Origin: Acidimicrobiia bacterium | GTDB lineage: Bacteria > Acidobacteriota > Vicinamibacteria > Vicinamibacterales > CAVVIG01 | NCBI GenBank assembly: GCA_016871175.1 | Contig: VFZL01000010.1 | Location: forward strand, 1 to 64,000 | Direction: 5' to 3' | Length of the DNA: 64,000 bases | Notes under the pieces: model-generated | Told to the model about the DNA's origin: nothing | The model's database searches: none | What the model saw: the letters and a program-made list of their open reading frames with translations, nothing else | Translations under genes and position numbers: made by a program | Shown: positions 1 to 64,000 of the stretch, piece by piece | Layout: each line of letters starts with the position of its first letter | How positions within the stretch are numbered: the first letter of the stretch is position 1

Positions 1-116
1 CCCTTCCCTCGCTGCTTGGTGCAGCGAGTGTCTGCGCCGAAGGGGTCAGCTCAGAGCGGCCAGCATTTCCGGAAAAGGAACGGTCAGAATTTACGGAACC
101 CGCAAGGCAGTCGACA
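1..116. mobile_element. Probable terminal region of an IS21-family element (edge of window)
   Basis: Two direct repeats sit 24 bp apart: CGGCCAGCATTTCCGGAA at 57-74 and CGGTCAGAATTTACGGAA at 81-98, identical at 15 of 18 positions. Multiple short subterminal repeats of the form GGTCA-N-TTT-CGGAA are characteristic of IS21-family ends, where IstA binds. A possible boundary is the 'GACA' near 113-116, fitting the TGT...ACA ends of that family. The istA/istB genes would lie to the left, outside the window. The family call is from pattern memory only; no transposase is visible here. Confidence 0.4.
8..28. other. Short perfect hairpin near window start
   Basis: Bases 8-15 (CTCGCTGC) and 21-28 (GCAGCGAG) form a perfect 8-bp stem with a 5-base loop. 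No T-run follows, so it is not a typical intrinsic terminator. It lies inside the probable IS21-type terminal region and may belong to that element. Confidence 0.4.
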
Positions 117-327
117 AGTGCGTGTGACCTAAGGGGACTCGGCTCCTCCCGATCTGGTCGGAAGGCCCGACTCGTTTGTGGCGGGCGACTGGGCGCCAAT
201 CTTGCTACATCAGTGTTCACAAATCGCGCAGCCCAACAGCCCTCGGTTCGCCGACCCGGACAATCGCGGCTCAGGGCCTGGCCGCGACAGTCAGCGATCA
301 GAGCGCGGCAGGCAGAAAGAAGGTCTT

Positions 328-528
328 GTGGAAGTCCGATCGACCGTGCGGGATGCTGAAGCCAGAATCCAGATCGAGTACGTAGAGGTGCCCCACTTGA
401 AGTTGACGTCGCGGCAAGTCCAGCGACTGTGGAATCTCTCAACCGAGGCCTGCGAGGCCGCGCTCTCAACGCTCCTGCACAAACGATTTCTCACGCAGGC
501 GGCCGACGGCACGTACGTCCGGTGTTAG
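328..528 (+). CDS. Small winged-helix-like protein
   Basis: The open frame runs from 178, but only the last part looks coding, so the GTG at 328 (or 346) is preferred over the ATG at 178. The product is about 66 residues. Its C-terminal half (LTSRQVQRLWNLSTEACEAA then LLHKRFL) reads as a helix-turn-helix or winged-helix segment, of the sort seen in short acidobacterial proteins that end in a 'FL-x-R/T-x-DG-x-Y/F-VR' strand. It is followed three bases after its stop by a small zinc-ribbon gene, so the two may be co-transcribed. Specific function is unknown. Confidence 0.5.
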   Translation: MEVRSTVRDAEARIQIEYVEVPHLKLTSRQVQRLWNLSTEACEAALSTLLHKRFLTQAADGTYVRC

Positions 529-530
529 AC

Positions 531-755
531 ATGGCCCCTCCTCCGCAGACACGCCGAGGCGAACACACGCGTCGGCCATTCCCTCCGACCTGCCCGAGGT
601 GCCACGACCGGCACTTCGTTCGACAAGAGCGCCTGACGAGCAGCGACTGCACCGCGACGATGGACTTCTGGCTCTGTGCGTCCTGCCTCAGCTTGTGGCC
701 CGTCCAGGCCACCACAGGTGAAGACGCATCCACGCTCGGCGACGAGCCACCGTAG
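531..755 (+). CDS. Small zinc-ribbon protein
   Basis: This 74-residue protein starts at the ATG at 531, directly after the stop of the upstream small gene. It has two CxxC knuckles, CPRC near residue 18 and CASC near residue 48, spaced as in a zinc ribbon. There is no signal peptide or membrane segment. It may be a nucleic-acid or protein-interaction module. The frame is open further upstream, but that part overlaps the previous gene and has no matching character. Function is unknown. Confidence 0.5.
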   Translation: MAPPPQTRRGEHTRRPFPPTCPRCHDRHFVRQERLTSSDCTATMDFWLCASCLSLWPVQATTGEDASTLGDEPP

Positions 756-828
756 CACGCATGCCGGTCCGGAGAAGGCGATCACGTCCGATCGCGCAGC
801 GTGACGCACAGGATAGGTGGAGTGAGGG

Positions 829-1092
829 ATGGCGACGAAAAAGGCACGTCCGTCGGCAGAACAGCAACCCTCGGTCGAGACAGGCCCAGCGCCTAAACGG
901 CGTCCGGCTGCGTTCGCGACGCGAGCAAAGCGCAAATCCACGTCCGGAGCGTGCCCGACCGCCGTCTCCATCGAACACATCCGCCTTCGAGCGTACTATC
1001 TTTCGCTCGAGCGGAATGAATCTGCAGGCGACGCCGTGGCCGACTGGCTCACCGCGGAGCGAGAGCTGACCGCGGCGGCCAACGAACGGTAG
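829..1092 (+). CDS. DUF2934-like small protein
   Basis: The product has 87 residues. The first 45 are basic and low in complexity (K/R/P/A-rich). The rest carries the DUF2934 pattern, an 'IRLRAY' start followed by a tryptophan-centred 'DWLTAEREL' end. DUF2934 proteins are short and widespread in proteobacteria and acidobacteria; their role is not established. A GGAGTGAGGG ribosome-binding region directly precedes the ATG, and the gene ends with TAG. Confidence 0.65.
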   Translation: MATKKARPSAEQQPSVETGPAPKRRPAAFATRAKRKSTSGACPTAVSIEHIRLRAYYLSLERNESAGDAVADWLTAERELTAAANER

Positions 1093-1239
1093 CGCGTCGT
1101 CCGGAGAGCCACTCGGCCCCACGGTGCGGCATCCCGGCCGCGCCCGACATCACGCCGCAGACGCGCGTCGTCGACGGCGTGCCGACAACTGGAGGCTCGT
1201 ACGGGATGTCTCCGCGCAGGCGTCCTCGGGCCGCGGCAC

Positions 1240-1638
1240 TCACTCCGCTGGCCGTGTCGGAGGCTTGCCCTTCTCTTTGATCATGAACACGAGAATCTTT
1301 GCAGGCGCTGTCTGACTGGCGTTCTTGGACGTCGAGTGCACGTCGGTCGGATTCTCGTAGAACGTCTGCCCCGGCCCTAGCGTGACCGCCTGCCCGCCAG
1401 CCACCTGCATGACGACGGAGCCCTCGAGCACGTAGACGAATGTGTGGGCGTCATGCCGATGGGGTGGGGACGCAACGGCTGGCGGATAGACGACGGTCGA
1501 GACAACGACCTCCTTACCGGCGAACTCGGGCAGGTCCTTGCTGAGGACCGGTGTGGCCACCGTCTGGGCGCGGGCCAACGACGCAACGAACGCGATCATT
1601 AGGCAGGCGGTGATTGCATAGCGGCATTTCGTGTTCAT
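1240..1638 (-). CDS. Secreted cupin-domain protein
   Basis: This 132-residue protein has an N-terminal signal peptide (about residues 1-24, ending ARA before QT). A single RmlC-like cupin barrel follows. The first cupin motif is visible as H60, H62 and H65 with E72 (PPHRHDAHTFVYVLEG), and the second as a glycine-rich turn followed by 'TDVH'. Such proteins bind a divalent metal and are exported. The substrate cannot be told. The gene stands alone and is divergent from the vWA gene downstream of 2087. Confidence 0.75.
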   Translation of the reverse strand: MNTKCRYAITACLMIAFVASLARAQTVATPVLSKDLPEFAGKEVVVSTVVYPPAVASPPHRHDAHTFVYVLEGSVVMQVAGGQAVTLGPGQTFYENPTDVHSTSKNASQTAPAKILVFMIKEKGKPPTRPAE

Positions 1639-2086
1639 GGCAGCCTTCTTGTCCTACATCAGTTGTGTGGACCAACCCACCAGTTGCCAAACTCGACGAC
1701 CAGGTCGCGCGCATCTGCTCGACCGCGATTGTCCGCAACTCGAATCGTGCTCACGGTAGGCGTGGACGGTCGCGCTGGACTCCAGAGGGATTGTCTCATG
1801 GCCCGCCGACCGGCGAAGCCCGTAGCCGACGCCACGAAGTTTCAGTGTATCGGCCGGGGTTCAGATCTGTCGGCAGACGTGCGCAGGACGGGTGCCGCGT
1901 GCAAGCCGCGAGGGGTCATTCCGTTCTACTCCTGAAGGCGCTCACTCGAGCCCGTACGCGCCTGCACGGTGGACTGCCCGTCACGGCCAAACGCTGGGCC
2001 ACGGTGTCTAAGCAGCTGACGACGCTGGATGGGGGGCCCCCATCGCGGGTGACGACCAATCGTCTGTGCCTGACAAGGAGGGACCC
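1639..2086. other. Intergenic region, no firm gene
   Basis: These 448 bases separate the divergent cupin and vWA genes and presumably hold both promoters. One possible tiny ORF (ATG at 1798 to the stop ending at 1935, 45 residues, basic with two cysteines) has no strong ribosome-binding site or recognisable family. I see no repeat or RNA gene. Confidence 0.4.
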
Positions 2087-3766
2087 ATGTACGCGCGTCT
2101 CTATGCTGGTTTCCTGTTCCTGGTTCTGGCGGGGTGTTCTGCGCACTGGACCGTCCCAGCCCCACATGCCGACTCTGCACCGCGAGCCGTGAATCTGCCC
2201 GAGACGGAAGCATCGCACCCCCCCGCGCCTTCAGAGACCCCTCCCGCTCTGTTGGCGATTGAAGCCCCCCTCGAAACGCTCGGCGGCCGAATCGGCGGAG
2301 CGGCGCCCAACGCGTCTGATGCCAGCGCCGGCGCGCGCGTCGATCGGGAGTCCTACCAGTATCTAGATGAGAATCCGTTCCGCCGCGTGGCCACCAACCC
2401 GCTGTCCACGTTCTCGATCGACGTCGACACCGCGTCGTACGCGAACGTCCGTCGGTTTCTCAACGGCGGCATGCTTCCGCCGCCTGGCGCCGTCCGCATC
2501 GAGGAGCTGGTCAACTACTTCCGCTTCTCGTATCCGCAGCCGGTCGACGGCCAACCGTTCTCGGTGGCGACTGAGCTCGCCCCCTGTCCGTGGAATCCGA
2601 AACACCTCCTGGCGCTGATTGGACTCCAGGGCCGCGAGATCGCGGATCACGCGCTGCCTCCGCGAAACCTCGTGTTCCTCGTTGATGTCTCTGGATCGAT
2701 GATGTCGTCAGACAAGCTCCCTCTCGTCCAAAATGCGCTGCGTCTGCTCGCGCGTTCGCTGACGTCACGCGACCGTGTGGCGATCGTCGTCTAAGCCGGC
2801 AGCAGCGGGCTCGTACTGCCATCGACGCCAGGGGATCGGCAGGTTGACATCGATCGCGCGATCGCGCGGCTAGAAGCGGCTGGATCGACCAATGGCGGCG
2901 AAGGCATCCAACTCGCCTACCGTGTCGCGCGCGTGCACTTCGACAGCGCTGGCGTGAATCGCGTGATCCTGGCCACCGATGGCGATTTCAACGTCGGCGT
3001 CACCAGTCAGGACGCGCTCGTGCGGCTCATCGAGCAGGAACGCGCCAGCGGCGTGTTTCTGTCGGTCCTCGGTGTCGGCACCGGCAACCTGCAGGATTCG
3101 ACGATGGAGGCGCTGGCGGACAAAGGAAACGGCAACTACGCCTATCTCGATTCCTTGCACGAGGCACGGAAGGTGCTCATCCGCGAAGCCGGCAGCACGC
3201 TCGTGACCATCGCCAAGGACGTGAAGATTCAGGTGGAGTTCAATCCCAAAGCCGTGAGCGGCTACCGACTGATCGGATACGAGAACCGGATGCTCCACGC
3301 GCAGGACTTCAACGACGACAAGAAGGATGCCGGAGAGATCGGGGCCGGCCACTCCGTCACGGCCTTGTATGAGATCGTGCCCGCGGGTCTCGACGTGGAC
3401 GTCCCACCCGTCGACTCGCTCAAATACCAAACGCCGACGAGCCCGCTTGGCAACACCTCAGCCGGCGAGCTCCTCACGGTGAAGCTGCGCTACAAGGCGC
3501 CTGACGGCGACAAGAGCCGCCTGATCGCCGTCCCGGTGCGAAACCGGCCCCGAGAACTCGAATCCAATCTTGGATTCGCGTCAGCCGTCGCCGAAGTCGG
3601 CCTCCTGCTCCGGGAGTCTGCGCACGCGTCCGGAGCCCGGTTCGAGTCCGCTATCGCTCGCGCGCGTCGGTTCCGAGGGAGCGATGAGCACGGCGATCGC
3701 GCAGAGTTCATCGGGCTGGCAGAGCTGGCCTCCAATTACCGGATGGCCATCACCGCACGCCGGTGA
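2087..3766 (+). pseudogene. vWA-domain lipoprotein (YfbK type), interrupted by an in-frame TAA
   Basis: The start is the ATG at 2087, preceded by AAGGAGGG. The N-terminus is a lipoprotein signal with lipobox L-A-G-C17. The YfbK N-terminal domain follows (NPLSTFSIDVDTASYANVRR), then a von Willebrand factor A domain with an intact MIDAS motif DVSGS at about residues 200-204, and a C-terminal DUF3520-like part. The frame is open to 3766 except for one TAA at 2792-2794 (codon 236), where the protein reads IVV-stop-AGSSGLVLP. Relatives usually have tyrosine there. Homology continues in the same frame on both sides, so this is a single substitution, either a recent nonsense mutation or a base-call error. 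Confidence 0.8.
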
Positions 3767-3782
3767 ACGACTGCCGCGGCGC

Positions 3783-5087
3783 TCAGGCCGATGCCACTGG
3801 TGAAGCGGCCGTCACGATCTCGCCGCCGGTGACACGGCCTCCGCCAGCGCGCTTGCCTTGGTACAGGCGCTGGTCGGCCAGCGCGATGAGGTCCCCGACC
3901 GAGTTCGCCTCGGTGGGATACGTGGCAATCCCGATCGTCACGCCCACGTCACCCCAGGGCAGGGGCGGATCCAGGGCGCGGGACCGCACACGCAGCCGTT
4001 GGATGAGCCGCTCGGCGAACACCCGGGCCGCGCGACCATACGCCGCTGTCAGCACGACGATGAACTCGTCGCCGCCGTACCGGCAGGCCATGTCAGAAAC
4101 GCGGACCATCTCGCTCAGCGTCTCCGCGATGACGCGCAACAAGCGGTCGCCCTCCGGATGGCCATACCGGTCGTTGGCCTGCTTCAGGCCATCGGCGTCG
4201 ATCACGACGAGACTCGTTGGCCTGCCGCTCCGCTTCGCGTGGGCGATCTGCTTCGGGATGTACTCGTCACAGTAGCCGCGGTTGAACAACCCCGTGAGCT
4301 TGTCGCGAATGGCCTCAGCACGCGCGGCCTCGTAGCGCTGCCGGTACGTCAGCAGTGCGAACACGTCGGTCACCGCTCCCTGGGCGGCCGGATCGCGTCC
4401 AGGGACCTCGACCAGCCGCGCGTACCCAAAGAGCAGCCCCGCGTAGAACGTAGCGACGATCGCCTTGCCCACGAACCCCTGCACCATCACCTCGAGCACG
4501 TTGCCCTGGCCCAAGAACGCGCCCGTCGCGAACAGCACGCTGTCGAGCGCCATGATGAGGATGAGCGTCGCCAGTACCGGGAGGAACAACGCCTGTCCGA
4601 ACCGTCGACTGATGGCTTCAAGGATCACGATCAGCGCGACAATGTCGACAAACAGTGCCAGCGTCCCAGCGAGGACGATGCGCGAGTTCTGCTGAAAGAG
4701 GGCGGGCGGCAGATCGAGCAGATTGCGCTGATGATCCAGCCTCAAGTGCTGCGCCGCCAACGTCGAGATCGCGAAGAGGACGAGATTCGAGATGACGAGA
4801 CTGTACGCGAGCGTTCGCGTTCCGTTTGCGTCGCCCTCCACGTAGATCAACAAGACGGCAAAAATCGTCGCCGGAAAGAGCGCCGCAGAGCCAGGGCTGA
4901 CCCAGACGTTGGGCAGGATTTCGACGTACACGGACGCGGCCAAGACGACCTGCAAGTACTGAATCGCCCCGATTGCCACGAACAGCGAGTTGAGCCCGAT
5001 GTAGCGCCTCAGCCAGAAGAGGAGCAGGACGAGGCCTCCCACCAGCGTGGCATCGCCGATCAGAATCGCCAGTTGCGACATGAGCAT
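3783..5087 (-). CDS. Membrane-bound diguanylate cyclase (GGDEF)
   Basis: The enzyme makes cyclic di-GMP from two GTP. The N-terminal half has about seven hydrophobic segments (residues 5-240), suggesting an integral membrane sensor. A GGDEF domain follows, with DKLTGLFNRGYCDEY and the catalytic motif GGDEF at about 338-342. The allosteric I-site RxxD (RVSD) lies exactly five residues upstream of it, so product inhibition is expected. The ATG at 5087 is chosen over an in-frame start at 5198 because the extra 37 residues are Arg/Pro-rich and unlike a membrane N-terminus. There is no EAL domain. The protein is convergent with the broken vWA gene. Confidence 0.88.
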   Translation of the reverse strand: MLMSQLAILIGDATLVGGLVLLLFWLRRYIGLNSLFVAIGAIQYLQVVLAASVYVEILPNVWVSPGSAALFPATIFAVLLIYVEGDANGTRTLAYSLVISNLVLFAISTLAAQHLRLDHQRNLLDLPPALFQQNSRIVLAGTLALFVDIVALIVILEAISRRFGQALFLPVLATLILIMALDSVLFATGAFLGQGNVLEVMVQGFVGKAIVATFYAGLLFGYARLVEVPGRDPAAQGAVTDVFALLTYRQRYEAARAEAIRDKLTGLFNRGYCDEYIPKQIAHAKRSGRPTSLVVIDADGLKQANDRYGHPEGDRLLRVIAETLSEMVRVSDMACRYGGDEFIVVLTAAYGRAARVFAERLIQRLRVRSRALDPPLPWGDVGVTIGIATYPTEANSVGDLIALADQRLYQGKRAGGGRVTGGEIVTAASPVASA

Positions 5088-5219
5088 CAGTCGGTGCCCA
5101 GGCTTGAGCCCGTGACGCCAACCAGACGACGGGAAAGGGACAGGCCGGCAAGGTGGTGCGCCACGACCATCGAGGCTGCACGGCCGGGCGGGCGTCAATC
5201 AGGATGTCGGCTCGATTTC

Positions 5220-5578
5220 TTAGAACGTGTAGTCCAAGCCGGCGACGAGTGACACGCCGCTGCGCAAACCTGCGTGCGCAATCGGCATCAACAGGTGTGC
5301 GGAAACGATCAGATTCCCGTTGACTCTCACGACCGCACCGATGCCGGTGATCAGGGCGCGAACAGGTGCCCGGTGGGGTGACACGGTGTAGCTCGCGGGG
5401 CTGAGACGTGAATTGTGTCGCCGTCCGCGTGATCGAGGCCGTCGAGCGTGGTGTACGACCGGTGGGCGTCGTTCATGCCAACCACGAAGCGACCCGCGCC
5501 GACGTCGCCGCGCGCTCCGCATAGGCTGGATCGAAGGTCTTGGTCGTTCGATTGAACGTGGCAAGCGCAGGGTCAGCG
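5220..5578 (-). pseudogene. Decayed outer-membrane protein C-terminus
   Basis: The last 45 residues (from ALITGIGAVVRVNG to the terminal GLDYTF) read like the final beta-strands of an outer-membrane protein, including an aromatic C-terminus. Upstream, plausible coding segments appear in two other frames: DVGAGRFVVGMNDAH at about 5482-5438, and TFDPAYAERAA before that. This suggests a gene broken by at least two frameshifts, with its front end missing. The stretch directly follows the TPR-like gene that ends at 5573. The assignment rests on composition and frame-hopping only. Confidence 0.35.
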
Positions 5579-6895
5579 CCGGGTGACAATCACCCAAGCG
5601 CCATCGCGCTTCTCCAAGGTGAAGATGACCGGTCGCTCGTCGCGCCGCGGGGTAGACTTGCCGACCTGTCCGACTGCCGATGACACCCACGTCCCAGACA
5701 CCGACGCCGCGTTGCCCGAGACCGCGACTGCGACGCCCCGAAGCTCCACTCGTTGCGACCGCAGGGAACGGAACGCGCGGCGCAGCGCTGCGTCGTTGAT
5801 ACCGGGGAAGACGGCCTTGACGGCGTCGACGTCGAGCCCCGAGTACGCTGAGGCATAGGCTCGGACCACGTCGCGCACGGCACGCTCCTCATCGGCCGGC
5901 ATCGGCCTCGACGGTGCGTCCACGGCGGCAACGGTGGGTTCCGTCGCGGGCGCGGCGGGAGCCGGGGCCACGCGCGCGCTGACCGGCTCTCTGGCAACGA
6001 GGCCGTCGTCGGAGGGCAGCGCCGGTGGGGCACTCGGGGGCCGAGTGGCTTCGGGATTGTCCGGGCGGGTCTCAAGAGCGCTGGACGCGGTGGACCTCAC
6101 GGCGCTCGCCGGCGGCGCCGGCTTAGGCGACGTTCTGGTCGGGACGGCGGGGGGCACGCTGGCGGTCAGCTCCGCGGAGGGCACTCCGAGTATCGCCCAG
6201 AGGCTCACCGCTCCCAGGGCGAGCGCCAACAGCGCGACGGCACCCGCCGCCGGCGACCACGAGCCGTGCCGATTAGTGAGGCCGCTCGGTGACTGCGTCG
6301 CTCGTGGAGACACCGACGAACCGGCTCTGGGGGTCGCAGGTGGACGGCGCTCGGGCGGCGGTATCGAGCGCGCCTCTGCGGCTGACGGGCGTGGCGGCGC
6401 CGGATGGCGTAGGTACAGATCTGTCGACGGCTCGGGCGCCGCTGAGCGAGCGGGCGTCTCCGAGGGCGTGGAACGTGCGCGAACGCTGCGGTCCGCGGCG
6501 ATCTCTGCCTCGGTTCGAAACGCGAGCTCAGGCTCCGACTGCGCGAGGAGCTTGGCTTCGCTCGGGAATGCGCCGAGTTCAAGGTTCGGCCCAGGCACAC
6601 GAGCTTGAGGGTCCGCTGCGTATGTCGGCTGCGGGGATGGCAGGTCGGCAACGTCATCAACGGGCGCTTCTCGACCGCCCTGCCACGAGCGGATTCGTTC
6701 AATGAGCTGTGCTGCGACGTCGTTGTCGGGATCGAGGATGAGCACCTCCTCGCACGACGCAATCGCCGTGCCGATGTCGCCGACACTGACGGCACGCTCA
6801 GCCTCCGATAGGAACAAGGCTAAATGCCGGGCTCGACGCCGTGCGACGGCTTGGCGGTCGACGCTCCGAAGCTGCAGATCAGATGGCGCGCTCAT
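5573..6895 (-). CDS. TPR-like membrane protein with C-terminal nuclear-transport-factor-2-like domain
   Basis: This 440-residue protein was not matched to a named family. Residues about 20-70 form a TPR-like helical pair (AERAVSVGDIGTAIASCEEV then LDPDNDVAAQLIERI). A long Pro/Ala/Ser/Arg-rich linker follows, then one transmembrane segment near residues 215-235 (AGAVALLALALGAVSLWAIL), and a second low-complexity Pro/Ala linker. The last 100 residues (RDVVRAYASAYSGLDVDAVK to AWVIVTRR) resemble an SnoaL/NTF2-like fold. The layout suggests cytoplasmic TPR, a membrane anchor and a periplasmic sensor or binding domain. Confidence 0.65.
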   Translation of the reverse strand: MSAPSDLQLRSVDRQAVARRRARHLALFLSEAERAVSVGDIGTAIASCEEVLILDPDNDVAAQLIERIRSWQGGREAPVDDVADLPSPQPTYAADPQARVPGPNLELGAFPSEAKLLAQSEPELAFRTEAEIAADRSVRARSTPSETPARSAAPEPSTDLYLRHPAPPRPSAAEARSIPPPERRPPATPRAGSSVSPRATQSPSGLTNRHGSWSPAAGAVALLALALGAVSLWAILGVPSAELTASVPPAVPTRTSPKPAPPASAVRSTASSALETRPDNPEATRPPSAPPALPSDDGLVAREPVSARVAPAPAAPATEPTVAAVDAPSRPMPADEERAVRDVVRAYASAYSGLDVDAVKAVFPGINDAALRRAFRSLRSQRVELRGVAVAVSGNAASVSGTWVSSAVGQVGKSTPRRDERPVIFTLEKRDGAWVIVTRR

Positions 6896-6996
6896 GCCCC
6901 AACGTCACTCGGGTACGGGGACGTTGATGGTAGCACCGGCCACCACTCTGTGTGAAACGGGGCCTCCGTGCGGCACAAAGTGGCCGACACACGAAT

Positions 6997-7026
6997 CTGA
7001 CAGAGGTCCCGAGGTGGGCGTATACT
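6997..7026 (+). promoter_or_regulatory. Predicted sigma70 promoter for the heme/copper gene
   Basis: A -35 CTGACA (6997-7002) and a -10 TATACT (7021-7026) each match the consensus at five of six positions, with an 18-bp spacer. They lie about 60 bp upstream of the ATG at 7088. An AGGAGG ribosome-binding site at 7077-7082 precedes that start. Confidence 0.55.
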
Positions 7027-7087
7027 GCTCGGGTTGGCGCCATCGGATGCGCCCAGGCGACTGCTGCGCGTGTAACAGGAGGACTTC

Positions 7088-8380
7088 ATGATGCGTCTGA
7101 CGGCCCGAACCCCCGGCGTCCTGGAGCTGGTCATGGCTTCGTTCGCGCTCTCGAGCGCCGCCGCGGCTGAGGCGGCCGGCGGCCCGCCCACATTCAGCAA
7201 GGACGTAGCACCCATTCTCTATTCCCGCTGCGCAGAGTGCCACCGCCCGAGCGGCATGGCGCCGATGTCCCTCGTGTCGTACGAGGATGCGCGGCCGTGG
7301 GCGCGGGCGATGAAGCGCCGGACGAGCGCCCGCGAGATGCCGCCGTGGGGCGCAGACCCCGCCATCGGGAAATGGGCCAACGATCCAAGCCTGACCAAGA
7401 CGCAGATCGAGACGATCGCTGCGTGGGTCGACGCGGGCGCGCCGGAGGGTAACCGCGCCGACCTGCCGAAGCTGCCTGAGTTCACCGAAGGGTGGACGAT
7501 TGGCAAGCCAGACATCGTGTTGAAGATGCCGGCACCGTTCCGAGTCCCCGCCGACGGCACCGTGCCCTACACCTACATCACGATTCCGACCAACTTCCAG
7601 GAGGATGTCTGGATCCGGGGCGTAGAACTGCGTCCCACCGATCGCCGCGTCGTGCATCACATCATCAGCGACCTCGTGGAGGGCAACGGGAAACCGTTCG
7701 ATGTGACGCCCCGACTGACGCGCGACCGGTCGCTCAAGGAGATCCCGAGCGGACTTGGAGCAGGCCTCGTGCCCGGGCGGCTCTACGAGGCGTTTGACGA
7801 GGGTATCGTGCGAAAGATCCCGGCCGGATCGGCGATCGTGCTGCAGATGCACTACACGACGATCGGACAGCCCGTAACCGACCAGACGGAGGTTGGCCTG
7901 CTGCTCGCGAAGGAACCGCCAAAGGCGACTACGAGGGTCGTCGCGGGTGGGCAGATCCCGAACTTCACGTTCGTCATTCCTCCTGGGGCCGACAATCACG
8001 AGGTGACGGCAAGGAAGACGTTCGACAAAGACACCCACCTCGCGAATCTCTATCCGCACATGCACATCCGCGGGAAGGACGTGAAGTACACGCTTCAGTA
8101 CCCAGACGGTCGGGAAGAGGTACTCCTGAGCGTACCGAAGTACGACTTCAACTGGCAGATGCGGTACAAGTTCGCGGAGCCGAAGTTCGTGCCGCAGGGC
8201 TCAACACTCGTTGTCACGGCGCACTACGACAACTCCCGCGCGAATCGCTTCAATCCGGATCCGACCGCGACGGTACGTTGGGGCGATCAGACGTGGGAGG
8301 AGATGCTGATCGGCTATTACGGCACGATCGAGACACGTGGCGCCACAGGGCCCAACCGCACAACAGGCGGGGGCAACTAG
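7088..8380 (+). CDS. Secreted c-type heme protein fused to a copper-monooxygenase-like (PHM/DBH) domain
   Basis: The protein has 430 residues with a signal peptide (about 1-30). An N-terminal cytochrome c-like domain carries heme motif C48-A-E-C51-H52. The remainder resembles the two-domain copper type II ascorbate-dependent monooxygenase fold. Candidate copper ligands are H190-H191 (VVHHIISD), H255 (LQMHYTT), H324/H326 (YPHMHIRG), H379 and M406 (EEMLIGYY). In peptidylglycine monooxygenase the matching ligands are a His pair, a His-x-His and a Met. The substrate is unknown. A periplasmic oxidation fed by, or feeding, a c-type electron carrier is inferred. AGGAGG precedes the ATG. The PQQ-type gene follows 58 bp downstream, probably in the same transcript. 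Confidence 0.8.
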   Translation: MMRLTARTPGVLELVMASFALSSAAAAEAAGGPPTFSKDVAPILYSRCAECHRPSGMAPMSLVSYEDARPWARAMKRRTSAREMPPWGADPAIGKWANDPSLTKTQIETIAAWVDAGAPEGNRADLPKLPEFTEGWTIGKPDIVLKMPAPFRVPADGTVPYTYITIPTNFQEDVWIRGVELRPTDRRVVHHIISDLVEGNGKPFDVTPRLTRDRSLKEIPSGLGAGLVPGRLYEAFDEGIVRKIPAGSAIVLQMHYTTIGQPVTDQTEVGLLLAKEPPKATTRVVAGGQIPNFTFVIPPGADNHEVTARKTFDKDTHLANLYPHMHIRGKDVKYTLQYPDGREEVLLSVPKYDFNWQMRYKFAEPKFVPQGSTLVVTAHYDNSRANRFNPDPTATVRWGDQTWEEMLIGYYGTIETRGATGPNRTTGGGN

Positions 8381-8438
8381 ACCCTCCGCCGTGCTCAGGG
8401 TTGCCCGCGTTCGGGGTGAAGCCGCGACACGGTGCCAC

Positions 8439-10304
8439 ATGCGCGGGGCCGGTCTCACGGGTGTCGCGTCAGTTGCGTGCGTCCTCGTGATCGGGATCGC
8501 CGCGCACACGCCTGCGCACGCCCGACAGCATCAGGCGCGTTCGTCCTCAGACGCCATCGATGCGGGTGCGCTGTTCCGCGCGCAGTGCACCTCCTGCCAC
8601 GGGGGCACCGATGTCCGCATCCCCTCCGCTGAGGCACTCCGGCAGCGGACGCCGGAAGCCGTGCTCGACGCGCTGAACATCGGGTCGATGCGCCAGCAAG
8701 GCAGCGGCCTGACGGACGCCGAGCGACGCGCGATCGCGACGTACCTGACGGGCCGCGCACCGGCGGATCGCGCGTCGGACGTCGTCGCGAACAGGCCGGC
8801 AGCGTGCGTAGCGGCACCCCCGCTGACATCGACAGACCGCGTGTTGTGGGGCGGCTGGGGTCCATCGCTCTCCAACGCACGGTTCCAGCCGGCGGCACAA
8901 GCCGGTTTGCGCGTCGACCAGATTCCGCGACTGAAACTGAAGTGGGCGTTCGGATTGCCGGCCGCGACATCGGCGCGAGGCCTCCCGACCGTCGCGGGCG
9001 ACCGTGTGTTCTTTGGGAGCCAGGACGGGACCGTCTACGCGCTGGACGCGAGGAGCGGCTGCACGATCTGGACCTTCAAGGCGAAAGCCGGCGTGCGGGC
9101 TCCCGTCGTCATCGACGCGACGGTCGGCTCAGGCATCACGGCGTACTTTGGCGACGGGCGGTCGAACGTCTACGCGCTTAACGCCGCCACAGGCCAGTTG
9201 CTCTGGACGCGACCGGCCGACGATCATCCCGGCTCTCACATCACCGGCGCACCGGCGGTGTACCAAGGGCGGGTCTACGTCGGCATCGCCTCCTTCGAGG
9301 AAGCTCAAGGGAACAATGCCAAATACGACTGCTGCACGTTTCGCGGCAGCATCGTCGCGCTCAACGCGGCCAATGGCTCGCTCGTCTGGAAGACGTACAC
9401 GATTGACGCGGAGCCTGGCCCGATCGGTACGAACCGTGGAGGATCCACGCGCTTCGGCCCGTCGGGCGCCGGTGTCTGGGCCTCCCCCACCATCGACGTC
9501 AAGCGGCGGCTGCTCTACGCCGCGACCGGCAACATGTACACCGAGCCGCAGCAGAAGACGAGCGATGCCGTGATGGCGTTCGATCTGGACAGCGGCCGCA
9601 TCGCGTGGACAATGCAGGCGACTCCGAATGACGTCTTCGTCGTCGGCTGTAATCGGCCCAATCCTGCCAATTGCCCCACGGTTGAAGGTCTCGGACCGGA
9701 CTTCGATTTCGGGAACGCTCCGATGCTGGTGAATCTGGCGAGCGGTCGAGACATGATCGTGATTGGTCAGAAGTCCGGCGTCGGCTTCGCGCTCGACCCT
9801 GACAAGCGTGGCGAGATCGTTTGGCAGTATCGCGCGGGAAAAGGGAGTGCGCTAGGCGGGATGGAGTTCGGATCCGCGGCGGATGACACCAACGCCTATT
9901 TCCCCGTAGCCGACCCGAATCAGCCGACGGCGGGCGAGCTCCACGCGGTGCGGCTTGCATCGGGCGAGCGTGCCTGGCTGACGCCTCCGCGCCCTCTGCT
10001 CTGCGGCGCACGCGGACGCGGCTGCACACCGGCCATCCTCGCAGCAATCACGGTGATTCCCGGGGCCGTGTTCGCAGGCGCCATGGATGGCGGCCTCCGC
10101 GCATATGCGACGACGGACGGATTGCTGCTGTGGGAGTTCGACACGAACCGGGAGTTCACGACCGCGAACGGTGTGAAAGCCGCAGGCGCGTCCATCAACG
10201 GACCCGGCCCCGTCGTCGCCGGAGGCATGGTGCTCGTGAACTCCGGCTACGGCGCGCTCGGCGGCCGTCCTGGGAACGTCCTGCTCGCGTTCGCCGTGGA
10301 GTGA
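8439..10304 (+). CDS. Quinohemoprotein-like dehydrogenase (cytochrome c plus PQQ-type beta-propeller)
   Basis: The ATG at 8439 gives a clean signal peptide (residues 1-28, ending AHA); the open frame further upstream overlaps the previous gene. Heme motif C50-T-S-C53-H54 lies in a short N-terminal cytochrome c domain. An eight-bladed propeller follows, with repeated blades of the type GTVYALDARSGCTIWTF. A vicinal cysteine pair (C298-C299, in KYDCCTFRG) resembles the one typical of PQQ-dependent alcohol and polyvinyl-alcohol dehydrogenases. The likely role is periplasmic oxidation of an alcohol with electrons passed to cytochrome c. The substrate is not evident. It is probably co-expressed with the upstream heme/copper protein. 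Confidence 0.8.
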   Translation: MRGAGLTGVASVACVLVIGIAAHTPAHARQHQARSSSDAIDAGALFRAQCTSCHGGTDVRIPSAEALRQRTPEAVLDALNIGSMRQQGSGLTDAERRAIATYLTGRAPADRASDVVANRPAACVAAPPLTSTDRVLWGGWGPSLSNARFQPAAQAGLRVDQIPRLKLKWAFGLPAATSARGLPTVAGDRVFFGSQDGTVYALDARSGCTIWTFKAKAGVRAPVVIDATVGSGITAYFGDGRSNVYALNAATGQLLWTRPADDHPGSHITGAPAVYQGRVYVGIASFEEAQGNNAKYDCCTFRGSIVALNAANGSLVWKTYTIDAEPGPIGTNRGGSTRFGPSGAGVWASPTIDVKRRLLYAATGNMYTEPQQKTSDAVMAFDLDSGRIAWTMQATPNDVFVVGCNRPNPANCPTVEGLGPDFDFGNAPMLVNLASGRDMIVIGQKSGVGFALDPDKRGEIVWQYRAGKGSALGGMEFGSAADDTNAYFPVADPNQPTAGELHAVRLASGERAWLTPPRPLLCGARGRGCTPAILAAITVIPGAVFAGAMDGGLRAYATTDGLLLWEFDTNREFTTANGVKAAGASINGPGPVVAGGMVLVNSGYGALGGRPGNVLLAFAVE

Positions 10305-10331
10305 GGGGACTCTCCCTGCTCTCGCCTTTCG

Positions 10332-11222
10332 TCACGGCTCTTTCGTGTAGTGAGCCGTTCCGAGCTTCCGAAACGCCCCGCCGTCTACGGAGAACTCTTC
10401 GTTGATGTCGAACGCGGTCTCCGACAGCACTGACATCACGCGACGTAACTGATACGTCTTCCCGCCCGACACGAGCGGTGTGGTCTGGAAGACAATCGCG
10501 AGCGGACTGGTCCAGTTACCGAGACTCATCAGCTCGACGCCATCCGCACGCCGCTCGTGGTAGGCGATCGCTTTCGTCTCCGCATTGACGCCAATGGCGA
10601 TCGTCTCCTTGAACGGCTTGCCCATCGACTGACCGTCGACCGTGCCCTGTACGAACTGTGTGCCGCTGGGCGTCGAGAACGTCACTGTGCCGGAGCGCTC
10701 GCCGGAGCTCAGGGGAGGGAATTCACCGCCGAGGTAATCGAACTTCCATCGGCCCGTAAAGTAGTCTGCGCGTTGGGTGACGTGCGTTTGCGCAACGTCC
10801 TGGCGTGCGCGCCGCTGCAAATCGAACGTCACGGCGATCGCCTGGTTGCCAACGCCGACCGTGCCGTTACCGCGCAGCACGTTCCCGTCCGCCTTCAGAT
10901 CCGCCGCGACTCGCACAGCGCCAAGCTTGGAGTCCGCCACGCCTTCGATCGAGACCGTCGGCGCGTTCACGGTCACCTTGGCGAGCGCGGTCTCGCTGTT
11001 CTCGCCCACGCCGCTGGTGGACCCAGCATAACCGTCGCCCGCCTTCACGATGGTCATGATGATCAAACTGACCGTGCCGTCCGCGGACTTCAGCGTGCCC
11101 CGCCAATTGCCGATCACAGGGTCGCCCTGCCCGATGACGAGCGCCGGCATCGAGAGCGCGAGACAGAACGCGATAAGCCCAACAACCCGTGAAACCACCA
11201 ACGCGTGAACTTTTGAGCCCAT
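10332..11222 (-). CDS. Secreted protein of unknown function, signal peptide built on an octamer repeat array
   Basis: The ATG at 11222 gives a 296-residue protein with a signal peptide ending near ALVIGQ. The mature part begins with GNWRGTLKSADGTVSLIIM and is rich in short beta-strands, resembling the secreted extracellular proteins common in acidobacteria; no enzyme motif is visible. The first 20 codons lie inside a degenerate 8-bp tandem repeat that starts at the previous gene's stop. This gives a repeated octapeptide (GSKVHRIM, GSKVHALV, VSRVVGLI), of which the last two are in the signal peptide. The gene follows the serine hydrolase by 37 bp and could be co-transcribed with it. Confidence 0.6.
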   Translation of the reverse strand: MGSKVHALVVSRVVGLIAFCLALSMPALVIGQGDPVIGNWRGTLKSADGTVSLIIMTIVKAGDGYAGSTSGVGENSETALAKVTVNAPTVSIEGVADSKLGAVRVAADLKADGNVLRGNGTVGVGNQAIAVTFDLQRRARQDVAQTHVTQRADYFTGRWKFDYLGGEFPPLSSGERSGTVTFSTPSGTQFVQGTVDGQSMGKPFKETIAIGVNAETKAIAYHERRADGVELMSLGNWTSPLAIVFQTTPLVSGGKTYQLRRVMSVLSETAFDINEEFSVDGGAFRKLGTAHYTKEP

Positions 11223-11262
11223 GATCCGATGAACCTTCGAACCCTTGAATCCTTGAACCCTA
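11164..11262 (-). repeat. Degenerate 8-bp tandem repeat array (consensus GGTTCA-G)
   Basis: Read on the minus strand right after the TAG at 11262-11260, the sequence divides into twelve consecutive octamers: GGTTCAAG, GATTCAAG, GGTTCGAA, GGTTCATC, GGATCATG, GGCTCAAA, AGTTCACG, CGTTGGTG, GTTTCACG, GGTTGTTG, GGCTTATC, GCGTTCTG. Similarity fades gradually into the coding region. The fifth unit contains the ATG of the downstream gene. Because eight is not a multiple of three, three units encode one octapeptide repeat. Confidence 0.8.
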
Positions 11263-12627
11263 TTGGACGATGGCCTGCATGACGGCGTTTTCGAAATCGC
11301 GGTTGAGCTGGGCATTCATCGCCTGTTGGATAAGGATCATCGCGGTCAGCCGCTCCTTGCGGTCCACCCAGAAGTGTGTGCCGAAGGCGCCGTCCCAGCC
11401 GAAGCTTCCCGCCGATACGCGACGATTCGCCGTGATCGGATCCAAGACAACTTCCACCGTCAGACCGAAACCCATCCCCTTTCGCGTGCCCTCAGGATTC
11501 GACTGCGCGTACAGGTCGCCGGTGTGATTCGAGGACATGAGGTCCACGCTCCTCGGGCTGAGGAGGCGCGAGCCGTTCCACGCGCCGCCATTGGCCAACA
11601 TCTGTGCGAACTGCGCGTAGTCTTGAGCCGTGGACCACAAACCGCCCCCGCCCGAGAAGAACGTCCGCGTCGCGAGCCAGTCCGGCGTGTCCTGCCGATC
11701 CAGCCGACCCGGTGTGCGGCGGTACAGCGTGACGATGCGCGGCGCATGAGCGTCCAGCGGGAAGAAGCCGGTGTCCTTCATGCCGAGTGGATCGAAGATC
11801 CGCTGTCTGAGAAACTGATCGAACGTCAGCCCGGAGACCACTTCGACGATCCGGCCGAGAACGTCGATGCCCGCCAATCCGCTGTACCGCCACTGCGTGC
11901 CTGGCTGAAAGTCGAGTGGCACCGCGCCGAGCTGTGCAACCCATGTGGCGAGCGTGCCGCTGGGCTTGCGTGGGGCGATGCGGCCGCCTTCGCGCGTGCC
12001 CGCGCCTCCGCTCTGGAGCCCCGCGGTGTGCGTCAGGAGATCGCGAACGGTGATCTCACGTGCAGCGGGCACCGTGTAGATCTCGGGTTCACTGGCCTGC
12101 TGCTGGCCTTGAGCCCCCGACGCCGCGGCCAACCGCGCGGGCGCCGCCTTGGGCATCGCGATTGTGGTGTTCTTGAACTCCGGGATGAATCGCGACACCG
12201 GGTCGGTGAGACGCAGCGTGCCTTCCTCCATCAGCATCAGAATCGCCACACCGGTCACCGGCTTCGTCATGGACGCCATGCGAAACACGCCGTCTTTGCG
12301 CATCGGCGTCTTCGCCTCGGCGTCCATCATTCCAGTGGCTTCGAAGTGAGCCGTGCGCCCACTCCGTGCCACGAGCGTCACCGCGCCAGCGATCTGGCGC
12401 TCGTCGATGTAGCGCTGCACCAGCTGCCCAATCCGCTGCAGACGTTCGAGCGACAGGCCGACATCCTCACCTATCGAGGCGGGTGCCGCGGCTGGCGCCA
12501 CCGCAAAGGCCACGAGCGCAGCGGCGACGGCCGCTGTGCCGACAATCGCGACACCGAGTCGGTGCGCTCGAGAGCGAACGCCGGTTGATGGCACGCCTCG
12601 CCGGGTCGAACGGATCAGTCTCTCCAT
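11260..12627 (-). CDS. Class C beta-lactamase-family serine hydrolase
   Basis: This 455-residue protein starts at the ATG at 12627, preceded by GGGAGG. An N-terminal signal or anchor segment spans about residues 25-50. The catalytic SxxK is present as S119-M-T-K122. The YxN-type motif is YSG in 'WRYSGLAG', as in many esterase or EstB-like members of the family. A GG-rich loop near 'FFSGGGGLWSTAQDYAQF' is typical of this group. Family members hydrolyse esters or D-amino-acid peptides in the periplasm; true beta-lactamase activity is not implied. It is convergent with nothing and lies downstream of the ankyrin gene on the same strand (27-bp gap). Confidence 0.82.
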   Translation of the reverse strand: MERLIRSTRRGVPSTGVRSRAHRLGVAIVGTAAVAAALVAFAVAPAAAPASIGEDVGLSLERLQRIGQLVQRYIDERQIAGAVTLVARSGRTAHFEATGMMDAEAKTPMRKDGVFRMASMTKPVTGVAILMLMEEGTLRLTDPVSRFIPEFKNTTIAMPKAAPARLAAASGAQGQQQASEPEIYTVPAAREITVRDLLTHTAGLQSGGAGTREGGRIAPRKPSGTLATWVAQLGAVPLDFQPGTQWRYSGLAGIDVLGRIVEVVSGLTFDQFLRQRIFDPLGMKDTGFFPLDAHAPRIVTLYRRTPGRLDRQDTPDWLATRTFFSGGGGLWSTAQDYAQFAQMLANGGAWNGSRLLSPRSVDLMSSNHTGDLYAQSNPEGTRKGMGFGLTVEVVLDPITANRRVSAGSFGWDGAFGTHFWVDRKERLTAMILIQQAMNAQLNRDFENAVMQAIVQ

Positions 12628-12654
12628 GGACAGCCTCCCCTTCGCGGCGGTCAC

Positions 12655-14112
12655 CTAGCGACCGGTGGACCGACCGGCACCCATCAGCTCACTCATGAAC
12701 GCGGCCGTCTGCGGACGCACTTTGTAGAGCGCGCCAAGGTGAATCCCCTCCGCCACGCTGAGCGGCGTCAGACCATCTGTATTTGTCACATCCAAGCGAG
12801 CACCGTGCTCGACGAGGAACCGCACCACCGAATTCGCGCCGGTCAAGGCCGCCCCGTGGAGGGCAGTGTTGCCGGCGATGTCGACGGCATCGATGCGCGC
12901 GCCGCGCGATGCGAGCAACGTGACGGCCTCGAGCGATGCGGACTCCGTCCACCACGTGTGGCGACCTTCGTCGTACCCGATGCCCGCAGCGGCGACAAGC
13001 GGGGTCGTGCCGGTGTCGGTCGCCAGCGCCGGATCGGCGCCGCGCTCGATCAACAGCCGCATCAGGGGAACATCGACCGCCTGCGAGGCAAGGAGCAAGG
13101 GCGTTGCGCCTTTGGTGCTCAAGAAGGTGAAGACGCCAGGCACCGCCTTCGTCGCGCGCGCATTGGGATCCGCACCGCGGTCTAGCAACGCTTTGGCGAG
13201 CGTCAAGCTGTCGACCGTGCCGCGGCCGATCGGGTTGGGCATCGCCACGGTATCTGGTCGCCTGGACCGCGCCAGGGTGTGGAGCGGTGTCCATCCGAGT
13301 CGATTTGCCTTCGGATCGGCGCCCCGCTCGAGCAGGTGCAGCGCAAGCTCGTAGTGCGCGTTGACCATCGCCACGATGAGCGCAGAACTGCCGTCTGGTG
13401 CCGCGGTCTCGATCGGCGCACCCGTGTCGAGGAGCACATCCACCGTCTCCCGATCACCAGTGCGGACCGCGAACACGAGTGCCGGGAATCCAGCGGTCGA
13501 CTGCGCGTCGACGTCGGCACCGTGCGTCACGAGCACCCGAATCACCGCTGGATGCTCCTGGGCTGCCGCCCACATGAGCGCCGTCTGCCCGCGGTAGCGC
13601 TCGCGCGCGTTCACGTCGGCGCCGCTGGCGATGAGCCGCTCGACCACGGCGACGCTTCCAGCCCGCGCGGCCGTCATCAGAGGCGTCTCGCCTTCCGGCA
13701 GTGCACCATTCGGGTCTGCGCCGGCTTCGAGCAGCCGGTCGACGATGCCGAGGCTTCCATTCGCGCAGGCCAGTGAGAGCGGGGTCACACCATACTGATT
13801 CGCCGCTCGGGCGTCCGCACCCGCGCGAATCAATCGATCGACCAGGTCCGCATCGTCCGCGTAGGCGGCCCAATGCAGCGCGGTTGCGCCGTCCGCCGCT
13901 GGTGCGTTGACATCGGCGCGCTCCCGCAACGCTTGGCCGATGGCGCCTCGATCCCCACGCTGAACCGCATCTACGAGGCGCGACGTGGCGGTGCCGTCAC
14001 TCGCGCGTTGAGCCGCCGAGGCCTGCCAGGAACACGCGACGAGGCACAGCAGGATGGCTGCGCGGGCTCGATTGGCGGGAACGGCGAGTGGGCTCAGCCG
14101 CATGAGGGGCAT
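12655..14112 (-). CDS. Secreted ankyrin-repeat protein
   Basis: The ATG at 14112 has the ribosome-binding site GAGGAAGG; an upstream in-frame ATG at 14292 would overlap the divergent gene. The 485-residue product has a signal peptide (about 1-33, ending ASAAQ). About twelve ankyrin repeats follow with the classical 'G-TALHWAA...-LL-GADPN' pattern from residue 40 to the end. It is presumably a periplasmic protein-protein scaffold. It diverges from the DUF1592 cytochrome only 47 bp away. Ankyrin genes next to DUF1592/DUF1552 pairs recur in acidobacteria as far as I know, so a role with those proteins is plausible. Confidence 0.85.
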   Translation of the reverse strand: MPLMRLSPLAVPANRARAAILLCLVACSWQASAAQRASDGTATSRLVDAVQRGDRGAIGQALRERADVNAPAADGATALHWAAYADDADLVDRLIRAGADARAANQYGVTPLSLACANGSLGIVDRLLEAGADPNGALPEGETPLMTAARAGSVAVVERLIASGADVNARERYRGQTALMWAAAQEHPAVIRVLVTHGADVDAQSTAGFPALVFAVRTGDRETVDVLLDTGAPIETAAPDGSSALIVAMVNAHYELALHLLERGADPKANRLGWTPLHTLARSRRPDTVAMPNPIGRGTVDSLTLAKALLDRGADPNARATKAVPGVFTFLSTKGATPLLLASQAVDVPLMRLLIERGADPALATDTGTTPLVAAAGIGYDEGRHTWWTESASLEAVTLLASRGARIDAVDIAGNTALHGAALTGANSVVRFLVEHGARLDVTNTDGLTPLSVAEGIHLGALYKVRPQTAAFMSELMGAGRSTGR

Positions 14113-14159
14113 GATATCCTTCCTCGGACGCAGAGGCGAGCCCGACGAGCCTGCGGCCG

Positions 14160-16658
14160 GTGGTCGCCGCGATACGAGCAAGCAGATTCGGAGGTGTGGT
14201 GCGTATCGGCGGACTGGCGGTCGGCGTCCTCCTGACAGGTGCATTACACCCGCTCTCCGACGCGCGCGCGAGCCAAGCGGCATCCAACCCAAGTGCCGAC
14301 GACCGATCGTTGATCGCGCGCTACTGCGTCACCTGCCACAACGACCGCCTGCGGACCGCGCAGCTGACTCTCGAGCAGCTGGACCCGGCGGAGGCGCCGG
14401 CTCAGGCGAGCGTATGGGAGAAGGTGATCCGCAAGCTACGAGCTGGTGCCATGCCGCCCATGGGATCGCCACGCCCCGATCCAGCGGCGGTGTCGGACTT
14501 CGTGGCCACGCTGGAACGGACGATCGATCACGCAGCCGCCAACCGGCCACACCCGGGACGCCCCGCCTCGGCCCATCGCCTAAATCGCGCGGAGTATCGC
14601 AACGCGATTCGCGATCTCCTCGCCGTGGGCGTCGATGTCGCCGACCTGCTGCCTCCCGATTCGGGCAGCTTTGGGTTCGACAACATCGGCGACGTATTGG
14701 GCCTTTCGCCTCTGCTGATCGAGCGCTATCTCTCCGCCGCTCGCCGGATCAGTCGTGTCGCCATCGGCAGCGCATCGATCGCGCCGACCACCGACACGTT
14801 CCGCGTGCCGTCCGACCTGACGCAGGACACGACGGCGCCCGGTCAGCCGTTCGGTACGCGAGGCGGCCTCGTGATTCCCTACACGTTCCCGCTCGACGGC
14901 GCCTACGACATCCGCCTGCGGCTGGCTCGTGAGTCGGTCACGGACGCGGTGACTGGGATCAGGGGACGACACGATATCGACGTCACGATCGACGGCGTGC
15001 GCGTGAAGCGGTTCACCCTCGTCGATGGGCGGTTGCGGCACGAGGACGGCTCGCTCGCTCCCGAAGAACGGGGCACTCTGATCATACCCGGCTCCCGACG
15101 AAACCTCGGCTTCTATGGCGACGATGTGGCGCGCGTCGCGGACGAGGGGCTGCGGGTCCGCGTGCTGGTGAGAGCGGGACCGCGACTGCTCGGCGTGACG
15201 TTTGCCCGCCACTCGGCCGTCGAGATCGAGAGCATTCGGCAACCCTTCCTGCGGGCGGCACCGGAGAACGGCGATTCGCACGGCGCACCGTATCTCAGTA
15301 GCGTCGCGATCACTGGCCCGTTCGACGGCACAGCCGGTGGGGACACACCGAGTCGTCGACGCCTCTTGACCTGTCAGCCGAGCGCGGACACGGCCGCCGT
15401 CGCGTGCGCCCGTCGCATCCTCTCCACGTTGGCGAGGCGCGCGTATCGGCGTCCAGTGACGCCCGCTGACGTGAACGATCTCCTCGCCTTCTTCCGCGAA
15501 GGTCGAGCCGCCGGCGGGTTCGACGCGGGCATCGAGTTGGCGCTGACACGGCTCCTCGTCGGACCAGCTTTTCTGCTGCGCATGGAGTTCGATCCGCCCA
15601 ACGCGCGGCCAGGGTCCGTTCACGCAGTCAGCGACGTCGAGCTGGCCTCGCGCCTTTCGTTCTTCTTGTGGAGCAGCATTCCGGATGAAGAACTGTTGAC
15701 CCTTGCCGAACGCGGTCGTCTTCGTGATCCCGGTACGCTCGAGCGACAGGTGCGCCGGATGCTCGCGGATCTCAAGGCGCACGCGCTGGTGGAAAACTTC
15801 GTCGGCCAGTGGCTCTACCTGCGAAATGTCCCGCACGTCAGGCCCGACCGGCAGCTCTTCCCGGATTTCGACGAGAACCTGCGGCAGGCGTTCCGTCGCG
15901 AAACCGAGCTCTTCGTCGAGGGCCTGTTACGTGACGATCGGCCGGCCCTCGAGCTGCTGACCGCCAACTACTCGTTCATCAACGAGCGGCTGGCGCGACA
16001 CTACGGCGTTCGCGGCGTTTACGGCGAGCGCTTCCGACGCGTGACGTTCGAGGATGGCGTACGCGGCGGACTCCTCGGGCAAGGGAGCATTCTCACGGTG
16101 CGCTCGTACGTGAACCGGACGTCACCGGTACTTCGCGGCGTGTGGATCCTCGAGAACATCCTCGGTGCGCCTCCACCGCCGCCGCCACCGAACGTGCCCG
16201 CGCTCGTGGATACGGACAACAACGGCCAGGTGCTGTCGATGCGCGAGCGGATGGTGCAGCACCGGCGCAACCCGGCTTGCGCGGGCTGCCACGCGAAGAT
16301 GGATCCGCTCGGGCTGCCGCTCGAGCAGTTCGACGCCGTGGGACGGCTCCGGGTGCGCGGAGAATCCAACGAGCCGCTGGATCTGTCTGGCGCCTTGCCC
16401 AACGGCAAGGCCTTCACCGGCGTGACGGGACTTCGCCAGGCGCTCGTCACGCAACCCGACGAGTTTCTCACCACCGTCACGGAGAAGATGCTGACCTACG
16501 CGCTGGGACGCGGGCTCGAGTACTCTGACGCCCCAGCGGTCCGTGGCATCATCAAGGGCGCAGCCGGGACCGATCATCGTCTCTCGTCGCTCATCGTCGG
16601 GATCGTGAAGAGCGCGCCGTTCCAGCAGCGACAGGCGGCCGACGCGCAGCGGAAGTAG
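14160..16658 (+). CDS. DUF1587/1592/1588/1585 multidomain c-type cytochrome
   Basis: The product has 832 residues. A signal peptide (about 1-38) is followed by a heme motif C56-V-T-C59-H60 (planctomycete-type cytochrome). DUF1587 comes next (HRLNRAEYRNAIRDLL near residue 140), then DUF1595/DUF1592, DUF1588 with a second CxxCH (PACAGCHAKMDPLGLPLEQF near residue 705), and C-terminal DUF1585 (EFLTTVTEKMLTYALGRGLE). Proteins with this order are abundant in Planctomycetes, Verrucomicrobia and Acidobacteria and are suspected to act in extracytoplasmic polymer degradation; the reaction is not established. A GTG at about 14199 is an alternative start. The DUF1552 gene follows 13 bp later, an operon. 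Confidence 0.88.
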   Translation: MVAAIRASRFGGVVRIGGLAVGVLLTGALHPLSDARASQAASNPSADDRSLIARYCVTCHNDRLRTAQLTLEQLDPAEAPAQASVWEKVIRKLRAGAMPPMGSPRPDPAAVSDFVATLERTIDHAAANRPHPGRPASAHRLNRAEYRNAIRDLLAVGVDVADLLPPDSGSFGFDNIGDVLGLSPLLIERYLSAARRISRVAIGSASIAPTTDTFRVPSDLTQDTTAPGQPFGTRGGLVIPYTFPLDGAYDIRLRLARESVTDAVTGIRGRHDIDVTIDGVRVKRFTLVDGRLRHEDGSLAPEERGTLIIPGSRRNLGFYGDDVARVADEGLRVRVLVRAGPRLLGVTFARHSAVEIESIRQPFLRAAPENGDSHGAPYLSSVAITGPFDGTAGGDTPSRRRLLTCQPSADTAAVACARRILSTLARRAYRRPVTPADVNDLLAFFREGRAAGGFDAGIELALTRLLVGPAFLLRMEFDPPNARPGSVHAVSDVELASRLSFFLWSSIPDEELLTLAERGRLRDPGTLERQVRRMLADLKAHALVENFVGQWLYLRNVPHVRPDRQLFPDFDENLRQAFRRETELFVEGLLRDDRPALELLTANYSFINERLARHYGVRGVYGERFRRVTFEDGVRGGLLGQGSILTVRSYVNRTSPVLRGVWILENILGAPPPPPPPNVPALVDTDNNGQVLSMRERMVQHRRNPACAGCHAKMDPLGLPLEQFDAVGRLRVRGESNEPLDLSGALPNGKAFTGVTGLRQALVTQPDEFLTTVTEKMLTYALGRGLEYSDAPAVRGIIKGAAGTDHRLSSLIVGIVKSAPFQQRQAADAQRK

Positions 16659-16671
16659 ACTGGGAGTCGAC

Positions 16672-18015
16672 GTGCTGATCACCAGACGCGCTTTGCCTCG
16701 GCGAGCCATCTTGAAGGGCATGGGCACGACGCTGGCCCTCCCGCTGCTCGACGCGATGGTGCCGGCTGCGACGACGACAGCGCAGACCGCAGCCGCACCG
16801 GTGCGCCGGCTCGGCTTCGTCTATGTTCCGAACGGCGCGAACATGGCGCACTGGACGCCCGCCGAAGCCGGCAAGACCTTCGATCTGTCGCCCATCCTGC
16901 AGCCGTTGGCCCCGCTCAAGGACCGCGTCGTCGTGGTGAGCGGCCTCGGCAACAGCCCCGCCGATGCGTGGGGAGACGGAGGCGGGGATCACTCCCGCGG
17001 TCCGGCGGCGTGGCTGAGCGCGGTGCATCCGAAGCGCACCGAAGGGGCGGACATCCACGCGGGCACGACGATCGATCAGCTCGTGGCACAGCGGATGGGC
17101 GGCCACACGCAGCTCGCGAGCCTCGAGCTGGCAACTGAGGCCACGGGCCTGGTGGGCGATTGCGGTGGCGCAGGCTACAGCTGCGTCTACATCGACACGC
17201 TCTGTTGGCGGACGCCGACCTCCCCTCTGCCGATGGAGACCAACCCTCGTGTCGTCTTCGAGCTGATGTTCGGCGATGGCGCGACGCGCGAGCAGCGCGC
17301 GATCCGGCTCCGGGAGAACCGGAGCATTCTGGATGCCGTGACGGCGGAGCTCGGACGACTGCGCACGCGTCTCGGTACGCCGGACCGCACGCGCATCAAC
17401 GAGTACTTGGACGCGGTGCGCGAGGTCGAACGCCGGATTCAGCATGCCGAGGCCCAAGAGCGCAAGTCGGAGCTTGCACTGCCCGACCGACCGGTGGGCG
17501 TGCCGGACGACTTCGAGGAGCACGTCGCTGTGATGTTCGAGCTCCAAGCGCTGGCGTTTCAGGCCGACGTGACGCGCGTGACCACCTTCATGTTGTCCCG
17601 AGAGCTGAGCCAGCGGGCGTATACGAAGCTCGGGATCTCGGACCCGCACCACGCGATCTCGCATCACCAGGACGACCCCGACAAGCTGGCGAAGATCGCG
17701 AAGATCAACACGTACCATGTCAGCCTGTTTGCGTCGTATCTCGAGCGCTTGCGCACCACACCGGATGGTGACGGCTCGCTGCTGGATCACACCCTCATCC
17801 TCTACGGCGGCGGCATGGCCGATGGCAACCTGCACAGTCACTCCCCGCTTCCGGTGGTTCTCGCTGGCGGCGCTGCCGGTCGTCTCGCGGGTGGGCGACA
17901 CCTGTCGCAGCCGCTCGACACTCCGTTCGCGAACCTCCTGCTGTCGATCGGCCAGCTGATGGATCTCCCGATCGACCGGTTCGGTGACAGCCGCGGTGCA
18001 CTCTCGTTGACGTAG
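16672..18015 (+). CDS. DUF1552 protein with Tat-like leader
   Basis: This 447-residue protein starts at a GTG. Its leader begins RRALPRRAILKGMG, with the twin arginines followed by a hydrophobic stretch (TTLALPLLDAM), a Tat-type signal. The body matches DUF1552 (RRLGFVYVPNGANMAHWTP, then DHSRGPAAWLSAVHP), a family related to DUF1501 and to alkaline-phosphatase-superfamily folds. DUF1552 genes almost always accompany a DUF1592 cytochrome, as here. The pair is thought to act together outside the cytoplasm, but no activity has been assigned. The end of the gene is intact (TAG). Confidence 0.88.
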   Translation: MLITRRALPRRAILKGMGTTLALPLLDAMVPAATTTAQTAAAPVRRLGFVYVPNGANMAHWTPAEAGKTFDLSPILQPLAPLKDRVVVVSGLGNSPADAWGDGGGDHSRGPAAWLSAVHPKRTEGADIHAGTTIDQLVAQRMGGHTQLASLELATEATGLVGDCGGAGYSCVYIDTLCWRTPTSPLPMETNPRVVFELMFGDGATREQRAIRLRENRSILDAVTAELGRLRTRLGTPDRTRINEYLDAVREVERRIQHAEAQERKSELALPDRPVGVPDDFEEHVAVMFELQALAFQADVTRVTTFMLSRELSQRAYTKLGISDPHHAISHHQDDPDKLAKIAKINTYHVSLFASYLERLRTTPDGDGSLLDHTLILYGGGMADGNLHSHSPLPVVLAGGAAGRLAGGRHLSQPLDTPFANLLLSIGQLMDLPIDRFGDSRGALSLT

Positions 18016-18191
18016 GGCGATTGTCGATTCGATCGCGCAGGCACTTCGCCACGAAGGCACGAACCTGCGTTCAGTTGACTCCTTGCGCCCAGGCTGTAGG
18101 CAGCGTCACACGCGCCAGTGGCCACTCCGCAACAGTGGTTGTCGCCTGCGACGCCTGGCACGCCGAACCAGCTCGACCATAAATGATGGGC

Positions 18192-18220
18192 TTGACACGG
18201 GCGGAGATCACGCTAGCGAT
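18192..18220 (+). promoter_or_regulatory. Possible promoter of the TonB receptor gene
   Basis: A perfect -35 TTGACA (18192-18197) is followed by a weak -10 (TAGCGA at 18214-18219), with a 16-bp spacer, about 30 bp upstream of the coding start. The -10 matches the consensus at only three positions, so this is tentative. Confidence 0.35.
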
Positions 18221-18253
18221 CGGCCCAGCTGAACAGTAGACGGGAGGATGGCG

Positions 18254-21200
18254 ATGGCGAGCGGATGCCGACGTGTCGGCGTGATGGTCTTTCTTGTCGC
18301 GGCGTCCGTTGGGACGCTTCCCACGCGCGTCTCTGCGCAACCCAGCAGCGGCATTGCTGGCGCCGTTCGTGATGAGTCTGGCGCGTTACTGCCCGGTGTC
18401 ACAGTCGAAGCAATGAGCCCCGCGCTCATCGAGAAGGTTCGGTCGGTCGTCACCGACGGCGAGGGGCGCTTCAACATCATCGATCTGCGGCCGGGCACGT
18501 ATGCGGTGACGTTCACGCTTGCGGGGTTCAACACGTTCAAGCGCGAGGGTCTCCAACTCACGGCAGGCTTCACAGCCACCGTGAACGCCGATCTCAAGGT
18601 CGGATCGCTGAACGAAACCATCACCGTCAGCGGCGCGACTCCCCTGGTCGACACGCAGAACGTCCGCCAACAGACCGTCGTCTCGGAAGCCCTCCTCGAT
18701 GCGTTGCCGAGCGGCGGGAAGAGCCTCGTCGGCTATGCGAAGCTGATTCCCGGGCTCAAGGGTGGATCCGACGTCGGTGGCGCAGCCGGACTCTGGGCCA
18801 CCGGGAACGTCATCGCGGACACCGTGCACGGCAAGGGTGGCGCCAAGTTTTCTTACGACGGCATGCAGACGAACAACTACGGCGGCAGCGGGGCCACCAG
18901 CTACTTGATGAATCCAACCACGGTGCAGGAGACGGCCGTCGAAACCGGTGGCGCCAACGCTGAGAGCAACGCTGCCGGCATCACGATGAATCTCATCCCG
19001 AAGGAAGGCGGCAACACGTTTACCGTGCTGGCGAGTGGCCTGTACTCGGGCGAACGGTTACATGGTGACAATTTGGACGACACGCTGCGCAGCCGCGGCG
19101 TCGCCAACACGACGAAGGTGCTCAGCGTCTACGACATCAATGGCGCGGTCGGTGGCCCGATTCGGCGGAATCGCCTCTGGTTCTTTGCCGCGACGCGCGG
19201 CGCTGGCAACAGGAATCGCGTCAACGACGTCTTCTTCAACACGACACGCGGGACGCGTTTCTACACCCCGGATCCCAGCCGTCCCGGGTACCGGAAGGAG
19301 TGGCTCAAGAGTCAGGCGGTTCGGCTCACCTGGCAAGCGACCGAGAAGCACAAGTTCAACGGGTTCGCCGATGTTCAGAACTACATGGTGCGCGGACGTG
19401 GCGACTTCACCGCGCCCGAGTCCCACACCGTGTGGAGCTTCTGGCCGGCGGGGTTGTATCAGGGCACCTGGAGTGCGCCACTCACGAGTCGCCTGCTCCT
19501 CCAGGCAGGGTTCTCCCTCACCCGAAACGACTTCCCCGGCAGCCACGAGCAGTCCACGGACGTCTTCGGTTTTACCGTGCCCAAAGACGATGTGACGATT
19601 CTCGAGGCCTCGACGGGATTCCGCTACAACGCACGCGCGACGTACAGCCCGACTCACATCCAGTATCGCGTGGTCGAGCGCTTCACGACGTCGTATGTCA
19701 CCGGATCGCACGCCTTCAAGGCGGGGCTCGAGTGGCAGCAGGGGTATTACGACGTCGAGACGTTCGTCAACAGCGATCGACTCAACCCGTTCTGCGCCGA
19801 CTGCCCGGTCCAGTACACCTTCCTGAATGGCGCACCACTGCGAATCACGCAGTGGGCCGCGCCGTATCTGCAGAAGAACCGCATCAAGGCGGATCTCGGC
19901 CTGTTCGTGCAGGACCAATGGTCGGTGAATCGGTTCACCGTCAACGCCGGACTTCGCCTCGACTACTTCAATTCGTACGTGCCGCCACAGAACGTACCCG
20001 CCAGCGCATTCGTCGCCGAGCGCAACTTCGACCCGGTATCACGCGTACCCGAGTGGACCGATCTCAATCCGCGACTCGGGCTCGCGTACGACCTCTTCGG
20101 CACCGGACGCACGGCCCTGAAGACCTCGCTCGGTCGCTACGTGGGCCCGATGGGCATCAACGTCGCACAGAACAACAACCCGACCTTGACGGCCGTCAAC
20201 AGCACCAACCGCGTGTGGGCGGACGCCAACCGGAACTACGTGCCCGACTGCGACCTGCGCAGCTTCGGCGCCAACGGCGAGTGCGGTCCGATCGACAACG
20301 TCAACTTCGGGCGCAACAACCCGAATGCGACCCGTTACGCGGACGACTTGATCCGGGGTTTCAACAAGCGCGACTACTTCTGGGAGTTCGCGGGCGAGTT
20401 GCAGCAGCAGCTGCGGGATGGCATGTCGCTGAAGGCGGGGTACTACCGCAATTGGACGAGCCACTTCCCGCCATTGGGTGACGTGGGGTGGAACACCGGC
20501 GTAACCGACAACCTTGCGGTGACGGCGGCCGACTTCGATCCCTTCTGCGTGACGGCTCCCCGCGATCTACGTCTGCCCGGTGGTGGCGGGTATCAAGTCT
20601 GCGGCCTGTACGACGTCAAACCGGCCAAGTTCGGCCAACAGGACAACCTCGTGGTGCGTCCCTCGAACTTCGGCGACCGGTCGCGCATCGGCAATTTCTT
20701 CACGCTGGCGCTCGACACGCGCTTCGGCGGCGGCAACACCCTTGGCGCCAGCCTCGACACCGGACGGGTTGTCGAGAACAACTGCTTCGTGGTCGACGCA
20801 CCCGGCGTGTCGACCTACACGCCCGCGTTCTTCACCGCCACGTTCTACGGCCTGAACCGTGACACGACGATCAACGGTCAGTCGATCTGCAAGACGGTGG
20901 CACCGTTCAAGAGCAACACCCAAATGCGCGTGTTCGGCAGCTATCTGCTGCCGTATCGCATCATCGTGAGCGGCATGTTGCAGAACCTGCCAGGCATCGC
21001 GGTCGAGGCGCACGCGCCGATTCCGAACGATCAGATCGCGCCGTCGCTGGGACGCAACCTCGCGGCGTGCGGCACTCGCGTACCGTGCACCGCCACTGCC
21101 ACGGTTCCGCTCATCGCGCCCTTCTCCATGTTCGAGCCTCGGCGCACGCAGCTCGACGTCCGCCTGAGCAAGATGTTCGCGCTACGAGGCTCGTGGCGAC

Positions 21201-21361
21201 TGCGCGCCAACGTCGACGTCTACAACGTCCTCAACGGCAACGGCGTCATCCGCGTGAACACCACGTATGGATCCCGCTGGCTGACACCGCTCTCGACCGC
21301 CGTGGGCAGCGGATTCCTGGAAGCGCGGCTCGTGCAGTTCGGCGGGCAACTGACGTTCTGA
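18254..21361 (+). CDS. TonB-dependent receptor, Oar-like, with N-terminal carboxypeptidase-regulatory domain
   Basis: This outer-membrane receptor has about 1035 residues. The second ATG (18254) is preferred because GGAGG at 18244-18248 overlaps the first (18248) and sits 5-6 bases from the second. A signal peptide is followed by a carboxypeptidase-regulatory-like beta-sandwich (IAGAVRDESGALLPGVTVEA), a plug region (GSLNETITVSGATPLVDTQN) and a long beta-barrel ending in an aromatic residue (QLTF). The Oar type is very common in Acidobacteria and is thought to import large or hydrophobic substrates; the ligand is unknown. This is the only one of the three receptors in the window with an uninterrupted frame. 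Confidence 0.88.
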   Translation: MASGCRRVGVMVFLVAASVGTLPTRVSAQPSSGIAGAVRDESGALLPGVTVEAMSPALIEKVRSVVTDGEGRFNIIDLRPGTYAVTFTLAGFNTFKREGLQLTAGFTATVNADLKVGSLNETITVSGATPLVDTQNVRQQTVVSEALLDALPSGGKSLVGYAKLIPGLKGGSDVGGAAGLWATGNVIADTVHGKGGAKFSYDGMQTNNYGGSGATSYLMNPTTVQETAVETGGANAESNAAGITMNLIPKEGGNTFTVLASGLYSGERLHGDNLDDTLRSRGVANTTKVLSVYDINGAVGGPIRRNRLWFFAATRGAGNRNRVNDVFFNTTRGTRFYTPDPSRPGYRKEWLKSQAVRLTWQATEKHKFNGFADVQNYMVRGRGDFTAPESHTVWSFWPAGLYQGTWSAPLTSRLLLQAGFSLTRNDFPGSHEQSTDVFGFTVPKDDVTILEASTGFRYNARATYSPTHIQYRVVERFTTSYVTGSHAFKAGLEWQQGYYDVETFVNSDRLNPFCADCPVQYTFLNGAPLRITQWAAPYLQKNRIKADLGLFVQDQWSVNRFTVNAGLRLDYFNSYVPPQNVPASAFVAERNFDPVSRVPEWTDLNPRLGLAYDLFGTGRTALKTSLGRYVGPMGINVAQNNNPTLTAVNSTNRVWADANRNYVPDCDLRSFGANGECGPIDNVNFGRNNPNATRYADDLIRGFNKRDYFWEFAGELQQQLRDGMSLKAGYYRNWTSHFPPLGDVGWNTGVTDNLAVTAADFDPFCVTAPRDLRLPGGGGYQVCGLYDVKPAKFGQQDNLVVRPSNFGDRSRIGNFFTLALDTRFGGGNTLGASLDTGRVVENNCFVVDAPGVSTYTPAFFTATFYGLNRDTTINGQSICKTVAPFKSNTQMRVFGSYLLPYRIIVSGMLQNLPGIAVEAHAPIPNDQIAPSLGRNLAACGTRVPCTATATVPLIAPFSMFEPRRTQLDVRLSKMFALRGSWRLRANVDVYNVLNGNGVIRVNTTYGSRWLTPLSTAVGSGFLEARLVQFGGQLTF

Positions 21362-21385
21362 CAAAGGCAGGGAGGGAGCTCGAGC

Positions 21386-22543
21386 TCAGCTGCCTCGTTC
21401 GAGGCACGCCTTCACGGTACGCTCGAAGATCGTGGTGAGCGGACGCAGCTCGTCCAGGCGCACGTACTCGTCGACCTGATGGATCGTGGTGTTCAATGGA
21501 CCGAACTCGACGACCTCGCGGGACACCGCCGAGAGGAAACGCCCGTCTGAGGTCCCGCCGTGCGTGGAAAGCGACGGCCGCACGCTCGCTTCCTCCTCGA
21601 TGATGGTCGAGAGCACGTCGGTCAGCGGACCCCGTGACGTCACGAACGGTTCACCCGACAGGGTCCAGTCCACGGTGTACGTCGCGCCTGTGGCGTCGAG
21701 CACGTCATGGACCCGCCGTTGGAGGGCTGCCACCGACGATTGTGGCGAGAACCGGAAGTTGAACGACACTTCCATCACGCCCGGTATGACGTTGGTCGCG
21801 CCGGACCCTGCCTGGACATTGGTGATCTGGAAGCTGGTCGGCTGAAAGTCTTCGTCCCCGTCGTCCCACGGGGTCGCGATGAGCGCCGCCAGCGGAGGAA
21901 GGCCGTCATGAATCGGGTTCCGGCCTCGTTCCGGATATGCCACGTGGCACTGGACACCGTAGAAACGGATCGCCCCGCTCAACGAGCCGCGCCGGCCGTT
22001 CTTGATCGTGTCGCCAAAGACCTCGGTGGACGTGGGCTCGCCGATCACACACGCGTCGATTGTCACGCCGCGCGCGCACAGCGCATCGACCACGGCGACA
22101 GTGCCGTTCACCGCCTCGCCTTCCTCGTCTGAAGTCAACAGGAGGGCGAGCGTGCCCGCATGCGCCGGATCAGCGACGGCGAGCCGCTCGAGCGCCGTCA
22201 CCATCGCCGCAACGGACGCCTTCATGTCCGAGGCTCCGCGTCCGTACAAACGCCCGTCTCGTTCGATCGGCGTGAAAGGGTCGGCGGTCCAGCGCTCCAA
22301 CGCACCTGGCGGGACAACATCCACGTGCCCCGCCAGGCAGACGATGGGAGCACCGCGGCCGTGCGTGGCCCAGAGGTTCCGTACGCCACCGCGATCGATC
22401 CGCTCGCAGGCGAACCCCACGGGCGCTAACCGATCCGCGATGAGCGTCAAGCTCTCGTCGTCCTTTGGGGTCACGGAGCGACACGCAATGAGCTGGCGGG
22501 TTAGGTCGAGCGTCGCGCGGTACGGATCGGTGGGATCGGCCAC
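21386..22543 (-). CDS. dapE: Succinyl-diaminopimelate desuccinylase
   Basis: DapE hydrolyses N-succinyl-L,L-diaminopimelate to succinate and L,L-diaminopimelate, the last succinyl step of lysine and peptidoglycan precursor synthesis. The dizinc peptidase M20 ligands are visible: H73 and D75 in AGHVDVVPPG, D106 in GRGASDMK, E140/E141 in TSDEEGEA, and the C-terminal His in NTTIHQVDEYV. At 385 residues its length is normal. The start is a GTG at 22543 that directly abuts the TGA of dapD (TGAGTG), indicating tight translational coupling. It is the last gene of the dapC-dapD-dapE operon and is convergent with the TonB receptor gene. Confidence 0.95.
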   Translation of the reverse strand: MADPTDPYRATLDLTRQLIACRSVTPKDDESLTLIADRLAPVGFACERIDRGGVRNLWATHGRGAPIVCLAGHVDVVPPGALERWTADPFTPIERDGRLYGRGASDMKASVAAMVTALERLAVADPAHAGTLALLLTSDEEGEAVNGTVAVVDALCARGVTIDACVIGEPTSTEVFGDTIKNGRRGSLSGAIRFYGVQCHVAYPERGRNPIHDGLPPLAALIATPWDDGDEDFQPTSFQITNVQAGSGATNVIPGVMEVSFNFRFSPQSSVAALQRRVHDVLDATGATYTVDWTLSGEPFVTSRGPLTDVLSTIIEEEASVRPSLSTHGGTSDGRFLSAVSREVVEFGPLNTTIHQVDEYVRLDELRPLTTIFERTVKACLERGS

Positions 22544-23368
22544 TCAGTCCCTCAAGAGCTCGTTGATGGACGTCTTGGCACGCGTCTGTGCATCCACCCG
22601 CTTCACGATGACGGCGCAGTTCAGCGCGTATCTGCCGTCAGCGGACGGGAGGCTGCCAGGAACGACCACCGACCCCGAGGGGACGCGCCCGTACATCACC
22701 TCCCCAGTGGCACGGTCGTAGATCTTCGTGCTCTGTCCGATGAACACGCCCATCGAAATGACCGAGTCGGCTTCGACGATGACACCTTCCACGATCTCCG
22801 ATCGCGCGCCAACGAAACAGTTGTCCTCGATGATCGTCGGATTCGCCTGGAGTGGTTCGAGTACGCCGCCGATGCCGACGCCGCCCGACAGGTGCACGTT
22901 CTTCCCGATCTGCGCGCAGGAGGCGACCGTCACCCACGTGTCGAGCATCGTCCCTTCGTCGACGTACGCGCCGATATTGACGTAAGACGGCATCATCACC
23001 ACGTTCTTGGCGATGTAGGCACCAGTCCGGGCGAAGGCCGGCGGCACGACGCGGATGCCTGCCGCTCGAAACTGCTCCGCTGCGTAGTCCTTGAAGCGGA
23101 GCGGGATTTTGTCGAACCAGGTGGTTCCCGAACCCGGCATCAGCTGGTTGTCGTGCGTGCGGAAGTACAGCAGGACCGCTTTCTTGATCCACTGGTGGGT
23201 GACCCACTTCCCGTCGATCTTCTCTGCGACACGCAATCGGCCGGCGTTGAGCTCGGCGATCACGTTGTCGAGCGCCTCGGTCAGACCGTGCGGTACGTGG
23301 GTCGGCGAGTACTCGGCACGCCGCTCGAACGCGGCGTCGATCACGGACTCGAGCGTCTGGATGTTCAT
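22544..23368 (-). CDS. dapD: 2,3,4,5-tetrahydropyridine-2,6-dicarboxylate N-succinyltransferase
   Basis: DapD transfers a succinyl group from succinyl-CoA to tetrahydrodipicolinate. The 274-residue length equals the classical proteobacterial enzyme. A helical N-terminal domain ([15 protein letters not shown]) is followed by a left-handed beta-helix of hexapeptide repeats ([20 protein letters not shown], then [13 protein letters not shown]). The segment '[23 protein letters not shown]' region carries the expected active-site residues. It lies 14 bp after dapC and runs directly into dapE, so this organism uses the succinylase variant of the DAP pathway. Confidence 0.95.
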
Positions 23369-23382
23369 GGGATCAGCCGCTT

Positions 23383-24579
23383 TCAGCTCTCAGCTGTGAA
23401 ATGGGCGATGCGGCGAGCGGCCTCGACGCAGTCGGTCAGCTCGGGGACGAGCGCGATGCGCACGTAGCCCACGCCGGGATTGAGGCCGTGAGCGTCGCGA
23501 GCCAGGAACTGCCCTGGCAGCACGGTCACGTGCGTCGCGGCGAAGAGCTCGCGCGCGAAATCGGTGTCGCTACCCGGAACGCGCGCCCAGAGGTAGAACC
23601 CGGCCTCCGGGGGTGAGACGTCCAGCACAGGCGCAAGGATCGGCACGACGGCCTCGAACTTCTCCCGATAGTACCCGCGATTCTGGCGAACGTGGAGCTC
23701 CTCTCGCCATGCGGCCACGCTCGCGTGCTGGACGGCCAGGCTCATCGCGCACCCATGATACGTGCGATACAGCAAGTAGCGCTCGAGCAGCACGGCATCA
23801 CCGGCGACGGCGCCCGATCGCAAACCCGGCGCGTTGGATCGCTTCGACAGGCTCACGAACACGACGAGGCCCCGGAAGTCGACGCGACCCAAGCGGGCCG
23901 CAGCCTCCAGTCCGCCCAGCGGCGGCTCCCGCTCGTTCGGATAGATGTCTGCGTAGCACTCATCGGAAGCGATCGTGAACCCGTACCGGTCCGCGTACTC
24001 GAACAGCTGGGCCCACTCCTCCAGGCGCAGCACGCGTCCGGTCGGATTCCCTGGCGTGCACACGTAGAGCAACTGGGTTCGCCTCCACTCTTCCTCAGAC
24101 AGGGCATCGAGCGCGAGGCAATAATCGGCGTCCGCGGTTTGATTGAGGAAGGCGGTCTGGGCACCAGCCAACACGGCGGCACCCTCGTAGATTTGGTAGA
24201 AGGGATTCGGACACGCGACAAGAGGTGCGCGATCGCGGTGTGCCTGGGCGTCAACAACGGTCTGCGCGAATGAGAACAGCGCCTCCCGCGTGCCGTTCAC
24301 TGGCAGCACCTGCGTCGCCGGATCGAGACGCACGTGGTACCGCCTGGCAAACCACTCGCAGAGCGCCGAGCGCAGCACGTCTGTCCCGGCGGTCGTCGGA
24401 TACGTCGACAGCCCGCTCAATCGCTCGACGAGCGCCTGGCCGATGAAGGACGGCGTCGCGTGCTGCGGCTCCCCGATCGACAGTCGGATCGGCGACAACA
24501 CGGGCGGTGTCACCCCCGAGAAAAGCGCACGCAGCTTCTCGAAGGGGTACGGTTGCAGGTCAGCGAGGCGCGTGTTCAC
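23383..24579 (-). CDS. dapC: Succinyldiaminopimelate transaminase
   Basis: This fold-type I PLP aminotransferase has 398 residues. It converts N-succinyl-2-amino-6-oxopimelate and glutamate to N-succinyl-L,L-DAP. The PLP lysine is K246 in [14 protein letters not shown], a motif characteristic of the DapC/ArgD-independent group. Other class I features are the CTPGNPTG loop (about 174-181), SDECYADIY for cofactor stacking, and a C-terminal arginine-containing segment. It is the first gene of the dapC-dapD-dapE operon, which makes the assignment firm. The gene upstream on the same strand (lipocalin-like) ends 10 bp before it and may be in the same transcript. Confidence 0.93.
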
Positions 24580-24589
24580 CTGAGCTGGG

Positions 24590-25627
24590 CTAGTACACCG
24601 GTCCCTGCTTCTCCCAATACAAGTGCCCCTGCGTCATCTCGCCCGCGTCGTTGAGCGACGGAGGCGGCGCAAGCCTCAGGACGTTGCCCGTGAGTTGATA
24701 GAAGCGTTTCTGCTCGCTGTATCCGCCTGGGTTCATCGACCCTTGCTGGCTGTGGTACACAAACGGCGGATTGTGGTTCTCATACGTGATGAACCGACCG
24801 AAGTAGCCGGTGTAGCTGCGGTATGCCTGAAACGCCTCATCGGGTGTCGGCTGAGTGCCCGCGTATTTCGTGCGTCCTTCCTTGTTCATCAGGTGCACCA
24901 TCATGTGGCCGGACGGTGCGTAGATGATGTACGACGTCCCGGCTCGACGCTCGACGCGGTCGCCGTGGAACACTTCTTTGCCGTTCTTCGCACGATAGCT
25001 GTCGGTGTAATGGAGCCGCCAGAACCCGATGAACTTCTTCGCTTCGGCTGACAGGGGCGCGTCGGCCATCCGCTGCCACACGAGCCGACGGCGCGCCTTG
25101 TCCTTCCCACCGCCGTCGGCTGGTGGCGGCGTGAGGATCAGCCGCACACTCCCATTTGGCGTGGTCTCGAAGTCGTAATAGCGCCGGACCTCGACGTCGC
25201 CGCCTGGATTGATCTGACCGAACCGCTTGTGGACGACGAACTTGTCGCGCTCCTTGTCGTTCACCGTGAACGAGCCGAAGTAGGCCGTATATCCGCGAAG
25301 TGCCTCGATCGCCTCATCACCAGTTGGAATCGCACCCCCGAAGCGTTCGCGCACCTTCGGCTGGATCTGCACGCCCATGTGCCCTGTCTCGGCGTAGATG
25401 ATGTAGCCGTTCGAGTTGTAACCCGGTGACGCGATCCATCGCCCACTCGCCGGGTCGAGGATCTCGACCGTCACGAGCTCATACGCGCCTGGGAACCTGG
25501 CCCGGTCGGCCCCGGCGGACGCTCCTCCTCCTTGAGCGGCCGCTGTCCCACGGCCGGCACCCGCCAGACTTACCACCACCGCGCTCCACACCACTGCTGC
25601 CTTCACGCCGCTGGTCAGGCCTCTCAT
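24590..25627 (-). CDS. Secreted protein with two lipocalin-like domains
   Basis: The ATG at 25627 is chosen because AGGAG lies six bases upstream; in-frame ATGs at 25642 and 25666 have none. The product has 345 residues with a signal peptide ending about TAAAQ. Two homologous domains follow in tandem. Each opens with 'G-(A/F)-Y/W-x-L', has a conserved 'YIIYA-x-(T/S)-GHM' strand, and a 'PT-DEA-x-(E/Q)A-R-YT-YFG' helix-strand unit (first copy about residues 40-170, second about 215-330). This matches the lipocalin-like family common in acidobacteria. Its ligand is unknown. Confidence 0.75.
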   Translation of the reverse strand: MRGLTSGVKAAVVWSAVVVSLAGAGRGTAAAQGGGASAGADRARFPGAYELVTVEILDPASGRWIASPGYNSNGYIIYAETGHMGVQIQPKVRERFGGAIPTGDEAIEALRGYTAYFGSFTVNDKERDKFVVHKRFGQINPGGDVEVRRYYDFETTPNGSVRLILTPPPADGGGKDKARRRLVWQRMADAPLSAEAKKFIGFWRLHYTDSYRAKNGKEVFHGDRVERRAGTSYIIYAPSGHMMVHLMNKEGRTKYAGTQPTPDEAFQAYRSYTGYFGRFITYENHNPPFVYHSQQGSMNPGGYSEQKRFYQLTGNVLRLAPPPSLNDAGEMTQGHLYWEKQGPVY

Positions 25628-25794
25628 GACGTTCTCCTGCATGGATGCAACAAATCCAGGTACCAATCCAGGTTCAGCCCGGAACCTTAGGCGGATTGTG
25701 CCACGCCACGCGCCTTTTTGTGCACTGCCTCTTCGCGAAGGGTTCCTGCTGCGTCTCGCACCCGCAAGGGCCGATAAAGCCTCGAGAGCCTGTC

Positions 25795-28260
25795 ATGCCC
25801 GACCCGCCCGCCCGCACCCGGTGGCTGACGCGAAGCCTGTGGCCAGCGCTCGCCGTCGTGGCCGCCTGCGTCCCATTTGTCGGGGCGATCAGCTCGACAC
25901 GTGTCTTTCACCTGCGCGATCTCTCGATGTTCTTCTGGCCGCAGTATCTGTGGCTCCGGGACACGCTCCTCTCCGGCGCATGGCCATCGTGGGATCCCTA
26001 CGTGGGTGGCGGACAGCCGACGGATCCGAATGCGCTCAATCAGATGTTCTTGCCGCCGGTGTTGCTGCTGCGGCTCCTGCTCCCACCGGTGGTCGGGTTC
26101 AATGCGATCGTCGCAACCCCATTTCCGCTGGCGGCGCTCGGCATGTGGCTATTCCTGCGACGGTGCGTGTCAGCGCCCAGCGCCACCGTCGGCGCCATCG
26201 TGTTCGCGGCGGGCGGACCGATGGTATCGACCGGTAACTTCCCGAACCTGTCGTGGTCGATCGCGTGCGTGCCGTGGCTCCTGTGGTCGCTCGATCGGGA
26301 TCGCGATCATCGGTCGCCTCGGACGTTGGCCCTCGTCGCCCTCGTCGCCGCGCTGCAGATGCTGCCCGGCAAGCCGGTCACGATGCTGGGCAGCCTGGCG
26401 TTGGCGACCCTGTATGTCACGTTGGGTGGCGAAGCCCGGACGTCGTGGTCCGAACGCCTGCGGATTCTCTGGCGTTTCGCCGTCGGCACCGCGCTCGCTG
26501 GCGTCGTCTCCATCGTCCAGCTGGCGCCCACCGCCTTGGCGTCGCGTGGCTCTGTGCGAGGCCTGATGCTTGGCGACGCGTATTGGTCGCTTCACCCGCT
26601 GTGGCTGACGGAAGCCGTGCTCCCACGCGTGTACGGCCACGCGTTCGACGGCTCTCAACTGGAGATGCCGTGGCTGTGGCCGCTCAACAGCGGGCGGGAT
26701 CCCTTCTTCTATTCGTTGTACGTCGGTGGGCTGGTCATCGTGCTCGCAATCGCTGGCGCGTTCACCGCTCCACGCCACCGCGCGCGCTTCTGGGTGCTGG
26801 TCGCAGTCGGGGGCGTACTGTGTGCGCTAGGGGACTTCGCGCCCGTCTACCCCTGGCTTCAGGACACGTTTCCGCTCCTGCGCACGTTTCGCTTCCCGAT
26901 CAAATTCTTCCTGTTCACCGCGCTGGCGTCGGCCGTGCTCGCGGCGCACGGCGTGGACGCGTGGTGTGACGCCGCTCAGCAGCCCCGCACGAGGCGTGTC
27001 ATCACCCGAGCCACGCTCGGCGCGGGTCTGGCCGTGGCTGGCCTGGTCGGCCTGTTTCTCTGGGCACCCTTGGTTGCGGCCCGCGGGGCCTTCACACTGG
27101 GCCAGCTTGCCCACCTCGCAGATCCAGTCGAAGGAGCGGCGTTCTTCTTCCGCAGCGTGCCCGCCGTCGGCGGCCGCGCGGTGAGCCTGTTCGCGGTCGG
27201 CACGTTGCTGGCGTTCGCCAGCACGAGCGTCAGTAGGGGTGGGACCCTCGTGGTCGGCGCGTTCGGCGTGCTCGCGGTCGGCGATCTGCTCGTCGCAAAC
27301 GCGGGACACAACCCGGTGATGCCGGCGTCACGACTCGGTCCTCCCGCATGGACGCAGGTCATCAAGGCGCAGCCCGGCGATCGATTCTATTTCGGTGCCA
27401 AGTTCGACGGCAGACTCGCCATCGGGGATCCCGACATGCCCACGACCGGGTGGCGCTCGCCCGAGGGCGCCAGCTTCGGTGAGGCCCGGTCGCTCTTCAT
27501 GGCCCAACTGGCCGTCACACCGGCCGGATGGGGCGCGCGCGAACTGCTGTCGTACGACCTGCCGAAACTCTGGCCGGTCGCCCACGCGGAGGCTGAGGAG
27601 CGCTTTCGGCACGGCGATCGCGCCACCCGCCTGCGGTTCATGAAGCGCGGCGGGGTCCGCTACTGCGTGCTCGGCGACACGCCGTACGAGGGCGCCGTCC
27701 CGCTCGCGCGGGTCGGCGACGCGTTCAGTTCAATGGCCGTGTACGAATGCGTGCCCGATGCACGCCGCGCGTATATCGTGTCTCAAGCCATCGTCGAACC
27801 GTCGATGTACAACGCCGTGCGTCGATTGTTCGAGGCGGACTTCCCGGCCGAGTCGACCGCGATGCTCGAGCGTCCCGCCGGCCCTGCGTCTGGCCCGGTC
27901 GGACCGCCCGCGGCAGCGGCCGCCCGCATCGTGATCGACCAGGACCAGCGGGTCGACGTCGAGGCGAGCGTGCCGGACGGAGGCGGATATCTCGTGCTGC
28001 TCGACACATTCGACTCGTCCTGGCGCGCCGACGTGGACGGCGTACCCACCCCCCTTTTCCAGGCCAACGGGCTTTATCGTGCCGTGCGCCTTTCCCCCGG
28101 AACGCACTACGTGCGGTTTCAGCATGAGCACACCATCCTGAAGACTTGGCTACCGATCTCCGTCGCCGGCGGACTCCTCGTCGGGGCCATCCTGGCGCGG
28201 GGGCCACGCCGACGGGGGACCGAGCCGGCGGCCGCCGCGGAAGACTCCCAGGCCGCCTGA
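25795..28260 (+). CDS. YfhO-like large membrane protein (intact paralogue)
   Basis: The product has 821 residues. The ATG at 25795 is chosen because the earlier open part is not membrane-like and overlaps the divergent gene. About eleven or twelve transmembrane segments lie between residues 15 and 520. A C-terminal extracytoplasmic domain (from about 535) follows, with DRFYFGAKFDGRLAIGDPDM and a closing 'GYLVLLDTFDSSWRADVDG' unit, then one last membrane helix. This is the YfhO family layout; members are linked to lipoteichoic-acid or other glycan glycosylation as GT-C-like proteins. A paralogue lies on the opposite strand at 30955-33450. Confidence 0.75.
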   Translation: MPDPPARTRWLTRSLWPALAVVAACVPFVGAISSTRVFHLRDLSMFFWPQYLWLRDTLLSGAWPSWDPYVGGGQPTDPNALNQMFLPPVLLLRLLLPPVVGFNAIVATPFPLAALGMWLFLRRCVSAPSATVGAIVFAAGGPMVSTGNFPNLSWSIACVPWLLWSLDRDRDHRSPRTLALVALVAALQMLPGKPVTMLGSLALATLYVTLGGEARTSWSERLRILWRFAVGTALAGVVSIVQLAPTALASRGSVRGLMLGDAYWSLHPLWLTEAVLPRVYGHAFDGSQLEMPWLWPLNSGRDPFFYSLYVGGLVIVLAIAGAFTAPRHRARFWVLVAVGGVLCALGDFAPVYPWLQDTFPLLRTFRFPIKFFLFTALASAVLAAHGVDAWCDAAQQPRTRRVITRATLGAGLAVAGLVGLFLWAPLVAARGAFTLGQLAHLADPVEGAAFFFRSVPAVGGRAVSLFAVGTLLAFASTSVSRGGTLVVGAFGVLAVGDLLVANAGHNPVMPASRLGPPAWTQVIKAQPGDRFYFGAKFDGRLAIGDPDMPTTGWRSPEGASFGEARSLFMAQLAVTPAGWGARELLSYDLPKLWPVAHAEAEERFRHGDRATRLRFMKRGGVRYCVLGDTPYEGAVPLARVGDAFSSMAVYECVPDARRAYIVSQAIVEPSMYNAVRRLFEADFPAESTAMLERPAGPASGPVGPPAAAAARIVIDQDQRVDVEASVPDGGGYLVLLDTFDSSWRADVDGVPTPLFQANGLYRAVRLSPGTHYVRFQHEHTILKTWLPISVAGGLLVGAILARGPRRRGTEPAAAAEDSQAA

Positions 28261-28398
28261 TTCTCTAGAAGGGCTTGCCAGCCGGCCCGGGAGTCGGCTA
28301 ACTTCACGGGTCACGGTTTCAGCGGATCGGGTCCGTGGCGCGATCCTCGGACGACGTGTTTCGGAAGGTTCGCGGGCCATTGAAGGGTGAGGGTGCTG

Positions 28399-29394
28399 AT
28401 GAAGGCTCGAGGTTTCGTCGTGATCGCTGGTGTGTTCGCGCTGTTGTTCGTTCCATCCCCGGCGACCGGCCAAGCCAGGAGCGCGCCGGCCGCCCCCAAG
28501 AAAGGGACGGCGCCGCGCACTCCAGACGGCAAGCCCGACTTCTCCGGCACGTACACGTTCAGCACCATCACGCCGCTTCAACGTCCCGAGGCGCTGGCAG
28601 GCAAGCAAACTCTCTCCGCGGAGGAAGCTGCGGCGTTCGAGGCCAGCGAGAACAGGCGGCTGAACCGCGACCTCTTCGACCCGGAGAAGGGACAGCCCAG
28701 CGCTGGCTATGCGCCGCGATCGCAAGGCGGCGTGCTCTCCTACAACGAGTTCTGGTATGAGCGGGGCAACCAGGTCACCGAGGATCGGCGCACGTCGCTG
28801 ATTGTCGATCCACCTGATGGTCGCATTCCGCTCAACGATGCCACGCGGAAGCGCATGGCGGAGTTCGGGGTCAAGAACAACACCGGCTTCGCCGACTCCT
28901 ACGAGGATCGCAGCCTGGCGGACCGTTGCATTCTCGGCTTCAACTCCGGACCGCCGATGGTCTCGGGCGCGTACAACAACAACCTCCAGATCTTCCAGAC
29001 GCCCGGCCAGGTCGTCATCGTGAATGAGATGATTCACAACGCGCGCATCATCCCGACCGACGGCCGTCCGCACGGCACGATCCGGCAGTGGGTGGGTGAC
29101 TCACGGGGTCGGTGGGAGGGGAACACGCTCGTCGTCGAGACAATCAACTTCAAGCGCGAAACCAGCCTCCCCGGCTCGACCGCGAACACGCGCCTGGTCG
29201 AGAAGTTCACGCGCGTCGACGCCGACACCATCCGCTACGAGTTCACCGTCACGGATCCCACGGCGTACACGCGCCCCTGGACTGCGGTGATGCCGCTGCG
29301 CGCCATCGACGAACAGCTCTACGAGTACGCGTGTCACGAGGGCAATTACGGTCTCGTCGGCATCCTGCAGGGTGCACGCGCCAAGGACAAGTAG
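28399..29394 (+). CDS. Secreted acidobacterial protein of the DGKPD-(F/L)SG family
   Basis: This 331-residue protein starts at the ATG at 28399 and has a signal peptide to about residue 24. The mature part opens with the motif TPDGKPDFSGTYTFS (residues 42-56), which marks a very large secreted family in Acidobacteria and relatives. A conserved block 'ADRCILGFNSGPPMV' and a C-terminal beta-rich part 'HGTIRQWVGDSRGRWEGNTL' complete the family pattern. No catalytic residues are recognised and the function is not established. Two tandem hairpins follow the gene. Confidence 0.7.
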   Translation: MKARGFVVIAGVFALLFVPSPATGQARSAPAAPKKGTAPRTPDGKPDFSGTYTFSTITPLQRPEALAGKQTLSAEEAAAFEASENRRLNRDLFDPEKGQPSAGYAPRSQGGVLSYNEFWYERGNQVTEDRRTSLIVDPPDGRIPLNDATRKRMAEFGVKNNTGFADSYEDRSLADRCILGFNSGPPMVSGAYNNNLQIFQTPGQVVIVNEMIHNARIIPTDGRPHGTIRQWVGDSRGRWEGNTLVVETINFKRETSLPGSTANTRLVEKFTRVDADTIRYEFTVTDPTAYTRPWTAVMPLRAIDEQLYEYACHEGNYGLVGILQGARAKDK

Positions 29395-29441
29395 AACGAG
29401 GGCGCGGCGAAGAAGTCGCGTACGCGTAGGTCCGGACCGGT

Positions 29442-29497
29442 CGAGTCCCTCGGTTCGACTCGCCCCTTCACAGCCCCGCGCGCGGTTGCGCGTGGGG
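29442..29497 (+). terminator. Tandem hairpins after the DGKPD-family gene
   Basis: The first stem is CGAGTC/GACTCG (29442-29447 with 29457-29462). The second is a 10-bp stem CCCCGCGCGC/GCGCGTGGGG (29474-29483 with 29488-29497) with a GGTT loop and one G-T pair. Only a short CCCTT follows, so it is a terminator-like structure without a full U-tract. Confidence 0.4.
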
Positions 29498-29546
29498 CCC
29501 TTCGCTCGCGCTGTCGAGCCGCCAAACGAGGCCCGATAACCCTGTC

Positions 29547-31099
29547 GTGGGAGTGGGCAAAGCGACCGCCTCTTCCCGGGTAGCCCTCCTGACGTCGGCC
29601 ATCGTTTCGTGGTGGTTCGTGCCGGTGTGGCCGTACCTGGACGACGGCTACATCATCCTGCACAGCGCCGATGTGGTCCTGTCGGGCCGCGATGCGGCGT
29701 ATGGGTCGCCGGCCCTCACTGGTGTCACCAGCCCCGCGTATCTCGCCCTGGTCGTGGTGCTCGAGCTGCTTCACGTACGAGGCGCCCCAGCCATCCAAGT
29801 GGCGAACATCCTTGGGCTGACGGCGAGCCTGTTCGGGAGCTGGCGCTCGGCCGCTCGTTTTCCCTCCCCCTCTGGCAGCGCGCGGCGCTGCCGTTGGTCA
29901 TGCTTCTGTCCGGTCAAGTCCTCGCGACCTTGACCAACGGTCTGGAAACGGCGTGGGCGACGGCGGCGGTCATTTGGGCGCTCGTCTGGATCCGCGAGCG
30001 TCGGCCGTACTGGGCCGCCTTCGCCGCGGGCATACTCCCCTGCCTGCGACCCGAGCTCGCTCCGGTCGCCGCGGTGTTGTGCCTGGCCGCTGCGTGGCCC
30101 TTGTCCTGGCGCGGCGTCATTCGCACCGTCGCCGTCGCCGCTGCGACCGCGCTTCCGTTTCTCGTGTGGTTACGACTCGACACCGGAACGTGGTGGCCAC
30201 AAACGATGGCGGCCAAGCGTGTCTTCTTCGCCGAGGGCTGCCGGCCGCTCTTGAACAACCTCGATATGACCTGGTGGCTACTGAAGACGTGGGCCGGCAA
30301 CACCGTGCCCATCGCACTTGGAGTGCTGGCCACCGCAGGCGTGTGGCTGGGCCGTACCGGTCTTGCGGCCGTCGCCGCCGTCTTGGGTGCGTATCTTTGG
30401 GCGCTCCCCGGGGCGATCGCTCACAACGAATACTGGTACCTGACGACGCTCCTGGTACCCTAGGGCTTGCTGGGCCTGGCTTTGGCGACGGTACGCCTTG
30501 GACGTTTCGGCCCCCACGGGATGGCTGTGCTCGTGGACGTGTTGGTCCTCCGCGGGCTGCCCTCCCTGGTCCCGGCGCCCGAAGCGCCGTATTCGCGGGA
30601 TCTCCGCGACGTGGCGGCGTGGGTCGACGTCAATACCCCGCCGGACGTCACGGTGCTCGTTCACGATGCCGGGGCTATCTCGGTGCTCGCCAATCGTCGC
30701 CTGGTGGACCTCGTCGGTCTCAAGACGCCGTCGAGCATCGAGGCCCACACCGCGCACACGTGGCCATCGTGCGGCCGGCATCGTGACGCGGCCCTTGACA
30801 CGATTGCCCGGACCGCCGACGCCAACTACTTCATCGTCGTCGAGGACTGGAAGCGGGGATTTCGCTTGGTGGACGGGCTGAGGGGCTACGGCTGGCGTCT
30901 GACGCTGGTCCGAGAAGACGCTCCCGGCGTCAACGGTTTCAACGTGTACCGTCTTCAGGCCGCCGACGCCGCAGCGGCCGGCACGTCGGGAACGCCCGTT
31001 GCGCTCGAGCCCCGTCGCGGCGCCGCGAGCAGCCCAACGATGAGCGCGAGCGTGACGATCGAAAGAGCCGCTCCCCACCAGACGGCCTTCGGCCGATAG
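29547..31099 (+). pseudogene. Broken glycosyltransferase-like membrane protein (frameshift plus in-frame TAG)
   Basis: The N-terminal part (GTG at 29547) reads WWFVPVWPYLDDGYIILHSA, the acidic DD loop typical of GT-C mannosyl/arabinosyltransferase-like proteins, followed by membrane helices. Near 29,840 coding switches frame (…LTASLFGSW to …LALGRSFSLPLWQ), consistent with one missing base. The second frame continues through several helices to a TAG at 30461-30463 (LLVP-stop-GLLGLALATV). It then resumes in the same frame with a soluble C-terminal domain (DLRDVAAWVDVNTPPDVTVL). Its 3' end overlaps the convergent YfhO pseudogene, so the original end is uncertain. Confidence 0.7.
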
Positions 31100-33450
31100 A
31101 CGAATGTCACGCGATGGCGGCCAGGAGCCAGCCGCACGGCGCGAAAGAGCCCGTTGGCCCTGACGATCTCGGCCGGGACATCGTCCACCTCCGCCGACCA
31201 GCCGTCCGCATACGTGTCAAGGATGACGAGGTAGCCACCCGCCTCGTCCGCACTCGCCTCGATCGTCAGTCGGTCGCTGTCCTCTGACACGATTCGCGCA
31301 GCTCGAGCCTCGGGAAGACCGGCACGTCCCGCCGACGCAGGCTCGTGCGTCACTAGCACCGTATCATCCTCCCAGTCGGCCGCGAACAACGCGTCGACCT
31401 GCCGAGACACCTGGGGCTCGACGCGCGCACGGGTTCGAACGGCCACCCGAGGCGCCAGGTCCGCGGTGCCCCAGTCGTACAGGTAGGAGTCGACGTAGTA
31501 TTTCATCGGCATGATCGGCACCCGATCGCCCGCGACGGCTGCCGGCAGGATGCGGAATCGGACCCTCGTCCGGCGCAGGAACCGATCGCGCTCGATCGCG
31601 CTTGACCGCAGGAACTGTTTCGTCGTCACGTCGAAGATCCGGGACCAGATCACGGTCAAGTCGTACGACAGCATCTCCCGCACGCGCCAGGCCGACGGAT
31701 AGAACGCTGTCTGTCCGCTCAGCGCCGCGCGGCTCGCCGACCCGGTCAACCCGGGAGCATTCAAGTAAGCGGGCGACGCATCGGAGTCAGCAACGTCGAG
31801 TGTCCCGTCGCGCTTGCCTCCGATGTAGAAGCGGGCGTGCGGGTCGACTTGCACCGCCGCCACCCATGCCGGCTGCGCCAGATTCGAGGGATCGAAGGTG
31901 GGGTTGATCGGCCAGGCGCGTGTCACGAGGTCCGCCGAGATGAGCCCGAGCAGCAACGCGCGACCGATGGGCGCGCGACGCGCGGTGGTGGTGGCCAGGG
32001 ACAGCAGCAGCGCGCTTCCGAACGCGAGCAGCGCCACTGCGGTCGCCTAGTCTGGCAGCGTTTTCAACATGAACTCCGCCGCACCGACCGGACTTCCTGA
32101 TCGCAGTCCACGGGCAATCGCGAAGAACCGGAAGGCCGCCGGCGTGGGGAAGAACAAGCACCAGGCCACGGTCGCGCCTGCGAGGCAGGCGGTGAGGGCC
32201 GCGAATCCGATGGCCAGCACTCGACCGCGATGCCATCCGACCTCGCTCGGTCTCGGCTGACGGACTGCGTCCCAACCAGCCGCCGTCAACGCCGCGAGAG
32301 CCACAGCCGCGATGACGGCGTACTTCGCCGGGAAGCGGAGTGATTGCAAGGGCGGCACATGCCGGTGGAGGAAGGGATAGAACGGCGTGTTAGAGCCGAA
32401 CGCCCCCGCCAGCGCGACCAACGCCACGAGAGCCCAGAACGTGGCCCAGCGGCGGGACCCGCCGCCTATCAGGCCAAGACCCGCGACAGCCAGCAGCGGC
32501 ACGCCGACGTAGAGAGAGAAGAAGAACGGCTCACGGCCACTGTTGACCAGAGGCACCCAAGGGATGCTGTTCAGGGATTGGCTGACGTAGTAATCACCGA
32601 ACAGCCGCGGCGCAATCGTTTCCAGAAGGGTGAGCGGATGCAGCGACCAGAACAGGGGGTCCTTGAGGAGCTGGGCGCGCTCTGGCGCGGCCGCGATCAT
32701 CGGCGCCAACTGAATACCCGCCAGCGCGAGCCCCAGGGCCAGACCGCCCCACACCCAGGCGGCGCGGGTGGCGCGCGGGCGCCAGCCGGTGAGCTCGTCC
32801 GGCACCGCAACCACCCACGCATACAACGCGACCAGGCCGAGCGACGCCATCATGCCGACGGCTTCGCCAGCCAGGGCCTGAGCCGCGACCGCGAGCGCGA
32901 GCACGCCGAGACGTCGCGCGCCAGGGTTCGCTGCCAGCCGGTCGGCCGCCCAGAGCATCCAGGGCATGGCCGCCACCGCCCAGGACATATTCGGGAAGTT
33001 CGTGGTCGAGTAGACTGGGCCACACAACGCGAACGTGACAGCGGCGAGAGCCGCCGAGACCGGCGAGAATCGCCGCGACAGAAACAACCAGGTGCCGAGC
33101 GCCGCGAGCGGAAATGGCACGGCCACCCAGAGATTGAATCCGAGCACATCCGAGCCGAGCAGGCGAACGAGCACCGACGGCAGGAGAAACATCTGGTTCA
33201 GGGGGTCCGACGCGGCATCCTGCCCGGCACCGGCGAATGGGTCCCATCGCGGAAAGGCGCCGGCCTGCCACTCGTGCCGCAGCCAGAGATACCGGCCCCA
33301 GAAATACAGACGGAGGTCGCGAATGTAGAAGATCCTGGAACTCGTCAGCCCCGGCGAGAGCGGGAGAAGCGCGACCGCCATCGCAGCCACGGCCCACAGC
33401 CAGCGGCGGCGGCGTTGCGGCGGACTCCCGACCATGAGGACAGTATCCAT
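30955..33450 (-). pseudogene. YfhO-like membrane protein, interrupted by an in-frame TAG
   Basis: This is a paralogue of the intact protein at 25795-28260. The first part (ATG at 33450, or 33435) has the shared run of membrane helices, with matching blocks such as DPLNQMFLLPSVLVRLL and VPFPLAALGTWLFLSRR. A TAG at 32049-32047 (LKTLPD-stop-ATAVALLAFG) interrupts it. The same frame then continues with the remaining helix and the extracytoplasmic domain (DPHARFYIGGKRDGTLDVAD, then GGYLVILDTYADGWSAEVDD). A single substitution (for example TGG or CAG to TAG) explains the break. Translation could restart at a GTG at 32037, but the product would lack most helices. Confidence 0.8.
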
Positions 33451-33498
33451 CGGATCTGGGTATCGGGGCCGCTGGGGCACAGGATTACACTGACAGAC

Positions 33499-34314
33499 GT
33501 GCACGGAAGGCGCGTTAGCGGACTGGTGCTCATGTTCGTGCTCGTGGCGTCATTCGCCGTTGCACAGTTTGGCCGTCGCGGCCTTTACCAGCGGCGCGCC
33601 GCCTACGCCACACTGGCCGACTTCGACGGTGGATTCCAGTTCTGCCGGGTGGTCTTCCGTCAGTCGCCCGGGGGCGACGGGGCGGGGTGGAACGTCGACT
33701 GGCCTCGCGCAGACGAGAACTTGTCCATCCGGCTGTCGGAGCTTTCTCGGGTGTCCGTCAGCATGGACGTCGGGCACAACCCCAAGCCCCTCCTCGTTCG
33801 GCTCAGCGACCCCGTCCTGACCCACTGTCCGTTCATCATGATGACCGAGCCGGGCGGCGCCTACCTCGACGAGGCCGAGGCCAAAGGGCTGCGCGAGTAT
33901 CTGCTACGCGGCGGATTCCTGTGGGCCGACGACTTCTGGGGCGAAGACGCGTGGGACAACTGGGAGCTGATGCTCCGTAAGGCGCTCCCCTCTGGGGCGT
34001 ATCCCATCGTCGACGTGCCACTCGATCACCCCGTGTTCCATCAGGTGCTGCCGGTGCCCGGCTTCCCTCAGATTCCTGGCATCGGCTACTGGGATGGTCG
34101 CGATGGCACATCGGAACGCGGACGGTCGACGGCCACGCCGCACTTGCGTGCCATCCTCGATGATCGCGGTCGTGTGATGGTGCTCATGACCTTCAACACC
34201 GACTTCGGAGACTCTTACGAACGCGAAAGCGAGAACCCGGAGTACTTCAGCCAGTTCTCGGTGCCGGGCTATGCGTTCGGGATCAACGTCATCGTCTACG
34301 CGATGACGCACTGA
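33499..34314 (+). CDS. DUF4159 protein (first copy)
   Basis: The product is about 271 residues. The frame is open far upstream, but the coding character starts at the GTG at 33499, which gives a signal or anchor segment (LVLMFVLVASFAVAQ). The body is DUF4159: DGGFQFCRVVFRQSPGGDG, a central 'GGFLWADDFWGEDAWDNWE' block, and the end 'VPGYAFGINVIVYAMTH'. The DUF4159 fold resembles glutamine-amidotransferase-like domains and often sits near vWA/MoxR or glycan genes. No function is established. It diverges from the broken YfhO gene and precedes a broken glycosyltransferase-like gene by six bases. Confidence 0.8.
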   Translation: MHGRRVSGLVLMFVLVASFAVAQFGRRGLYQRRAAYATLADFDGGFQFCRVVFRQSPGGDGAGWNVDWPRADENLSIRLSELSRVSVSMDVGHNPKPLLVRLSDPVLTHCPFIMMTEPGGAYLDEAEAKGLREYLLRGGFLWADDFWGEDAWDNWELMLRKALPSGAYPIVDVPLDHPVFHQVLPVPGFPQIPGIGYWDGRDGTSERGRSTATPHLRAILDDRGRVMVLMTFNTDFGDSYERESENPEYFSQFSVPGYAFGINVIVYAMTH

Positions 34315-34320
34315 GGCGGC

Positions 34321-35641
34321 GTGCAGACCGCGGACCGCTGGAGCCTTCCGACCTCCGCCTGGTTACTTGTTTGTTTCGGGCTGGCGTACCTGCCCGACGT
34401 CGGCCACGGGTTCATTTCCGACGACTTCAGCTGGATCTTACACAGCACCGTGGGATCCTCCTCGGATGCGTGGCGTCCTTTCGTCGAGACGCCGATGGGC
34501 TTCTACCGCCCGCTGGTGTCGTGGTCGTTCGCGGTAAACCGCGCCATCGCCGGTCTCTGGCCTTTCGGTTACGCGCTGGTCAACCTGCTGCTCGTCTGCG
34601 GAATCGCCGCGGCAATCGTGGCGCTCTGCCGCGCCCTTAGGTTCACGCGGCTGGAAGGGCTGTTCGCGGCTTCCGTATGGACGTTCAACCTGCACGGCGT
34701 CGGGATGGCGGTCACATGGATCAGTGGCCGAACGTCGCTCCTTGCGACGTTGTTTGCCGTGCTCGCGGCCAAGGCCAGCACGCGCGGTCGCCCCTTCGCC
34801 GCAGGAGGACTCACACTGGCGGCGCTGCTCAGCAAAGAGGAACCGGTCCTGCTCCCACTGATTCTCGCATCGTGGATCGCCATCGATCGGTGACGCGACG
34901 GCGCGCCCACCGGACGAGTGCTCACCGCGGCCATGCAACGCACCTGGCCTAGCGGCGCCGCGCTCGGCGTCTACCTCGTGCTCCGCGCAAACACCGCCGC
35001 CCTCACGCCCGCCACCGCGCCCTCCTACTACGCACTCAGCGCATCCCCCGACGTGCTCGTGCCCAACGTGCTCGAGTATGCCGACCGATCGCTGACGTTT
35101 GCTGCCGCGGCGCTGCTACTGGGCCTGCTGGTCCTGGTGCGCCAGAAGCCGTCCGCGGAGTGGTTCGGCGAGCAGGAGCGTGGCGTGGCGCTGAAGGGAT
35201 GCGTGTGGCTCGTGCTCGCGCACGCGCTGCCGGCGCTCGTCCCCGTCCGATCCGACCTGTACGCGTGCCTGCCAGCGGTGGGCCGCCGCGGTCACGCTTG
35301 CGTTGCCCCTGTTGCTCGTGCCGGCCTACTGGGGTCGCAATGTGTTCGCGCGGAATGACGCCGAACTCTCGACGCGGGTGCTCGCGCGGGTGTTCGAGGC
35401 GCTATGAGACCGCGTCGATCTCACGCGGGTCGAGATCTATCAGCATGCCGGCGAGCGGCCGTCGATTGGCGCCGCGTTTGGTGGCGGGCTCGGCCCCGCG
35501 CTGGAACTGGGGACGGAGCGACGTCTCGAGACCGAGGTGCGGCTGACCGACCCCGGCGAACCCTGGCCATCCCCGCGCCCCCACACGCTCCAGATCACAG
35601 TCGTCGGCGACGAGCTGATGGGTGTCGCACCGCCGGATTGA
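34321..35641 (+). pseudogene. Broken glycosyltransferase-like membrane protein (two TGA stops and a frameshift)
   Basis: It starts at the GTG at 34321. The N-terminal part has an early acidic loop after helix 1 (HGFISDDFSWILHST) and membrane helices, as in GT-C/TMTC-type mannosyltransferase-like proteins. A TGA at 34891-34893 interrupts (IAIDR-stop-RDGAPTGRV) and the frame then continues. At about 35,284 one extra C shifts the frame. The next frame reads AAVTLALPLLLVPAYWGRNV, then hits a TGA at 35405-35407 (FEAL-stop-DRVDLTRVEIYQ) and ends at 35641 (MGVAPPD). Both TGA codons could derive from CGA. The gene is clearly inactive as sequenced. Confidence 0.75.
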
Positions 35642-36034
35642 GCGGCTCAACCCGCCGACTCCTGCACGGACCACTCTGACCCATCCTCGCTGGCTCAACC
35701 GTTTTGGGCTGTTGACGCACAAATCGTAATCGGCTTCCAAGATCGTGTCGACGCACTCGCCGCTGCATGTATCCACGCCAGTCGTCCCAGCCAGGACCAA
35801 GACTGCGGCGACAGATTCGTGATCCACGCTCAATTTGGTTACCAGCCCGGGTCCGCTCCTGACCTGCATACAGATCTGCGCCACGCCGCCGCGGCGCATT
35901 GTGCGCAACTGCGACACCGGCTTCGCCGGCGGTCCGATCGAGACACCTTGGCACTTCACTTGCCCTTGAAAGGGGCATCGCGCCGATCGCTTTACCCGAC
36001 GGTGCGGGACATTCCTATTCGACAGGAGCGGATC
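35642..36034. other. Intergenic region with a doubtful minus-strand ORF
   Basis: No firm gene is seen in these 393 bases. On the minus strand an ORF begins at 35959; its first 85 residues include a hydrophobic stretch and several cysteines (VAAVLVLAGTTGVDTCSGEC), but it has no clear ribosome-binding site and runs into the antisense of the broken gene. It could be a small secreted protein or a decayed remnant. Confidence 0.3.
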
Positions 36035-36112
36035 ATGTTTGATTTGACTGGCGTGTGGTCGTGGCTGGCTTCGTTCTTCGCGTACCAGGACACGGTGATC
36101 TGGGGGAACTAA
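36035..36112 (+). CDS. 25-residue small protein or truncated N-terminus
   Basis: An AGGAG (36023-36027) lies seven bases before the ATG at 36035. The peptide is MFDLTGVWSWLASFFAYQDT followed by VIWGN, amphipathic and aromatic-rich. It may be a genuine tiny membrane-associated protein. Alternatively it may be the leftover N-terminus of a mechanosensitive-channel-like protein, whose N-termini often read similarly, cut short by the convergent kinase gene with which its stop overlaps. Confidence 0.35.
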   Translation: MFDLTGVWSWLASFFAYQDTVIWGN

Positions 36113-37971
36113 GCGCTCGCGGTCTCTGAGCGACCGACAGTCGGGAATCGCGCGACGAAGGTCGCACCCTGCCCTCGCCCCTCGCTCAACGCGGTGATCG
36201 TTCCGCCATGCGACTCCACGAGATGTCGCACGATCGCGAGTCCGACCCCAACGCCACCATGTGCGCGCGTGGTCGATCCGTCCGCTTGCCGGAAGCGCTC
36301 GAAGATCACCGGTAGGGCCTCGGGCTCGATGCCCCGTCCCACATCCGCGACTTCGACCTGTGCGGAACCCGGCTCTGCGACGACCGTCACGCGCACCGCC
36401 CCCTGCGCGTCCGAGAACTTCACCGCGTTCGAGAGCAGGTGCCAGAACACTTGACGCAGACGCGCGGCATCCGCCATCAACACCACCGGATCCGTGGGCG
36501 CGTCGATGGCGAAGTCAATCGCCTTCAGATCGATCGCCGGCTGTACGGCGTCCACCGCCGCTTCCAACACCGTCATGAGGTCGGTGGGCTGGCGGTCGAG
36601 CATCAACGTCCCGTGGACGATCCGCGACAGGTCCAGCAGGTCGTCGATGAGTGCCGCTTGCGCCTTGGCGTTTCGCGCCAAGGCGTCGATGGCGCGCCGG
36701 GTCTGATCGTCGCTCATCCGCCCGGTGCGCAGCAGCCGCAGCCAGCCCAGAATCGCGGCCGCCGGCGTCCGCAGCTCGTGTGACATCGTCGTCACGAACT
36801 CGTCTTTCAGACGGTTCACGGCATCGGCCGAGGCGCGCGCGCTCTACTCGCGCTTCAACAGCGCGTCTCGCTCGCCGTCGATCGCCTTCCACGCGGAGAT
36901 GTCTCGGAACGTCTTGATGGTGCCGATCGCCTCGTCGCGCTCACCGCGGATGGTCGACTCCATGTGCTCGATCGGCCGCTCCTGGTGGTCACGACCGATG
37001 AGCGTCGCCTCGCGGAGCGCGCCGTCCATCGAGCGGATCGAGAATACATCGCCGACCGGGCGACCGATCGCCGCCTCCTCCGTCCAGCCGGTCAAGTCCG
37101 CGGCCGCCCGGTTCATCAGCGAGATCCGGCCGGCGCGATCGGTCACCAGCACCGCGTCGGTCGTGCTGCGGGGCGCCGCGGCATACGACGCGATCTGCGT
37201 CAGGTGCTCCACTTGTTCCTGGACCCGATCAATGGCGGCGCGATACGTCACGTGGAGGATGAAGAGGAGCGGCAGGATCAGGGAGAGCGTGGTCACATCG
37301 ACCACGCGGGCCACGGTCATCAGGACCAGGACACCGCCGATAGCGGCGCCGCTGAAATAGGTCAGCCACAGCGCCGAGAAGTACTGCCGCCACACCGCCG
37401 CGATGCTCGCGTGCCGCTCGTAGGCCACGGCCGTCGCGACCAGGCCGGTGTTCAGGATGAAGTAGGCCGCGGCGAAGAGCACCAGCGGGCCGATGACGGT
37501 ACGAATCGTCCCGGGCTGATTCGCGAGCGGACCGGTGTCGCCAGCGGCGAAGAACAGCTGCGCGGCCAGCCACATGGCGAGCGCGGTGGAAGTGGCGTTG
37601 AACAGCACTCGAACCGGAAAGGCGCTTGAACGAGTGAGGCGCAGCGACATGACCAGGGCGTCCAACATGACCATGACGGCGCCAGCCGCCGGGCCATACA
37701 GCAGGGCGCTGGCAATGGTGAACGTGTCCGAGATCGAGAAGCTGACTGGTACGTCGCGCATCCGAAACGTGGCCCAGCCGGTGGCTAGCGTCAAGCCGGC
37801 CAGCATGAAGAAGGTGGTACCCACGGTGCCGCTGACAACGACCGGGACCGAGATGACCAGCACGTACGCCCCGGCGGCCACGGCCAAAATCAGCAGCGCC
37901 AGGCGGATATCCTGGGCCACACGTTCACGCAGCGGGGTGGTGTGGACGTCCGGGAGTGCTGGGGACGGCAC
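36109..37971 (-). pseudogene. Membrane sensor histidine kinase with PAS domain, interrupted by an in-frame TAG
   Basis: The first part (GTG at 37971) has about eight membrane helices (residues 20-240), a PAS domain (TDAVLVTDRAGRISLMNRAA) and a short linker. A TAG at 36846-36844 breaks it (ALLKRE-stop-SARASADA). The same frame resumes with HisKA (phospho-acceptor His in TTMSHELRTP) and the HATPase domain with N box (LLSNAVKF), G1 box (DVGRGI) and FERF. Relatives usually have glutamine at the stop position, so CAG to TAG is likely. A restart ATG at 36819 would yield a soluble kinase core without its sensor. No response regulator is adjacent. Confidence 0.85.
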
Positions 37972-38232
37972 AAAGTCACACTATACGCGCTCCAAGGCAA
38001 GAATCGGCCATTCGCCCATACAAGAGCGTGAAAACTCGGGAAGACCGGTCGGCATAGCGCGGCACTCCGCCTATCCCACGAAGGCGACCCTCAGGGCTCG
38101 AAGGCGCACGAGCGATGGGCGACCCTCGAGACCCGCGACTGGGGACTTGGGGCTGGCAACCTTGTGACTGGCAGCGAAAATCGGCACAACGCGCAACACT
38201 CAGCCGAGCAGGAGCCCGTGATACCCTGACGC

Positions 38233-40563
38233 ATGCTTCAAGGGCGGAAGAGGGCCTCTCGGTTGCGACGCCTCATGGTCGCGCTGGGTTTCTCGCTACT
38301 CTCGGGGCTTCTCAGCACTCAGGCACGCCTATTCGCCCAGGGGCAAACCCACGACCACCAGCCTCCGCCCGCGTCCGACACGTCGGCCTCGGGGGCTGCG
38401 CCCGCCGAGATACCCAGGCAGGGCGGCGTCATCGGCGCGGCTCCGGAGTACTCGATCCAGCCCCCCAGCGTCGGCCAGCGTCCCCCGGCCATCGACGGAG
38501 TCCTGAACGACGAGGCCTGGCGACGCGCGGCGGTCATCGACAAGTTCACGCAACAAGAGCCTGTGGAAGGGCAACCCGCCACCGAGCGCACCGAAGTGCG
38601 GATGCTGTACGACGCGAACCACCTCTACATCGCCATACACGCGTTCGACGCCGACCCCGCGTCGATCATCGCCACGGAGATGCGCCGCGATTCGTTGCGC
38701 ATCATGGACGAGGACAATTTCCAGGTGGTGTTCGACACGTTCCGCGATCGCCGGAACGGCTACATCTTCGTGACCAATCCGCTCGGCGCCAAGCTCGAGG
38801 AGCAGATCTTCGAGGAGGGCGGTGGCAACGCCCGCGGCTCGGCGTCGAACATCAATCGCGACTGGAATGGCGTGTGGGACGTGGCCGCCCGTCGCACGAG
38901 CGATGGCTGGACGGCCGAGATGAAAATCCCACTGGTCACGCTGCGGTCGCCCGACCTCCCCGTTCAGACATGGGGCGTCAACTTCTTCCGCAGCATCCGC
39001 CACAAGAACGAGATGGTGTACTGGGCGCCGATCCCGAAGCCGTACGCCCTGCCAATGGTCAGCCGGGCGGGTGCGCTCACGGGCATGCGCGACATCAATC
39101 GGGGTCTCGATCTCCGCCTCAAGCCGTTCCATATCGGCGGCGCGCGCCGAGATCGCACCGGCAGCGCGCTGGGCACGAGCGCCATCAACGACTTCGGTCT
39201 CGACGTGAAGTACGGGCTCAAGGCCGGGCTCGCGCTCGACGTGACGGTGAACACCGACTTCGCCCAGGCTGAGGTCGACGAACAGCAGGTGAACCTGACG
39301 CGGTTCGCGCTGTTCTTCCCAGAGAAGCGGGACTTCTTCCTCGAGAACTCGGGTCAGTTCACCATCAGCAATCAAGGCACCGATCGTTTGATGGATTTGT
39401 TCTTCAGCCGACGAATCGGCCTCTCCGAAACCGGGACGCCCATCGGCATCGTCGGCGGCGCACGGGTGACCGGCAAGATGCCCGGCGGCAACAACTTGGC
39501 CGTCATGAACATTCAGACGGAAGACACCACCGGGCGGCAGAACGGGCGACCGGGCGACAACTTCCTCGTCGCACGCTACAGCAAGGACATCTCGCGTCGG
39601 TCGAAGCTCGGCGGCCTCTTTATCAACAAGGATCAAATCGGCACTGGCCGCTTCAATCGCACGATGGCGATTGACGGGCTGTACATGCCGACGTCGACCT
39701 TCTCGATGATGACCTTCCTGGCGAAGACGTCCTCGCCTGACCTCGCGACCGAGCAGTCGGCGTTCCACGCACGCGCGCTGTTCCTCAACACGCGATGGAA
39801 CACATTTGCCGAGTACACAGACATCGGCGACAACTTCAATGCGGAGGTCGGCTTCGTGCCGCGACGCGGCATCCGGCAGTCGAAGCTGCACATCGAGCGC
39901 AACCCGCGGCCCGGCGGCATCATCCGCGTGATGGACCCGATGTGGAACGTGACCTACACGACGGATCAGCAGAACCGCCTGCTCACGCGGCGATTCCACC
40001 ACATGCTCGGCACGCGCTTCCAAAACGGGACCTATCTGAATGTGTGGTGGAACAACTGGTACGAGCGCCTCGACGAGCCGTTTCGTCTCCAAGGGGTCGT
40101 GACGATTCCGGTCGGCGTCTATCGGTTCGACGAGTTCATGTTCATGTACAACAGCAATCCAGCTCGCCGCTTTTACCAGAGCATCCGGTATTCGCCGCAG
40201 ACCTTCTTCGACGGCACGCGTCGAAATCTCGACCTCACGGTCGGCTTGCGCGGCGGCAGCCGCTTCTCCACCGAGCTTGGGTATCAGCGCAACAACGTCA
40301 ATCTCCCATGGGGCAGCTTCGCCGTCGACCTGAGCATCTTGCGGGTGGACTTCTCGTTCTCGCCGCGACAGACACTCCGCACGCTGTCGCAGTACAACTC
40401 GTTGACCAATCAGCTCTCGACGAGCTTCCGTTACAACTTCATCTACAGGCCGGGCAGCGACATCTTCGTCACCTACGACGAGATGCAGGCCAACACGATT
40501 GGCGCGCCGCTGATTCGAAATCGGCAATTCGCGATCAAGACCACCTATCTCCTGTCACGCTAG
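38233..40563 (+). CDS. DUF5916 protein with N-terminal carbohydrate-binding-like domain
   Basis: This 776-residue protein has a signal sequence (hydrophobic about 14-35). Residues about 75-280 form a CBM9-like domain (PPAIDGVLNDEAWRRAAVID, then EVRMLYDANHLYIAIHAFD). The remainder matches the DUF5916 beta-barrel-like region (FALFFPEKRDFFLENSGQFT, a hallmark block) and ends in an aromatic-rich strand region. These proteins are exported and probably sit at the outer membrane; their ligand is unknown. The gene is preceded by a loosely repetitive GACT-rich stretch and is divergent from the kinase. Confidence 0.8.
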   Translation: MLQGRKRASRLRRLMVALGFSLLSGLLSTQARLFAQGQTHDHQPPPASDTSASGAAPAEIPRQGGVIGAAPEYSIQPPSVGQRPPAIDGVLNDEAWRRAAVIDKFTQQEPVEGQPATERTEVRMLYDANHLYIAIHAFDADPASIIATEMRRDSLRIMDEDNFQVVFDTFRDRRNGYIFVTNPLGAKLEEQIFEEGGGNARGSASNINRDWNGVWDVAARRTSDGWTAEMKIPLVTLRSPDLPVQTWGVNFFRSIRHKNEMVYWAPIPKPYALPMVSRAGALTGMRDINRGLDLRLKPFHIGGARRDRTGSALGTSAINDFGLDVKYGLKAGLALDVTVNTDFAQAEVDEQQVNLTRFALFFPEKRDFFLENSGQFTISNQGTDRLMDLFFSRRIGLSETGTPIGIVGGARVTGKMPGGNNLAVMNIQTEDTTGRQNGRPGDNFLVARYSKDISRRSKLGGLFINKDQIGTGRFNRTMAIDGLYMPTSTFSMMTFLAKTSSPDLATEQSAFHARALFLNTRWNTFAEYTDIGDNFNAEVGFVPRRGIRQSKLHIERNPRPGGIIRVMDPMWNVTYTTDQQNRLLTRRFHHMLGTRFQNGTYLNVWWNNWYERLDEPFRLQGVVTIPVGVYRFDEFMFMYNSNPARRFYQSIRYSPQTFFDGTRRNLDLTVGLRGGSRFSTELGYQRNNVNLPWGSFAVDLSILRVDFSFSPRQTLRTLSQYNSLTNQLSTSFRYNFIYRPGSDIFVTYDEMQANTIGAPLIRNRQFAIKTTYLLSR

Positions 40564-40582
40564 ACGTGATCAGCGCAGATCG

Positions 40583-41704
40583 TCAGCTGCTCTTCCCTCG
40601 CGCCGCCACCGGAATCCTCTCGACCACGTGAGTCCCCGCAACCAACGCAACCTCGTTGGCGAGATTCGAGACCACGCAGGCGTGATTCGGCAAGATGCGC
40701 ACGCGGTCGCCTGGGCGAGGCGCGGTCCCCCCGCTCACGCGGACCGTCGCGTGCTCTTCGGAGAGCCGGTCGATGTGCAAGTCCTCGTTGATGGTGTCGA
40801 CTGACGCGAGATCCGTGAACACCACGCCGTAGCCGGGACAACCGGCGCGGGCGATGAGGTCCGAGCTGAGCGTCTTGCTCCCGGCGTCGAGAATCACGCG
40901 ATCGCCGTGCGTCGTCACCACCGTCGAGAGGACCGTGAGCGCGCACTGATCCAACCTCGCCGATCCCAGTGCAACCTGGGTGCGGTCGTAGTAGACGTAG
41001 TTGCCGGGTCGCATCTCGGAGAGTCCGGGCGTGTCGGTGATGAAGCGAGCCGTCGGCGTGGCGCCGACACTGAGCTCGGATACGGCCACGCCTCGTGTCC
41101 GCACCGCCTCGGCCAGTTCCCGCAGCATGCGCGCCTCGTCGCGCGCGACCGTCGCGAGCGCCTCGTCCGACGGCTGGGCGTACGCGTGCCCGCAGTGGCT
41201 CAGCAACCCCCTGAAGCGCAGGCCCGGCGCCGCTGCGACCTCCTCGATGAAGTCGATGGCAGCCGGATCGCTCGGGTCGATTCCACAGCGATGGAAGCCG
41301 ACGTCCGCCTTCACCAGCACGTCCAGCCATCGACCAGCCGCCCGTGCCGCAGCCGACCAGGCGAGCACGACCTCGGCGTGGTCGACCACGAAGGAGAGCG
41401 CAACGCCGCGGTCTTGCAGGGCGAACACGCGGTCGGCGTTGCACGGGTGTAATGGATAAACCACACGCAGGTCGCGAAGGCCCGCCTCGGCGAACGTCTC
41501 TGCCTCGCCAAGCTTGGCGCAGCAAAGGCCAACCGCACCCGCGTCGAGCTGCCAGCCGGCGATCTGCGGGCTCTTGTGCGTCTTCGCGTGCGGACGGAGG
41601 CGCACGCCCGCCCGACGAGCGAGCGCCTGCATCCGGTCGATGTTGTCGCGAACCCGCGAGAACTCAATCAGGACGGCTGGCGTTCGCAGATCGTTCAAGG
41701 ACAT
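40583..41704 (-). CDS. D-threonine-aldolase-family PLP enzyme
   Basis: This 373-residue fold-type III PLP enzyme (alanine-racemase-like N-terminal barrel) starts at the ATG at 41704. The PLP lysine is K41 in RPHAKTHKSP, the signature of metal-dependent D-threonine aldolase and D-serine dehydratase-like proteins. The C-terminal domain has the Zn/Mn-binding pattern 'LPNHACVVSNL' (His-x-Cys). It probably cleaves D-beta-hydroxy amino acids to glycine and an aldehyde, or dehydrates D-serine; the exact substrate is not clear. The neighbouring ferredoxin on the same strand is not obviously linked. Confidence 0.82.
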   Translation of the reverse strand: MSLNDLRTPAVLIEFSRVRDNIDRMQALARRAGVRLRPHAKTHKSPQIAGWQLDAGAVGLCCAKLGEAETFAEAGLRDLRVVYPLHPCNADRVFALQDRGVALSFVVDHAEVVLAWSAAARAAGRWLDVLVKADVGFHRCGIDPSDPAAIDFIEEVAAAPGLRFRGLLSHCGHAYAQPSDEALATVARDEARMLRELAEAVRTRGVAVSELSVGATPTARFITDTPGLSEMRPGNYVYYDRTQVALGSARLDQCALTVLSTVVTTHGDRVILDAGSKTLSSDLIARAGCPGYGVVFTDLASVDTINEDLHIDRLSEEHATVRVSGGTAPRPGDRVRILPNHACVVSNLANEVALVAGTHVVERIPVAARGKSS

Positions 41705-41767
41705 GAATCCTGCCCCGGCGCTCACATCGACGTCTCAAGCGGGGCGGCGTACAAAAGGCCACGGTGA

Positions 41768-42118
41768 CTATGTCCAGACTGCAGGAGGCGTGATCGCTTC
41801 GTCCGGTGTGCTGCCAGGGTCCGGTCGGCCCGATCCCTCGAGGCAACTGATCGCCCGCACGCTCATATCGTGGTCGCAGCGAATCTGGCACGAGAGGCGC
41901 ACGCCGCTCAGCCCGCGCGCAGCCAGCCGCTCGCGCTCCGCCGCGGTCATCGTCGACGGCTCGCCGGCGATGAATTCCACGCGACAGGTCGTGCAACGGG
42001 CGTTGCCACCGCACGCGTGGAGGATGTCGACCTTGGCATCCTGCTCGATGGCAAGGACGAGCCGCTTGCCGTCCCGCACGTCGAACGTACCGTATCCGTC
42101 AACCGTTAGCTTGGGCAT
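41768..42118 (-). CDS. [2Fe-2S] ferredoxin
   Basis: This small electron carrier has 116 residues. The plant-type cluster ligands are C36, C42 and C45 (ACGGNARCTTC) and C77 (or C81) near the end of the domain (LSCQIRC). The C-terminal 25 residues are a Pro/Gly-rich tail beyond the usual domain. There is no signal peptide, so it is cytoplasmic. It is divergent from the MOSC gene with a 75-bp gap, which could share regulation. The redox partner is not identified. Confidence 0.85.
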   Translation of the reverse strand: MPKLTVDGYGTFDVRDGKRLVLAIEQDAKVDILHACGGNARCTTCRVEFIAGEPSTMTAAERERLAARGLSGVRLSCQIRCDHDMSVRAISCLEGSGRPDPGSTPDEAITPPAVWT

Positions 42119-42193
42119 CTTTACATCTTAGCGTGGCGGGACGTCGTACGGCGCGGCGATCGCGGCCGTCGACGGCCGAAGTGGTCATTTACA

Positions 42194-42886
42194 ATGGAGA
42201 CACCTGTGGACACAGTCGTTCCTTCGGTCGTCGCGATGCACGTCGGCGAGCCCGAGACGCTCGGGTTTGACGGCGCGGCGGCCTGGTTCGACGAGCCGTG
42301 GACGACGGCCATCTTCAAGCGACGCGTCGGTGGACCGACAACGGTTCACAAGGATGGTCTGGCCGGCGACCGTCAGGCTGATCGAGTGAACCACGGCGGC
42401 CCGGACAAAGCGATCTGCGTGTATCCGGCCGTGCACTATCCGCTTTGGCGCGCCGACCTGCAGCGGGAACTGAACGGCGCCGACTTCGAGTACGGCGCGT
42501 TCGGAGAGAACTTCACGGTCCAGGGTCTCACAGAGGACGGGGTCTGCATCGGGGACGTATACGCAGTCGGCCGTGAGGTCATCGTCCAGGTGTCGCAGCC
42601 GCGGCAGCCGTGCTGGAAGCTGGCGCGAAAGTGGCGGATCAAGGATCTCGCCGCCCGCGCCATCCACACGGGCCGCACCGGCTGGTACTTCCGCGTGCTC
42701 GAGGACGGTACGGTTGGAGTCGGGGATTCGGTGACGCTGCGTGAGCGGCCACATCCTGAGTGGACCATTGCCGCCGCAAACCGCGTGATGCACTTCCGCG
42801 AAGGCGACACGTGGGCGCTCGCTCATCTCGACCATCTGTCACAGAGCTGGAAGCACACACTCCGTGCACGCCTGACGCGGACGTAA
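42194..42886 (+). CDS. MOSC-domain protein (YiiM-like)
   Basis: This 230-residue protein has the MOSC signature: DGLAGDRQADRVNHGGPDKA (residues 54-73), GAFGENFTV, and the conserved active cysteine C140 in SQPRQPCWKL. MOSC proteins bind a molybdenum cofactor or handle sulfur from it; YiiM reduces N-hydroxylated compounds with an electron donor. The divergent ferredoxin is a plausible donor (inference). A -10-like TACAAT (42190-42195) overlaps the ATG, so the true start may be the GTG at 42206 or transcription may begin elsewhere. Confidence 0.85.
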   Translation: METPVDTVVPSVVAMHVGEPETLGFDGAAAWFDEPWTTAIFKRRVGGPTTVHKDGLAGDRQADRVNHGGPDKAICVYPAVHYPLWRADLQRELNGADFEYGAFGENFTVQGLTEDGVCIGDVYAVGREVIVQVSQPRQPCWKLARKWRIKDLAARAIHTGRTGWYFRVLEDGTVGVGDSVTLRERPHPEWTIAAANRVMHFREGDTWALAHLDHLSQSWKHTLRARLTRT

Positions 42887-43133
42887 GAGCGGCCTCGAAG
42901 TCCCCGTCCTCTCACCCCCCTCGTGGAAGTTCCACGTTCTCGTCGGAGCCCTTGGTGTCGGGCGACGGAGGTTCGGTCGCGGGACGATCGACGGGTCGCG
43001 CCCGCCACCCCAGCAGAGTCGGCCGGCATTCTGTCGTGGTGCTCTGGTCGAGCGCGTCGCTGGCTGAATGACGGATCAAACTGGAGGCGCGATCTGGACC
43101 CGCGCGCAACATAGAATCGGCTCAGGAGCTCAC

Positions 43134-44072
43134 GTGTCCACGCACGCACACCGGATTGACGGGCCTCTCTCGGGGCAGGTGGCCCTCGTCGCCGGAGCTA
43201 CGCGCGGCGCGGGTCGCGGGATCGCGCGCGCACTCGGCGAGGCAGGTGCCTTGTCTACTGCACGGGCCGCAGTGTTACGGGCCATCCATCACCCTACGGA
43301 CGCCCGGAGACGATTGACGAGACAGCCGCGATGATCGTTGGCGCGGGCGGTGCCGCCGTGCCCATCCGCGTGGATCACACGGTGGAATCCGAGGTCGCTG
43401 CGCTCGTCCGCCGCGCCACCGACGAGCATGGCCGCCTGGACGTGCTCGTCAACAGCATCGCCGGAGAGGAGCCGTTGATGAGGCAATACGGGTCCTTCTG
43501 GGAGGCGGACCTGACTCACGCCGACGTGGCGCTGCGGCAGGCCCTCGTGTCGCACATGCTCACGGCCAAACACGCGGCAACCGCGATGGTTCCGCGCACG
43601 CGGGGCCTCATCGTCGAGGTCACGGAGGCCGATACGCTCGGGGCCGGCGGCAACCCGATTGCGTGGTCGGTCAAGCTGGCGATCAAGGGACTGGCACTGA
43701 ACATGGCGACCGAGCTGCGGGCGCACGGCGTCACCGCCGTGGCCGTCACGCCGGGGTTCCTCCGGTCCGAAGCGATGTTGGAGCACTTTGGCGTCACCGC
43801 GGACAACTGGCGAGACGCTGGCGCGAAAGACAGCAACTTCCTGGAGTCGGAATCGCCGCTGTTCGTAGGACGCGCCGTCGCGGCCCTGGCCGCGGATGCT
43901 CGACCGCACCGGGCACCTGTGGAGCTCCTGGGAATTGAGCCGCGACTACGGGTTTACCGACGTCGATGGCCGACGGCCCGATTGGGGCGGCAGGGAACAG
44001 CTTGATTTCTCAATGTTCCCGTCCTCGTTCGTCGACTTATATCGCACGGGACTGGAGCTGCAACGCGACTGA
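43134..44072 (+). pseudogene. SDR-family oxidoreductase with two frameshifts
   Basis: GTG at 43134 follows AGGAG by six bases. The N-terminus has the Rossmann motif VAGATRGAGRGIARALGEAG. Between 43241 and 43253 the frame shifts by one missing base, after which coding continues (VYCTGRSVTGHPSPYGRPET, then IDETAAMIVGAGG). At about 43,901 one extra C restores the first frame, which reads DRTGHLWSSWELSRDYGFTD to the TGA at 44070-44072. The end matches this SDR subgroup. The usual catalytic YxxxK is not seen where expected; the segment reads IAWSVKLAIKG, with alanine four residues before the lysine. Confidence 0.8.
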
Positions 44073-44256
44073 TTGAAACGGCTGGCCGTGCGAACCGAAG
44101 GAGCGTTGCGTCAACTGCCGAGAACGTAAGCGGCGTGTCAGGCTGGGCCGAAGGCATCGCCGCCTCGCAGAACGGCGCGCGGGCACCCGCGACAGAACGG
44201 GATCGGGCATCGGGACCCGCGCCGCAACGCAGCCTGGGTTCGGGGCAGAGCCTTCG

Positions 44257-45210
44257 TCAAACGATGCGAATGGTTTCGCCGATGTCGCGCAGCGCGAGGC
44301 GATCGTGCTCGGACTTCAGCGCCGCCTGGGCCCGTTCAATGGGTTCACGTACGGGCTCGCGGCTCAACTGGAACGACTGATGGTGGACCGGCACGAACAG
44401 CCGTGCGCCGGCCGCGTCCGCCATCCGGACGGCCTGCTCGGGCGTACAGTGGTTGCGGATCCACGGATCGTAGGCGCCGATCGGCATCACGGCCGCCTCG
44501 AATGGGCCGTAGCGCCGGTACGACGCGAAGATCGGTGTGTCGGCCGTGTCGCCGGCAATCAGAAGCGTGCGCCCTTCACGTTCGACCACGTACCCGTTGT
44601 ACCCGCGGTAGGTATCGTGTTGTAGGCGCGCGCCCCAGTGGCGCACCTGGACGGCGCGCACGTGCACGTCGCCGCGAGGCGTGACGATCCGCGCGGCCTC
44701 GTCCCACCGCAGCTCGCGCACGGAGGAATACGGTCGGCGCGGGAGCAGGTCCGACGTCTGGCTCGCCATCACCACCGCCGGTCGACCGCTGACTGCGGCA
44801 AGCGATGGTGTATCCAGATGGTCGAAGTGCGCGTGCGAAACGAGGAGGAGGTCGATATCCGGGAGCGCATCTGGCCCGAGTGCGCAGGCCGTCAGCCGCA
44901 GCGGCCCGATCGAGCCGACCCAGGCGTCGATGCCGATCCGAGCGAAGAGCGTCGGATCGGTCAGGATGCGCACACCGTAGAAGTTGATGAGCACGGTCGC
45001 GTGGCCGAGCCAGGCCAGCGTCACTGCGTTGTCGGACCACGTCAGCGGGTCGGGCGTCTGTCGCGCCGGTGGCACCACCCGGCCGAACTCCCCCATCCGA
45101 CCGCGAATGAACCGCATCGGGAAGGAGTCCCACATCAAGCCGCCCACGCCCGCCAGAGCGGCGCTCGCCAGAAACATCCGGCGGCTGGGGCATCGACGGA
45201 AAGAACTCAT
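44257..45210 (-). CDS. MBL-fold metallohydrolase (NAPE-PLD/UlaG-like)
   Basis: The product has 317 residues from the ATG at 45210. A Tat-like or signal-anchor leader opens it (RRMFLASAALAGVGGLMW). The metal-binding motif is VSHAHFDHLD (HxHxDH). Further ligands are expected in 'RHWGARLQHD', 'IAGDTADT' and 'PVHHQSF', as in the NAPE-phospholipase D-like and L-ascorbate-6-phosphate lactonase-like group (ITWLGHATVLIN-type start). It is a probable extracytoplasmic hydrolase of unknown substrate. Confidence 0.82.
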   Translation of the reverse strand: MSSFRRCPSRRMFLASAALAGVGGLMWDSFPMRFIRGRMGEFGRVVPPARQTPDPLTWSDNAVTLAWLGHATVLINFYGVRILTDPTLFARIGIDAWVGSIGPLRLTACALGPDALPDIDLLLVSHAHFDHLDTPSLAAVSGRPAVVMASQTSDLLPRRPYSSVRELRWDEAARIVTPRGDVHVRAVQVRHWGARLQHDTYRGYNGYVVEREGRTLLIAGDTADTPIFASYRRYGPFEAAVMPIGAYDPWIRNHCTPEQAVRMADAAGARLFVPVHHQSFQLSREPVREPIERAQAALKSEHDRLALRDIGETIRIV

Positions 45211-45299
45211 CCATCTCACATTGTAGGGCGTCAACGACCTCCCTCAGCGTGCGATTGGCGGCCTGCACGCCGAAGGCGGGTGACGGGGGTCGAGACGGA

Positions 45300-45722
45300 C
45301 TAGCGGCCTGTCGTGCGGACGCGATTGTTCCGGGGCCCGTGTTCGAGCTCCACGACCCCTATGAGCTCGAGAATCGGCGTCACGTAGTTCGCGAAGCGAC
45401 CGTGGTAGCCCTTCCGAAGCCCGTAGTAGCCGCCGACCGAATTCTTGGCGTCGCGTGCCCACGCCTCGACCGTACCCGGCTGCACAGGCTTCCCTTCGTC
45501 GGCGTTGCCGAGCGGCATCAAGTCGCCGTGCTTCTTGAGCATCTTCGCCAGGTCCTCGAGGCACCCCAGGTGATACGACAGCGTCGCGGAACCGACCTAC
45601 ACCACCAACGCGGGAGGCTTGAGGCTCTCGTCACGCCAGGCCTTGTAGTTGGACGAGAGAGACGGGAGCTCGTCCCGTACATGCCGGTCCCAGCGCGAGC
45701 TCGGTCTGACGCACGTCGTCAC
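45300..45722 (-). pseudogene. Small protein of unknown family, interrupted by an in-frame TAG
   Basis: A GTG at 45722 opens a frame reading RWDRHVRDELPSLSSNYKAW and PPALVV, then TAG at 45599-45597. The same frame continues VGSATLSYHLGCLEDLAKML and ends at 45300 (NNRVRTTGR). Both halves have normal protein-like composition and the second half has an aromatic-rich segment (GGYYGLRKGYHGRFANYV). The full length would be about 140 residues. I do not recognise the family. The stop could derive from CAG or TGG by one change. Confidence 0.45.
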
Positions 45723-45769
45723 GCTCGCGAGTTCTGAGTCAGCCGATCCGAACTCAACTCACAACTGCT

Positions 45770-47251
45770 TTAGTCGGTCGGTCGAGCGGTCTGACCCAAA
45801 GCAGTCCGCAAGTCGGTCAATTGGGCCACTCCCGGTCCATGAAGGGCGGCAATCTGGCGCACGTCCAATTTCAGCCGCTGGATGTTGTCGTACAGATTGA
45901 CCGCAAACGGACTCGGCGACGTCGGCGGCGCGGCGCCAGGCGCGGGCGGCGCCCACGCGTCCACCTCCATGAGGATCTTCTCAGTCGGTAAATAAACCAT
46001 CGCGTACGCGTCGTTGTGACCGTTGCCGACGATGGGATAGATCTCCACCGTCCGTTTGCCGTCGGTGAGCACGTGCTTGTCTGAGAAGGTCTCGAACGCA
46101 GGCGTGGTCTTGCTCTTCGCCAAGCGATCGGGATTCAGCGTGCGGGGTGCTGCCCACGCTGACTCGTAGAACGGTCGGTTCATGGCATGGGTGACGATCG
46201 TGGCACCCTCCGCAACGTAGGTGCGCAACCCGCCGGAGTGATCGAAGTGGACGTGCGTGTTGATGAGATACCGAATCGGCTTGTTCGGGATGATCTCCTT
46301 CACCTTCGCGATAACGGCCTCCGAACGAGCCTCGTGCTGGGGTGCTTCGACCACGATGATGTGATCGCGTTGATCGATTGCGACACTGTGATGGCTGCCG
46401 CCCCGGAGATAGTGAACGCCATTGGCTAACTTCTCCACTTGCACGGTCACCGGCTGCGGTGTGAAGTTCCGGACGTCGTCTGGAACCGGCAGATCGACGG
46501 CTGCGTTGGCGGTCACGCTGCTCACGTTCAGCTCCAACGTCGGGTAGCCGCCCTGGGTGCGCGCGATGCGACCAGGAAACATCACGCCACCGAAGTCGCG
46601 ATAGTCCGAGTAGGCGATCTCGATCGGTGTGTCGCCCATGACGGTGTTGTCGATCCAGGTACGGACTCGCTCGACGTGACTAGCGGCGTTGATGCGCCCT
46701 TCGTATCGATACTTGCCACCCATGGCGAAGGACACATCCGAGCCTCCGCCCTCAGCCGCTTGACTGGTCGCATTGTTGGCCAGCGCCGCCTTCACGAACC
46801 CATGCGGCGTCGTCCAGATCTCCATGGTGCGCTCCTCAAGAGCCTCCGGTTGGGGCTGCGGGACAGGCTCAGTCGAACCGGGAGCGGCCGCGAGGTTCCA
46901 CGCATACGTACCGCTGGCAAGCTGAGTCGGGCGTTGTTCGACTGGCGCCGGTCGCTCGCGATTGGGTTCAGCCACCTGTTTGCGCACCATTTGAACGCGA
47001 GCGGCTGGAGCCTCGTAACTGACGCTGGCGGTGAAGCTGCTCACATCGAACGCTGGCCACGGCAGCGTCGGGTTCGGCGCCTGGCCGAACTGGAACCACC
47101 GGCCGGTCGCCGTGTACTCGAGCGACCGCAACTCGGCGGTCCCGAGCACGCGGGCCGCCGCCTGCAACGTTCCTGTTTCTTCAGGGGCGGCACACGCCCC
47201 GAACGTTGTCGCGACGATGACGAAGGAGACCAGACTGAGGATATTGCGCAT
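45770..47251 (-). CDS. MBL-fold lipoprotein metallohydrolase
   Basis: The product has 493 residues. The leader has a lipobox-like FGAC at residues 17-20, so it is probably a lipoprotein. The first 270 residues form a beta-rich domain without a recognised name. The last 220 are a metallo-beta-lactamase fold with NTHVHFDHSGG (HxHxDH), then 'THAMNRPF' and 'GNGHNDAYAMVYLP' supplying further ligands. This arrangement is common in Acidobacteria and related groups; the substrate is unknown. The gene ends 20 bases before an unrelated gene remnant. Confidence 0.82.
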   Translation of the reverse strand: MRNILSLVSFVIVATTFGACAAPEETGTLQAAARVLGTAELRSLEYTATGRWFQFGQAPNPTLPWPAFDVSSFTASVSYEAPAARVQMVRKQVAEPNRERPAPVEQRPTQLASGTYAWNLAAAPGSTEPVPQPQPEALEERTMEIWTTPHGFVKAALANNATSQAAEGGGSDVSFAMGGKYRYEGRINAASHVERVRTWIDNTVMGDTPIEIAYSDYRDFGGVMFPGRIARTQGGYPTLELNVSSVTANAAVDLPVPDDVRNFTPQPVTVQVEKLANGVHYLRGGSHHSVAIDQRDHIIVVEAPQHEARSEAVIAKVKEIIPNKPIRYLINTHVHFDHSGGLRTYVAEGATIVTHAMNRPFYESAWAAPRTLNPDRLAKSKTTPAFETFSDKHVLTDGKRTVEIYPIVGNGHNDAYAMVYLPTEKILMEVDAWAPPAPGAAPPTSPSPFAVNLYDNIQRLKLDVRQIAALHGPGVAQLTDLRTALGQTARPTD

Positions 47252-47406
47252 CGGCTTCCCCCTGTGACTAGGATGCTGACGTTATACACCCGGCACGCAA
47301 CGCTCAGCTTGGGGCGAAGGACGAGGTAGCCGATTCTCGCGTCTAACCCTCGCCCTCTGACCCACTTCACGTCCCGCCTCGCGCGTTGGCGGCCCGCACG
47401 GAGACG

Positions 47407-48018
47407 TCAGGGCACGATCTTGAATCCGCGTGGCGAGTTCGGCGTCCACTGAGCCGGCGAGGGCCCCTTGTAGTCCGCGCGATGCGGCATCTGGACCTTC
47501 GGGAGCGTCCGAGCGTCCATCACCTCATCTTCTTTGATGATGTCGTTCTTGTAGAGCAAGAACGCCGTCAGCGCGTAGACCTCGTCGTGCGTCAGATGCC
47601 CCGGCTTATCGTAGGGCATCGCGCGCATGATGTAGTCCCAAATTGAAGGGGCGTACGGCCAGTACCGAACCGGGAAGTAGTTCGTCGAGAGCGTCGCTTT
47701 GCCGCCCACGAGCAAGGGGCCCGGGCCTTCAACACCCGTTGGCCCATGGCACGCGGCGCAGCCACGCAACGTGAACACGAGCGCACCCTGCAAGGCGTTA
47801 CCCTTGCCGGGTGGCAACTCGGCACCGTCCGGTCCGATTGACAGATCCCACGCGCGAAGCTCCGCCTGTGTCGGGGCACGGCCGAGCCCAGAAGGTGAAC
47901 CGTGCGTCTGCCCCGGCGTCGAGGCGGCGCCCGAGGACTGCGCGAACGTCGTCGTCACCGCGAGGAGGGTGACGACGCTGGCCGAAGAGATGAGGGAAGG
48001 GCGTCTAGCCATGGACAT
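47407..48018 (-). CDS. c-type cytochrome, partner of the sulfite-dehydrogenase-like protein
   Basis: This 203-residue exported protein has a signal peptide to about residue 27 and a single heme motif C87-A-A-C90-H91. The probable axial methionine is in RAMPYDKPGHLT. The domain resembles the cytochrome subunits of SorAB/SoxCD sulfite dehydrogenases (heme domain, then 'DEVYALTAFLLYKNDII'). Its ATG (48018, or 48012) overlaps the end of the molybdopterin gene, so the two are translationally coupled. It should accept electrons from the molybdenum subunit and pass them to the respiratory chain. Confidence 0.85.
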   Translation of the reverse strand: MSMARRPSLISSASVVTLLAVTTTFAQSSGAASTPGQTHGSPSGLGRAPTQAELRAWDLSIGPDGAELPPGKGNALQGALVFTLRGCAACHGPTGVEGPGPLLVGGKATLSTNYFPVRYWPYAPSIWDYIMRAMPYDKPGHLTHDEVYALTAFLLYKNDIIKEDEVMDARTLPKVQMPHRADYKGPSPAQWTPNSPRGFKIVP

Positions 48019-49306
48019 CCACCACTGCGCCGACTGGCGGGAGACCGTTGGTGACCGAGCCGTCGCGATTCACCTTCCAGGGCATGATCCAGTTACAGTG
48101 TCCGAGTTGGCTTTGGATGGTGGTGTATAGCTGCTGTCTCGCGAAGCCCCAGTACTTCGCGTACTCGGCTTCCGTCGGCTGCACCTGCCCTTTCACGTCC
48201 GTGCAGCGCGACTGAAGAACGGCCTCTTCTCCCTCCCACCGCCACACGAGCTCGAACCTCGTATGCGCCTTCGGCAGCACGGCTCCCGTCAGGCGAGCCT
48301 CTTGGTACGTTTTGCCGCCATCGACGGAGACGTCCACGCGCTTCACCTCTCCGCCGCCTGACCAGGCCAACCCCGAGATCACATGTTGTCCACGACCGGA
48401 GAGGCGCTGCGATCCGGAGGGGAACGTAATCACCGAGCTCGGGCCGAACGCGTAGCTGTCGGGCTGTGTCCGCGGATTGGATCCGATGAACCGCGAGTGC
48501 TCCTGGAACGTGACGTACGCCTGATCGACCAGCTTGAGGCGGCGCAACCACTTCACGTTGTAGATGCCTTCGAACCCGGGCACGATCAGCCGCAGCGGGA
48601 ATCCGTGGTCGGGTCGCACCGGCTCGCCGTTCTGCCCGTACGCCACCAACACATCGTCTAACGCTTTCGCCAGCGGCACGCTCTTCTCGTGCTTGCCGCC
48701 GTCCGATCCTTCTGCGATCAGCCATGTTGCGCTGTTCTTGATCCCCGCCTCTCGCAGGAGTACCGACAGCGGGACCCCGGTCCACTCGCTGCACGCCATG
48801 CGACCGTGCGTATCCGACACCGTCTTGCCTCCAGGCGCGGGGCGGTTCCCAACGCACTCAAGGAAGTGGATACGCGAGACCGATGGGAACCGCTTGAGCT
48901 CGTCCACCGTGAAGACCAGCGGGCGGTCCACGAGTCCGTGAATCATCAACTTGTGCTCGGCGGGATTGATGTCCGGGATCCCGTAGTTGTGCTGCGTCGT
49001 GAAGTGGAGCGAGGTGGGCGTGATGATACCGACCGACTCGCCGAGTGGCGTGCGGGCGCTCGGCCGGTACGGATTGGGGCGCGGCGGAGCAATGTCGCGG
49101 TGGCTCGACCCCTCAATCACGCGTGTGGTGGTCACGAACCGAGAACGCTGACCGTACAGCACCTGCTCGGTGGCGTTGAGGTCCACGGCAGCAGCCGCGG
49201 CCTCGGCGCGTGATGCTCCGACAACGGGCGCACCTGTCGCCAGCCCGGCCAGAGCCACGCCCTTCTTCAGGAACCTTCTGCGATCCAGCTGAGTCTCGCG
49301 ACGCAT
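48005..49306 (-). CDS. SoxC/SorA-like sulfite dehydrogenase, molybdopterin subunit
   Basis: The product has 433 residues with a Tat leader (RRRFLKKGVALAGLA). The sulfite-oxidase-type molybdopterin domain has the Mo-ligating cysteine C151 in HFLECVGNR. A second, Mo-co dimerisation-like domain follows (about 300-420: GGEVKRVDVSVDGGKTYQEA). Residues 'SEWTGVPLSVLLREAG' are typical of SoxC. The family oxidises sulfite or sulfane-sulfur intermediates in the periplasm. The adjacent overlapping cytochrome c supports this. An interrupted TonB-dependent receptor gene lies 17 bp upstream on the same strand. Confidence 0.88.
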   Translation of the reverse strand: MRRETQLDRRRFLKKGVALAGLATGAPVVGASRAEAAAAAVDLNATEQVLYGQRSRFVTTTRVIEGSSHRDIAPPRPNPYRPSARTPLGESVGIITPTSLHFTTQHNYGIPDINPAEHKLMIHGLVDRPLVFTVDELKRFPSVSRIHFLECVGNRPAPGGKTVSDTHGRMACSEWTGVPLSVLLREAGIKNSATWLIAEGSDGGKHEKSVPLAKALDDVLVAYGQNGEPVRPDHGFPLRLIVPGFEGIYNVKWLRRLKLVDQAYVTFQEHSRFIGSNPRTQPDSYAFGPSSVITFPSGSQRLSGRGQHVISGLAWSGGGEVKRVDVSVDGGKTYQEARLTGAVLPKAHTRFELVWRWEGEEAVLQSRCTDVKGQVQPTEAEYAKYWGFARQQLYTTIQSQLGHCNWIMPWKVNRDGSVTNGLPPVGAVVDVHG

Positions 49307-49323
49307 GCCTCCTCCTCGTGTCT

Positions 49324-52155
49324 TCAGAAGTCTAGATTAAAGCCGATTTTGATGAGTCGCCCACGTTGAATGTTGGCCACCCGGCCGTATGTGGGTCCGA
49401 GCTGAGTCAGCCTCCCGAGGATCGTCGACGCGTTGAGCAGGTTGTAGAAGTCGACGCGCGGCTCGATCGAGGCGCCGCGAAGGCGCCACGTCCTTTTGAT
49501 GGTCAGGTCGAGCTGATTGAGGGCAGGAAGGCGCGTGGTCGCGCGTGGCGCGACGACAAGAGACTGGGTGACCTGCGTCAGCGCGATCGTGGTGCCGGTT
49601 ACGAGCACGGTCGTGAGCTCAGGATATCCTGAGTCGCGCACAATGGTCCCGCTGAGGGTCAGCTCGTAGGGTAGCTGGTAGACACCAGACATGCGGAAGG
49701 CGTAGGGCCTGTCGAAACCAGCCACACCGCGGCGGAACGCGAAGTTCGGGTTGCTCAGATAGCTGGCGCACGCGCTCGTGCCGGCGGTCAGACAGTAGAT
49801 GTCGCCCGTGTTTCTCGAGAGGCTCACTCCGCCCATCAACATCCACCCGTCGCTCAGCCGCCGTTGTACGGTCAGGTCGAGACCGACGTACCGATTGTCC
49901 AACTCAGACGCGTTGTCGAACAGCACGTCGAACCGCCCTCTCAGCGCTGGCGCCTGGTTGTAGACAATTACCTCTCGACCACTTGCCGCCTCGACGACCG
50001 TGAGCGGAATATAGGTCTCGAGCGGGACGGCGAGGTTCTGCCCGACGATGTTGTCGACCGTATTGCGGTGCGTGTAAACGGCCGACACAACCAGCTTTCG
50101 CGGCAACTGTCGCTGTAGCTCGACGGCGTATTCCGTGGCGGTCGGCCAGTCGACACCAGGACTGAACCGATTGACGGTTCCCAAGTTGAAGCCAGTCGAC
50201 GGCCCCAACTCGTCGACCTGTGGGATCAGATCCCCGTTGCGGTCGCTCCATGAGCGCGTGTCGCTGGTCACTCGCAGCGGACTGACCTGGGAGATGAGAC
50301 TCGTCCCCATCTGCACGCGATAGCGGTTCGCCGACAACTTCACGGCGGTCCGACCATCGCCGCGTACGTCATAGATGACCGAGAATCTCGGAACCACGCC
50401 CCGGAAGTGGGGGACGCCGTCGATCTCGGGGAAGCACTGCTCGATGGGGACCCAGCGCGTCCGTGGCTGGCAGGCTGCGGGTTGCCACGCCTTAAAGTCC
50501 TCGTACCGCAGCCCCGCGTTGATCGTCAGCTTCCGGAACGGCACCCACCGGTCCTGGATGAACAACGCGTGGTCGCGGGTGTGTTGGCTGAACGCGACTG
50601 GCGTGTTGTAGGTGTTCACCGAGTCCGGCACGCCGTTGCGAAAGACCGCGCGCATATTGTCGGACGTCGAGAACGCGTCCACCGTCTGATACGCATCGGT
50701 GAATGTGTAGCCGGCCTTCAGCTCGTGCGGGCCCGCGAACAGACTGGCCGCTCCCCGGACGACGCCTTTGTAGTAACGAGGATCGTTATAGGTCGGTCTC
50801 GCGACCGTCAGCGTGTTCGTCACCACGTCGAAGCGTGAGATCTCCCCGTCCCGCACCTCTGGCTGCGGTCGGAATGCGTCAACCGGCGTGTAGAAGAAGC
50901 TTCCGCCGGCGTCCACGACCATTCTCGGGCTCAGCGTGTGGGTCCAGGTCCCTTGCGTGACGGTCGGATACTTGTAGTTGAAGTTCCTCGCTCGTGTTTC
51001 TACGAACTGATTCGCATCGTCGTTGCGGTAGCGGATCAGTTTGTACTGCAGGTTGTGGAACAGCGAGAGCTGGCTTCCACGCGCGACCTGCCAAGAGAGC
51101 TTTCCGACCGCGTTCCACATGACGTTGTCGTCGACGACCTGCGTCCCGTCGACGTTGTAACTGCCCAGGATGAACTGATTCAGGACCTGCGAGTGCCCGG
51201 CGGCCAGAAACCACAGCTTGTCTCGCAGGATCGGACCTCCCAACCACACACCGAAATCGTAAATGTGTTGGATGTCAGACCCTGGCACGATGTTGGGATT
51301 GGCCTGCAGGGCTCGGGCCGGCACGGCGGCCAGCAGCTGCGTCCGCAGGGCCGGTGAGGCGTTTTGAAACCCCAGGCCTCGATTGGCCCCAGCGAACATC
51401 GCGCCGCCTCGAAACCGGTTCGTCCCGTTCTTCGTGATCTGATTGAAGATGATGCCGCCTTACGACACCTCGGCGGAACCACCTCCAAGCTGAAAGTTCG
51501 TTTCCTCGTACACGTAAGGATCGAAGTACAGCACGCTCAGGTTGTTGACCCACGCGACGTCCATGCCGTCGATCATGAAGGCGTTCTGATTCGACGCGCC
51601 CCGCAGCACCGGAGTCGACTGCAGGAACGACTCCGACCCGCCGACGTCAACCTTGTTCAGTGAGATGCTGGGGACGACCTTAGCGATGCCCCAGACGTCG
51701 ATGCGGTTCGGCAACGTCTGCAGCGTCTCCGCGGAAAGCGTCGTCTGCTTGAGCGCACTCGTCGTATCGAGAAGCGGCGCCTGCCCGCTGACCGTGATGG
51801 CTTCCTTCAGCAGACCCACTTCGAGCTGCAGATCGACGCGCGCCGTGACGTCGGCGTTCACGATGACGTTATCCTGTCGCGCAGGCGTGAAGCCGCTGAG
51901 GTCGGCCCGCACGCTGTAGCGGCCTGGCACGAGTCGGGAGAACAAGAACGTCCCGCGCTCGCTCGTCACCGCCTCCTGGTTTCCGCCAATCATTCCGGGA
52001 TTGGACAGGGTGACGGTCGAGCCGGGTAAGACCGCGCCTGAGGCATCGGTGATGGTGCCGCCGATCGCGCCGACCCCCTGCGAACGGCTGGGAGTCGCGG
52101 AGATCAGCCACATCAACAGCGTGGGCAGCGTCGTCGCGACTGTTGGACGACCCAT
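49324..52155 (-). pseudogene. Oar-like TonB-dependent receptor, interrupted by an in-frame TAA
   Basis: ATG at 52155 follows GGAGGTGG. A signal peptide is followed by a carboxypeptidase-regulatory-like domain (IGGTITDASGAVLPGSTVTL), a plug segment (LLKEAITVSGQAPLLDTTSA) and a TAA at 51462-51460 (SAEVS-stop-GGIIFNQITKNGTN). The same frame continues through the beta-barrel to 49324, ending in FNLDF. Translation could restart at an ATG at 51399, but without signal peptide or plug. It precedes the sulfite dehydrogenase genes by 17 bp, so a shared transcript and a loss of polarity-sensitive function are possible. Confidence 0.85.
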
Positions 52156-52571
52156 TCAACCACCTCCGAGGGAAGCAAGCGAGGCCGGTGGACGAGCGTC
52201 TGAAATACCTTCCCGTCACGGACGGGATGCGCCGGTGGTCGCGATTGAAGGCGCGTCGACGGTCGACGCCCCATCGACGGCTTCCCGAGCGCACTTCGAC
52301 CTACGTCGAGCGCGGACGTTAGCAGCCGGCGCGCTTCGCTGTCAACCGACTTCGGTGGAGGGTCGGTGGCGCCGACCGAGGCTGTCACGAGCCGCGTACG
52401 CCGTGTTGCGTCGGGTCGACCGCAAGACAACCGCGACCGGTACCCCTTGAGCGGAGGCCCACGATCGCGCCGCAGACCTGCTCGACATCGCGCCGATACG
52501 CGCTCGACCGTCTCGATCTCGAGGTCACCGACGATGACCGTCTTCCCTTGGCGTTGGATGCCGAAGAGAAC
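52156..52571. other. Intergenic region upstream of the receptor gene
   Basis: No gene is seen in these 416 bases between the propeller gene and the receptor gene, both on the minus strand. The receptor's ribosome-binding site is at its left end. I see no obvious promoter consensus or RNA gene. Confidence 0.4.
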
Positions 52572-53936
52572 TCAGCCTGTCGGCTTCGCTATGCGATACA
52601 GCTTGGACTGCGTCCGCAGGATCACGCTGTCGCGGACGATCGCCGGCGTCGCCAGCGTCATCTCATCGAGGCTGTTCTTGCCCAGCACCTTGAACTCGGG
52701 ACCGGCCTGGATCACGAACGTGTCCCCGTCCTCGCTGAGAATGAAGATCTTCCCGTTGTAGGCCCATGGCGAAGCGGTAAATCCGCTGACGCCTGGCGCG
52801 GTCCGTTGGCGTCCGTACACCTGCTTGCCCGTCCGAGCATCGTGGCACAACAAGAACCCGCGGTCGAGCAGCGTGTAATAGTGGTCCCCGTACACCAGCG
52901 CGGACGTGTTGTAGGTGCCGAGCAATGGCTGGTACCACGCGATGTAGTCGTTGCTCGTCTCACCGGGTTTCAAGGTGATGTCGCCGTGGGCGCCGGGCCG
53001 GACCGCGTACACGGGACGCGGGGCGTCGCCGGGATATCCCGATCCGAAGAACGCAAGCCCATGGCTTGCGAAGGGCGACGGCACGGTCAGCATCGTCATC
53101 GGCCCTCTGAGCTCCCACAACAACTGGCCAGCCACATCGTAGGAGCGGATCTTCCCGCTGGCGTTGGTCACGACCTCGGTGCGCCGCTCGTTCTCCCACA
53201 CGAACGGCGTCGACCACGTCGCCCCCTTGTCGTTCTCATCGCGAGCCGCGCGCCAGGCGATCGTCCCGGTGCGCGCGTCAAACGCCAGCATGTACGAGTT
53301 CGTGAGGTTGTCGTTGACGATGAAGACCCTACCGCTGTGGACGATCGGCGAGGCAGCCGTGCCCATGTCGTAGTAGGTCTCACCGGTCGGCACCTCCTGC
53401 GACCAAATGGTCTTCCCTTCGAAGTCGAGTGCGACGATGAGGCCAATCCCGCCGAAGTAGGCGTAGATGCGTTCGCCGTCTGTGGTGGGCGTTTCCGAGG
53501 CGAAGCTGTTCTTGATGTGCCGGCCGATGGGCGGCACGCGCTGCGCGACCTCGCGCACCCAGCGCGTTCGGCCGGTCTGGAAATCGATGTCGTGCACGAA
53601 CCAACGATGCGGCGCCGTGGCGCGCGTCTTCCCGTGGTCGGTGCCGGGATCGTAGAGCCCCTTCTCTGGCGGCGGCTCCTTCCCAGCACTGACTACGGAC
53701 GTCACAATGACGTGGTCGCCCCACACGATGGGTGAGCTCCACGAGAGACCCGGGATGTCGACCTTCCAGGCGACGTTTTCAACCTGACCCCAGCGCTCTG
53801 GCAGGTTCGGGCTGTCAGGAATGACGCCGGCGTGGAGCCCTCGGAACCGTGGCCAGTTGTCGTGATCGGCCGCATCGATGGACGCCATCGTGAACGCGAT
53901 GGCGAGGACGACGCCCCCTGATGCCCGACGCATCAT
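52572..53936 (-). CDS. PQQ-type beta-propeller protein (secreted, without heme)
   Basis: This 454-residue protein has a signal peptide (about residues 1-22, ending DAAD). It opens with NWPRFRGLHAGVIPDSPNLP, the start typical of acidobacterial PQQ-like outer-membrane-assembly or dehydrogenase-like propellers. Propeller blades follow with W-type docking repeats (GIGLIVALDFEGKTIWSQEV; MLAFDARTGTIAWRAARDEN). No heme motif or vicinal Cys pair is seen, so activity as a quinoprotein is uncertain. The start codon could be 53936 or 53933. Confidence 0.8.
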   Translation of the reverse strand: MMRRASGGVVLAIAFTMASIDAADHDNWPRFRGLHAGVIPDSPNLPERWGQVENVAWKVDIPGLSWSSPIVWGDHVIVTSVVSAGKEPPPEKGLYDPGTDHGKTRATAPHRWFVHDIDFQTGRTRWVREVAQRVPPIGRHIKNSFASETPTTDGERIYAYFGGIGLIVALDFEGKTIWSQEVPTGETYYDMGTAASPIVHSGRVFIVNDNLTNSYMLAFDARTGTIAWRAARDENDKGATWSTPFVWENERRTEVVTNASGKIRSYDVAGQLLWELRGPMTMLTVPSPFASHGLAFFGSGYPGDAPRPVYAVRPGAHGDITLKPGETSNDYIAWYQPLLGTYNTSALVYGDHYYTLLDRGFLLCHDARTGKQVYGRQRTAPGVSGFTASPWAYNGKIFILSEDGDTFVIQAGPEFKVLGKNSLDEMTLATPAIVRDSVILRTQSKLYRIAKPTG

Positions 53937-53970
53937 GCTCTCCTTTGTCTGGGCTCAGCGCCCCGAGTGA

Positions 53971-54726
53971 TCACGACCGGCGGCCGCCCCCGCCAATCAC
54001 GAATCGAACGTACGGTCCGCCGAGGCCGACGTCCGGCCCTGCGGCCACTCGCGTGGAGGTGAGCCGCCAGGCACTCTGCACCGGCATGAACACGTAGCCG
54101 AACCGAACCCCGAAGACGAGACCCGCATCGCTGCGCTGCCCTCCCGAGTCTCGCGACTGCAAGACGACGAGCTGATCGACACCGAACCCGCTCTGCAGCG
54201 CGAGGCCGCCTTTCGTCAGGCTTGCGCTCCGACCCGGATTTCTCAAGACCTCCTCGAACGTCGGCGCGCTGCTTTCAGCGATTCGCAGTTGCGCGCCAGC
54301 GCCGCCGATGCCCGCGAACGGGTACACGTGGAGATGGCCACGCCTCGCGGCGAGATACCCCACGTTGAAGAACCCGTATCCGCCATTGAGCGCTGTCTCG
54401 TAATTCTGGCCCGAGCGAGTCACGTCCTGCGACCGACCGAGAAACGCCTGACCCTCGCCACCGAGCAGCCACCGCCCATGGATGCCGTGGCCACCACCGC
54501 CGAGCGTCAGCCGGCTCTCCGGAAATGCGGTGTAGCCTCTGGACGTGAGTCGATCGTTCAGCTCGTCAAGATCGAACCCCGTCCACCCGATGATAAAATA
54601 CCCTCGTCACTCCGAGAGGGTGTTGCCAGATGAGGGTTGCGCCTTCGCGGGTGCCGCGTAGAGGGCGGTCACGCAAAGGGCCATCATCGTCAGCCAGTGT
54701 CTCGCCGCCACTCCCGTCGTCCGCAT
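53971..54726 (-). pseudogene. Outer-membrane beta-barrel protein, interrupted by an in-frame TGA
   Basis: ATG at 54726 opens a signal peptide (LTMMALCVTALYAAPAKAQ). A TGA at 54609-54607 follows (NTLSE-stop-RGYFIIGWTGFD). The same frame then continues as a beta-barrel with alternating strands (GYGFFNVGYLAARRGHLHVY, FAGIGGAGAQL, FGVRFGYVFMPV) to 53971 (RFVIGGGGRRS). The full length would be about 251 residues. CGA or TGG to TGA is the likely change. It could otherwise restart only without its export signal, so it is inactive as sequenced. Confidence 0.7.
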
Positions 54727-54860
54727 AGAGTCGGTCCTCAGCACCATCCCGTGTCCGGGGATCGGCTCACGCAATCGGGTGCTCTGCCAACCCTATGAGG
54801 GATTCGCCGAGCCGTCAACCCTGGTTACTCGTTGGTCATGCGCCGGTGGTCAACGGTCCC

Positions 54861-57722
54861 CTAGAAGACGAGGCGGAAGCCGAGCTGCGCGCTCCGCGGC
54901 TTGAACGCCGCACCGATGTTCTGCTGCGGTTGCCGGTAGAGCGGACTGGCCTCGGTGGTCACGTACGATCCGTAGTTCGCATGATTGAAGACGTTGAACA
55001 CCTCGAGCGATCCCTCGAGCGTCGTGCGCCCCCACAACCTGAATCGACGAATCATCCGGACGTCCATGCGATGGATAGGCCGACCCACGATGTCGGTGCG
55101 CGGCACGATGGTCCCGTCAGGCCTCAAGCGGAGCGAGAAGTTGCCGCTGTTGCGCAAGTCCCCGCCGTAGTTGGTGAGGAAGCGCTGGCCGGAACCAAAG
55201 TGATACAGCCCGCTGATCTGGAAGCCAAGCCCCGGCTCGACGATGGTGTTGAACACCGCGCGGTGTTTCTGTGCGCCCTCGGCCGGTGCCCACTCGTTGC
55301 CAAGATCGCGGGGCACTGGGAACGGAACCTCGGACCGGCCCGAAAATGGCTGCGGGGTGTAGTCCGTGAAGTCCGAGAGCGTGTACGTGGCCGACGCTTG
55401 CCACCGTGCGGTCATCCGTCGCGAGAAGGCGGTCTCGAGGCCGTGGTAGTTCGACCTGCCGCGGCTGAACGCCTGCTGGACGATGCCCCAGCTCGGGAAC
55501 GGGCGCCGGCTCACATCGGTAAAGGGGTACGGCGCACCGGTCGCGGGGTTGTACGACAAGTTCGTGTTCATCAAGTACTGTTCATTCCGCCCGGCGGTCC
55601 AGATGTAGTCGGCCTGCATCGACATTGTCTCGCCGATCTGCCGCTGGAAACCGATCGACGTCTGGTAACTAAATGGCGTCTCGGCGGTGGTGCTCACGAT
55701 CCATCCGACGGTGTCCTGCGGAATCCGTCGGGCTTCGTCGTAGGTCGGCTTCCGGCCGTTGAACGGATCGCTGGCGAAGTTCGAGCGGTTGTCATTCACG
55801 ATCGTCGGCACGCGCAGCAGCTCCGCGTTCACCGGCGTGTGGTGGGCCCACTGGTCCTTGGGGCCCATGAAGTACACGCCCCACCCGCCGCGGATGACCG
55901 TCTTTCGGTCCTGACTGGAGAACGCGAAGCCGAGTCGTGGGCCGACGTTATTCAGATCCTGTTTCGTCCGCTCACGAATTTCGGGCACCTCCCATTGGTT
56001 CGCGGCCCAGTTGTACGCGACGTCCCACCGCAGACCGAGGTTGAGCGTCAGCCTCGAGTTGACCATCCAGTTGTCCTGGAACCACGCCGCTGCGTACGGC
56101 ACTCGGTTGACCCAGCTGTACTTGCCGAACTGCGTCACGGACTGGGACCAGCGAACGGAGATCGGCGACAAGGGCGCCAGACTCCACGTCGACGGATTGT
56201 CCCACTGCGGGAACAGGGACTCGATGTTGGCCGGCACGGGACCGCCGTCGGCCTGGAGCACACCATAGCGATTGACGTTCCACTCGTAGAAGTCGTGGTT
56301 CCACAGGAAATCGCCGCCGACCTTCAACTCATGCGTACCCCGCGCCTCCTTCACCAGCGAGAAATCCTCGCGCACCGACCACGTCCTGCCGTTCAACCGC
56401 AACGGGAACGACACGCCGCCGCCGATGGTGTACCCGCGCAGCCGGATCGCCGGTGCATCGAAACAGCAGCGACGGTACTGATCGGAAAACGTCATGAAAT
56501 ACCCGAGCTTCAACTCGTTGACCGCACGCGCGCTGAACACCTGGGCCAGGGAGATGAACCCCTGATAGTTCTGGAACTCGCGTGTGTTCAGCGCCGACGG
56601 ATGGTTCGTCACAGAATTGAAGCCGACCGGGTCGATGGGAATGTCGTTCTTCCAGGCATTCGCGCGTACGAGCAGCCGGGTGTTCGCCGTCAATTGCGTG
56701 TCGACGCGAGCGCCGGCCGTCTGCTCCACCCGCGTGGCGCCGATGTCGGGAATGTTGAAGCTCGGATAGGGGCTGTTGAACGTGAACGTCGTCGGCTCGC
56801 GCTCGCTCTCGTAGTACCCGAAGAAATGCATGCGATCACGCACAATGGGACCGCCGATCGTGCCACCCACCTGTTGGTTCGAGTACGGCAGCACCCGATT
56901 GGCAACGAAGTCCGCCGCCTTCATCGAATCATCGCGGAAGTAGCCGTAGAAGGACCCTGAGGGCACGTTGGCGCCTGACTTGGTGACGGCATTCACGAGC
57001 ACTCCGACCGACCGCCCCTGCGTGGCGTCGAAGCGGCCGCTGACGAACTGGAACTCCGCCATGGCGTCTCGCGAATACTTGGGCGATCCGAACGACGCCC
57101 CGGCCATCGTCTGCGTGACATTCTGCCCGTCGACGTTCAGCTGGTAGTAGCCCCCTTCGTTGCGGAGTCCCGCCATGCCTCCGCCGGCTTCTGCGCCGAG
57201 GCCCACTGGAGAGTTCCCGACTTCGTTCGCGCGGCTGCCCGGCGCGAGCATCGTGAGCGCCATCCAGTTGCGGCCGTTCACAGGCAGCGCCTGCACCTGG
57301 ATCGGGGTGACGTTGCCGGCCAACTGTGACGCGCCAGTGTTCACCAGCGGCACCGCCCCAGTGACCGTGACGGACTCCTGCACGGTGGACACGCTGAGCG
57401 TCAAGTTGATCTCGGAGTTCTGGCCGACGAGCAGCTACACGTTCTCTCTCGTGACGGTGGAGAAGCCGGACAGCTCGGCCGTGACACGATAGATACCAAC
57501 GCGCATCGCCGGAATGCGATACAGGCCGGCCCCATCGGTAACGCTCGTGAACGTATTGCCGGAGGCGACGTGCACGGCGGTGATCGTCACGCCGGGCAGC
57601 ACGCCCTCTGTGGCATCGCGCACGATGCCCGACATCGACGTCTCCTGCGCCGACACGCGGAGCGCCGAGACCCACACCAACAGCAGCGCTGTACCGAGAC
57701 GGTTTGTCGTCCGTAGCATCAT
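54861..57722 (-). pseudogene. Oar-like TonB-dependent receptor, interrupted by an in-frame TAG
   Basis: ATG at 57722 gives a signal peptide, then the carboxypeptidase-regulatory-like domain (MSGIVRDATEGVLPGVTITA, then LYRIPAMRVGIYRVTAELSG). A TAG at 57437-57435 follows (STVTRENV-stop-LLVGQNSEINLTL). Relatives usually read NVQLLVGQ, so CAG to TAG is likely. The same frame continues through plug (SVTVTGAVPLVNTGASQLAG) and barrel to 54861, ending RLVF. The third receptor of this type in the window, it shares the general layout of the intact one at 18254-21361. Confidence 0.87.
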
Positions 57723-58090
57723 TGGACCCTCTCCTCACTCCACGAGCGGGCGAACCCTCCGACCATGCGCACGAACCCATGCGCCGACAAGCGAATCGGT
57801 TCGTTCGTGCCTTGGCGCGATGTGAAGGACTCAACGCCCAGGACGACCGTCAATGCGATGATCGACTGGAACTCGGAACGATGAACGACGCCAGTATCGC
57901 GACGGCCGTGGCAAGTGTCAAACGCGTCCGCGCACGACGTGATGTCGATTGATGGGCTGGCTACACTGTCTACGGGAGGCGCCCCGGGTAGCCTTGTTCG
58001 CCCAGACAATCGAGGCACCCGGCGCTGACCAGTGCGTCAGCCGCCCGAGCGCCTCTCTCCGATTCGAAGATCAGGCTTGGTGGTGGAACG
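57723..58090. other. Intergenic region between receptor and VOC genes
   Basis: These 368 bases separate two divergent genes and should carry both promoters. Only low-quality open frames are present; no repeat, RNA fold or consensus promoter stands out. Confidence 0.4.
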
Positions 58091-58465
58091 GTGCCGATTA
58101 TCCCACTGGTTAGATGTCGCCACATCGCGGCGTCCGTGGCGTTCTACACCGCGATCCTCGACTTCGAGTGCGAGGACGACACGAGCGAGCGTCACGATCC
58201 GACCTTTGTCACGCTGCGGCGTAACGCCGATGTCCTCTTCTTGTCGAGCCATGCGGGCGACGGGCAATTCGGGCAGGCCGTGGTCGTCCTCACCGATGAC
58301 GCGGACGGATTGTTTCGCGCGTTTCAGGGTCGGGGGCTCCGAACGCCCAGCAATCCGGCGTCTCCCGTCCACGAAGGCCCGCTCGATCAAACCTGGGGCA
58401 CGCGTGAGTTCTACGTGACCGATCCTGACGGCAACACACTCCGATTCGTTCAGCCACGACGCTAG
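58091..58465 (+). CDS. VOC-superfamily (glyoxalase/bleomycin-resistance-like) protein
   Basis: This 124-residue protein starts at a GTG. It has the paired beta-alpha-beta-beta-beta modules of the vicinal-oxygen-chelate fold. It opens with a '[20 protein letters not shown]' unit and closes with the typical '[17 protein letters not shown]' end, whose acidic residue would ligate the metal. Members include glyoxalases, dioxygenases and resistance proteins; none can be chosen here. A perfect hairpin follows downstream, shared with a convergent gene. Confidence 0.8.
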
Positions 58466-58500
58466 CCGGCTCGACGGCGCCCTGCCCGCGAAAGGCGTGA

Positions 58501-58529
58501 GCCCACGCCTGCTTGCGCCAGGCGTGGGC
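58501..58529. terminator. Perfect 10-bp hairpin between convergent genes
   Basis: GCCCACGCCT (58501-58510) and AGGCGTGGGC (58520-58529) form an uninterrupted 10-bp stem with a 9-base loop, midway between two convergent stop codons (58465 and 58541). There is no T-run on either side, but the location fits a bidirectional transcription end. Confidence 0.5.
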
Positions 58530-58540
58530 ACCGAAATGCC

Positions 58541-59170
58541 CTATCGAGGAAACGGCGCCAACGCTGGTGTGGCGCCGGGTGGAAGGGGCGTGCGAGCGGT
58601 ATTCAACGTCATCGCCACCAGCGTGTACCACCCGCTCAGGCCAATCGCGTCGACGATGCCCTGCTCGCCGAACTTGGCGAGGGCGCGCGCGTAGGTCGCG
58701 TCGCTCACGCTGCGATGACGGTGAAGCTCGATACAGAAGTCGTACAACGCGGCTTCATCCTCGGCCATCTTGTCTGGCCGACGGCCCTCCGCCACCGCCT
58801 TCGAGATCTCGGGGCTCAGCCCCCCTTTCATCGCCAGCGGATGGTGGGCGTTGTACTCGTAGTTCTGCGTCCACTCGCGGGCGGTGATCAGGATGACGAG
58901 CTCGGACAGACGCGGTGGCAGCGAGCTGTTGAACCGCAGGTAGTCGCTCAAGCCGCGCGCGCGATTCAGCATCTCCGGACTGCGCAAGATCACAGCCCAT
59001 GGGCCGGACACTGATCCACGCGCCGCCTCGAACTCGGCCTTGGCTTTCTTTTGAGCGTCGGACAACTTGTCAGCCGGGATGGGCGGCATGCGCTCTTGGG
59101 CCCAGGCATCCGGGGCTGACGCGGCAAGCAGCATGGCAAGCAGAGCGGCGGGTGTCATCACTCGAAGCAT
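58541..59170 (-). CDS. Secreted carboxymuconolactone-decarboxylase-family protein
   Basis: The ATG at 59170 (or 59158) gives a signal peptide (TPAALLAMLLAASAPDAWAQ). The mature protein is all-helical with the CMD family pattern: 'SPEMLNRARGLSDYLRFNSS' helix, then 'RLSELVILITAREWTQNYEYNAHH'. The AhpD-type CxxC is absent, so it is not a peroxidase of that kind. The family acts as decarboxylase or aldolase-like enzymes or alkylhydroperoxidases; an exported member with no known role is common in acidobacteria. The long open frame upstream of 59170 is Arg/Glu-rich shadow. Confidence 0.75.
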   Translation of the reverse strand: MLRVMTPAALLAMLLAASAPDAWAQERMPPIPADKLSDAQKKAKAEFEAARGSVSGPWAVILRSPEMLNRARGLSDYLRFNSSLPPRLSELVILITAREWTQNYEYNAHHPLAMKGGLSPEISKAVAEGRRPDKMAEDEAALYDFCIELHRHRSVSDATYARALAKFGEQGIVDAIGLSGWYTLVAMTLNTARTPLPPGATPALAPFPR

Positions 59171-59320
59171 GGGCAGTCTCTCCGTGACGGATTCTAGCGC
59201 GTTCCGTGCAGTCCTGAGCCGAAGCGCCTGGCCGCGTACGAGGCCGAGGGTCGTTTCCGCTCGGACCCTGTGTGCCGGCTCAGGTTCCCGTCCGACAAGG
59301 ATCGATAGGAAGCCACAGCT

Positions 59321-60427
59321 GTGCCGACGCGCCCCACGCACATCCCTGAGCACGACGCCATTCGCGGCCTCGCCGCGCTCGGTGTCGTGCTCTTCTACGC
59401 GTTCCCGTTCACGTTCTTCCACGGCTGGAGCTTCGTCGATCTGTTCTTCGTGCTCTCCGGCTACTTGATCACGACGATCATCCTCGAGCACGCGCAGGCC
59501 CCGGGGTTCATGAGAGCGTTCTACTACCGCCGAGCGCTGCGCATCTGGCCCGTGTACTACCTGACACTTGTCGGCGTGTGTCTGGCGAATGCGCTGTCAC
59601 GCACAGGCTTTCCAATGGACGCGTGGCTCCAGCACGCCACCTTCACACAGAACGTGCAGCAATACTGGTTTGGGACGAAACCACTCTTCGTCAGCACGTT
59701 CGGTCCTTCGTGGTCGGTCGCCGTCGAGGAACAGTTCTATCTCTTCTGGCCCCTGGCCCTCCGCCTGTTCGGCGGGCGCGCCGTGGTCCCTCTCGCGTTG
59801 GGCCTGCTCGGGCTGGGCCTGCTCGGGCGGGCGATCGGCTGGCACTATGACATGCTGGTGTCGCGACCCGATGGTCTCGCACTCGGCAGCGTTCTGGCGA
59901 TCGCCTGTGCGGAGGCTCGGGACGTTGCACGCCGCCAGATGCTGAGACGCTGGTTCGTCTGGGGTGGCGCCGCAGCGGGAGCGTACGTGCTGGTGCTCTC
60001 GTACGTGTTCTGGAGGAACCCTGAACCGCAGTGGAAAGTCGTCACGTTCCTGGCGTTTGCGGTCCTCTACGCCTGCGTCCTGGGTGGGATCATCCTCCAC
60101 ACGGGGCACCGCCGCCTGAGCGTTTTGCGGTTCCGCGGGCTCACGTACCTCGGCCTCATCAGCTACTCCCTGTATCTCACGCACCTGCCGGTGATGACCT
60201 ACCTCCCCACGTTTCTGCGACGGTTCGGTGTGACGTCACCGAGCGTTCAGGTCATGGCCACGTGGATCGCCATCTTCTGCGTACCTGTCGTTCTATATGT
60301 CTGCGTCGAGCGCCCGATCTTGCGTCTCAAGGATCGCGTGCCCTATCGGGCGCCGGGCAGCCATGCGCCGACGGCTACCGCGTCGGCGGGCGTGTACGCG
60401 CAACCTGCGGGCGCGGCAGCGGAGTGA
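59321..60427 (+). CDS. Acyltransferase-3 family membrane protein with altered active-site residue
   Basis: The product has 368 residues and about ten membrane helices. The family (OafA/NodX-like) transfers O-acyl groups to surface glycans. The first helix carries the family's R-x10-H motif, but here it reads R15 ... Y26 (IRGLAALGVVLFYAFPF) in place of the usual histidine. Other family blocks are intact: VDLFFVLSGYLITT and RRALRIWPVYYL, and TFGPSWSVAVEEQFYLFWPL. The start GTG (59321) follows AGGA. The His-to-Tyr change needs one base (CAC to TAC) and may impair catalysis. Confidence 0.85.
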   Translation: MPTRPTHIPEHDAIRGLAALGVVLFYAFPFTFFHGWSFVDLFFVLSGYLITTIILEHAQAPGFMRAFYYRRALRIWPVYYLTLVGVCLANALSRTGFPMDAWLQHATFTQNVQQYWFGTKPLFVSTFGPSWSVAVEEQFYLFWPLALRLFGGRAVVPLALGLLGLGLLGRAIGWHYDMLVSRPDGLALGSVLAIACAEARDVARRQMLRRWFVWGGAAAGAYVLVLSYVFWRNPEPQWKVVTFLAFAVLYACVLGGIILHTGHRRLSVLRFRGLTYLGLISYSLYLTHLPVMTYLPTFLRRFGVTSPSVQVMATWIAIFCVPVVLYVCVERPILRLKDRVPYRAPGSHAPTATASAGVYAQPAGAAAE

Positions 60428-60593
60428 CGCAGGGCACGAACTCGAGGTGCGGGAGGTACGCCACCTCGGGAAGCCCGGTCACCGGCGCCAGCGCTTCGCG
60501 ACCACGGCTGCCGCGGGCCTCCCGCGTCGTTCGGGCGTGGCCATACGGGTCGCGTTCGAGCTCTTCGGGGACGAATGCCGACGTACGCTTCAT
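60375..60593 (-). CDS. Small hypothetical protein, divergent from the RNA candidate
   Basis: ATG at 60593 opens a 72-residue basic protein (MKRTSAFVPEELERDPYGHA start) with no known motif. The ribosome-binding site is weak. Its 3' end overlaps the convergent acyltransferase by 53 bp. It lies divergently next to the TATAAT promoter at 60612-60617. Composition is protein-like but not decisive. Confidence 0.35.
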   Translation of the reverse strand: MKRTSAFVPEELERDPYGHARTTREARGSRGREALAPVTGLPEVAYLPHLEFVPCVTPLPRPQVARTRPPTR

Positions 60594-60617
60594 CTGCTTT
60601 CTATGCGAGCGTATAAT
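60589..60617 (+). promoter_or_regulatory. Strong-looking -10 with weak -35
   Basis: A perfect TATAAT (60612-60617) follows a weak -35 (TTCATC at 60589-60594) with a 17-bp spacer. Transcription would begin near 60624, at the foot of the RNA fold described next. Confidence 0.5.
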
Positions 60618-60620
60618 CCT

Positions 60621-60680
60621 GCTCTTGATTCCGGCGGGATGGCGTAGGGCCGGAACGGAGCAAGAACCTCTGAATTCAGA
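60621..60680 (+). ncRNA. Candidate structured leader RNA
   Basis: Directly after the TATAAT, TTCCGGC (60629-60635) pairs perfectly with GCCGGAA (60649-60655) around a 13-base purine-rich loop. GCTC (60621-60624) can pair with GAGC (60658-60661), or TCTTG (60623-60627) with CAAGA (60661-60665), adding an outer stem. A perfect 12-bp palindrome TCTGAATTCAGA follows at 60669-60680. The element sits about 60 bases upstream of two tiny CxxC proteins. I do not recognise it as a known riboswitch class. Confidence 0.4.
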
Positions 60681-60740
60681 CGATTCGGAGCTGTCTGTCT
60701 TCGTGGGAGTGGACTTCACGCTGCAGGCTCGTGCAATAAC

Positions 60741-60956
60741 GTGCGCGGACGGCGTCGCTTGGTTTGCAGGAGTTGCCACACCATGCTCTGCCTCCCCGAC
60801 CGCCGTTTTGAAGCGTACGACCGACGAATCGACGATCGCGGCGGTCGGCGCCTGACGGACCGTCGCCCCGATATCGCCCACGGTAAGCCGTGCGACGAGT
60901 GCGACACGGGCATCGCGTCGCTCGTCCATTCACGCGAGCGCGGACGCGAGCTGTGA
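60741..60956 (+). CDS. Small CxxC protein
   Basis: The 71-residue form starts at the GTG at 60741 and includes two CxxC pairs, CRSC (residues 9-12) and CDEC (about 51-54), separated by an Arg/Asp-rich stretch. An ATG at 60783 with AGGAG ten bases upstream would lack the first pair. The CxxC pairing suggests zinc binding. It is followed three bases later by another tiny CxxC ORF. Function is unknown. Confidence 0.4.
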   Translation: MRGRRRLVCRSCHTMLCLPDRRFEAYDRRIDDRGGRRLTDRRPDIAHGKPCDECDTGIASLVHSRERGREL

Positions 60957-60959
60957 TTG

Positions 60960-61052
60960 ATGTATCGGTGCAACCACTGCGGACTCCTCCAGGAAGTGGC
61001 GACCGATCGATTCCACGTCATCAACGGCAGACCGGTCACTCTCCACGCGTAA
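60960..61052 (+). CDS. 30-residue CxxC peptide
   Basis: ATG at 60960 begins three bases after the stop of the previous small gene. The peptide is MYRCNHCGLLQEVATDRFHV followed by INGRPVTLHA. It has one CNHC knuckle, like a half zinc ribbon. The tight spacing suggests translational coupling. It is too short for the usual gene callers. It could pair with the upstream CxxC protein to complete a metal site. Confidence 0.4.
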   Translation: MYRCNHCGLLQEVATDRFHVINGRPVTLHA

Positions 61053-61105
61053 CCCGAAGGGTTAGTGGCCTGCCCGCCGTGCGGCCAGACTAGAATGGTC
61101 CTGCT

Positions 61106-61927
61106 TTGCGCGCTCACGGGTGGTTTTCCTCGCAGACCTGGCGGCGGGTGACAGCCGTGCTCCTCGCGCTGATCGTGGGTGCGTCGGTGGCATCCGCTCA
61201 GCGCTGGCGCTTTCCGGTCGCTACACCAGAATCCTACGATGGCGCCTTTCATTTCTGTCGCGTCGCGTTCCGCCGCATTCCGGGTGGCGACGGCGGCGGG
61301 TGGACCACCGACTACCCTGACGCGGACCGGAACCTCTCGACGCGCCTCTCCGAGTTGACCAAGATCGCGGTCAGCTTTGACAACGGTGGCGACCCCAGGC
61401 ACCTCGTCGTCCAGTTGACGCAGCCAGAGCTCTACAGCTGCCCAATGCTGTTCATGTACGAGGTCGGCAACTTCTTCATCGACGAGGCGGAAACCGCTGC
61501 GCTGCGCAACTACCTGCTCAAGGGCGGCTTCCTCTGGGTCGACGATTTCTGGGGGACGCGCGCCTGGAACAACTGGGAGAGCCAGATACGGAAGGTGTTC
61601 CCATCGAGCACCCATCCCATCGTCGAGGTGCCGCTCGATCACGTGCTCTTCCATCAGTTCCGTACCGTGACCAACATCCCGCAAATCCCTGCCGTCGACT
61701 TCTGGCTCGGTACCGGCGGCACCTCGGAGCGGGGCGACGACAGCCGCGTGCCCCACGTGCGCGCGATTACCGATGAGCGCGATCGGATCATGGTGTTGAT
61801 GTCGTACAACACTGATTTCGGAGATTCCTACGAGCGGGAGAGCGTGAGCCACGAGTACTTCCTGACCTTCTCCGTACAAGGCTACGCGTTCGGCATCAAC
61901 GCGATCGTCTATGCGTTGACGCACTGA
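61106..61927 (+). CDS. DUF4159 protein (second copy)
   Basis: This paralogue of the protein at 33499-34314 has the same blocks: YDGAFHFCRVAFRRIPGGDG, then GGFLWVDDFWGTRAWNNWES, and the end VQGYAFGINAIVYALTH. The TTG at 61106 gives 273 residues; a GTG at 61148 directly before the hydrophobic segment (VTAVLLALIVGASVASAQ) is an equally good start. The protein is probably exported or membrane-anchored. No function is established. A hairpin follows. Confidence 0.8.
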   Translation: MRAHGWFSSQTWRRVTAVLLALIVGASVASAQRWRFPVATPESYDGAFHFCRVAFRRIPGGDGGGWTTDYPDADRNLSTRLSELTKIAVSFDNGGDPRHLVVQLTQPELYSCPMLFMYEVGNFFIDEAETAALRNYLLKGGFLWVDDFWGTRAWNNWESQIRKVFPSSTHPIVEVPLDHVLFHQFRTVTNIPQIPAVDFWLGTGGTSERGDDSRVPHVRAITDERDRIMVLMSYNTDFGDSYERESVSHEYFLTFSVQGYAFGINAIVYALTH

Positions 61928-61982
61928 GCAGTCACCGGTCGCACGGCACAAGTCGCCAGTCAGTCCTCGCGCAGACCCATAT

Positions 61983-62009
61983 CGATGCGATATCACTTCG
62001 ATATCATCG
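61983..62009 (+). terminator. Hairpin downstream of the second DUF4159 gene
   Basis: GATATC (61989-61994) pairs with GATATC (62000-62005) over a 5-base loop, and CGAT (61983) with ATCG (62006-62009) across a 2-base bulge. It is AT-richer than its surroundings. No U-tract follows, so it is terminator-like at best. Confidence 0.35.
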
Positions 62010-62020
62010 GAGAGCCGGCC

Positions 62021-62200
62021 ATGACGAAGGCGTCATGTGCGGGCAACCGAGAACGGGTGTGCTCGTGCGAACCCGTGCTTCTCGAACGGATCGGCGTCGG
62101 CGTCTCCCGCGAAGACGGGCGTGTCCAAGAGCGAGACGCGGAACGCGCTCCTGAACCAGCCGTGGGGTCGCCACAAGCTCTCGCGGCGGCGTTGACGTGA
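62021..62200 (+). CDS. Possible small ORF coupled to the pseudouridine synthase
   Basis: ATG at 62021 opens 59 residues with four early residues of Cys/Lys character (MTKASCAGNRERVCSC) and a Glu/Arg-rich rest. Its TGA overlaps the GTG start of the next gene (GTGA at 62197-62200), a classical coupling overlap. No family is recognised and it may be spurious. Confidence 0.3.
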   Translation: MTKASCAGNRERVCSCEPVLLERIGVGVSREDGRVQERDAERAPEPAVGSPQALAAALT

Positions 62201-62946
62201 AGACCAGGTCGCACAAACGCGCGCTGAAGACGCTCGAGCGCATCCTTTCGAAGGCCGGCCTCGGGTCGCGCACGGAGGCGCGCCGCTGGATTCACCAGGG
62301 TCGGGTGCAGATCAACGGGACTGTCGTGCAACACCCGGACGCCTGGGTCGACCTGACTCGAGACCGTGTGCGGTTCGACGGCCGACCGCTCGAGGCCCGC
62401 GAACGCCTGTCCATCCTGCTCTACAAGCCGACTGGCTATCTCACCACGTACAGGGATCCGGAGGGTCGACCGACCGTCTACGATCTCACGACGTCGATCA
62501 AGACGTTCTTGTCTCCCGTCGGCCGACTCGATCTCGACACGTCTGGCCTGCTCGTCATGACCAACGACACGCAGATCGCAGAGCGGATCACCAACCCCGA
62601 GTCACACGTACCGAAAACCTACTTGGTCAAGGCCTCGACAGTGCTCACCGACGAGCAGCTGCAGCGTCTGCGAGACGGCATCCCATTGCGGGATGGGCTG
62701 ACGCGACCTGCCACCGTCACGCGCCTCCGCGACTCGTCGAAGTACACACACGTGGAGATCACCGTGACGGAGGGACGCAACCGGCAGGTCCGCCGGATGA
62801 TTGAGGCGCTCGGTGCGCACGCGTTGAAGCTCGTCCGCGTGCAGATCGGACCGCTGCGCATCGGCACGCTGCCGATTGGAAAGTGGCGACACCTGACCGA
62901 CGAGGAGATCGCAGCCCTCCTTCAATTCAGATCGATGCCCTTGTAG
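62197..62946 (+). CDS. Pseudouridine synthase, RluB/RsuA type
   Basis: This 249-residue enzyme starts at a GTG. It isomerises a uridine in ribosomal RNA to pseudouridine. Residues about 11-60 are an S4 RNA-binding domain (RILSKAGLGSRTEARRWI). The catalytic domain has the essential aspartate D112 in GRLDLDTSGLLVMTND and the C-terminal block TEGRNRQVRRMIEALG typical of the RsuA/RluB/E/F group. The basic N-terminus fits RNA binding. The exact target (23S 2605 or another site) cannot be told. Its end overlaps the convergent DinB gene by 25 bp. Confidence 0.9.
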   Translation: MKTRSHKRALKTLERILSKAGLGSRTEARRWIHQGRVQINGTVVQHPDAWVDLTRDRVRFDGRPLEARERLSILLYKPTGYLTTYRDPEGRPTVYDLTTSIKTFLSPVGRLDLDTSGLLVMTNDTQIAERITNPESHVPKTYLVKASTVLTDEQLQRLRDGIPLRDGLTRPATVTRLRDSSKYTHVEITVTEGRNRQVRRMIEALGAHALKLVRVQIGPLRIGTLPIGKWRHLTDEEIAALLQFRSMPL

Positions 62947-63431
62947 TAGCCGACGTCGACGCCCTTGCGGCTCTTCACGGCGTACGTGACTTGCCCAACG
63001 TGATACGAGAAGTGCTCGGTGACGTGGACAAGGATGGCGACGCCGGTTTCGTCGAAACCTTGGACACGCCGCACCTCGAGCAGCTGCCCCGGCGTCAGGC
63101 GGTCGAGCGCGAGCTCGACATCCGCCATGACGTCGTCCAGGCGTTGCAGGAGCTCGTTCGCCGGAATCGGACCGCGTTGGTCGAACTCGGCCTGACGACG
63201 GCGGACGTCCGGCCGTCCGCCGAGACCGCTGAGCACCCACTGCCGCAGGTTGCCACAGAGGTGCAACACGAGGTTCCCGATGCTGACGGTTTCGGCGTTC
63301 GGTCGATACCAGATCTCCTCAGTCGAGAGCATCGACACGCACGTCTTCAGCCTCGGCACGCACTCGCTGCACAGGCGTCGTCTCGCTTCGTGGATAATCG
63401 CCGCCGCGAGCGCGTCGCTCGTCGAGTCCAT
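62922..63431 (-). CDS. DinB/DUF1572 family protein
   Basis: This 169-residue protein starts at the ATG at 63431. It is a four-helix DinB-like fold with the three conserved metal-binding histidines in 'GNLVLHLCGNLRQW' and 'HVTEHFSYHVGQVTYA'. DUF1572 members may be metal-dependent thiol transferases; none is established here. It is co-directional with the DUF1501 gene just upstream (24-bp gap) and convergent with the pseudouridine synthase. Confidence 0.85.
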   Translation of the reverse strand: MDSTSDALAAAIIHEARRRLCSECVPRLKTCVSMLSTEEIWYRPNAETVSIGNLVLHLCGNLRQWVLSGLGGRPDVRRRQAEFDQRGPIPANELLQRLDDVMADVELALDRLTPGQLLEVRRVQGFDETGVAILVHVTEHFSYHVGQVTYAVKSRKGVDVGYYKGIDLN

Positions 63432-63455
63432 CGCGTACCCGCCCCGGGCGCGCAC

Positions 63456-64000
63456 TCAGCTCATGAACCCGAGGTTGCCGACACCGAACCTTCCGATATT
63501 CGGGAATACCATCGGCAGGTCGGATCCGCTGACACCGTACCACGTCGCCAACGTCGCGGCGTACTGTTCGACTGACGTCGTCGGAATCCAACGACCGCGC
63601 GTGTCGGTGTCGCTTGGCCCACCCAGCTGCAGCACGGGGAACATCGATCCATTGGTCCCCGGAATCCCGTAGAAGTCCCCGCCCCGCACCGCGCCGCCGA
63701 CGACGAAATGATGGTTGCCCCAGGCGTGGTCGCTCCCGACGACACCGGCACCTGTGCCAGCGGGCTGCAGCGTTCGGCCGAAGTCGGACAGCGTGAACGT
63801 CGTGACCTGACGTTCGAGTCCCAGCTCCACGGTGGCGTTGTAGAACGCCTGTATCGCCTGACTCACCTGGGTGAGGAGGTTGCTCTGCCTACCGACTTGG
63901 TTCTGATGCGTGTCGAACCCGCCGATCTGGACGAAACAGATCTGCCGGTTCAACCCCAATGCCGGCGTCGTCTGATTGAAGCGGAGCACCTTGGCAACCT
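63456..64000 (-). CDS. DUF1501 protein, C-terminal part (runs off the window)
   Basis: The frame is open to the right edge, so the start is outside the window. The visible 180 residues are the C-terminal half of DUF1501: LNRQICFVQIGGFDTHQNQV, then FTLSDFGRTLQPAGTGAGVV and 'GSDHAWGNHHFVVGGAV'. The His/Asp pattern belongs to the alkaline-phosphatase/sulfatase-like superfamily. DUF1501 genes usually accompany a DUF1800 cytochrome-like gene, which would be expected to the right. Function is not established. Confidence 0.85.
   Translation of the reverse strand, partial: VAKVLRFNQTTPALGLNRQICFVQIGGFDTHQNQVGRQSNLLTQVSQAIQAFYNATVELGLERQVTTFTLSDFGRTLQPAGTGAGVVGSDHAWGNHHFVVGGAVRGGDFYGIPGTNGSMFPVLQLGGPSDTDTRGRWIPTTSVEQYAATLATWYGVSGSDLPMVFPNIGRFGVGNLGFMS

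Follow-up and report, generated by a model that had tools for sequence, protein, structure and literature searches.

An octamer repeat array at the 5′ end of a gene for an exported-looking protein and its dispersed family in an acidobacterial genome

The array and the genes that it connects

The part of the window considered here (the window being the whole analysed stretch of DNA, 64,000 nucleotides) carries a serine hydrolase gene and a gene for an exported-looking protein in tandem on the minus strand, a convergent neighbour of the latter and a short tandem array, which begins at the stop codon of the hydrolase. The features are as follows.

8439–10304, plus strand: convergent neighbour, coding for a PQQ-type beta-propeller protein that has a cytochrome domain (Pfam and gene call)
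10332–11222, minus strand: gene of an exported-looking protein with no Pfam match, after the array; about its first 14 codons from the ATG are array
11164–11179, minus strand: two further claimed units, GGCTTATC and GCGTTCTG, doubtful (core scan only; no period above chance)
11180–11259, minus strand: tandem array of 10 degenerate octamers, consensus GGTTCANG (period 8 and position-weight scan)
11220–11222, minus strand: ATG of the following open reading frame (ORF), within unit 5 (sequence and ORF list)
11260–11262, minus strand: hydrolase stop codon, adjoining the first unit of the array (sequence and ORF list)
11260–12627, minus strand: serine hydrolase of the Beta-lactamase family (PF00144, E 1.2e-70), before the array; start set by a simple gene caller

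Since the gene caller was a simple codon-score script, gene edges carry some error. The script placed the start of the downstream gene at 11150; the ORF of the hydrolase spans 11260–12654. The downstream gene may be translated from the array's ATG (11222–11220), and alternative in-frame TTG and GTG start codons are present within unit 8. A Pfam search with its product found no family.

On the minus strand octamers of the GGTTCANG type follow the stop codon of the hydrolase directly and run from 11259 down to about 11180. The reality of this repeat, claimed in a preliminary description of the DNA, was confirmed by autocorrelation: over 11164–11262, 53 of 91 positions matched at distance 8, whereas 2000 dinucleotide shuffles gave 23.8 matches on average and never as many as 53. 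Periods 16 and 24 were likewise elevated, and in the 64 kb window this is the strongest place for period 8 (41 matches for the runner-up). Read downwards from 11259, units 1–6 are GGTTCAAG, GATTCAAG, GGTTCGAA, GGTTCATC, GGATCATG and GGCTCAAA, and units 7–12 are AGTTCACG, CGTTGGTG, GTTTCACG, GGTTGTTG, GGCTTATC and GCGTTCTG. The position-weight scan registered 10 units (11180–11259), a looser core scan 12 (11163–11259). Because from 11179 to 11100 period 8 stays at the chance level (23 of 72 matches, 19.9 expected; 23 or more in 733 of 3000 shuffles), units 11 and 12 of the preliminary description are doubtful; ten are firm, and both their start right after the stop codon and the location of the ATG in the fifth of them were correct. 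The units are degenerate: positions eight apart agree in 58% of cases (53/91), so that the array lacks the near-identical units of phase-variable simple sequence repeats. Neither an intrinsic terminator (hairpin followed by a T run) in the region 10900–11500 nor a match to Rfam models at the gathering score anywhere in the window was found.

Periodicity is not confined to the untranslated part of the array. Upstream of the ATG 21 of 29 positions match at period 8 (7.0 expected; 0 of 3000 shuffles reach this), and after the ATG 24 of 51 (13.8 expected; 5 of 3000). In the coding part 23 period-8 matches were registered against 13.5 in synonymous recodings of the same peptide, none of 5000 recodings reaching the observed number. 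The period therefore goes beyond what the peptide dictates and the start of the ORF is array DNA; counted from the ATG, array and ORF overlap. The octapeptide repeats earlier ascribed to the signal peptide are present mostly upstream of the ATG, and within the signal peptide itself they are weak, with just 3 of 19 residues matching at distance 8.

It had also been proposed that the array expanded from the gap into coding sequence and thereby gave rise to a new signal peptide. The first part holds if the ATG is the true start, in line with the recoding test; the second is not supported. Five homologues of the downstream protein with 51–58% identity (L037, L038, L040, L041 and L042) have in common the block DPVxGNWRGT, preceded in all of them by hydrophobic, signal-like N-termini (assessed by eye, with no predictor), in some with a proline-rich linker. 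Counted from the ATG, this block starts at residue 34 in the product of the window's gene, well beyond the array's downstream end. Upstream of the block four of the five homologues have no period 8 (207 to 983 of 1000 shuffles do as well or better), in L042 it is weak (15 of 1000), and the best period in the five is 9. Since homologues without an octamer array possess signal-like N-termini, the array appears to have swapped a tip and not to have created a signal peptide, and the origin of the latter de novo from the array was rejected on the same ground. Most likely, as far as this comparison of sequences goes, the signal peptide is ancestral and only its tip was altered by the array, whose contribution to the downstream gene is the start codon and the tip at most. 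The locus may serve as an example of repeat DNA that extends from a gap into the beginning of an ORF whose signal peptide it did not create.

Homologues of the downstream gene gave matches in 15 of the 40 genomes searched, the window's own included; a query starting two codons upstream of the ATG had no match in the congener G001. Around the hydrolase, synteny was followed in 48 relatives with flanks of up to 3 kb, and the hydrolase and the downstream gene were found together, at E 1e-8, in none of the 55 loci searched.

A dispersed family with gene-edge polarity

The array belongs to a genome-wide dispersed family of short octamer tandem arrays with the unit GGTTCNNG. In the genome from which the window comes (G000) the 16-base consensus with at most 3 mismatches has 181 matches against 21 for the reversed control, and three consecutive GGTTC units have 128 matches against 0. 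When 440,057 bases were scanned with position weights, 37 arrays were detected, against 0 after reversal of the sequence, the scan having been trained on those very stretches, most of which were picked for holding hits; 184,000 unselected bases, the window included, contain 3 arrays. A likeness of GGTTCRA to the T arm of tRNA was dropped, as just GGTTC is kept across genomes.

Arrays of this genome show gene-edge polarity, whatever the direction of the gene. In 690,052 bases 53 of 56 arrays had the two flanking genes required for this analysis; they are located in 40 regions, and only one of the 53 lies mostly in predicted coding sequence. In 39 of 53 cases the GGTTC end lies closer to its gene (22 of 25 with a stop behind and 17 of 28 with a start behind), the median distances being 14 nt (gene behind the array) and 68 nt (gene ahead). 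Near an edge, arrays point inward, that is into the gap, at 22 of 28 stops and 14 of 16 starts; this count took 44 of the 56 arrays, the others lay over 50 nt away from an edge, were almost centred or lacked a pair of flanking genes. Wherever both strands carry arrays, the order is plus-then-minus (13 of 13 regions), and a single orientation is found in 27 of the 40 regions, the locus at 11180–11259 among them.

Among the 56 sampled arrays there are 11 overlaps with a predicted gene: 8 involve a stop and 3 a start, the latter being only 2–7 nt long; starts being those of the gene caller, the array at 11180–11259 is not counted here. N-termini made by arrays therefore seem to be rare in this genome.

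Other units in related genomes

Search for octamer arrays in related genomes, suggested in the preliminary description, was productive: three-unit GGTTC matches are abundant in G001 (145, reversed 0) and G022 (188, reversed 3) and number 0–8 in the other 24 of the 27 genomes of the family. The last three bases after GGTTC differ in G001 and G022, the unit of G022 being mainly GGTTCCAC or GGTTCCAG. Only one array was found in the 200,000 bases sampled from G001, so that the 145 matches may be concentrated in a small number of long arrays; this counts against the explanation that we favour below, namely growth of the unit in gaps followed by selection. In G010 the reversed control CTTGGNNN taken three times occurs 46 times, and this genome may therefore own a separate octamer unit.

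Among 199 genomes sampled across the phylum, four-unit GGTTC matches occur in 15, and more than 10 of them were registered in G000, G068, G100 and three species of one genus (G069, G081 and G105). Reversed four-unit matches in G100 are as numerous as forward ones. The genus with G069, G081 and G105 belongs to another family and has GGTTC-core octamers with mostly ACA or GCA as the last bases; the core common to it and G000 may reflect descent, transfer or convergence. In G081 there are 14 arrays against 2 in the reversed control, and jointly 7 of 9 GGTTC arrays of the three species point inward. Edge arrays of G069 and G105 are few, with one of two inward in each, and the GGTTC ends of G069 lie farther from genes, which is the contrary direction; both observations speak against the favoured explanation.

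Polarity of array families was compared in permutation tests. A loose version with 5000 permutations gave 211/393 for G000 (reached by 442 permutations), 143/243 for G022 (79) and 205/300 for G007 (0). In the strict version, with the same number of permutations, 149 of 263 pairs were concordant in G000 (179 permutations reach this), as were 119 of 160 related array pairs in G007 against 80.0 expected (0/5000). For G022 the strict test was non-significant (70/127 against 63.5; 636/5000), the signal of the loose test was thereby lost, and this too weighs against the explanation preferred here. Taken by G skew, arrays of G022 point inward at 11 of 11 starts and 20 of 30 stops. With the strand set by purines, arrays of G007 are inward at 22 of 29 stops; at starts (6 of 12) they have no polarity, again in disagreement with that explanation. 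Intergenic units of G007 (L124–L126, L138–L157) are many, 7 or 8 bases long (for instance GCAGAAAC, AGAAGTT, CGCTAAT and GAGTTGGT) and far more varied than the near-single unit of the window's genome.

In G011 and G218 the CACGAAGN strand points inward in 20 of 25 arrays (13 of 16 at stops, 7 of 9 at starts), with the same distance rule as for G000; the inward CACGAAG strand was expected from locus L039, without prior written record. With one array per strand, 6 of 6 regions of these two genomes are plus-then-minus, and one further region is plus-minus-plus. Arrays lying mostly in predicted coding sequence (3 of 29 in G011 and 3 of 19 in G218) are a further point against the explanation by growth in gaps.

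CACGAAG is abundant in G011 (146 matches, 0 reversed), and one of its arrays is found at the site that corresponds to the locus in the window. The G011 homologue of the downstream gene adjoins the convergent PQQ neighbour, as in the window, and is likely an orthologue because this neighbour is kept; the gene upstream of the array is a paralogue and not the hydrolase. The array, of CACGAARN octamers, begins at most 10 nt from the stop codon of the upstream gene, and its periodicity is reached by 4 of 400 shuffles if periods 6–10 are allowed and by 0 of 1000 for period 8 alone. It sits in a repeat of about 45 bases, of which there are two copies and another, diverged one, and the ORF stays open across the array as far as the signal peptide. 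The different octamer array at this orthologous site is one case and could be due to chance. A side observation is that the product predicted here (L039, about 2290–2508) would have a repeated N-terminal extension, MQPRRHESTKKKALS twice and a diverged copy, before the signal peptide.

One may tentatively suppose a unit-independent rule for these bacteria, by which arrays of 7–8 base units point into the gap from the nearest edge and each genome uses its own unit; we consider it rather doubtful in this general form. If true, turnover of units at fixed sites would imply a process or a selection that reads gene boundaries and not the repeat sequence, and array DNA would occasionally be fed into N-termini, as at 11180–11259 and in the G011 homologue.

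Known arrays and possible explanations

The layout described here is known from heptamer arrays, and the octamer unit is an addition to that kind. Cyanobacterial short tandemly repeated repetitive sequences (STRR) are heptamers of other sequences, dispersed between genes. GGGNATC and GGGGA(C/T)T heptamer arrays were reported in Xanthomonas and Nostoc by Rehm and colleagues (PMC4692102), who in the passages considered left their function open. According to these passages the heptamer arrays are dispersed, mostly intergenic, overlap stop codons and are rarer between divergent genes; they lie near the 5′ neighbouring ORF of any direction (on average 28 nt against 160 nt in Xanthomonas) and form convergent inverted pairs in Xanthomonas. 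The octamer arrays are likewise intergenic and dispersed, are nearer to the ORF behind the repeat strand in any direction (39/53) and form convergent inverted pairs genome-wide (13/13), the array at 11180–11259 being single. Unlike the heptamers as described there, they are built from the octamer GGTTCNNG and contain four GGG tracts in 7 of 56 cases, and similar polarity is shown by unit families of relatives with members free of G tracts. Since the quadruplex-forming GGGNATC heptamer is not their unit, the arrays were not assigned to that sequence family.

Octamers of Geobacter metallireducens (PMC2700814) are similar in being tandem, paired on opposite strands at variable distance and present in tens of copies, and differ in consensus, GTTGCTYN (four units) or TCTCCGTS[Y] (three units); they were read as sites of a global regulator, and the passages considered do not describe gene-edge polarity. 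The TAACTGA repeats of Beggiatoaceae (PMC4679880) are, in the part of the paper used, also intergenic short tandems near start codons, some overlapping gene ends or ORFs; unlike the arrays studied here they are heptamers, mainly in one orientation relative to start codons. Tandem repeats of Borgs (PMC9879509) are comparable in that, as excerpted, they contribute coding sequence and new protein regions; Borgs themselves are, in contrast, archaeal extrachromosomal elements. Many short repeats were noted in Solibacter (PMC3174227), in passages that do not give their sequences. Among the matches listed by a literature search there was nothing on acidobacterial arrays, which is a statement about those matches and not about the printed record. 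Relative to the portions of these works considered, three features go beyond what was described: the layout with units free of G tracts, a site at which the unit has changed, and the repeat-carrying start of an ORF. Similar layout with several units, some of them without G tracts, makes sequence-specific explanations (quadruplex or regulator) less likely, and it is the layout, rather than the repeat sequence, that becomes what needs explaining.

We suggest as the most likely process that a short unit grows in untranslated gaps by duplication or, presumably, slippage, and that selection would remove arrays lying inside genes or wrongly oriented, which could account for the polarity. At the locus studied the array would have grown from the stop codon of the hydrolase over the entire gap and into the beginning of the gene that follows, whose ancestral signal peptide may have tolerated the array-encoded tip. 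Arrays are probably transcribed together with neighbouring genes. Two opposed arrays in one gap could form hairpins, and matched pairing would be no general requirement. An intergenic octamer family with gene-edge polarity, shaped by slippage and selection and adding here a tip to an ancestral signal peptide, appears to us a reasonably probable account.

Opposed arrays may instead be there for the sake of the hairpins, functioning in RNA or DNA, with the first arm rich in G and the second in C, as bidirectional terminators or processing sites, for instance. The constant plus-then-minus order of mixed regions is in line with this, as is their folding: 12 of the 13 paired regions (one was too long) are more stable than 60 dinucleotide shuffles of the plus strand, with z from −0.7 to −13. 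Judged against plain shuffles, gaps with arrays also fold better than other gaps, the mean z being −1.09 against −0.19 in G000, −1.56 against −0.63 in G007 and −2.08 against −0.12 in G022. In the same three genomes convergent gene pairs have the largest proportion of array-bearing gaps and divergent pairs the smallest (0.16/0.10, 0.32/0.17 and 0.37/0.08, respectively, with no significance test). Against a hairpin function stand the 27 of 40 regions with a single orientation, including the locus itself, where terminator-like sites number 0 in 10900–11500, and the lack of specific pairing: arms match no better than arms across loci (permutation 0.15), the own partner being the top one in 1 of 13 regions. 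By this test, and with the locus itself in a single orientation, the arrays do not show the matching terminal inverted repeats of MITE or REP elements. Besides, 6 of 10 multi-array regions of G007 mix units that differ by eye, a point tempered by 5 related pairs being inverted against 3 on the same strand. Functional hairpins are therefore unlikely to be the explanation, and a matched hairpin as the general cause was set low for its unspecific arms and single-orientation regions.

By analogy with the reading given for Geobacter metallireducens, arrays might be sites bound by a sequence-specific regulator. The constant GGTTC core, with the last three bases varying between genomes, would suit such a role, and so would the opposite-strand octamer pairs described in the excerpts of PMC2700814; however, the unit differs widely among relatives and the layout recurs, which a single regulator does not predict and which makes this role quite improbable. 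G-quadruplex elements, as proposed for GGGNATC repeats, are an even poorer candidate: the layout resembles that of the published G-rich heptamers (PMC4692102, as far as excerpted) and four GG tracts fit 41 of 56 arrays, but four GGG tracts fit only 7, and polarity is seen also in unit families with GG-less members (AGAAGTT, CGCTAAT, CACGAAG), for which reasons a three-layer quadruplex was rejected as the general cause. It is just as hard to credit a phase-variable switch, in which the exported-looking protein would be turned on and off by frame shifts as the coding part gains or loses octamers: octamers do lie inside the coding start and 8 is no multiple of three, and the shift by two per unit pointed out earlier is arithmetically right (8 mod 3 = 2), yet it is limited to units downstream of the ATG, that is to half of the array, in-frame TTG and GTG starts are available inside it, and degenerate units (53/91) should lower slippage. 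Phase variation is unsupported, and presumably the array does not undergo it.

Of the 13 paired regions the clearest matched pair is that of L076 (10755–10896), where 36 of 40 letters of the two arrays match and a long hairpin is formed with z of −13.
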